A DNA stretch of 36,388 nucleotides from Rhodoferax sp. (GTDB lineage Bacteria; Pseudomonadota; Gammaproteobacteria; Burkholderiales; Burkholderiaceae_C). The translations under genes were made by a program, and so were the position numbers. Each line of letters opens with the position of its first letter. Position 1 is the stretch's first letter. The DNA is taken from positions 1-36,388 of the forward strand of contig JAIPDC010000010.1 in the NCBI GenBank assembly GCA_021737865.1. The letters are read 5' to 3'. The notes beneath the pieces are model-generated. The model ran no database searches. It worked only from the letters and a program-made list of their open reading frames with translations, and had not been told where the DNA came from. This document shows positions 1 to 36,388 of this stretch, one piece after another.

Positions 1-1
1 T

Positions 2-1714
2 ATTTTTGGACACGGTTCAACCGATCTGGGCGAAGTGTTGCGCGTTTATTCAGAGTCGGGTGTGGTTCAGGTGTTCAATTTCCGAAATGAAGTGGAGATG
101 GCCCATGCCGGCACTGCCTTGGCCTGGGTGTATCAGGAAACCTGTGCGGTGGTGACCTCGATCGGTCCGGGCGCTCTGCAATCCTTGGCCGGTTCGCTGG
201 CGGCGGTGTCCAATGGTGTCGGGCTCTATCACATTTATGGCGACGAGACCACACACGGGGAAGGCTACAACATGCAGCAAATCCCCAAACCTCAGCAGCA
301 CTTGTTTGGCCAGATGACCGCGCTGATGGGCCAGTCTTATGTGCTGCACACCCCGCAGGCCTTGCGCGATGCGCTGCGCCGGGGCACACAGTGTGTGCAC
401 CATCCGAGCAAGGCCGGGCCGTTTTTCCTGTTGCTGCCGCTCAATACGCAGCCGCAGGTGATTGAGGACTTGAATCTGGTGGCCTTGCCGGAGCGGCTCC
501 GGCTGCCGCGCAGCGGTGTCGCCGATGACGCCGCTTTGAACCAGGCAGCCACGCTGCTGCGCCAGCACCCTCGCGTTGTGATGAAGGTGGGCGGTGGTGG
601 CCGCGCCTTTGCCGCTCAGGTGTGCGCGCTGGCTGAAGCCGTTGGTGCCGCCGTGGTGTTGTCGCCGGGCTCCTCCGGGGTGCTGCCCGATACCCATCCG
701 CAAAACATGCATGTCGGTGGCAGCAAGGGGTCCATCAGTGGAAACCATGCGATGGCGCAGGGGGAATTGCTGCTTGTAATCGGTTCTCGTGCGGTGTGTC
801 AGGCCGACTGCTCGGGCGTTGGCTATCCGAGGGTGAAAGCCGTCATCAATATCAACGCTGATCTGGCCGACGTGGCGCATTACAACGCCACACTGGCGTT
901 ATCTGGCGACATCGGGGCGGTCATCGGACAATTGCTGGGCGCCTTGTCCTCGCCTGACTCTCACCCCAAGGAGCGCCAGTCCTGGCTGGCTGAATGTGCT
1001 GCCGGCAAGGCGCAATGGAAGCAATTTCTGTCGTCCCGTCAGAATGCAACGCCCCTGGCAGACGAGGTCTGGCAACGCCCGGTGTTGTCGCAGCCGGCAG
1101 CCATCAAGGCGGTCTGCGACTTCGCCGCCACCATCAATGCCGTCAAGTTTTTTGACGCCGGTGATGTGCAGGCCAACGGGTTCCAGACGGTGGAAGATGT
1201 CCGGCCTTTTGACACCTATACGGAGACCGGTGCTTCCTATATGGGCTTCGCCACCTGCGCCGTCATTGCTGCCGGACTGGCCGACCAGCCCCGCTACAGC
1301 ATGGCGTTCACAGGCGATGGATCTTTCATGATGAACCCGCAGGCGCTGATCAGTGCCGTTGAGCACGGCGCCAAAGGAATGATCGTCATTTTCGACAACC
1401 GCCGGATGGCGGCGATCTCCAGCCTGCAGCACGCCCAGTACGGCGTCGACTTCCGCACCAACGACAGCGTGGCCGTGGACTATGTCCAGCTCGCGTCGAG
1501 CGTCGCCGGGGTCAAGGCGGTGTGGGCTGGCTACACCCTGGACACGCTGAAGGCTGCACTCCGGGACGCGAAAGACCATGACGGCCTGTCGGTGGTGCAT
1601 GTTCCGGTCTATGCCGGTACCGCGCCTGAAGGCGGCCTGGGCGCCTACGGTTCATGGAACGTTGGCAACTGGTGTGCCGATGTGCAACGCCGCTATGGCG
1701 CCAGCGATATTTAA
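2..1714 (+). CDS. Thiamine pyrophosphate-dependent enzyme, IolD/acetolactate-synthase-like, 5' end truncated by window
   Basis: Frame is open from base 2 (IFGHGSTDLGEVLRVYSESG..., resembling the IolD N-terminal IFGHGN motif), so the listed GTG at 35 is probably not the start. TPP-enzyme features include VTSIGPGALQSL and the GDGSFMMNPQAL...DNRRMAAI region. Confidence 0.8.
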   Translation: MFGHGSTDLGEVLRVYSESGVVQVFNFRNEVEMAHAGTALAWVYQETCAVVTSIGPGALQSLAGSLAAVSNGVGLYHIYGDETTHGEGYNMQQIPKPQQHLFGQMTALMGQSYVLHTPQALRDALRRGTQCVHHPSKAGPFFLLLPLNTQPQVIEDLNLVALPERLRLPRSGVADDAALNQAATLLRQHPRVVMKVGGGGRAFAAQVCALAEAVGAAVVLSPGSSGVLPDTHPQNMHVGGSKGSISGNHAMAQGELLLVIGSRAVCQADCSGVGYPRVKAVININADLADVAHYNATLALSGDIGAVIGQLLGALSSPDSHPKERQSWLAECAAGKAQWKQFLSSRQNATPLADEVWQRPVLSQPAAIKAVCDFAATINAVKFFDAGDVQANGFQTVEDVRPFDTYTETGASYMGFATCAVIAAGLADQPRYSMAFTGDGSFMMNPQALISAVEHGAKGMIVIFDNRRMAAISSLQHAQYGVDFRTNDSVAVDYVQLASSVAGVKAVWAGYTLDTLKAALRDAKDHDGLSVVHVPVYAGTAPEGGLGAYGSWNVGNWCADVQRRYGASDI

Positions 1715-1733
1715 AAATTCCGGATGACACAAC

Positions 1734-3200
1734 ATGAAACGTGAAAACTTTGGTCTGTACCGCGACTACGGTCTGTTTATCAACGGTCAGTGGCAACCCG
1801 CAAGCGAAGGCGGTGTGCGCGAGGTCATTGACCCGGCCAACGAGGAGGTGATCGGCTGGCTGCCAGCGGCTGGCAAAGACGATCTGGATGCCGCGCTGTC
1901 CGGTGCGCGGCAGGGCTTCGCCATCTGGCGGCGCACTTCGCCCTGGGAGCGGGCTGCTGTGCTGCGACGCACCGCCGGTCTGATTCGAAGCCGGGTGGAC
2001 GCAATGGCCCAATTGATGTCTGTCGAGACCGGCAAGCCGCTGGCGCAAGCGAAGGGCGAAATCTCGGATGCGGCCGACCAGTTTGAATGGTACGCAGGCG
2101 AGACTCAACGCCTTTACGGGCAGACCATGGAGGCTCGGTTACCTGAGGTGCGTATGCAGGTGCGCTATGAGCCGGTGGGCGTGGTCGCTGCCTTTTCGGC
2201 CTGGAATTTTCCGGCATTGCTGCCTTCGCGCAAAATCGCCGCGGCGCTGGCCGCCGGGTGTTCCGTGATCGCCAAACCGGCCAGCGAGGCGGCAGGCAGT
2301 TGTATGGCGATTGTGCAGGCCCTGCACGATGCCGGACTACCGGCTGGGGCGGTTAGCCTGGTCACGGGTGACTCGGCTTTCATTTCCGAGTACCTGGTGC
2401 GCTCTCCGATTGTGAACAAGGTCACGCTGACCGGCTCCACCGGGGTTGGCAAGCGTCTGTTGCACTTGGCAGCCGATGGCGTCAAGCGGGTCTCCATGGA
2501 ACTCGGCGGGCATGCGCCGGTGCTGGTGTTCGAGGATGCCGATGTGGCCTACGCCGCTGAACAGTGTGCCCGTTTCAAGTACCGCAACTGTGGTCAGGTG
2601 TGTGCCTCGCCGTCCCGGTTTTATGTGCACGAGAGCCTGTATGCGGCGTTTTGTGAACGCTTTGCCGCGATTGCCAACAGTCTGAAAGTGGGGCACGGGC
2701 TGGACCCGGAAACCGCGGTCGGCCCAATGGCAAATCGCCGTGGGCTGGACAACGCACACCGCTTGATCGACGACGCGCTCGCGCAAGGTGCCCGTCTGAT
2801 CGCGGGTGGCGGACGTCCCGCCGGCATCAGCGGCGACAAGGGTTACTTTCTGGCGCCAACGGCCTTGGCTGACGTGCCCAAAGAGGCCTTGATCATGCGG
2901 CAGGAGCCGTTCGCGCCGGTGGCGCCCATTGCGCCGTTTGCCTCTTTCGACGAGGCGATTCAGCTGGCCAACAGCACCCCTTATGGTCTTGCTTCCTACC
3001 TGTTCTCGAACTCGTTGAAAACGGCCACAATGGCCAGCGAGGCGATCGAGGCCGGCATGGTGGGAATCAATGAACTTGGTATTGCCAGTGCCGAAATGCC
3101 TTTTGGTGGCGTCAAGGAAAGTGGCATGGGCCGCGAAGGTGGTTCCCTGGGTATTCGTGATTATCTGGAGCCCAAATTCATCAAGACGCGCCTGCTGTGA
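1734..3200 (+). CDS. NAD(P)-dependent aldehyde dehydrogenase (succinate-semialdehyde dehydrogenase-like)
   Basis: 488 aa; ALDH motifs FSAWNFPALLPSRKIAAALAAGCSVIAKPA, VTLTGSTGVGK, SMELGGHAPVLVFEDAD, NCGQVCASPSRFYV. Confidence 0.92.
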   Translation: MKRENFGLYRDYGLFINGQWQPASEGGVREVIDPANEEVIGWLPAAGKDDLDAALSGARQGFAIWRRTSPWERAAVLRRTAGLIRSRVDAMAQLMSVETGKPLAQAKGEISDAADQFEWYAGETQRLYGQTMEARLPEVRMQVRYEPVGVVAAFSAWNFPALLPSRKIAAALAAGCSVIAKPASEAAGSCMAIVQALHDAGLPAGAVSLVTGDSAFISEYLVRSPIVNKVTLTGSTGVGKRLLHLAADGVKRVSMELGGHAPVLVFEDADVAYAAEQCARFKYRNCGQVCASPSRFYVHESLYAAFCERFAAIANSLKVGHGLDPETAVGPMANRRGLDNAHRLIDDALAQGARLIAGGGRPAGISGDKGYFLAPTALADVPKEALIMRQEPFAPVAPIAPFASFDEAIQLANSTPYGLASYLFSNSLKTATMASEAIEAGMVGINELGIASAEMPFGGVKESGMGREGGSLGIRDYLEPKFIKTRLL

Positions 3201-3256
3201 CGCTATGGCAACCCAATGACGTCGAGGCTGGCGCAGCTCGAAAAAAAACAGGAGAT

Positions 3257-5005
3257 ATGACAGTGGAAGAAATCAATGAAGTTGGCATGGCGCGCGGCTT
3301 GACCAACTATGGTGACCGTGCGTTTGCACTTTATCTTCGACGCTCTTTCATCAAATCGATGGGTTACTCCGGGGACATTTTGAAGAAGCCGGTGGTGGGG
3401 ATTGCCTCCAGTCCGTCCGGATTCAACAACTGCCACCGGGCCATGCCCGAGCTGGTCGATGCGGTCAAGCGCGGGGTGCTGGCGGCCGGTGCCTTGCCGA
3501 TTGACTTCCCAACGATCTCCTTGGGCGAGGTTTTTCTGAACCCGACCAGCCTCATGTTCCGCAACCTGATGAGCATGGACGTGGAAGAAATGGTGCGCGC
3601 CCAGCCAATGGATTCGGTGGTCATGATCGGGGGCTGCGACAAAACCGTGCCGGCCCAGCTGATGGGCGCAGCCTCTGCTGATGTGCCTGCCATCCAACTT
3701 GTCACCGGCCCAATGATGACCGGGCGCCACAAGGGTGAGCGGCTGGGGGCCTGTACCGACTGTCGCCGTTTCTGGGGTAACTTTCGCGCAGGCAAGATCG
3801 AGCGTGAAGAGATTGATGTGGTGGAGAGCCGGTTGGCCACGACGGCAGGAACCTGTGCCGTGATGGGCACGGCCAGCACCATGGCCTGTATTGCCGAGGC
3901 CTTGGGCATGTCCTTGCCTGGCAGTGCTGCGATTCCAGCAGTCCATGCGGACCGGCTGCGTGCCGCGGAGGCCAGCGGCACGCTGGCGGCGCGCATGGCC
4001 CTGGGGCAGGTGCCAGTCGTGCGGCCCAGCGATGTGATCACGCCCAAATCGGTCGAGAACGCGCTGCGCGTGCTGCTGGCCCTGGGTGGCTCGACCAATG
4101 CCATCATCCACCTGACGGCGGTTGCTGGACGACTCAACATTCCGATTTCTCTGGCACGTCTGAATGAGTTGAGTGACACGACGCCCGTGTTGGTCAATCT
4201 GAAGCCTACCGGGGACAACTACATGGAGGACTTCTATGCAGCCGGCGGCATGAGCGCCCTGTTGCGGGAGTTGAAGCCTCTGTTGCACCTGGACACGGTC
4301 AGCGTCACAGGTGAAACCTTGGGTGAGCGGCTCGATGCTGAAGCCGATTCGTGGATTGACTCCAAAATCGTGCGGCCAGCCAGTGATCCGATCGAACCCG
4401 TGGGTGGTTTGGTTGCCTTGTTCGGTTCGCTCGCGCCGCGCGGCGCCATTCTGAAGCGATCAGCGGCCGACAAGAACTTGTTCGAGAAGGAAGGCCGCGT
4501 CGTGCTGTTCACCTCACTGGAGGATTTAAGCGCCCGTATCGACGACCCGGATCTGGATGTGACAGCGGATGACATCCTGGTGTTGCAAAATGCCGGCCCG
4601 ACCAGTCGAAGCGGCATGCCCGAGGCCGGCTATTTGCCGATCCCGAAAAAGCTGGCGCAGGCCGGGGTGAAAGACATGGTGCGGATCTCGGATGCGCGCA
4701 TGAGCGGCACCGCGTTCGGAACCATCGTGCTGCATGTCGCGCCAGAGGCGGCGGCAGGCGGCCCGCTGGCACTGGTCCAGAACGGCGACCGGATCCGGCT
4801 CAGCGTGAAGCATCGCAGCCTCGATCTACTCGTAGATGAAGCCGAGTTGGCACGCCGGCGCCTGGTTCTGCCATCCACGTTGCCGCACATTCCGCGCGGC
4901 TACGCCAAGTTGTACCAAGACCATGTGTTGCAGGCGGATGCAGGCTGCGACTTCGATTTCTTGCGCGCAGCCGCGCAACCCCAGGACCAAGCGAGAGGAG
5001 CGTAG
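3257..5005 (+). CDS. IlvD/Edd-family dihydroxy-acid / sugar-acid dehydratase
   Basis: IGGCDKTVPAQLMGAASADVPAIQLVTGPMMTG and ALGGSTNAIIHLTAVAGR are IlvD/Edd signatures. The ORF opens at 3197 (GTG), but ATG 3257 or GTG 3263 after AGGAG is a better start. Confidence 0.9.
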   Translation: MTVEEINEVGMARGLTNYGDRAFALYLRRSFIKSMGYSGDILKKPVVGIASSPSGFNNCHRAMPELVDAVKRGVLAAGALPIDFPTISLGEVFLNPTSLMFRNLMSMDVEEMVRAQPMDSVVMIGGCDKTVPAQLMGAASADVPAIQLVTGPMMTGRHKGERLGACTDCRRFWGNFRAGKIEREEIDVVESRLATTAGTCAVMGTASTMACIAEALGMSLPGSAAIPAVHADRLRAAEASGTLAARMALGQVPVVRPSDVITPKSVENALRVLLALGGSTNAIIHLTAVAGRLNIPISLARLNELSDTTPVLVNLKPTGDNYMEDFYAAGGMSALLRELKPLLHLDTVSVTGETLGERLDAEADSWIDSKIVRPASDPIEPVGGLVALFGSLAPRGAILKRSAADKNLFEKEGRVVLFTSLEDLSARIDDPDLDVTADDILVLQNAGPTSRSGMPEAGYLPIPKKLAQAGVKDMVRISDARMSGTAFGTIVLHVAPEAAAGGPLALVQNGDRIRLSVKHRSLDLLVDEAELARRRLVLPSTLPHIPRGYAKLYQDHVLQADAGCDFDFLRAAAQPQDQARGA

Positions 5006-5006
5006 G

Positions 5007-5495
5007 ATGAAAGTGCGAGACATCATTCAATCCAAGAGCCGCCCTCCTTTAACGGTACACCCTCAAACGCTGCTTTCGCAATGCGTGATCAGCATGGCCG
5101 ACGAGGACCTGGGCTCATTGGTCGTGATGGATGGCCCCACGGTGGCCGGCATATTGACCTTCCGCGAAGTGATCCTGGTGTTGGCGCAGCGCCAGAAAGA
5201 ACTGCGCATCGGACCGACGCCACCTGTCGCCGAACTCAAGGTATGCGATGTCATGAACTCGAATCCGGTTTGCACCGCGCCCGATGTCGAGCTGCATGAC
5301 CTGCGCGCTCTGATGATCAGCCATCACCAGCGTTACCTGCCGGTGCTGGACAACGGCGTGTTGATCGGTGTGTTGTCGTTCCACGATGTTGCACGCAGCG
5401 TGTTTGAGGAGAAGGAGTTTGAGAACCGCATGCTGAAGAGCTATATCAGTGACTGGCCGACTGCGGATACCCCGGTGTCGTCGGGAAAAGCCTGA
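5007..5495 (+). CDS. CBS-domain-pair protein
   Basis: MKVRDIIQSKSRPPLTVHPQTLLSQCVISMADEDLGSLVVMDGPTVAGILTFREVI...VCDVMNSNPVCTAPDVELHDLRALMISHHQRYLPVLDNGVLIGVLSFHDV: two CBS motifs. Start trimmed from the ORF-track start at 4836; AGAGGAG upstream. Confidence 0.88.
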   Translation: MKVRDIIQSKSRPPLTVHPQTLLSQCVISMADEDLGSLVVMDGPTVAGILTFREVILVLAQRQKELRIGPTPPVAELKVCDVMNSNPVCTAPDVELHDLRALMISHHQRYLPVLDNGVLIGVLSFHDVARSVFEEKEFENRMLKSYISDWPTADTPVSSGKA

Positions 5496-5507
5496 AGAGG
5501 TGACTTT

Positions 5508-6524
5508 TTGGAAAGCCTTGATCTTCGGGTGTTGGCTGACGCGCTTGCTTGGCATCGCAGCGGTCATGCGGTTAATTTGGTGACGGTGGTGCAAACTTGG
5601 GGTAGTGCGCCGCGGCCACCAGGCGCTTTGCTGGCTATACGCGAGGACGGCGTGGTGAGCGGTTCTGTGTCTGGAGGCTGCGTCGAAGACGATCTGATCG
5701 CCCGCACAAAGGCCCGCTTTCAAGTGGTTGATGGCACTGATGTCACTTTGGATAAGCCTGCCATGATCGTCTATGGTGTCAGCCGGGAAGAAGCCTCACG
5801 CTTTGGCCTGCCGTGTGGTGGCACCCTGCGCTTGGTGCAGGAACCCTTGCTTGACACCGACTGGGTGACTCATTTGCTGGCATGCACCGCCGATCACCAA
5901 CTGGTGGCGCGCACGCTGACCTTGGCGACCGGCGCTGTGCAACTCTCCAAAGCCGATCGTGGTCAAGCGATATGTTTTGATGGCGCCACCTTGACCACGG
6001 TGTTTGGCCCCAAGTGGCGCCTGCTGCTCATTGGCGCTGGGCAGTTATCGCAAGCGGTCGCGCAGATGGCCACCTTGGTTGATTTCGAAGTTCTGGTTTG
6101 CGATCCGCGTGAAGAATATGCTGCGATGCTTGTGGCTGGCATGCCGGGTATCCAACGAATCGAAGGCATGCCTGATGACGTCGTTCGCGAACTGGTGCCA
6201 GATGCCCACACGGCCATCGTGGCCCTGACCCATGACCCAAAACTCGACGATATGGCTTTGCTCGAAGCGCTGAAATCCAATGCCTTTTACGTCGGCGCTT
6301 TGGGCTCGCGGCGCAACCAGGAAACACGCAAGCGGCGACTGGCTGAACACTTTGAGTTAAGCTTTGAGGAACTGGGTCGCCTTCATGGTCCGGTGGGTTT
6401 GGCGTTGCGCGCAAAAACACCAGCCGAGATTGCGGTCTCCATAGTGGCCGAGATCGTGCAAGTAAAAAACGAGACTGCTGCTTTTACGTTGATGTCCCCT
6501 CTGCAAGGTTACGTGCCGCTTTGA
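5508..6524 (+). CDS. xdhC: XdhC family protein (molybdenum enzyme maturation/insertion factor)
   Basis: TWGSAPRPPGALLAIREDGVVSGSVSGGCVEDDLI plus Rossmann part LLLIGAGQLSQAVAQMA and FYVGALGSRRNQETRKRRL. TTG start. Confidence 0.9.
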   Translation: MESLDLRVLADALAWHRSGHAVNLVTVVQTWGSAPRPPGALLAIREDGVVSGSVSGGCVEDDLIARTKARFQVVDGTDVTLDKPAMIVYGVSREEASRFGLPCGGTLRLVQEPLLDTDWVTHLLACTADHQLVARTLTLATGAVQLSKADRGQAICFDGATLTTVFGPKWRLLLIGAGQLSQAVAQMATLVDFEVLVCDPREEYAAMLVAGMPGIQRIEGMPDDVVRELVPDAHTAIVALTHDPKLDDMALLEALKSNAFYVGALGSRRNQETRKRRLAEHFELSFEELGRLHGPVGLALRAKTPAEIAVSIVAEIVQVKNETAAFTLMSPLQGYVPL

Positions 6525-7066
6525 ATTTGCCCACTGTCATCATTCTGGCCTCAGGACGCGGGGAGCGTTTTACGGCATCGGGTGGCAGCACCCACAAATT
6601 GCAGGCCCAGTTGGCGGGTAAGACGGTTCTACAGCGTACCTTAGATGCCGTTCGCGGCAGTGGCCTGGCATGGCATCTTGAGGAGGGTAGTCACCGCGGT
6701 ATGGGTGACTCGATAGCAGCGGCGGTGCACAAAACATCTCAAGCCAAAGGCTGGCTGATCCTGCCAGCGGATTTGCCACTCATTCAAAGTGACACCCTCT
6801 GTGCGATTGCGGCTGCACTGAAGGGACATGACGTGGTCGTGCCGGTATACCTCGGACGACGTGGTCATCCAGTCGCTTTTTCTTCTGTTTGTCGTCAAGC
6901 ACTTCTGAACTTGAAAGGAGACCGGGGAGCAGTTTTCGTCGTACGCGCGCATGAAGCTTTGGAGTTGGCCACGGAAGATATCGGTTGTGTTGCCGATATT
7001 GACACTGTCGATGACCTCCATATCGCAGAGGATCTGTTGCGCAAAATGGGGGTCTCAGCCAAATGA
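6521..7066 (+). CDS. MocA/MobA-like nucleotidyltransferase (putative molybdenum cofactor cytidylyltransferase)
   Basis: VIILASGRGERFTASGGSTHKLQAQLAGKTVLQRTL...GMGDSIAAAV...LILPADLPLI. TTG start overlaps the XdhC stop (TTGA). Confidence 0.85.
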   Translation: MNLPTVIILASGRGERFTASGGSTHKLQAQLAGKTVLQRTLDAVRGSGLAWHLEEGSHRGMGDSIAAAVHKTSQAKGWLILPADLPLIQSDTLCAIAAALKGHDVVVPVYLGRRGHPVAFSSVCRQALLNLKGDRGAVFVVRAHEALELATEDIGCVADIDTVDDLHIAEDLLRKMGVSAK

Positions 7067-7455
7067 GTGTTCCAAGGTTTCTTTCGCAATTGACGTGGAA
7101 GGATCGATTCAACTTGAAGCGAATGACATTTGAACTTCATTAGACTTGCCTGCGCTGCGGAAGAGCCGACCAAGACCATGCTCCACTTAAATTAGCTCAG
7201 GTTCAGTGACCGCAATTGGGCACCTGTCCCCAATGTCTGCAACGGGTCTTGGATTCAACCGGTCGACCCCGGGTACCCCCATTGGTTGAAATCGCGGCCG
7301 GACAGCTGACTGTCGACCTACCCGAACCCACGTCAGGTGTCGGGCGGGCAATTTGAACTGCTGTAGACCCTCGCCCGCTGCACTCCGGCAAAATAGTCCA
7401 AGGACTGTGAGTAAATGCAACCCCTTTGACAGCATCGTCAAGTAGCGCGCAAGTA

Positions 7456-7782
7456 TCAAGCCTGCCAAACCCCAAACCCGCCCGCGCGCAGATCAATGCC
7501 CAATTCCACTTCCAGACTCCTGGCTTCGTCGTAGGTCAGCGGGTTGTACAACTCATATAGTTCCGGCAACAGGCGCTGGCCAAATTCCTGCACGTAGCGG
7601 TTGGCCTGAATTCCAGCCTTGTGCTTGTCAAAGCGCACGTCCGGATCCAGTCCGGTCATGCCAACGTAAACACACGGTTTTCCTGGTTTGTAACCCGGAT
7701 TGGACCGCATGAACCGGGCATTGAGCAACACGTCATTGGACAACTCAACAACATAGACGTGATAGTGCTTGCGCCGCGCCAT
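7456..7782 (-). CDS. Small GIY-YIG-like protein
   Basis: MARRKHYHVYVVELSND...KPCVYVGMTGLDPDVRFDKHKAGIQANRYVQEFGQRLLPELYELYNPLTYDEARSLEVELGIDLRAGG: GIY/YIG-like VYV...VYVGMT. Start trimmed from the ORF-track 8028 to ATG at 7782 because upstream residues look non-coding. Confidence 0.55.
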   Translation of the reverse strand: MARRKHYHVYVVELSNDVLLNARFMRSNPGYKPGKPCVYVGMTGLDPDVRFDKHKAGIQANRYVQEFGQRLLPELYELYNPLTYDEARSLEVELGIDLRAGGFGVWQA

Positions 7783-7839
7783 GCTTGATTGGGTCCCGAA
7801 TTCAGGCAATTCCCAGTGGCTCACCGTCGGCGCCGGAAA

Positions 7840-8008
7840 TCCGGGTTGGGATCGCCTCGTCACCCACATCAGCCTCCCTGGGTCTGCGAATGAACGTGGC
7901 CGGGTGGCAGGGCCAGACATTGTGCTTTCCTGCGTCGGCGGGCGGTTCAACGCCAAAGTGTCCGGCGTAGCGTTCGCGCTCCCTGATGGCTTGGTGGTGG
8001 CTGCACAT
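7840..8008 (-). pseudogene. Truncated N-terminus of SOS response-associated peptidase (SRAP/YedK/HMCES-like)
   Basis: Minus-strand ORF 7802..8053 contains MCSHHQAIRERERYAGHFGVEPPADAGKHNVWPCHPATFIRRPREADVGDEAIP, an SRAP-like Met-Cys N-terminus that ends after about 60 residues with no downstream domain. Boundaries approximate. Confidence 0.45.
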
Positions 8009-8136
8009 TGCGCGATGGTAGCGCCCAAATTCCGAGGCCTTCATCAAACGCACACATCAGCGCTGCGTTCAAGTCAACCAATCTTGTCAAAATCCCAACT
8101 TCTCATCGACCGTTCTACCGAGACAGACAAATCACG

Positions 8137-8357
8137 GCAAATCTTGACCCCCTGACCAAGGAAACGATTTACGTGGCAATCAGCATCACCAACAACTGCC
8201 CTTACTGCATCGCATCCCATTCGGCAGGTGCACGGGCCAAAGGCATGAGCGATGCGCAATTCGGTGAATTGATGGCCGTGATTGGTCTGGCCAACGAGAC
8301 CAACCGTCTGGCCTTGGTTATGGCGTTCCCATTGACGAGGCATTCCTGCCGAAATAA
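8137..8357 (+). pseudogene. Carboxymuconolactone decarboxylase/AhpD-like fragment, frameshifted
   Basis: DPLTKETIYVAISITNNCPYCIASHSAGARAKGMSDAQFGELMAVIGLANETNRLAL carries the CxxCxxxH motif. A shift of frame at about 8317 then gives GYGVPIDEAFLPK* ending at 8357. The N-terminal region is missing. Confidence 0.6.
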
Positions 8358-8368
8358 ACCAAGGATCT

Positions 8369-8635
8369 CTATCCGCCGGATTTCAACGCTTCCATCAAGG
8401 CATCCGGCTGGCCACCTTCTGCCAGATGGCTTTTATACCAAATCGTCAGGATGCTGGTAACGACAGGACCAGGGTTTTGCAAAACCTTGTCAAAGTCCAG
8501 CGCATTGATCTTGCAGATCAGCTTGACCAAGTCCATGTCCAGATCGATGGCATCGGATTCGCAGCGCCTGAGCTTGAGATCAGCAAAGGTGTAGCCCTCA
8601 GGCAGTTTGAGCGTCAGAAGCGTATCAGTGGGCAT
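8369..8635 (-). CDS. Hypothetical small protein
   Basis: MPTDTLLTLKLPEGYTFADLKLRRCESDAIDLDMDLVKLICKINALDFDKVLQNPGPVVTSILTIWYKSHLAEGGQPDALMEALKSGG; protein-like composition; family not recognised. Start trimmed from 8725. Confidence 0.45.
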   Translation of the reverse strand: MPTDTLLTLKLPEGYTFADLKLRRCESDAIDLDMDLVKLICKINALDFDKVLQNPGPVVTSILTIWYKSHLAEGGQPDALMEALKSGG

Positions 8636-8976
8636 GGTGGAATCGAAAAATGGTTGACTGGATGGGACCGGATTGTCGCCATCCCGGACAGAGGCCCGCA
8701 AGAAACAGGATGCGGTTGTCCCCAAAAGACGTGATTAATCTTGTGCATAAGTCGGTGAACAAGTGCCCGAACCCTGGCCAGCGCTGATTTCAGGGCCTGG
8801 TGCTTAAAATTTGGGCACCACGATGAGGAATGAGCCGGAGCCTTGCAACAGACTGTACGAAAAATGGCTCTGTTGGCATTACGCAGGGATAAGCCGCGTT
8901 CCGCGCCCTGACCCGCCTAAGTGTTCGGGCCTTACGCCCTCATTGAACCGCGCGTCAGACGCGGCCAAACCATGAG

Positions 8977-9175
8977 TTACCGGCCCGGGCGGTCACAGTT
9001 CTCCACTTCGAGCACAGGCACGCGCACGAATTCCGACATGTTGTTCGTCACCAGCACCAAGCCTTCGCTGCGTGCGTGGCCGGCAATGTGCAGGTCATTC
9101 ACTCCGATGGGTTGGCCGAGTTTTTCCGGGGCGGCACGGATGGCGCCGTAGTGGTTTACCTTGATTCCAAGCGTA
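8977..9175 (-). pseudogene. C-terminal remnant of a PIN-domain (VapC-like) toxin
   Basis: Reverse complement reads GIKVNHYGAIRAAPEKLGQPIGVNDLHIAGHARSEGLVLVTNNMSEFVRVPVLEVENCDRPGR* (stop at 8977). This matches the VapC C-terminal pattern (IGxNDLxIAxHAxxxGLxLVTNNxxEFxRVxxLxxENW). No N-terminal half or antitoxin seen. Confidence 0.7.
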
Positions 9176-9239
9176 TCGGATAAGCTCTGCGGACGAACTC
9201 AGCGCCCCAAAAGCGCCCCTGAACGATAACGATCAATCC

Positions 9240-10076
9240 ATGCATCACGAAACGATCACAGCAGACGATGGAGAGCAACTTCACGTCCACCTGTCGGGGA
9301 GCGGGATCCCCATCTTGCTGATGCATGGCTGGACCGCCAACCATGCCGCCTGGTCGCCCCTGGTGGCGCCGCTGTCACAGCACTATCGTCTGCTGCGCCC
9401 GGATGCGCGCGGTCATGGAGGCCACCCGCTCACCGTGAATCACGAGCCTGATGTCAAGCGGCTCGCGCGTGACATCATCAATCTGCTTGACCATTTTGAG
9501 ATCGAACGTATTGCCGCCGTCGGGCATTCGATGGGTGCGCTGACACTGTGGCAATGCATCCGGGATTTCGGTGGGGAGCGTTTTTCTCACCTTGCCTTCA
9601 TCGACCAATCACCCAAATTGATGACCGACGACATGTGGCACATGGGCATCTATGGTGATTTCGACAGCGCCCGTGCGCAGCGATTCATCGACGACCTGGA
9701 CGCTGACTTTGTCGAAGCGGTGCTGCGTTTGATCGCCTTCGGGCTCAACGACAAGGCGCGTGAGACCTATCTGCGCAACTCATCGGGTTGGCGTGCGGCG
9801 CGCGAAGCCCTGCGCAACATCAACCCGCATTCAGCCATCGCCATCTGGAGGAGCCTGGTTGCCGGCGACTACCGCGATGTGCTGGCGACCATTGATGCCC
9901 CCACTTTGCTTGCCTATGGGACGTCAAGCAACTTCTACCCCAGGGAGGCAGCACAATTTGTGGCGTCCCGCATACCGAAGGCACGTTTGAGCTTTTACGA
10001 AGGCGCTGATCACGGTCCACATCTCCTCCAACCGGATCGATTTGCTGGTGAACTCATTGCATTGCTCAATGGATAA
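9240..10076 (+). CDS. Alpha/beta hydrolase
   Basis: ILLMHGWTANHAAWSPLVAPLSQHYRLLRPDARGHG, nucleophile elbow VGHSMGALT, C-terminal EGADHGPHLLQPDRF. Confidence 0.92.
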   Translation: MHHETITADDGEQLHVHLSGSGIPILLMHGWTANHAAWSPLVAPLSQHYRLLRPDARGHGGHPLTVNHEPDVKRLARDIINLLDHFEIERIAAVGHSMGALTLWQCIRDFGGERFSHLAFIDQSPKLMTDDMWHMGIYGDFDSARAQRFIDDLDADFVEAVLRLIAFGLNDKARETYLRNSSGWRAAREALRNINPHSAIAIWRSLVAGDYRDVLATIDAPTLLAYGTSSNFYPREAAQFVASRIPKARLSFYEGADHGPHLLQPDRFAGELIALLNG

Positions 10077-10227
10077 GGCGGGGCTTTGGCTTTCGTAGGG
10101 ACAATTGACACCCCAAGACAACGCCCCGATGGCCACGGTCCCCGCGCCGGATGCGCCAGACTGAACTTCCTATAAACTGCTGCAACCATGCGCGACGTTG
10201 GCTCGCAGCTGTGCACCAGAGTGACTC

Positions 10228-11166
10228 ATGCGAAACAACACCAAACGCGGCATTTTCTATCTTGCCCTGGGTGTCTTTGTGTTCTCCCTGCAGGACGCCA
10301 TCATCAAGCAAGTCAGCGGCTCTTATGCGCTGACAGAGGTGGTCTTCATTCGATCGCTGGTTGCCATACCGATACTGCTGTTAATCGTCCAGCGCGAAGT
10401 GGGCTGGCGCGCCATTTTTCCGCCGCAGTTGTGGCCGTTGATGCTGCGTTCAGCCATTCTTTTCATGTCCTACATCGCCTATTACATGGCGTTCCCGGCC
10501 CTGCCGCTGGCCGATGCGGTCGCGCTGTACTTTACCGTTCCCTTGTTCGTGGCGGCGCTGGCGGGCCCGTTTCTGCACGAGCGCTCCGACCGCAGGGTTT
10601 GGCTGGCGGTGCTGGTGGGTTTTCTCGGGGTGATGGTCATGCTGCAGCCGAGTCGGCGTGTTTTTGAGCCCGCTGCCATGCTCTCCCTGCTGGCGGCAGC
10701 CGCCTACGGTTTCTCGATGCTGATGGCGCGCAAGCTGGGAAGCACCCAGTCCACAGGCGTGATGGTCTTTCACCAGAATCTCATGTTCCTGGCGGGTTCC
10801 GTGGCAACCGCCCTGGTCCTGGGGAGCCTGGGCATTGTCGATGCCGCCCACCCGAGCTTGTCCTTTCTGGTTCGCCCCTGGGTCTGGCCGACGGCCTACG
10901 ACGCCTTTCTGATGTGCGCCTGCGGCCTCATCTCAACACTTGGCATGATGCTGCTCACCAGCGCCTATCATGTGGCCAAGGCGAGTTCTGTCGCGCCCTT
11001 CGAATACACCGGAATCATGTGGGCGCCGTTGTGGGGCTTCTTGTTCTTCAACGAGACGCCGCGCCTGACAACACTGCTGGGGGCGGTGCTGATCGTCGGC
11101 GCGGGGCTGGTGGCCCTGCGCACAAACAGAACAGAAAACCCGGCCGCCCCGGTGGCAGGGCATTGA
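10228..11166 (+). CDS. DMT superfamily (EamA) transporter
   Basis: 312 aa, multiple hydrophobic helices, duplicated EamA pattern (ALTEVVFIRSLVAIPILLL...; VAPFEYTGIMWAPLWGFLFFNE). Confidence 0.88.
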   Translation: MRNNTKRGIFYLALGVFVFSLQDAIIKQVSGSYALTEVVFIRSLVAIPILLLIVQREVGWRAIFPPQLWPLMLRSAILFMSYIAYYMAFPALPLADAVALYFTVPLFVAALAGPFLHERSDRRVWLAVLVGFLGVMVMLQPSRRVFEPAAMLSLLAAAAYGFSMLMARKLGSTQSTGVMVFHQNLMFLAGSVATALVLGSLGIVDAAHPSLSFLVRPWVWPTAYDAFLMCACGLISTLGMMLLTSAYHVAKASSVAPFEYTGIMWAPLWGFLFFNETPRLTTLLGAVLIVGAGLVALRTNRTENPAAPVAGH

Positions 11167-11175
11167 CTGTCATCA

Positions 11176-12018
11176 TCAGTCAACACAAGCCAGCCCCTGA
11201 ACGTTTTCGATCAACTGCTCTTCCAGCAACAGGACAGCATGGGGCGGCGTGCCGCTGGCCCGGTGCAATGCAATCTCGATCTCCGGAAGGGGCGGCAACT
11301 TTTCCTCCGGCCCCAAAATCCTCCACCCCGAAGGCACCATGCTCTGGGCGACGACAGTCACCGCCAGCCCCCCGGACACGGCCAGCGCGCCCCCCACAAA
11401 GCTCTGGCTGCAATACGCGACTCGCCAAGCTCGCCCCTGCGCTTCGAGTGCGGCCAATGCATGGCCACGAAATACGCAGCCATCGGGAAAAAGCGCGAGT
11501 GGCAGCGTGGCTTCTGCATGCGCCAGATGGTGCCGCGATCCTACCCATACCAAGCGCTCCCGGCGCAGCGTCTTACCGAGTCGGCGATTGGGCTGGCGCG
11601 TGATGATTGCAATGTCCAAATTGCCGGCCTCGACCCGGTCAAGCAGTTCTCCGCTCAGCGCGCCAAAGACCTCAAGTTGCACCCTTGGATAAGCATGAGA
11701 GAAGCGCGTCAAAACGCCTGGTAAAAAGAACCGTGCGTAGTCGTCTGGCATACCAAGCCTGACGTGACCTTCGGCGAAAGCCTGATTCATTGCAAATAGG
11801 GCTTCTTCGTTCAAGCGGATCATGCGGCGCGCGTAGCCCAGAAGAACTTCACCTGCCTCGGTCAGCTTGATTTGACGATTTTCGCGCTGCAGCAGCTGCT
11901 GACCCGTCATGTCCTCCAGCTTGCGCAATTGCATGCTCACTGCTGACTGTGTTCGACAAAGATAGTGTGCGGCGCGCGTAAAACTCCCGCTGTCCACGAC
12001 TGCGGCAAAGGCCTGCAA
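11176..12018 (-). CDS. LysR-type transcriptional regulator
   Basis: LLQAFAAVVDSGSFTRAAHYLCRTQSAVSMQLRKLEDMTGQQLLQRENRQIKLTEAGEVLLGYARRM: classic LTTR HTH. No upstream in-frame ATG/GTG; TTG at 12018, or possibly CTG at 12042, is the start. Confidence 0.92.
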   Translation of the reverse strand: MQAFAAVVDSGSFTRAAHYLCRTQSAVSMQLRKLEDMTGQQLLQRENRQIKLTEAGEVLLGYARRMIRLNEEALFAMNQAFAEGHVRLGMPDDYARFFLPGVLTRFSHAYPRVQLEVFGALSGELLDRVEAGNLDIAIITRQPNRRLGKTLRRERLVWVGSRHHLAHAEATLPLALFPDGCVFRGHALAALEAQGRAWRVAYCSQSFVGGALAVSGGLAVTVVAQSMVPSGWRILGPEEKLPPLPEIEIALHRASGTPPHAVLLLEEQLIENVQGLACVD

Positions 12019-12053
12019 AAGAGTGACATCAAAGTATTTCAGATCAGTTCCTT

Positions 12054-12094
12054 CATCACGTTTCGTGATGCAAACGATAACAAAAATTCGTTTG
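12054..12094. promoter_or_regulatory. Two adjacent dyads upstream of the LysR gene, in the divergent LysR/SBP intergenic region
   Basis: CATCACG-TTT-CGTGATG (12054-12070) immediately followed by CAAACGA-N10-TCGTTTG (12071-12094); both arm pairs are perfect. Confidence 0.6.
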
Positions 12095-12196
12095 CTTTGA
12101 AATAGACCACATCCTACAGTCTAGCCGCCCAGGTACCAACCAAGAAGTACTTCCCCGGATGATCCGGAATTTTCAACTTTGTAAGAGACATGAAAA

Positions 12197-13765
12197 ATGA
12201 CAAATACTGAAACTAAATCGAAATCCGGAATCATTCTGGACCGCAGACAATTGATCTCCGGTGCGACCGCGCTCGGGCTATCTGCAGCCTTCGGCGCCAT
12301 GCCAGCCATGGCCCAGGAAGCGCAAAAGAAAGGCGGCACCCTTAAGTTGGGTATGGAAGGCGGCTCTGCCTCCGACAGTCTGGACCCACGCACCTACGCA
12401 GATGCCATTCCGCGCGTTTGCAGTCTGATGTTCTGGAACCAACTGGTCGAGATCGATGCCAAAGGCGATGCGACTCCCGAACTGGCCGAAAGTTGGGAAG
12501 CCAAGCCCGGCGCGGCTGAATGGATCTTCAATATTCGCAAGGGCATCACCTTTACCTCCGGAAAGACGCTCGACGCAGACGACGTCATCTTCTCGCTCAA
12601 CCTCCACCGGGGCGAGACCAGCTCGCCGGCAAAGGGATTGCTCGCACAGATCACAGATATCACGAAACTTTCTGCAAACCAGATTTCCGTCAGGCTGTCA
12701 GGCGGCAACGCGGACCTGCCCTATGTTTTTACCGACTACCACCTGATGATCGTTCCAAACGGCACCAAGGACTTCTCCAAGCCCGACGGAACTGGCGCTT
12801 TCACGCTGGTTGAGTGGCAGCCCGGCGTGCGCGTGGTAGCCAAACGCAAGCCCGGCACCTACTGGAAGCCCGGCCGCGGCAATTTCGACACGGTTGAGTT
12901 GCGCTATATCCTGGACGCTACTGCACGCACCCAGGCGATCATGACGGGGCAGGTCGACGCGATCAACAAGCTTGACCCGAAGACTGCAACCCTAGTGGCC
13001 AAGGCGCCCAACGTCGCCGTGGTTCGCACCAAGGCTGCGGGCAATCGATACAGCTTTGTCGCACACCGGGACAGAGACCCCTACGCCAACAACGATCTGA
13101 TGCTGGGACTGAAGTACGGCATCGACCGCCAGAAGATCATCGACACCGTGTTTGGCGGATTCGCCTCTCTGGGAAATGATCACTTGATTGGATCCACCCT
13201 GAAGTATTACGACGCCAGCCAACCCCAGCGGCCTTACGACCCGGACAAGGCGGCATTTCACTTCAAGAAAGCAGGGGTCAGGACTCCCTTGGAGCTGTTG
13301 GTATCCGAAGGCGCATACACCGGCGCCACGGATGCGGGCGTGTTGTTTCAGGAGTCCCTGAGAAGGACCGGCACCGCGCTCGAAGTGAAGCGTGTCTCGG
13401 GCGATGGCTATTGGGACAATGTCTGGCTGAAGCAACCGTTCTCTGCCGTCTACTGGAGCCCCCGCCCGACGGTAGACATGCAGATTTCAACCACCTTTAT
13501 TTCGGACGCTGCGTGGAATGACACGCGCTGGAAGCGTCCCGCCTTCGACAAGCTGGTGATTGCGGCCAGGGCCGAACTTGACGACCTCAAGCGGCGCAAG
13601 ATGTACGCGGATGCACAGCGCCTGGTGAGCGATGACGGCGGCATGATCTGTTTTGCCGTGGGTGATTTTCTGGACGCCCACTCCAAGAAGCTGCACGGAT
13701 TGGCCCCTCATCCTCGCTTCGACCTGAACGATAACCGTCTTCCTGAAAAAGGCTGGTTTGCCTGA
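12197..13765 (+). CDS. ABC transporter substrate-binding protein, family 5 (peptide/opine/nickel type), Tat-like signal
   Basis: DRRQLISGATALGLSAAFGAMPAMAQ signal; GGTLKLGMEGGSASDSLDP; WIFNIRKGITFTSGKTLDADDVIFSLN; paralogue of 18693..20267. Confidence 0.92.
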   Translation: MTNTETKSKSGIILDRRQLISGATALGLSAAFGAMPAMAQEAQKKGGTLKLGMEGGSASDSLDPRTYADAIPRVCSLMFWNQLVEIDAKGDATPELAESWEAKPGAAEWIFNIRKGITFTSGKTLDADDVIFSLNLHRGETSSPAKGLLAQITDITKLSANQISVRLSGGNADLPYVFTDYHLMIVPNGTKDFSKPDGTGAFTLVEWQPGVRVVAKRKPGTYWKPGRGNFDTVELRYILDATARTQAIMTGQVDAINKLDPKTATLVAKAPNVAVVRTKAAGNRYSFVAHRDRDPYANNDLMLGLKYGIDRQKIIDTVFGGFASLGNDHLIGSTLKYYDASQPQRPYDPDKAAFHFKKAGVRTPLELLVSEGAYTGATDAGVLFQESLRRTGTALEVKRVSGDGYWDNVWLKQPFSAVYWSPRPTVDMQISTTFISDAAWNDTRWKRPAFDKLVIAARAELDDLKRRKMYADAQRLVSDDGGMICFAVGDFLDAHSKKLHGLAPHPRFDLNDNRLPEKGWFA

Positions 13766-13792
13766 CCACTGTCCACTTAATCAGCATGTTTT

Positions 13793-13813
13793 CCCGGGCG
13801 TTTTTGGCCCGGG
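13793..13813. other. Intercistronic GC-rich hairpin after the SBP gene
   Basis: CCCGGGC-GTTTTTG-GCCCGGG, perfect 7-bp stem, 16 nt before the TTG start of the next gene. Confidence 0.6.
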
Positions 13814-13828
13814 ACAGGAGAAATTATT

Positions 13829-14767
13829 TTGAAAATCGGTTTCATTGGACTTGGCAACATGGGAAGAGCTGCCGCCCGCAATATCCTGCGCGCGGGCTTC
13901 GCTCTAACTGTCCACGACATCAACAAGAGTGCCGCAGATCCGTTGCTGGCAGAAGGGGCTCTCTGGGCGGATACGCCCGCGAGCTTGTTGGATCAGGTCG
14001 ACATCGTGGTATCGATGGTTTTCGGACCCCCGCAGATCGAGCAGGTCGTGCGCGGCACGAACGGATTGCTGGCCACAAGCTGCAAGGGAAAGGGCTGGAT
14101 TGACATGACGACCAGCAGCCCCATGCTGATGCGGGAACTCGCCAGCGAATTTGAAAGCGCGGGCGGACTGCCGGTCGACTCGCCCGTCACAGGGTCTGTC
14201 GATTCGGCCATTCGCGGCGACATGATCCTGTTTGTCGGAGGAACAGATGCGGCGATAGCCTTCGCTAAACCAGTTCTTGAAGTTGTTGGGGTCATCCGGC
14301 TGGTAGGACGGTATGGCAATGGCTACGTAGCCAAACTGGTGAACAACCAGTTGTGGTTCATCCACGCCGCGGCGATTGGAGAGGCCATGGTGGCGGCCAA
14401 GAAGGCGGGGCTGGAACCCGAAGTCTGGTGGGCTGCGATGAAGGGCGGAGCGGCTGAGAGCTTTGTCATGCAACACGACGTCCCCTCCATTTTTGCCGGT
14501 CACTACGACCCATCTTTCCGCCTGGAGTTGTGCCTGAAAGATCTGGCCCTGATTGATGAGTTGCTGAAGTTCATGGGCACTCGCCAGGAAATCACTGGTG
14601 CAACTTATGCGCGTTTTCGCGAGGCCGCCCAGCGCTACGGCGTCGGCGCCGGAGAAATGACCGTCTGCAAGGTGATAGAGGACGATGCCGGAGTTGCGCT
14701 TCGCGTGGCGGGCGACTGGACGCCACCGTGGGAAGTCAAGCACCCCGATGAGGCCCAAACAGCATGA
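13829..14767 (+). CDS. NAD(P)-dependent oxidoreductase, 3-hydroxyisobutyrate dehydrogenase/tartronate semialdehyde reductase family
   Basis: IGFIGLGNMGRAAARNIL, VDSPVTGSVDSAIRGDMILFVGG, AKLVNNQLWFIHAAAIGEAM. TTG start with AGGAG upstream. Confidence 0.9.
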   Translation: MKIGFIGLGNMGRAAARNILRAGFALTVHDINKSAADPLLAEGALWADTPASLLDQVDIVVSMVFGPPQIEQVVRGTNGLLATSCKGKGWIDMTTSSPMLMRELASEFESAGGLPVDSPVTGSVDSAIRGDMILFVGGTDAAIAFAKPVLEVVGVIRLVGRYGNGYVAKLVNNQLWFIHAAAIGEAMVAAKKAGLEPEVWWAAMKGGAAESFVMQHDVPSIFAGHYDPSFRLELCLKDLALIDELLKFMGTRQEITGATYARFREAAQRYGVGAGEMTVCKVIEDDAGVALRVAGDWTPPWEVKHPDEAQTA

Positions 14768-15100
14768 ACGATCCACTGAGACTGACCCTTGGATTTCCCG
14801 GTCTGGGCAATGCGGGAGGGCAGATCATGTCGAGTCCGTGGTGAGCGGGTCCCTTGGCGCCATCGCGGCGATGGGCCCTCCATTTTTGCCGTTCACCTTG
14901 ACCCCTCGTTTTCTCTGGGCCTCTGCGTAAAAGACCTGGGTCGGATTGCTGCGTTGAGTGAAAACGTCAAAGCTTCCTGGCCCATGACTTCGGCGCCGCA
15001 GGTCGCCTTAGGCATGGCATTGGCGCGTTGCGGCCCAGACGCCGCAGGATTGCCTGTGGCAAAGCGGATTGAAGACGACAGCAATCCGTCTATGTGGCGA
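14764..15100 (+). pseudogene. Collapsed second copy of a HIBADH-family oxidoreductase
   Basis: Frame 1: MNDPLRLTLGFPGLGNAGGQIMSSPW* (Rossmann N-terminus, stop 14842-14844). Frame 0: VVSGSLGAIAAMG (cf. SPVTGSVDSAIRGD). Frame 2: GPSIFAVHLDPSFSLGLCVKDLGRIAAL...VAKRIEDDSN (cf. VPSIFAGHYDPSFRLELCLKDLALIDEL...VCKVIEDDAG in the neighbour). Confidence 0.8.
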
Positions 15101-16700
15101 GACGCTTGGCCAGCACCCCATCCAGCCAGTCCACCCGCATTTCGGGCACCGCTGTGATCAGTTTCTGGGTGTAGGGGTGTTCCGGGTTGTCGAAAATCTT
15201 GTCGGTTTGATCAAAGGCCACGAACTGGCCCTGGAGCATGACCGCCGTGCGATGGGCGATGCGGTGCACCACATCAAGATCGTGCGTGATCAAAACATAG
15301 GACAGACCCAGCTCAGCCTGCAGCTTGCGCAGCAATTTCAGGATTTCTTCGGCCACCAAGGGGTCCAGCGCGGAGGTCGGCTCGTCGAGAATGATCAGGT
15401 CAGGCCGGGCCGCCAAGGCGCGCGCGATACAGACGCGCTGCTTTTGCCCACCCGACAGTTGACCCGGCCTGCGCTGCAAAAAGTCAACAGGCAGTTCAAC
15501 CAGGGTCATCAGTTCCTTGGCCCGCTCAAGCGTCCCTTGCCGACCCAGTCCAAAATAGAACTGCACTGGCCGTCCCACAATATCGAGGAGATTTTGGCGC
15601 GGGTTGATCGCCACATCGGGGATTTGGTAGACCAGCTGAATACGTCGCTTGAGTTCCTTGTCGCGCGCCTTGAGGCTGGGCGGCAAGGGTTTTCCCTGGA
15701 AAACAATCTCACCGCTTTTTGGCGGCAGAAGGCCCGTGATCACACGCGCCAAGGTGGACTTGCCCGAGCCGGACTCACCGACCACGGCCACGGTCTCACC
15801 CCCCTTGACGGTCAACGCAACACCCTTGACCACATGGAAATTCCCGTAGTAGGCGTGGCAATCCTTGATGGACAACACGATTTCCGGCTTCACCGTGCCT
15901 GGCGCCGCCCGTTCGCTGGCCGCCGCGCCGCGCACCGCCACCAGGCGGGCCGTGTATTCCTGTTTGGCGTTGTGCAGAATCTGGCTGGTCAACCCTTCCT
16001 CGACCTCCTTGCCATGGCGCAACACCTTGATGCGGTCGGCCACCTGCGCCACCACCGCCAGGTCGTGTGTGATGTACAGGGCGGCCGTGTTGTACTGACG
16101 AATCAGGGACTTCAGCAGGATCAGCACCTCGATCTGGGTCGTCACATCGAGCGCGGTGGTGGGCTCGTCCAGCACCAGCACGTCGGGTCGGCAGGACATC
16201 GCCATCGCCGCCATCGCCCGCTGCAGTTGGCCGCCGGATGCCTGGTGCGGATAACGGGCGCCGAAGTTCTGCGGGTCCGGCAGGTCCAGGGCGGTGAAGA
16301 GCTGGCGCGCCCAGGCCTCTGCCTCCGCGCGGGTCATGAGCTTGTGGATCAAAGGCGCCTCGCACACCTGGTCCATCAGCGTGTGCGCCGGGTTGAAAGC
16401 CGCCGTGGCCGACTGGGCAATGTAGGCAATGCGCTTGCCGCGCACGCTGCGCCGGCCTTCGGCGTCGAGGGCGCGGATGTTGGTGCCGCCAAGAATGATC
16501 TCGCCCCCGGCGATGTGCACGCCGGCGCGCGCGTAACACATGCCCGCGAGGCCGATGGTGGACTTGCCGGCGCCGCTTTCACCGATCAGGCCCAGGACCT
16601 CGCCCTTGTTCAGATTGAGGTCGACGTTGTCGACGATCACCTGGCCCGCGATGCTCTCCAGGCGCAGCCCCTTGATTTGCAAAATGATGTTGTCGCTCAT
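15090..16700 (-). CDS. Dual-ATPase ABC transporter ATP-binding protein (fused DppD/DppF-type)
   Basis: Two Walker A ([22 protein letters not shown]), two signatures ([18 protein letters not shown]) and two Walker B ([24 protein letters not shown]) in 536 aa. Confidence 0.95.
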
Positions 16701-16715
16701 GGTGTCGGGTTCCGA

Positions 16716-17549
16716 TCAGAGTTCGGCTTGCGCGCCCGAGGGGCGCGCATCCATGGACAGCATCCAGTCAACCACCAGATTGATGGCGACGGTCAACAAG
16801 GCAATGGTGGCGGCCGGGTAAATCGGCGCCATCATGCCGAAATTGATCGCGGCGGCGTTCTCTTTCACCATGCCGCCGAGGTCGGCGAAGGGCGGCTGGA
16901 TGCCCAAGCCCAGGAAGGACAGACCGGCGATAAACAGGAAGTTGAAGCAAAAGCGCAGGCCGAACTCGGCCACCAGGGGAGCCCAGGCGTTGGGCAGGAT
17001 TTCCCGGGTGATGACCCACCACAGGCCTTCGCCGCGCAGCTTGGCCGCCTCCACGTACTCCATCACCGACAGGTTCATGCCCAAGGCGCGCGACAAGCGG
17101 AACACGCGGGTGGAATCCAGGACCGCAATCGTCAGAATCAGCACCGGGATGCTGGAGCCGAACACGCCGAGAACGATCAGGGCGAAGATCAGGCCGGGTA
17201 TGGACAACATCACATCGACCAATCGGCTGAAAAAGACGTCGACCCAGCCACCCAGCACAGCGCTGGTAAAGCCCACCACGATGCCGATGAAGAAGGACAG
17301 CAGGGTGATCGCCAGGGCCACGCCAATAGTCATGCGCGTGCCGTAGAGAATGCGGGTGAACATGTCGCGGCCGATCTGGTCGGTTCCCAGCCACATGGTC
17401 GAGCTGGCTTCGTCCCAGGTGCCGCCGATGGTGGCGGATTCGGGGTGAGGGGCGATCCAGGGGGTAAACAGCGCGACCAGCACAAACAGTGTGACCACCA
17501 CCAGGCCGAACCAGGCGGTGGGTGTGGGTTTTTGTCCGAAGAGTTTCAT
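16716..17549 (-). CDS. ABC transporter permease (DppC-like)
   Basis: 277 aa; WLGTDQIGRDMFTRILYGTRMTIGVALAIT; EAAKLRGEGLWWVITREILPNAWAPLVAEFGLR. Confidence 0.93.
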   Translation of the reverse strand: MKLFGQKPTPTAWFGLVVVTLFVLVALFTPWIAPHPESATIGGTWDEASSTMWLGTDQIGRDMFTRILYGTRMTIGVALAITLLSFFIGIVVGFTSAVLGGWVDVFFSRLVDVMLSIPGLIFALIVLGVFGSSIPVLILTIAVLDSTRVFRLSRALGMNLSVMEYVEAAKLRGEGLWWVITREILPNAWAPLVAEFGLRFCFNFLFIAGLSFLGLGIQPPFADLGGMVKENAAAINFGMMAPIYPAATIALLTVAINLVVDWMLSMDARPSGAQAEL

Positions 17550-17574
17550 GGGCAGTTCTCCTTTCTTCTTGTTG

Positions 17575-18522
17575 CTAGCGCTTGTGCCGCAAACGGGGAT
17601 TGACCAGAATGACCAGAATGTCCGCCAGGGTGTTCAGGGCCACGAACACGACCGCGAACACCAGACCACAGGCCTGGACCACAGGCACATCGCGCTTGGA
17701 CACCGCATCCACCATGAGCTGGCCGAGCCCGGGGTAAACAAAGACCGCCTCGATCACCACCACACCGACCACCAGGTAAGCCAGGTTCAGGGCGATCACG
17801 GTGATGATGGGCGCGGCCGCATTGGGCAAGGCGTGGCGCGTGATGACACGTTGGCGCCTGGCCCCCTTCAGAAAAGCCATCTCGATGTAGGGGGTGGACA
17901 TCACCGACAGCACCGAACTGCGCGTCATGCGCAGCATGTGGGCGGCGACCAGCAGGGTCAGGGTGATGGCGGGAAGCGTTGTCTGGTGGACACGCTCGCC
18001 AAACGGCATGCCCGTGAACACGGTCGAGAGGGACGGGAACCAGTCCACATTCACCGCCATGGCGATGATCAGCAGGTAGGCAATGAAAAACTCGGGCAGG
18101 GAAATGGCGACCAGGGTCAGGATGTTGGACAGCTTGTCCATCAGCTTGCCCTCGTTGATCGCCGAGTAGATGCCCAGACCCACAGCGAGGGGAATGGCGA
18201 TCAGCGCCGCGTAGGCGGCGAGAAACAGGGTGTTGCCCAGGCGGGGCAGAACTTCGTCCACGATGACGCGCTTGTTGGTGAGCGCCACACCCAGGTCGCC
18301 TTGAAGGGCCGCCACCAGCCAATTCCAGTAGCGCAGGTGGGATGGGACATCCAGTCCGAGCTCTTTGCGGAAGATAACGAGGGCTTCCGGCGTGGCGCCC
18401 TGGCCCAGCACGGCCGAGGCCACGTCACCAGGCAGGATCTCCGTGCAAACGAAGATCAGCACCGACACCGCAAAAAGAGTCAGCACGCCCAGCAGCAAGC
18501 GGTTGAATATGAGTTTCGACAT
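17575..18522 (-). CDS. ABC transporter permease (DppB-like)
   Basis: 315 aa; ILPGDVASAVLGQGATPEAL; MRMTRSSVLSVMSTPYIEMAFLKGARRQRVITRHALPNAAAPII. Confidence 0.93.
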   Translation of the reverse strand: MSKLIFNRLLLGVLTLFAVSVLIFVCTEILPGDVASAVLGQGATPEALVIFRKELGLDVPSHLRYWNWLVAALQGDLGVALTNKRVIVDEVLPRLGNTLFLAAYAALIAIPLAVGLGIYSAINEGKLMDKLSNILTLVAISLPEFFIAYLLIIAMAVNVDWFPSLSTVFTGMPFGERVHQTTLPAITLTLLVAAHMLRMTRSSVLSVMSTPYIEMAFLKGARRQRVITRHALPNAAAPIITVIALNLAYLVVGVVVIEAVFVYPGLGQLMVDAVSKRDVPVVQACGLVFAVVFVALNTLADILVILVNPRLRHKR

Positions 18523-18629
18523 GGCTTTGCTTTTTGTGAACTGAAAAACGAAAGGGTCGGATCAAATGAAACTTCATGTGGTCTGACACATGGGAGGGCA
18601 CCGTTCGAAGCCCTTGATCTCAAGCAAAA

Positions 18630-18654
18630 CGGGGTGGAACGCAGTTCCACCCCG
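18630..18654 (-). terminator. Intra-operon terminator/attenuator-like hairpin between SBP and permease genes
   Basis: Minus strand CGGGGTGGAA-CTGCG-TTCCACCCCG followed by TTTTGC; perfect 10-bp stem with a short U-run. Confidence 0.7.
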
Positions 18655-18692
18655 CAGGCTCACTTCATGAAAAATTCCGGGGACCGGAAAGG

Positions 18693-20267
18693 TCAGGCAA
18701 ACCAGCCCTTTTCAGCGATACGCTGGTCGCCCAGATCGTAGCGGGCAGAGATCGTCAGGCCTTTCAGCTTGGTTGAGTGCGCATCCAGGTAGTCCTGCAC
18801 GCAGAAATTGACCATGCCGGAATTCTGGCTGACCAACTCCTGGCAGCGCGCGTACATCTGGGCGCGCTTGGCTTGATCGAGTTCCACACGTGCCGCGATC
18901 AAGGTTTTGTTGAACTCGTCGTTGATGAAGTGGGTGTCGTTCCAGGGATTGCTCAGACCGTTGGAGAAGATACTGGTCAACTGGTTGTCGATGGTCGGGC
19001 GGTTGCCCCAATACACCGCGCAGAACGGCACTTTCAGCCAGACGTTGTCCCAATAGCCGTCACCCGAGACGCGCTTCAAGTCCAGCTTGATGCCGGCCTT
19101 GGCAAGCGACTCCTGGAAGACCTGGCCGGCGTCGGTGGCGCCGGTGAAGGCGCCTTCGGACACCTGAAGTTCCATGGGCGCCGTCACACCGGATTTCTTG
19201 TAGAAGAACTTGGCTTTTTCGGGGTCGTAGGAGTTCAGTTTCTGCTTCGGGTCGTAGTACTTCATCCGTGGGCCCACGCAGTTATCGTTGCCGATGGATG
19301 CGTAGCCCGAGAACACGTTGTTGACAATGGTCTTGCGATCGATGCCGTGCTTGAGCGCCATCATCAGGTCGGAGTTGGTGTACGGCGACTTGTCGGTGTG
19401 GGCAACGAAGCAGAAGCGGTTGCCAGCACCTGGCGTGCGCGAGACCTTGATGTTCTTGTTCTTTTCCAGCAGGGCCGCGGTTTTGGGGCTGGCGCGGTTG
19501 ATGGCGTCGACCTGCCCCGTCAGGAGGGCTTGGGTGCGGGCCGCAGCATCACCGATGTAGCGCAGCTCGACGCGGTCGAAGTTGCCGCGGTTGGGCTTCC
19601 AGTAGTTGCCGGGCTTGCGCTTGAAGGTGGCGCGAACACCCGGTTGGAATTCTTCCAGCGTGAAGGCGCCGGTGCCGTCGGGCTTGGCCCAGTCCTTGAA
19701 GCCATTGGGCACAACAATGATGTGGTAGTCGCTCAGGTTGTAGGGCAGGTCCAGGTTGCCGTTCTTCATGAGAATCTGGATGGTGTTGGCGTCGATTTTC
19801 TTGACGTCAGTGACGTCGCCCAACAGCGACTTGGCGGGCGACTTGGTTTCGCCACGGTGCATGTTGATCGAGTAGATGACGTCGTCCGCATCGAGCGTCT
19901 TGCCCGAGGTGAAGGTGATGCCCTTGCGGATATGGAATGTCCAGTCTGCAGCTCCGGGCTTGACGTCCCATTTCTCGAAGAGTTCACCCGTGGCGTCGCC
20001 GTTGTCGGCCACTTCCACGAGGTTGTTCCAGAGCATCAGGCTCATCGCGATCGGAATGGAGTCGGCATAGGTGAGCGGATCGAGGCTGTCGGATGGCGAA
20101 CCGCCTTCCATGCCCAAGCGCAAAGTGCCGCCCTTTTTGGGCGCGCCCTGGGCCATCGCGGGCATGGCACCAAAAGTTGCCGACAAACCCAGGGCTGCGG
20201 CGCCGGTTAACAAATGGCGTCGACCCAGAATGATCCCGGACTCCGTTTGGATTTCGTCAGTTGGCAT
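18693..20267 (-). CDS. ABC transporter substrate-binding protein, family 5
   Basis: 524 aa; GRRHLLTGAAALGLSATFGAMPAMAQ signal; WTFHIRKGITFTSGKTLDADDVIYSINMHRGET; start preceded by TAAGGAG. Confidence 0.94.
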   Translation of the reverse strand: MPTDEIQTESGIILGRRHLLTGAAALGLSATFGAMPAMAQGAPKKGGTLRLGMEGGSPSDSLDPLTYADSIPIAMSLMLWNNLVEVADNGDATGELFEKWDVKPGAADWTFHIRKGITFTSGKTLDADDVIYSINMHRGETKSPAKSLLGDVTDVKKIDANTIQILMKNGNLDLPYNLSDYHIIVVPNGFKDWAKPDGTGAFTLEEFQPGVRATFKRKPGNYWKPNRGNFDRVELRYIGDAAARTQALLTGQVDAINRASPKTAALLEKNKNIKVSRTPGAGNRFCFVAHTDKSPYTNSDLMMALKHGIDRKTIVNNVFSGYASIGNDNCVGPRMKYYDPKQKLNSYDPEKAKFFYKKSGVTAPMELQVSEGAFTGATDAGQVFQESLAKAGIKLDLKRVSGDGYWDNVWLKVPFCAVYWGNRPTIDNQLTSIFSNGLSNPWNDTHFINDEFNKTLIAARVELDQAKRAQMYARCQELVSQNSGMVNFCVQDYLDAHSTKLKGLTISARYDLGDQRIAEKGWFA

Positions 20268-20663
20268 TTCTATAACTCCTTAGTAGTCGATAAATAGGGA
20301 CAAGGGTTTGATCCGAGACAGACATAACAACCGCTTAATCCAAGAGCAAATTGGCTTTGCACTCACAGAAGATCATAGTGCGCCAATGGCGTGACCGTAT
20401 CCATAGATTCCCTAGGTATTTGGGGTTTTTCCTTGGCATGCATCCAATTACTTGCATTGAAAAAATGACCTGAAATGGGGGAATTGTCGCTAAACGAATG
20501 CTTGATGTCGCTTTCTAACGCACCGGAATGGTGGGCTCTGGTAAGGCTTCAAAAAGCGTCGCTGAAGCCGTGTTTTCCGCACCCTCTCACCTGGACGTGC
20601 TGCTCAACGCGGTTTGTCGCAGCCTTGCGCGCGGCTGCGCCCGCGCCAAAGGCAAACACGGCA

Positions 20664-21446
20664 TCAAGCGCCGCGCCAAAGCGGCGGACGCTTTTCACTG
20701 AAGGCGCGCGGCCCTTCTTTCGCGTCTTCGGAGGTGAGCATGGCCCGGTAAGTGGGCAAGGACGCTGATCGCAGCGTGCGGTAGGCCGTCTCGATATCCT
20801 GGTGGCTGGTGGCGCGCAAAACCTCCTTGACCGCAGCCACCGCCAAGGGCGCGTTCATCGCGATCTGCGCGGCCATCTCCATCGCGCATGACATGAGTTG
20901 ATCGGCCGGGACCAGCTGGTTGACCAGGCCCCAGCGCAGGGCCTCTTCGGCCCCCATGCGCCGACCCGTGAACAACATTTCGGTGGCCAGCGCGCGCGGC
21001 AAGCGGCGCGGCAAGCGCAAGACACCACCCGAGTCGGGAATCATGCCCAGCTTCACCTCGGGCAGCGCAAACTCGGCTTGCGGGCTGGCAACCATCAGGT
21101 CCGCGGCAAGCGCCAGTTCAAAACCACCCCCCATGGCCAGGCCATTGACCGCGGCAATCACCGGCTTGCTCAGGGCAAAAAATTCTGTCAGGCCCGCGAA
21201 GCCGCCAGGGCCGTGGTCGGCGTCCACCGCCTCACCTTCGACGGCACCCGTCAGGTCCCACCCAGCCGAAAAGAACCGTCCCACCCCGGTCACAATGCCG
21301 ACCCTCAGCGCAGCGTCGTCCTGAAGCCGCGCAAACGCGGCGTACAGGGCCCGGCTGGTGCTCACGTTGATGGCGTTGGCCTTGGGCCGGTCCAGTGTGA
21401 TGGTCAGGACACTGCCCGTGACGGACATTCGCACCGCGTCGTTCAT
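20664..21446 (-). CDS. Enoyl-CoA hydratase/isomerase family protein (candidate crotonobetainyl-CoA hydratase)
   Basis: [73 protein letters not shown]. Confidence 0.93.
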
Positions 21447-21449
21447 GTT

Positions 21450-23531
21450 TCAATCCTTCCGGGAAATCCGTATCATGGCATCCACCGCCAGCACACCGTC
21501 GCCCCGCGGTCGCACCAGCAGGGGGTTGACATCGAGTTCCTCCAGGCAATCGCCGTTGGCCTGCGCGTAGGCGGCAATGGCCATGACGGCATCCAGCAGC
21601 GCCTCCACATCACCTGGTGGCCGTGACCGGTAGCCGCTGACCAGCGGCCAGGTCTTGAGAGAGACAAGCGCCTCGCGCACGTCAGCCCGCGTGGTCGGCA
21701 GCAACAAGGTCACCGTGTCTTTCAGCAGCTCGACGAAAACGCCGCCGGCGCCAAGCGTCAGCGCCAGGCCGAACTGCGCGTCGCGATGCACACCGACAAT
21801 GAGCTCAGCCACCGCGTCGGTGACCATTTTCTCCACCAGGAAACGGTCTGACAAGTGCGCCATGCCCGCAACGGCCTGCGCCACGCCGGCGTCATCGCTC
21901 AGGTTGAGACACACGCCGCCTGCTTCAGTCTTGTGGGCCAGTGCGGGTGACACCGCTTTCACCACCACCGGGTAACCCAGCCTGCGCGCACAGGCGACGG
22001 CTTCAGCGGCAGACACCACCTGACTGGCGGGAACCGGCAAGCCGAACGCGGCCAGCGCCTGTTTGCTGAGCGCCTCATCCAGCATCTGAATTTCCGAAGG
22101 GGCCGCGCCAGACACCGCTTCCAGCGCGAGGGCCTGCCCGGCGCGGCGCTGCGCGGCGCCGATCAGGGCCGCACTCACCAGCGCGTCCATACACTCCGCG
22201 AGGCCCTGCATGGGCGCGATCCCGTGGGCCAGCAGGGTGCGTGAAAAAACGTCTGGCAATCCTTCAGGCATGGAGGCCAGAACACATGCGGGCGCACCCG
22301 TGCGCTCGTGGGCGGCGACCCAGGCGTCCACCGTGCCCTGCCAGGCCGCGCCATCACACCGGTCAGCCCGGGGAAAGTCCAGCACCAGCAGGTGCATGTC
22401 GAACCGGCTCTCCATCAGCGCTGCAAAACATGCCGTTTGCGCAGCCATATCTCCCCAGATGTAGGTGTGGTAATCCAGCGGGTTTGCCACATGCACCCTG
22501 TCACCCAGCAGGTCGCGCAATTGCTGGTCGACGGGCGCAGGCAGGTCGGCCATGTCAAGCCCGCGCGGCTGCGCCAGGTCCGCCACCAGGGAGGCCTCCC
22601 CGCCGGAGCAACTGGCCGAGGCAATGCGCCGCCCGGCCAGCGCACCGTGGACATGCAAAAGCTTGAGCGTCTCCACCAGGCCGGCGGGGTCAAGCACCCG
22701 CGCCACGCCGCAGCGGGCAAACAAGGCGTCATACAAAACATCGGGGCCCGCCAGCGAACTGGTGTGGCTCATGGTCGTGCGCGCACCCGCCTCTGAGCTG
22801 CCGGACTTCAGCGCCACCAGAGGCACGCCCAAAGCAAGCGCCTTCAGGGCCACGCGAGAAAAAGCGGCGACATCGCCGAGCCCCTCCATGTGTAGTCCGA
22901 TGGCGCTGACCCGGTCGTCCTGCAGCAGGGCATCGACAACTTCCTCCAGACTGGCACCCGCCTTGTTGCCCACGGTCACCAAGTAGGCCAGGGGCAATGC
23001 GCGCCTCTGCATGGTGAGGTTCAAGCCGATATTGCCACTTTGGGTGACGATGGCCACGCCGCGCGCAAGCCGCTCGCCACCATGCTGGTCAGGCCAGAGC
23101 GCCACCCCGTCCAGATAGTTCAACATGCCGTAGCAATTGGGCCCCAGCAAGGCCGTGGCGCCCGCGGCCTGCACCAGTTGCCGCTGCAGCGCGACACCTT
23201 CCCCCCCCGCTTCGGCAAACCCGGAGGCATAACAGATGACCCCGCCAGCACCACGGGCGGACAGCGCCGAAACCACTTCCACCGTGCCTTCTCGCGGCAC
23301 CGCGATAAAGCTGGCATCGGGCGCCTCGGGCAAGGCGTTCACCCCCGGATAACAGCGCAAGCCTTCCAGTGTTTCTTTGCCCGGGCGAACCGGCCAGATC
23401 TCCCCGGCAAACCCGAGCGCCCTGCACTGGCGCACCACTTCTGCGGCAGCCCTGCCGCCAAACACGGCAATGTGCCGGGGTGCAAACAGGCGGCGCAGAT
23501 TGGCGGCGGACGCCGCGCCCGGTCTGCTCAC
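21450..23531 (-). CDS. ADP/NDP-forming acyl-CoA synthetase (acetate-CoA ligase ADP-forming family)
   Basis: 693 aa: CoA-binding N-terminus (RHIAVFGG...GFAGEIWPVRPGKETLEG), succinyl-CoA-synthetase-like middle (IVTQSGNIG), ATP-grasp C-terminus (ALAAFGLPVPASQVVSAAEAVACARRLGYPVVVKAVSPALAHKTEAGGVCLNL). Confidence 0.92.
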   Translation of the reverse strand: MSRPGAASAANLRRLFAPRHIAVFGGRAAAEVVRQCRALGFAGEIWPVRPGKETLEGLRCYPGVNALPEAPDASFIAVPREGTVEVVSALSARGAGGVICYASGFAEAGGEGVALQRQLVQAAGATALLGPNCYGMLNYLDGVALWPDQHGGERLARGVAIVTQSGNIGLNLTMQRRALPLAYLVTVGNKAGASLEEVVDALLQDDRVSAIGLHMEGLGDVAAFSRVALKALALGVPLVALKSGSSEAGARTTMSHTSSLAGPDVLYDALFARCGVARVLDPAGLVETLKLLHVHGALAGRRIASASCSGGEASLVADLAQPRGLDMADLPAPVDQQLRDLLGDRVHVANPLDYHTYIWGDMAAQTACFAALMESRFDMHLLVLDFPRADRCDGAAWQGTVDAWVAAHERTGAPACVLASMPEGLPDVFSRTLLAHGIAPMQGLAECMDALVSAALIGAAQRRAGQALALEAVSGAAPSEIQMLDEALSKQALAAFGLPVPASQVVSAAEAVACARRLGYPVVVKAVSPALAHKTEAGGVCLNLSDDAGVAQAVAGMAHLSDRFLVEKMVTDAVAELIVGVHRDAQFGLALTLGAGGVFVELLKDTVTLLLPTTRADVREALVSLKTWPLVSGYRSRPPGDVEALLDAVMAIAAYAQANGDCLEELDVNPLLVRPRGDGVLAVDAMIRISRKD

Positions 23532-24692
23532 CTAGGCACCCTGGGCACGCAACATGGCGCGCGAAATAATGTGCCGCTGGATTTCACTCGTGCCGTCCCA
23601 GATGCGCTCCACCCGGGCATCACGCCAAAAGCGCTCAATTGGCAAACTCTCCATCAGGCCCATGCCGCCAAAGATTTGCAGCGTCTGGTCGGTGATCCGC
23701 GCCAGGGTTTCAGAGGCAAACAATTTGGCCATGGCGGCATCGGAGTCGGTCATTCGGCCCTGGTCACATTTCCACGCCGCTTGCAGTGTGAGCAGTTCAG
23801 CGGCTTCGAGTTCGGTGGCCATGTCGGCGAGCTTGAAGCCCGTGCCCTGAAAGCGCCCGATCGGCTGGCCAAACTGCTGCCGGGTGGCCGCCCACTGCGT
23901 GGCCATATCAAGCACGCGGCGACCCCGCCCAACGCTGGTGGCGGCCACGGTCAGGCGCGTCGCGCCCAACCATTCACCCATCAAGTCAAAGCCCCGCCCC
24001 TCCTCGCCCAAACGCTTGCGCACGGACACGCGGCAGTCGTCAAAAAAAAGCTCACTCTGGTGGTAGCCGCGGTGCGACACACAGGGTGGTCCCCGCCGCA
24101 CCGTGAGGCCCGGACTGTTCATGTCCACGAGAAAACCGGTGATCTTCTTCTTGGGCCCGCTTCGGGTCTCCTCCACGCCTGTCGCCGCAAACAGGATCAC
24201 AAAGTCGGACATGTCGGCATGGCTGATGAAGTGCTTGGTGCCGTTGATCACATAGTCATCCCCCTGGCGCGCGGCGCGCGTCTGCATGCCGCGCACGTCG
24301 GAGCCGGCGTTGGGTTCCGTCATGGCCAGACAGTCGTGGCGCTCACCCCGGATGGTGGGCAGCAGGTACTCTTCGATCTGATCACCCGTGCAGCCACGCA
24401 AAATATTGCTGGGGCGCGCCACCAGCATTTGCAGGCCATACGAGGCCCTGCCAAGCTCACGCTCCAGCAAGGTGATGCCCAGATTGTCCAAGCCCCCGCC
24501 GCCCAGGGCTTCTGGCATGTTGGCGGCGTAAAGACCCACCTCGATGGCCTTGGCCTGGATCTGCGCCGCAAGGTCTGGCGGAATCGCGTCGGTGCGCTCA
24601 ACAAGGTCTTCATGAGGGTACAGCTCGGTCTCAACAAAAGAGCGGACCGTGTCGACAATCATGGTTTGTTCGTGGCTGAGTTCAAAATGCAT
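23532..24692 (-). CDS. Acyl-CoA dehydrogenase
   Basis: CLAMTEPNAGSDVRGMQTRA, KHFISHADMSDFVILFAATG, QIFGGMGLMESLPIERFWRDARVERIWDGTSEIQRHIISRAML. Start trimmed from the ORF-track 24947 to MHFELSHEQTMIVDTVRSF. Confidence 0.93.
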   Translation of the reverse strand: MHFELSHEQTMIVDTVRSFVETELYPHEDLVERTDAIPPDLAAQIQAKAIEVGLYAANMPEALGGGGLDNLGITLLERELGRASYGLQMLVARPSNILRGCTGDQIEEYLLPTIRGERHDCLAMTEPNAGSDVRGMQTRAARQGDDYVINGTKHFISHADMSDFVILFAATGVEETRSGPKKKITGFLVDMNSPGLTVRRGPPCVSHRGYHQSELFFDDCRVSVRKRLGEEGRGFDLMGEWLGATRLTVAATSVGRGRRVLDMATQWAATRQQFGQPIGRFQGTGFKLADMATELEAAELLTLQAAWKCDQGRMTDSDAAMAKLFASETLARITDQTLQIFGGMGLMESLPIERFWRDARVERIWDGTSEIQRHIISRAMLRAQGA

Positions 24693-24717
24693 AAGGACGC
24701 TTCCGGATGATGGCCGC

Positions 24718-25293
24718 TCAGGGCTTGCGACGGATGCCGATGGAGGCACCCGCCTGGGGGGGTCTGCCAAGCGGCGCATGGGCCGCGTGGATGGCGGCGA
24801 GGCGTTGCTGCAGGTCCGCCGGCATGGGTGCCGACCGGCCCTGCGCCATCTGCACGTGCACCAGCATTTGCTCACAGGTCGCCAACAACTCGCCCGTTGT
24901 GGCGTGGTGCATGGCATGGAAGATGTGCATCCGCTTGGCGTCGACATCGAGCAGTTGCAGGCTCAGGCGCAAAGGCTGGCCGAGCGAGATTTCCCTGATG
25001 TTGTGAATGTGTGTCTCCACCGTGTAGAAGGAATGGCCGCCCTGGTCCCGGTACGACTCGTCGATGCCGATGAAACGAAAGAATGCATCCGAGCTGTCGC
25101 CAAAAACCAGCAGGTAACAGGATTCGCTCATGTGCCCGTTGTAGTCGACCCACTCGGGTCGCACGGTGGTCTGGTGCAGGCACAGCGGCGCGGTAATGGG
25201 GGCATTCGCGTCCCACGCCGTCGCGGGGGTGCCTTCCAGTGGCGTGCTGAGCCGGCTGCTCGCGGCCGGCCCGGGGGTGTTGGGCTTATCCAT
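24718..25293 (-). CDS. Hotdog-fold thioesterase family protein, copy 1
   Basis: TTVRPEWVDYNGHMSESCYLLVFGDSSDAFFRFIGIDESY...HSFYTVETHIHNI; start trimmed to [11 protein letters not shown] at 25293. Confidence 0.87.
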   Translation of the reverse strand: MDKPNTPGPAASSRLSTPLEGTPATAWDANAPITAPLCLHQTTVRPEWVDYNGHMSESCYLLVFGDSSDAFFRFIGIDESYRDQGGHSFYTVETHIHNIREISLGQPLRLSLQLLDVDAKRMHIFHAMHHATTGELLATCEQMLVHVQMAQGRSAPMPADLQQRLAAIHAAHAPLGRPPQAGASIGIRRKP

Positions 25294-25795
25294 GGGGGGT
25301 GACAAGTTTGGGTGGCGCCAGCGCAATGGAGCGGCCGGCATAACTTGGCCGGGGCAGCGCGAGGTGCGGCTGCGCCAAGGCGCGCAGTCGCTCCCCCGCC
25401 TGCGCTGCAAAGGGAGCGGACCGCGCCCGCGCGGAGTCAATATTGATCAGCATCTGCTCATTGGCGGCCAGCAGCGCAGCGCCGCCCTGAAGGTACAAGC
25501 CGTGGCAGAGATGCAGCCGTTTGGCATCCAACCCCACGATGTGGGTGAACACCTCCACGTCCGCACCCTCCTTGACTTCCAGCAAGTAGCTCAGGTGGGT
25601 TTCGAGCGTGTACAGGGTGTGCCCGGTCGTTTGGCGGCCCTGCGCGTCCATGCCGATCAAGTCCATCAGGCCGTCACTTGCAAAACTGAAAATCACCATG
25701 TAGTAGGCGTCGCGCAGATGGCCGTTGTAGTCCACCCAGTCATGCGCCACCTTGCCGCGCCATGTGCACAGCGGCTCTTTCACCGGGCTACTCAT
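25286..25795 (-). CDS. Hotdog-fold thioesterase family protein, copy 2 (candidate betainyl-CoA thioesterase, CdhB-like)
   Basis: [36 protein letters not shown]...[40 protein letters not shown]; 8-nt overlaps with both neighbouring genes. Confidence 0.85.
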
Positions 25796-26753
25796 CGAGC
25801 GAAATTCCGTGCTTGATCTTGGTGGCGCGCACCGCTTCCTGCACCGCCATCAGGCAGTCGTCGCGATAACGCTCCAGTTCAGCAATGCTGTGTTTTCCCA
25901 GTTGCACCTTGGTGCCATCGACAACCTCGTCGATCAAGGCATCGGTCAACTCCGGCGCGATCAGTTTGGTCCAGGGCAATTTGAGCGCCGGACCGAATTG
26001 CGACATGAAGTGGCGCATGCCGGCATCACCGCCGGCCAGCGTGTAAATCAGAAAACTGCCCATGAACGACCAGCGAATGCCGGCGCCGTAACGAATGGCG
26101 TCGTCGATCTCGCCGGTGGTCGCGACGCCCTCGTTGATCAGGTGCAGTGACTCCCGCCACTGGGCCTCCAGCAGCCGGTCGGCGATGAAGCCAGGAACCT
26201 CCTTGCGAACATGCAGCGGCTTCATGCCCATGCCCTTGTAAATGCCGATCGCCGCGGCAATGGCCTCTGGCGAGGTGTGTTTCCCACCCACCACCTCGAC
26301 CAGCGGGAGCAAATACACCGGGTTGAACGGGTGGCCCACCAGACAACGCCCGGGGTTCCTCGCCCGGGCATAAAACTCCGAGGGCAGCAGGCCGGAGGTG
26401 CTTGAGCCAATGAGCACCTCGGGCCGGGCTGCCGCACTGACCTCCGCGTGCAAATCAATTTTCAGCTGGAGCGTCTCGGGCGCGCTCTCCTGAACGAAAT
26501 CGGCATCGGCCACACAGGCTTCAATGGTGGACACAAAGCGCAGGCGCGCGGGTGATGCGCCGGCCTTGAGGCCGTTCTTTTCAAGCGCGGGCCAGCATTT
26601 TTCGATGCGTTGGCGCAGATTGACCTCGGCATTGGGGGCCGGGTCCCACGCGGTCACATCCATGCCGTTGGCCAGGGCACGCGCAATCCAGCCGCTGCCG
26701 ATCACGCCGGTGCCCAGCGCGGCGAAAGTTTTGATGTCAGTCACAAAGGCCAT
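25788..26753 (-). CDS. cdhA: L-carnitine 3-dehydrogenase (CdhA-like), 3-hydroxyacyl-CoA dehydrogenase fold
   Basis: [43 protein letters not shown]...[43 protein letters not shown]...[48 protein letters not shown]: pattern recognised as carnitine dehydrogenase. Confidence 0.88.
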
Positions 26754-26787
26754 GGAGGCTCCTTCAAGGGGTTCGATGTCAGAATTC

Positions 26788-27690
26788 TCAAGCGCGGGTC
26801 TTCAGGTTCATTTTGACTCGTCCCTGCGCCGGTGTCATCGGTCTGGCACCCATGCAGCCGATCAACTCGATGACACGCTCGACAAGTTGCCCATTGCTCG
26901 CGGGCACGCCCTTGGCGAGCCAGATGTTGTCCTCCAGGCCCACCCGCACGTTGCCCCCCAACAAAATCGCCTGCGCCGCCATGGGCATTTGCATGCGGCC
27001 GATGCCGAACGCGGCCCAGGTCACGCCCTGCGGCAGGTTGTCCACCATCGCCTTCATGGTGGTGGTGTCGGCCGGTGCGCCCCAGGGAATGCCCAAGCAC
27101 AACTGAAACAGCGGGTCGTGCAGCAGGCCCTCCCTGATCATCTGGTTGGCAAACCACAGGTGACCGGTGTCAAAAATCTCCAGTTCGGCCTTCACCCCCA
27201 GTTCGGTGATGCGCCGGGCGCCCGCCCGCAAGGCGGCGGGGGTCGAGACATAAATCGTGTCGCCATCGCCAAAGTTCAGGGTGCCGCAGTCCAGGGTGCA
27301 AATATCGGGCAACAATTCCTCGACATGCACCAGACGGGTCAAGGGGCCCACCAGGTCGGTGCCGGGCCCAAAGGCCATCGGCGACTCGCCGGCGCCAATT
27401 TCAAGGTCGCCGCCCATGCCGGCGGTCAGGTTGACGATCATGTCAACGCCTGAATCACGGATGCGCTCCATCAACTCCCGGTACAGGGCCGGGTCGCGGC
27501 TGCCCTTGCCCGTCTGGGGGTCCCGCACATGGCAATGCACCACGGTTGCTCCGGCCCTGGCCGCCTCCACCGCGGCCGCGGCGATTTGTTTTGGCGTCAC
27601 CGGGATGGCGGGATGCCTGCCAACCGTGTCTCCGGCGCCGGTCAGCGCGCAGGTGATGATGATGTCGTGGTTCATGTTCTTTTCCTTCAA
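26788..27690 (-). CDS. cdhC: BKACE (beta-keto acid cleavage) family, candidate 3-dehydrocarnitine:acetyl-CoA cleavage enzyme (CdhC-like)
   Basis: [70 protein letters not shown]...VNLTAGMGG...[22 protein letters not shown] start 27690; ATG at MNHDII (27675) is also possible. Confidence 0.85.
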
Positions 27691-27727
27691 AAAATGGGCT
27701 GGCTTTTCTGCCTGAAAGTGTTTGAAA

Positions 27728-28468
27728 TCAGGTTTTATAGTCAGGTTCTTCCTGCTCGAGGATGTCCTTGAGCGCCTGAAAATGCAGGCTGGCGAACTGC
27801 GTCGGATAGGCGCGCCACTGCGCCGCGGCGGTCGACGCCATGGCGTCGGGAATCAGCGCCAGGGTCTGCCCGGTAGACAGTGCACGCACCTGCAGGGCGG
27901 CCGCCTTTTCGAGGTAATACAGTTCATCGAAAGCCTCCGCCACCGAGCCAGCGATCACCATCACGCCGTGGTTTTTCATGAAGAGAACGTTTTTGTCGTC
28001 GCCCAGCAGCGCAATCACCCGGTGCGCCTCCGACGCATCGAGTGCCATTCCGCTGTAGTGGTGGTCATAGGCAATGCGCTTGTGGAAACGACAGGCGTTC
28101 TGGTCGAGCATCAAAAACTCAAAGTCCTGCAGGCAGCACAGGGCCGTGACGTTGATCATGTGGGTGTGCAAAACACAACGGGCCTGCGGATGACGCTGGT
28201 GCAGCGCCGCATGCAGATGCCATGCCGTCGGATCCGGTGCCTGCGCTCCCTGCGAAGGCGCTTCAAGGGCGTCGAGCAACAGCAAGTCGCTGGCGCGCAT
28301 CCGGGAAAAGTGCCGCCCCACGGGATTCAGCAGAAACTTCGATCCATCCCGCGAAACGGCCACACTAAAATGGTTGGCAATGGATTCGTGCATGTCCAAG
28401 CGCGCCGCCCATCGGAAGGCGGCGGCCAGGTCGATCCGGGCTTCACGAATCATTGATGCGTCAGGCAT
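27728..28468 (-). CDS. Class II aldolase/adducin family protein
   Basis: [56 protein letters not shown]...[19 protein letters not shown]...[30 protein letters not shown]. Start set at MPDASM. Confidence 0.9.
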
Positions 28469-28584
28469 TTGCAAATCTCCATTCAAAACCGAATGTACCT
28501 GCACCATCACCGGTCAAATTTACATCGAGCGACATTTATTTGATGAAAAACGACTGGCCGTGGGGCTCGTTTACCCTATCCAGG

Positions 28585-28601
28585 TCGCATCTGAAATGCG
28601 A
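28585..28601. promoter_or_regulatory. Dyad in the divergent aldolase/MFS intergenic region
   Basis: TCGCAT-CTGAA-ATGCGA perfect 6-bp arms, flanked by GGTCG...CGACC. Confidence 0.4.
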
Positions 28602-28684
28602 ACGACCTGCCATCTTGTGCCACACTTCCGCCTGATTTTTCAAAGTTTTTGCCGCATCGTGACCCGCATCCATCAGGAGTTGAA

Positions 28685-29980
28685 TTGAATAGATTACTGT
28701 TACCGCTGGCCTCTCTTCTCAGCGGGGTGGGCATGCTGGTCGTCGGCACGGGCTTGTTGTTTGCGGCCATCGGCGCACAGGCCGCTTCGGCCCACTTTTC
28801 GGGTCTGGTCACAGGCCTGATCATGTCGGCCTATTTCGCCGGTTTTGTGTATGGCACCTATGCCTGCCCCGCCATCATCCGGGGGGTGGGGCACATCCGG
28901 GCCTTCGCAGCCATGGCCTCCGTCGCGTCGGCCTTGCCCATCTTGCATGCGTTGTGGATCAACCCATGGTCCTGGGGCGTGCTTCGCTTTGTGACCGGTG
29001 TGTGTCTGGTGGGGCTGTACATCGTGGTGGAAAGCTGGCTCAACGTGGTCGCCACAAGCCAGCAGCGGGGCAAGGTGTTTGCCGCGTACATGGCCGTCAA
29101 TGGCGTGGCACTGGCGCTGGGCCAATGGCTCATTTTGGTGGGCGACCGGTTCGGATTCATTCCTTTTGCAATGGTTTCCGTGCTGTTTTCCTTCGCGCTC
29201 CTGCCCATCACGCTGACGCCCGTGGCTGAGCCCGTGCCCACCGAGGCGCCCAAGCTGGGGCTGGTCGAGCTGTTTGCCATTTCCCCGATCGGGGTCATCG
29301 GGGCTGTGGGTTCGGGTTTGCTCAACGGCGCATTTTTCAGCCTGGGCAATGTGTTTGCACAAGGCGTGGGTTTCAGCGAAAAGGGCATCGCCACCTTCAT
29401 GGCCGCCACCATTTTGGGCGGCGCCGTGTTCCAGTGGCCGGTGGGGCACCTCTCGGACCGGCATGACCGGCGCCGGGTCCTCTTTCTGATCTGCGCGCTC
29501 AGTGGCGCCGTGGCCTTGGCAGGGTACTTCTTGGCTCAGGGTAACGAAATGTTGCTGATCTTCCTGGGCGTGGTCTACGGCGGCTTGTCATTCACGGTCT
29601 ATGGACTGAGTGTGGCCCACGTCAACGACCTGATCGACCCTTCGCGGGTACTGGAAGTCACCGGTGGCCTGCTCTTGCTGTACGGACTTGGGGCCACCGC
29701 CGGCCCGACCCTGGCGGGCGGCCTGATGGACCAGTTGGGGCCCGAGGCCTTGATGCTGTACCTGGCCACAGTCCTTGCATTCCTGGTCGTGGCCATTTGG
29801 CGTTACAGCATCCGAACCCCGATAGTCACCGACTCCCATGCCGTCAAGTCGGACTACGTTGTCATGGGCAATAGCTCGCCGGCGGTTTTGCAAATGGACC
29901 CGCGTCTCCAGCCGGCACGCCCAACCCCCGATGCGGATGACCCCTCGATCCCAACAACCGCGCGAGCGCCGGGGCAATAA
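28685..29980 (+). CDS. MFS transporter
   Basis: Multi-helix protein LNRLLLPLASLLSGVGMLVVGTGLLFAAIG...GLIMSAYFAGFVYGTYACP...VGHLSDRHDRRRVLF; TTG start after AGGAG, trimmed from 28649. Confidence 0.9.
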   Translation: MNRLLLPLASLLSGVGMLVVGTGLLFAAIGAQAASAHFSGLVTGLIMSAYFAGFVYGTYACPAIIRGVGHIRAFAAMASVASALPILHALWINPWSWGVLRFVTGVCLVGLYIVVESWLNVVATSQQRGKVFAAYMAVNGVALALGQWLILVGDRFGFIPFAMVSVLFSFALLPITLTPVAEPVPTEAPKLGLVELFAISPIGVIGAVGSGLLNGAFFSLGNVFAQGVGFSEKGIATFMAATILGGAVFQWPVGHLSDRHDRRRVLFLICALSGAVALAGYFLAQGNEMLLIFLGVVYGGLSFTVYGLSVAHVNDLIDPSRVLEVTGGLLLLYGLGATAGPTLAGGLMDQLGPEALMLYLATVLAFLVVAIWRYSIRTPIVTDSHAVKSDYVVMGNSSPAVLQMDPRLQPARPTPDADDPSIPTTARAPGQ

Positions 29981-32011
29981 CTACGCCTGCGCTGAATAGT
30001 TCGGCCGCCCGATCGCCTCGGCCACGATCACCGCCTCCAGCAAACCGGTGTCGCTCACCGCGTTGGGCAGCCATTGCTTCTTCACGCTGATCTTCACCTC
30101 AGGCTCCTGCGCGCCCATGGCGATGACGGCATCGTGCGCCGCCTGTCGGGCCATGTGCGTGGCGGCTTCCAGTGCGGCTGCGGGGTCGGTGAATTGCTGC
30201 AAGCCGGCGGTGGAGCGCAGGCGGAACATGCCGCAGCCATCCCCATCCACACGCACCGTCACCGCTTTCGCGACCACGCCGGTGGCTGCGCCCACGGCAT
30301 TGGCCACATCCCAGTAGTCGGGAAAGACCACGGTGCAACCCAGGCGCAGGCCCACCTCGGCGTAATACACCTTCACCGGGCCGCCCACCGCCACCACGGG
30401 CACCGAGGGCGCCATGCTGATGCGGGCCAGGCCCAGCTTGCCCGCGCCTGAACACACGGCATTGATCAGGGTGTCGTCCGCCGGGCTCATGCCAAATGCG
30501 GTATCGAGAATCGCACGCCCGGTGAGTCGCACCGTCTCGCTCCAGACCTCTTTGGCGAAAGCCTCAGTGCGCTCGGGGGTCGGGAATTTCATTTCGCGCA
30601 GACGGCAGGCCAATTGCGCCGCCAAGGTGGCCGCCGGTGCCGACCAGTTCGCCTGCAGGCCCAGCACATGGGCGGCATCGGAGGGGGTGAAGGCGCTGAC
30701 CTGCACGAGACCCTTGCGCTTGAGTGAGGCAATGGCACGATGGGCTGTGCTGGAGTTGGCAATTTTCCTGAACGGCTGCGGGTGCCCGGTGACGAGGCGC
30801 AGCACCTCGGCCTCGCGCGGTGCCAATTCGCCCGTGGGCGCGTCCTGGCGCGCGCCAAAGGGCAGCAGCACAAAGCGCCCATGCATGGAGCCTCCGCCGG
30901 CAACATCAGCCAGGTCGGCCTCCAGCATCTTCAGGACCTCGGGGTAACGGGCGCCCAGCAAGGCCACGGGAACCACGCGGTGCGGGCCGATGTTGATCTT
31001 GTTGTTGGCGCCCAGTTGCACCTCGCTGTCGCCGCCCAGGCCGATGGTGCGCACGTCAATGGCACGCACCATCGTGCGCCAGCCGCCGACTTCGGCGCCT
31101 TCCTGTGTGACGCGGGGCCGCCCGTCCAGCACCACGCCCAGGTCGGTGGTGGTGCCCCCCATGTCGGACAGGATAAAACTGTCCAGGCCCGACAACCATT
31201 GCGCGCCGACCAGGCTGGCGGCGGGGCCGGACAGCACGGTTTCAATGGGGCGCATGGCCACGCTCTCGGCCAGGGCAAGGGTTCCATCACCTTTCACAAT
31301 CATCAGCGGGCAGCTGATGTGCAGGTCACGCATGGCCCGGCTTACCGCCTCGATCAGGTTGGACACGCGTGAAATCAGGCGGGCATTGAGTGCCGCCGTG
31401 ATCGCCCTGCGCGGCGCGTCCAGCGAAGAGGACAACTCGGTCGACAAGGTCACAGGCTTGCCGGTGCGGGCCACGATGTGATCGCGCGCCGCCAGTTCAT
31501 GCGCCGCGTTGCGCACCGCAAATCTGGACGCCACGGCAAACGCGTCCACCTGCCCCGTCATACGCTGCAGGGCGGCATCGAGCGCGTCCAGGTCCAGCGG
31601 CACCGGGGCGTCGCCGTTGTGGTCATGCCCGCCGGCAATCACCGCGACGGGCATGCCGGGAAAGGCCTTGGCAATGCCGGTGCGTTCGACCATGGCCGCA
31701 TCGAACCCGACCAGCAACACACCGACCGCGCTGCCATGCCCCTCGACCACGGCATTGGTGGCCAGCGTGGTGGAAACCGAGACCATGGAGATGTCCTGCG
31801 GGTGCAGGCCCTGCGGCAGCTGGGCGACGGCCCGGGTAATGGCCTCGGTCACACCGATCGCCAGGTCGCCCTTGGTGGTGATGGCTTTGGCGGAAGCGAT
31901 GACGCGGTGCCCTTGGGCTTCGATGATGGCGGCATCGGTGTAGGTGCCGCCGGTGTCCACACCGATCAGGTAAGAGGCCGCCGCGGCAACCAATGGGTCT
32001 TTAGTGGTCAT
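29981..32011 (-). CDS. Hydantoinase/oxoprolinase family protein (HyuA-like)
   Basis: YLIGVDTGGTYTDAAIIEAQGHRVIASAKAITTKGDLAIGV; LSDMGGTTTDLGVVLDGRP; VVAVGGPVKVYYAEVGLRLG. Start trimmed to MTTKDPL at 32011. Confidence 0.9.
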   Translation of the reverse strand: MTTKDPLVAAAASYLIGVDTGGTYTDAAIIEAQGHRVIASAKAITTKGDLAIGVTEAITRAVAQLPQGLHPQDISMVSVSTTLATNAVVEGHGSAVGVLLVGFDAAMVERTGIAKAFPGMPVAVIAGGHDHNGDAPVPLDLDALDAALQRMTGQVDAFAVASRFAVRNAAHELAARDHIVARTGKPVTLSTELSSSLDAPRRAITAALNARLISRVSNLIEAVSRAMRDLHISCPLMIVKGDGTLALAESVAMRPIETVLSGPAASLVGAQWLSGLDSFILSDMGGTTTDLGVVLDGRPRVTQEGAEVGGWRTMVRAIDVRTIGLGGDSEVQLGANNKINIGPHRVVPVALLGARYPEVLKMLEADLADVAGGGSMHGRFVLLPFGARQDAPTGELAPREAEVLRLVTGHPQPFRKIANSSTAHRAIASLKRKGLVQVSAFTPSDAAHVLGLQANWSAPAATLAAQLACRLREMKFPTPERTEAFAKEVWSETVRLTGRAILDTAFGMSPADDTLINAVCSGAGKLGLARISMAPSVPVVAVGGPVKVYYAEVGLRLGCTVVFPDYWDVANAVGAATGVVAKAVTVRVDGDGCGMFRLRSTAGLQQFTDPAAALEAATHMARQAAHDAVIAMGAQEPEVKISVKKQWLPNAVSDTGLLEAVIVAEAIGRPNYSAQA

Positions 32012-32134
32012 GAAAAATGGAACAGGCGAGGGGTGAATGGCGCAATTAGACAGGTCCGGATGTCTCACCCAGACAAGCACGCTTGCGGCCCATGTGTTAG
32101 CTTAGCTGCCGGCACAAACAACCGGGCATTTTCA

Positions 32135-34147
32135 ATGAAAACCGTCAAGTCCTTTCCGCGCAGGGTCAAAGAGATTTCCAACACCTTCATTCCCCTGGCC
32201 GACGGCACCCGCCTCGCGGCCCGCATGTGGCTGCCGGTGGACGCCGACCAACATCCGGTGCCCGCCATTCTGGAATACCTGCCCTACCGCAAGCGCGATG
32301 GCACCATCGTGCGTGATGCCCTGACGCACCCCTACCTTGCGGGCCATGGCTACGCCTGTGTGCGGGTGGACATGCGCGGCAATGGCGACTCAGACGGGGT
32401 CATGCTGGACGAGTACGCCGAGCAGGAACTCGCCGATGCCGAGGAGGTGATTGCCTGGCTGGTGCGCCAAGCCTGGAGCACGGGCAAGGTGGGCATGATG
32501 GGGATATCCTGGGGCGGCTTCAACAGCCTGCAGGTGGCGGCGCGCAAACCACCGGGGCTCGATGCAATCATCACCCTGTGCTCCACCGACGACCGCTACA
32601 CCGATGACATCCATTACAAGGGCGGCTGCCTGCTGGGCGAGAACCTGGGCTGGTCGGCCACCATGCTGGCGTATTCGTCGCGCGCACCAGACCCCGCACT
32701 GGTCGGGGAACGCTGGAAAGCGATGTGGCTGGACCGCCTGAACAACGAGCCCTTGCTGGCCATCCCGTGGCTCGAGCACCCGCACCGCGATGCCTACTGG
32801 AAACGCGGCTCGGTGTGTGAAGACATCGGCGCCATCGATGCCGCCGTGCTGGCCGTCGGCGGCTGGAACGATGCCTATACCAATGCGGTGCCGCGGCTCG
32901 TGGCCACGGTGCGGTCACCTGTGAAGGGCATCATCGGCCCCTGGGCGCACAAGTACCCGCACTTTGCCGTGCCCGAGCCACGCATCGGCTTTCTTCAGGA
33001 GGCGCTGCGCTGGTGGGACCAGTGGCTCAAAGGCATTGACACCGGTGTGGTTCAGGACCCGGCGCACCGCACCTACATCATGGCGCTCAACCGCCCCGGA
33101 GCCAGCGTGGTCCACATTGGCGGGCGCTGGGTCAGTGACCAGCGCTGGCCTGCGGACCAGTGCGAGATGCAGCGCTGGCATCTGAACCAGCAGGGTTTGA
33201 GCACCACGCGCGAAACGACGGGCAAACAGATCGTGGCGTCGCCGCAGCACACGGGTGCCGACAGCGGCGAGTACTGCATCATCTGGCTGGGTCCGGAATT
33301 TCCGGGCGACCAGCGCCAGGATGATTCGGGTTCGCTCACCTTCGACAGCGCGCCGCTGGCCAAAGCGATGGACCTCGTGGGGGGCGCCGTGCTTCACCTC
33401 AAGCTCAGCAGCGACAAGCCGGTGGCAGTGGCCGCCGTGCGCCTGAACGCGGTGTGGCCCGACGGGGCCGTGTCGCGCCTGACCTATGCCGTTGCCAACC
33501 TGTGCCACCGCGATGGCCACGAGCACCCGCAAGTGCTGGAACCCGGCAAGACCTACACCGTGGCCCTCAAGCTCGATGATGTGGCCTGCACCGTGCCCAA
33601 GGGCCACCGGTTGCGGGTCTCCATTTCGACCAGCTACTGGCCGCTGATCTGGCCGGCCCCCGAGCCGGTGACACTCACGGTGCACACCGGCTCCAGCTTT
33701 ATGGATATCCCGGTGCGCCTGCCCCGGCGCGGCGAAAAGGCGCCCGTCTTTGCGCCCGCCGAGGCGGCGCCACCGGTCAAGCTCAGCACCATCGACCAGC
33801 CCTGGCACCAGCGCGAGGTGACCACCAACCAGCGCACCGGCGAGCGCCGCATGTGCATCGTGGACGACTTTGGCCGCAGCACCATTGCAGAGCACGGCCT
33901 CACGACCTGGGGGCGCGGGCGCGAGTCTTACAGCATCCTGCCAGACGACCCGCTGTCGGCCCGCCAGGAATGCCACTGGTCGATGGAAACCTCGCGCGGC
34001 GAGTGGAAAGTGCGCACCGAGACCTACTCCAGCCTGCGTGCCACCAGGACACACTGGCTGGTGTCGGGCCGGCTGGAGGCATACGAAGGCGACGCCCTGG
34101 TGCTGAAACGGGAATGGAACCAGAAAGTCAGGCGCAAGCTGCTTTGA
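32135..34147 (+). CDS. CocE/NonD family (X-Pro dipeptidyl-peptidase-like) hydrolase
   Basis: PAILEYLPYRKRDGTIVRDALTHPYLAGHGYACVRVDMRGNGDSDG; nucleophile GISWGGF; C-terminal jelly-roll-like domain. The 31478-32134 part of the ORF track is antisense to HyuA. Confidence 0.92.
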   Translation: MKTVKSFPRRVKEISNTFIPLADGTRLAARMWLPVDADQHPVPAILEYLPYRKRDGTIVRDALTHPYLAGHGYACVRVDMRGNGDSDGVMLDEYAEQELADAEEVIAWLVRQAWSTGKVGMMGISWGGFNSLQVAARKPPGLDAIITLCSTDDRYTDDIHYKGGCLLGENLGWSATMLAYSSRAPDPALVGERWKAMWLDRLNNEPLLAIPWLEHPHRDAYWKRGSVCEDIGAIDAAVLAVGGWNDAYTNAVPRLVATVRSPVKGIIGPWAHKYPHFAVPEPRIGFLQEALRWWDQWLKGIDTGVVQDPAHRTYIMALNRPGASVVHIGGRWVSDQRWPADQCEMQRWHLNQQGLSTTRETTGKQIVASPQHTGADSGEYCIIWLGPEFPGDQRQDDSGSLTFDSAPLAKAMDLVGGAVLHLKLSSDKPVAVAAVRLNAVWPDGAVSRLTYAVANLCHRDGHEHPQVLEPGKTYTVALKLDDVACTVPKGHRLRVSISTSYWPLIWPAPEPVTLTVHTGSSFMDIPVRLPRRGEKAPVFAPAEAAPPVKLSTIDQPWHQREVTTNQRTGERRMCIVDDFGRSTIAEHGLTTWGRGRESYSILPDDPLSARQECHWSMETSRGEWKVRTETYSSLRATRTHWLVSGRLEAYEGDALVLKREWNQKVRRKLL

Positions 34148-34163
34148 GCATCACCGGGTGCCT

Positions 34164-34205
34164 GAAACTATTACAAAATAAGCGCTAGTCGCTATTAAAA
34201 AATAG
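34164..34205. repeat. AT-rich palindromic element around AGCGCT
   Basis: AAACTATTACAAAATAAGCGCTAGTCGCTATTAAAAAATAGC, containing palindrome AGCGCT and CTATT-AAAA-AATAG, in an otherwise GC-rich window. Resembles the AATAGCxxCTAGCGCTTATT motif I recall as frequent in Comamonadaceae intergenic DNA. Confidence 0.45.
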
Positions 34206-34209
34206 CACA

Positions 34210-35091
34210 ATGAAAACAAAATACTTTGCGCAACTGGTCCTGCTGTCCGCCTTGTGGGGGGCGACCTTCATGCTGACACGGATTGCCGCGCCCGACCTCG
34301 GCCCCAATCTGCTTGCAGCCATGCGCATCTCGATGGCCACCGTGGTGCTGACCGCGATCATGCGCCTGTTCAAGCACGCCTGGCCATGGGCACAGTGGCG
34401 CGAGATGCTGCTGCTGGGCTTGCTGGCGGTGGCCGGGCCCCACACCTTCTACGCCTGGGCCGCGCTGAACCTGCCGGCGGCCTACAGTTCACTGCTGTCC
34501 GTGACAGCCGTGCTCTTTGGCGCCGTGATTTCCGCAGCCATGAAGGAAGAACAGTTGACGCGGGTGAAATTTCTGGGATGCCTGTTTGGTTTTGCCGGCG
34601 CCGCGCTGGTGGTGCGCCTGGGCCCGGTCAGCCCCACACCCATGCTGGTGGCGGCCGCGCTCGCCTGCGTGGCAGGGGCTGCGCTGTCGGGACTGTCGAC
34701 ACCGTTTTTAAAGCGGGCGACCACCCGCATGGAGCCCCTGACCATTACCGCGGGCATGCACGCGGCGGGTGCCGTGATGCTGATGCCGGGCGCGGTGCAT
34801 GACTGGCCGCAAGCCCGCTTCACGTCCGCCGCCCTGGCAGCGGTGGTGCTCATGGGCACGGTCACGTCGGGTCTGGCCTACTGGATGTACCTGCGCATCA
34901 TGCGTCACGTGCCACCGGTGGCCGCACTGAGCAGCACTTTCCTGGTCACCGGCTTTGGTGTGCTGTTTTCCATCGTGTTTCTCGGTGAAGCCAGCGGCTC
35001 GGGCCTGTACGCCGGGGGCGCCTTGATCGTGTTGGCCAGCGCGATGGTCATGGGCTTCAACCCCTGGCGAAAGATCACAACTTCACCGTAA
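34210..35091 (+). CDS. DMT superfamily (EamA) transporter
   Basis: 293 aa, 10-TM-like hydrophobic pattern, LSALWGATFMLTRIAAPDLGPNLLAAMRI. Confidence 0.9.
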   Translation: MKTKYFAQLVLLSALWGATFMLTRIAAPDLGPNLLAAMRISMATVVLTAIMRLFKHAWPWAQWREMLLLGLLAVAGPHTFYAWAALNLPAAYSSLLSVTAVLFGAVISAAMKEEQLTRVKFLGCLFGFAGAALVVRLGPVSPTPMLVAAALACVAGAALSGLSTPFLKRATTRMEPLTITAGMHAAGAVMLMPGAVHDWPQARFTSAALAAVVLMGTVTSGLAYWMYLRIMRHVPPVAALSSTFLVTGFGVLFSIVFLGEASGSGLYAGGALIVLASAMVMGFNPWRKITTSP

Positions 35092-35095
35092 TCTC

Positions 35096-36007
35096 ATGCT
35101 GCCCGTTTCAACTTCCCGCAAGACCAACCGCTTGCCCCTGACTGCGCTGCGCGCATTCGAGGCGGCTGCGCGCTGTCTGAGTTTCAAGGAGGCGGCAGCT
35201 GACCTCGGTGTCACACCGGCCAGTGTGAGCAACCAAGTCCGCCAGTTGGAAAAGAGCTGGGCTTGCCTGCTCTTTGTTCGCAAGACGCGTCAACTGGAAT
35301 TGACTGCGCAGGGCCAGGCATTGTTCGCCGTTGTGGCGCAGGCTTTTTCCGGCCTGTGCCAGGGCATTGAGGCCCTGAATTTCACCGGTTTTTCAGCCGG
35401 CGTCAAACAAGTCAGCCTGGCGGTGGGTCCCTTGTTTGGCACGCGTTGGCTGGCACCTCGTCTCGGGCACTGGTATGCGCAGCATCCGCAGTTTGTTCTG
35501 GCGCTGCACCAGGCGGAGCCGATCCATCACGCGAACCAACTTCAGACCACTGCGGCCATCGCCTGGGGTGACGGCCACTGGCCCGGGCTGCACTCGCAGC
35601 GTTTGCTTGACTGCTGGTTTGCCCCGGTACTGAGCCCCTCGCTGCTTGACAAGCATGCGGGCCTGACGGTCGCGGCAGATCTGGCACGTTATCCGGTGGT
35701 GCACCAACAAACCCGCACGGATTGGCGTGCCTGGATGGCACAAGCCGGCGCTGGCTCCGTTCAATTTTTGCGCGAGACGGTGATGGCCGACGCCAATATG
35801 GCCATCCAGGCCGCTATCGACGGCCAGGGCGTGGCGCTGGGCGTTTTCCCGCTTGTGCAGGGTGATATCGACGCCGGTCGCCTGATGTGCCCCCTGGACC
35901 AACCTTTGCGGACGGCGGACAGCTACTATCTGCTGACCCGGCCCGAGGATCAGCACCGCCGCGAAGTGCAAGCCATGGCAACCTGGATGGCCGCGCAATT
36001 CTCATAA
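35096..36007 (+). CDS. LysR-type transcriptional regulator (GcvA-like)
   Basis: LPLTALRAFEAAARCLSFKEAAADLGVTPASVSNQVRQLEKSWACLLFVRKTRQLELTAQGQALF. Confidence 0.93.
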   Translation: MLPVSTSRKTNRLPLTALRAFEAAARCLSFKEAAADLGVTPASVSNQVRQLEKSWACLLFVRKTRQLELTAQGQALFAVVAQAFSGLCQGIEALNFTGFSAGVKQVSLAVGPLFGTRWLAPRLGHWYAQHPQFVLALHQAEPIHHANQLQTTAAIAWGDGHWPGLHSQRLLDCWFAPVLSPSLLDKHAGLTVAADLARYPVVHQQTRTDWRAWMAQAGAGSVQFLRETVMADANMAIQAAIDGQGVALGVFPLVQGDIDAGRLMCPLDQPLRTADSYYLLTRPEDQHRREVQAMATWMAAQFS

Positions 36008-36118
36008 CCCCAAAATTTTGCAGTCATGACACGGGAAAAAGTAGTTTGTCAGCCCCCAGGCTTTTCGCGCACACTCCGCGGCGTTCAGACTGCAAATTCT
36101 TGAAGGCCTTTGACATTG

Positions 36119-36388
36119 ATGAGTGACTTGAAAATTTCCGAGCCGAACTCCGATATCGCCTGCGATGTGCTGGTGGTCGGCGCTGGTACCGCGGGTTTCG
36201 GTGCTGCCATCGCTGCCGCTCGGGCCGGGCTTTCGGTTCACCTGATCGAGGCGGGCACCAAGGTGGGTGGTGTGATGGCCTTTTGCCCCGGCATGCCTTG
36301 GGGCGGAGGTTATCCACTGGGGCGCAGCATCGGCGGCATCTTTTCGGAGCTGACGGAGCGGCTACTTGCCATGGCGCCACCGGCCGCC
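36119..36388 (+). CDS. FAD-dependent oxidoreductase, N-terminal part, truncated by window end
   Basis: MSDLKISEPNSDIACDVLVVGAGTAGFGAAIAAARAGLSVHLIEAGTKVGGVMAFCPGMPWGGGYPLGRSIGG: GxGxxG dinucleotide-binding motif. Confidence 0.85.
   Translation, partial: MSDLKISEPNSDIACDVLVVGAGTAGFGAAIAAARAGLSVHLIEAGTKVGGVMAFCPGMPWGGGYPLGRSIGGIFSELTERLLAMAPPAA

Follow-up and report, generated by a model that had tools for sequence, protein, structure and literature searches.

Two long-diverged hotdog thioesterases in a Rhodoferax carnitine operon, one of them a candidate carnitinyl-CoA hydrolase

The window analyzed here is a 36,388-nucleotide stretch of DNA from Rhodoferax sp. (GenBank assembly GCA_021737865.1, contig JAIPDC010000010.1, positions 1 to 36,388 of the forward strand, read 5' to 3'). 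It carries an operon, wholly on the minus strand, in which two thioesterase genes, termed B1 and B2, stand between cdhA and a gene for an acyl-CoA dehydrogenase (ACAD):

27728..28510, minus strand: class II aldolase/adducin-like protein, first gene of the operon (PF00596, 135.6 bits)
26788..27690, minus strand: CdhC, a BKACE protein predicted to cleave 3-dehydrocarnitine to betainyl-CoA (PF05853, 319 bits)
25788..26753, minus strand: CdhA, L-carnitine dehydrogenase, unfused (NCBIfam NF005471)
25286..25795, minus strand: B1, CdhB-type hotdog thioesterase, proposed betainyl-CoA thioesterase (PF13279; clade of 2HLJ; overlaps cdhA)
24718..25293, minus strand: B2, module-type hotdog thioesterase, proposed L-carnitinyl-CoA thioesterase (PF13279; module clade; overlaps B1)
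23532..24692, minus strand: ACAD, proposed gamma-butyrobetainyl-CoA dehydrogenase (Acyl-CoA_dh domains)
21450..23531, minus strand: ADP-forming acyl-CoA synthetase, proposed gamma-butyrobetaine:CoA ligase (PF13549, PF13607, PF13380)
20664..21446, minus strand: CaiD-like crotonobetainyl-CoA hydratase (top NCBIfam match NF002936)
18693..20267, minus strand: ABC transporter substrate-binding protein (SBP_bac_5, PF00496)
17575..18522, minus strand: ABC transporter permease (PF00528, PF19300)
16716..17549, minus strand: ABC transporter permease (PF00528, PF12911)
15090..16700, minus strand: ABC transporter double ATPase (two ABC_tran stretches)

CdhA passes model NF005471 with 607.1 bits against a cut-off of 414, and cdhC adjoins cdhA in nearly all of the cdhA loci inspected. 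The class II aldolase-like gene keeps the same position in most of the related Comamonadaceae loci. In an island of Arctic SAR11, too, a carnitine dehydrogenase and a BKACE are accompanied by a thioesterase and a class II aldolase (PMC12421898). The hydratase misses the cut-off of NF002936 (367.3 bits versus 500), though this is its best match, and carries both crotonase-type glutamate motifs, GGGFEL and LPEVKLG. The ACAD falls below the CaiA model NF002885 (199.4 bits versus a cut-off of 540), and its top NCBIfam match, also under the cut-off, is an acryloyl-CoA reductase; it has an aspartate in the usual catalytic-glutamate motif (WDGT), a form seen in 97 of 126 related matches, with WEGT in 27. 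Of the operon proteins covered by a Pfam scan, none is a CaiB-type transferase. A hydantoinase A-like protein is encoded further upstream (29981-32080), separated from the operon by an opposite-strand transporter gene.

B1 (169 aa) begins with an ATG at 25795 and B2 (191 aa) with one at 25293. The overlaps of cdhA with B1 (ATGAGTAG, 25788-25795) and of B1 with B2 (ATGGATAA, 25286-25293) each measure 8 nt, and to this extent the original prediction, of two related hotdog thioesterases linked by such overlaps and sharing the motifs VDYNGH, TxETHxxxxxE and a third of 18 letters, was confirmed: the motifs are present in B1 and B2, which are 37% identical over 158 aa (E 2e-41) and both match PF13279 (4HBT_2; B2 120.5 and B1 77.8 bits, cut-off 25.5). 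Both also match the thioesterase half of PRK07531, the model for a CdhA:thioesterase fusion, B2 better than B1 (174.6 versus 120.7 bits), although the B2 score, confined to the C-terminal part, falls short of the 592 bits of the full-length model. The nearest PDB entry is 2HLJ of P. putida (B1 154 bits, B2 117 bits), which is again the top PDB match of the B2 structure model, and structure prediction gives confident hotdog folds for B2 (pLDDT 94.7) and B1 (91.8). Given relatives in many other species and these high-confidence folds, B1 and B2 are taken to be real proteins; chance reading frames on the wrong strand are ruled out by the Pfam matches, conservation and structure models. Six positions, W48, D50, N52, H54, G76, and E141 in B2 numbering, are invariant across 116 aligned enzymes, and the 4HBT_2 domain of B1 likewise has the invariant DxNxH and glutamate positions. 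The objection foreseen with the original prediction, that one enzyme might lack catalytic residues, therefore does not arise, and the idea that one of the pair is catalytically dead is ruled out by the presence of the invariant positions in both.

The pair had also been described as tandem paralogues, and this part of the prediction did not survive phylogenetic analysis. A tree of 78 rows puts B1 in one clade with P. putida 2HLJ and Burkholderia CdhB (support 100/97). B2 lies outside this CdhB clade, among 25 thioesterases (support 96/90) from Comamonadaceae, Burkholderia, sphingomonads, Streptomyces, and Saccharopolyspora, every one of the module class (MOD), a label that requires only two changes among the 78 rows and that, like all class labels in the tree, was set by hand from gene context before tree building and not blind. 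AU tests reject both a sister relationship of B1 and B2 (p-AU 4.65e-07) and a single clade of all Comamonadaceae B1 and B2 proteins (p-AU 1.41e-05). In 10 of 12 related Comamonadaceae-type loci the two genes are separated by ∼1.1 kb, which, where read, holds a zinc-type alcohol dehydrogenase-like gene (e.g., L047:8811-9905) that is absent from this place in the window; the direct adjacency originally noted holds for the window and for L052 and L057 among the 12 but is not general. The AU tests and this spacing together rule out a recent tandem duplication, and the overlap in the window is thus a local arrangement of two old paralogues. Judged from the tree, B1 and B2 are ancient paralogues brought into one operon, and not the products of local duplication.

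Gene context was compared across 80 named loci found by alignment search with B1 and B2 and annotated with the proteins of the window, a sample whose locus frequencies are biased because loci were picked by similarity to B2. The partners of the B2 clade are the ACAD, whose gene adjoins B2 orthologues in most loci, the ADP-forming CoA ligase and, in most cases, a CaiD-like hydratase (together, the module). The linkage of B2 to ACAD and ligase does not depend on cdhA, and B1 adjoins cdhA in the window, together with cdhC. Streptomyces, Saccharopolyspora, and Burkholderia have orthologues of B2 (57-64% identical) that stand with ACAD and ligase while cdhA and cdhC lie outside the gene cluster. 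In nine loci from the first two genera, the fetched stretch shows B2 with ACAD, ligase and hydratase but neither cdhA nor cdhC, and S. scabichelini and S. cavernae have a separate, divergent cdhC-cdhA-thioesterase set near the B2 module. The Burkholderia linkage is looser, since ∼3 kb, including a gene on the opposite strand, separates B2 from the ligase, and the hydratase is only ∼30% similar to that of the window. Whole-genome searches of the genomes with split halves recovered cdhA from 10 of the 11 actinobacteria and from all 5 Burkholderia, and in all 15 the cdhA locus has its own, non-B2 thioesterase. In six sphingomonad loci, a free-standing B2 beside ACAD, ligase and hydratase accompanies a CdhA:thioesterase fusion.

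A different route to two thioesterases is seen in five Acidimicrobiia-type loci (L091, L095, L103, L108, and L124), where an intact CdhA:thioesterase gene is followed by a second thioesterase gene. Its product is B2-like (52-55% identical) and joined to a stretch of ∼190 aa that is just 27-32% identical to CdhA and is read as a degenerate CdhA remnant; in the three tested, Pfam detected neither a complete dehydrogenase nor a 3HCDH C-terminal domain in this remnant. The gene stands beside ACAD in four of the five loci, the contig of L095 ending at that point:

L091:9431-10495, L103:9431-10495, L108:5301-6365, L124:8982-10088: thioesterase fused to a degenerate CdhA remnant, beside ACAD and ligase

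In the tree these second thioesterases group with the fused Acidimicrobiia enzymes and not with the B2 clade of the window, suggesting two separate origins of a dedicated module thioesterase. This independent origin is the strongest argument for the usefulness of a second hydrolase.

In rhizobia, among them an S. meliloti record and R. johnstonii 3841, an otherwise equivalent operon, also followed by an annotated ABC transporter, has one thioesterase, fused to CdhA. The S. meliloti CdhA protein SM2011_c01638, here matched to the fused protein of locus L224 by family and synteny and not by locus tag, reportedly turns betainyl-CoA into glycine betaine (work cited in a passage of PMC12482172). 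The fused thioesterase of L224 is the sole one with its module and branches on the B2 side of the tree, so betainyl-CoA may be a substrate for enzymes of the B2 type as well. A ligase-anchored survey of 399 genomes of the phylum yielded 36 other ligase loci, of which 12 encode a fused thioesterase and the remaining 24 lack one locally; all 20 genomes searched from the latter group have a thioesterase homologue elsewhere, several in fusion-sized frames. Three genomes of one genus (G606, G468, and G710; loci L212, L213, and L215) have carnitine loci of the cdhA-ACAD type, with cdhC seen in two and ligase sequence in two, but at E 1e-6 they lack homologues of this thioesterase family. On the evidence of the rhizobia, the ligase survey and these three genomes, having two thioesterases is one of several solutions, and one generalist can evidently be enough.

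CdhA works on free carnitine, so carnitinyl-CoA must shed its CoA between the two halves of the pathway. B2 is most likely the natural candidate for this hydrolysis, leaving betainyl-CoA to B1. We propose, with a probability of roughly two in three, that B1 hydrolyzes betainyl-CoA and B2 frees carnitine from carnitinyl-CoA, in an operon that would take gamma-butyrobetaine through L-carnitine to glycine betaine. The ligase, ACAD, and CaiD-like hydratase would convert gamma-butyrobetaine to L-carnitinyl-CoA, from which B2 would release free L-carnitine, the substrate of CdhA. By the known functions of their families, CdhA would then convert carnitine to 3-dehydrocarnitine and CdhC, with acetyl-CoA, would yield betainyl-CoA and acetoacetate, before B1, as the CdhB orthologue, would produce glycine betaine. 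B2 should need to recognize the 3-hydroxyl group, since ligase and B2 would otherwise run a futile cycle on gamma-butyrobetainyl-CoA. The same order of CoA activation by thioesterification, dehydrogenation, and hydration, leading to L-carnitine and then L-carnitine dehydrogenase, is given for the Lonza strain HK4 in a passage of PMC3546705 that names no thioesterase, a likeness at the level of chemistry. The predicted second CoA ester, possibly carnitinyl-CoA, is thus partly supported: genomic context and phylogeny favor it well, in that the second thioesterase tracks the second CoA-dependent half of the pathway, but a second enzyme is not required, as the rhizobia and the loci with none nearby indicate. 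It is an even bet whether B2 founds a dedicated, as yet unnamed, group of L-carnitinyl-CoA thioesterases, with the betainyl/carnitinyl split having evolved at least twice, once through the degraded dehydrogenase half of a duplicated fusion gene.

Known systems share parts of this arrangement. B1 resembles the CdhB-type thioesterase of the Pseudomonas cdhABC genes (2HLJ, P. putida KT2440) in clade, Pfam family and place directly after cdhA, whereas B2, from a different clade and with a conserved stretch at its N terminus, goes with the ACAD-ligase module. The thioesterase domain of the rhizobial fusion (PRK07531; SM2011_c01638) shares the B2 side of the tree, and its operon is alike in its flanking ACAD, ligase, caiD-like and ABC transporter genes, but it has one fused thioesterase where the window has two free ones. 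The E. coli caiTABCDE operon has comparable chemistry at the CoA level and a CaiD-like hydratase; it runs reductively, however, and recycles CoA through the CaiB transferase, in contrast to the ADP-forming ligase and thioesterases of the window.

B1 and B2 could instead be overlapping generalists, each acting on betainyl-CoA and carnitinyl-CoA, with B2 having arrived alongside the module and having no distinct job. The single fused enzyme that serves the rhizobial operon, the activity on betainyl-CoA reported for the S. meliloti fusion on the B2 side of the tree (passage of PMC12482172), and the one or no nearby thioesterase of most surveyed module loci would all be consistent with this, yet it is unlikely in view of the one thioesterase retained per half in split-half genomes, the separate B1 and B2 clades with their clade-specific residues, and the independent second module thioesterase of Acidimicrobiia. 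Lower still stands the idea that B2 is a salvage thioesterase for gamma-butyrobetainyl- or crotonobetainyl-CoA, or that the module runs from carnitine to gamma-butyrobetaine with B2 releasing the latter. Related steps do run reductively in E. coli (PMC2131755) and the ACAD has its top, below-cut-off match in acryloyl-CoA reductase, but the direction described for HK4 in the passage of PMC3546705 is oxidative. The module also shares one operon with the oxidative CdhA/CdhC route, is present in Streptomyces, and is accompanied by no CaiB-type transferase among the operon proteins scanned, all of which makes such a role improbable.

ADP-forming synthetases are reversible, and the ligase might itself free carnitine from carnitinyl-CoA by running backward and conserving ATP, with neither thioesterase essential for that step. 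In the three genomes noted above, which have cdhA and ACAD, a search at E 1e-6 found no homologue, though it covered only this thioesterase family. The HK4 mutant HK13, whose L-carnitine degradation was blocked by frameshift mutagenesis, still yields carnitine (passages of PMC2131755 and PMC3546705); these passages give no mutated site, and a thioesterase might also have been lost if the frameshift hit a fused gene. The B2-type gene is nevertheless retained with the module in several phyla, and hydrolysis by B2 is preferred over ligase reversal, which we consider highly improbable.

Within the open-access literature, which leaves most subscription journals outside, no named enzyme was found for the hydrolysis step of aerobic gamma-butyrobetaine use, and the term "betainyl-CoA thioesterase" had no match. 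The gamma-butyrobetaine pathway underlies an industrial L-carnitine process, and B2 would be a candidate gene for this step. Needing to distinguish C2, C4, 3-hydroxy, and 3-deoxy betaine esters, the pair would also make a clear-cut test case for the way in which hotdog thioesterases acquire specificity. The residues directly after DYNGH differ by clade, LRD in that of B1 and MSE in that of B2, and D45 of B1 aligns with R73 of B2; these positions may be the places to look for determinants of specificity.
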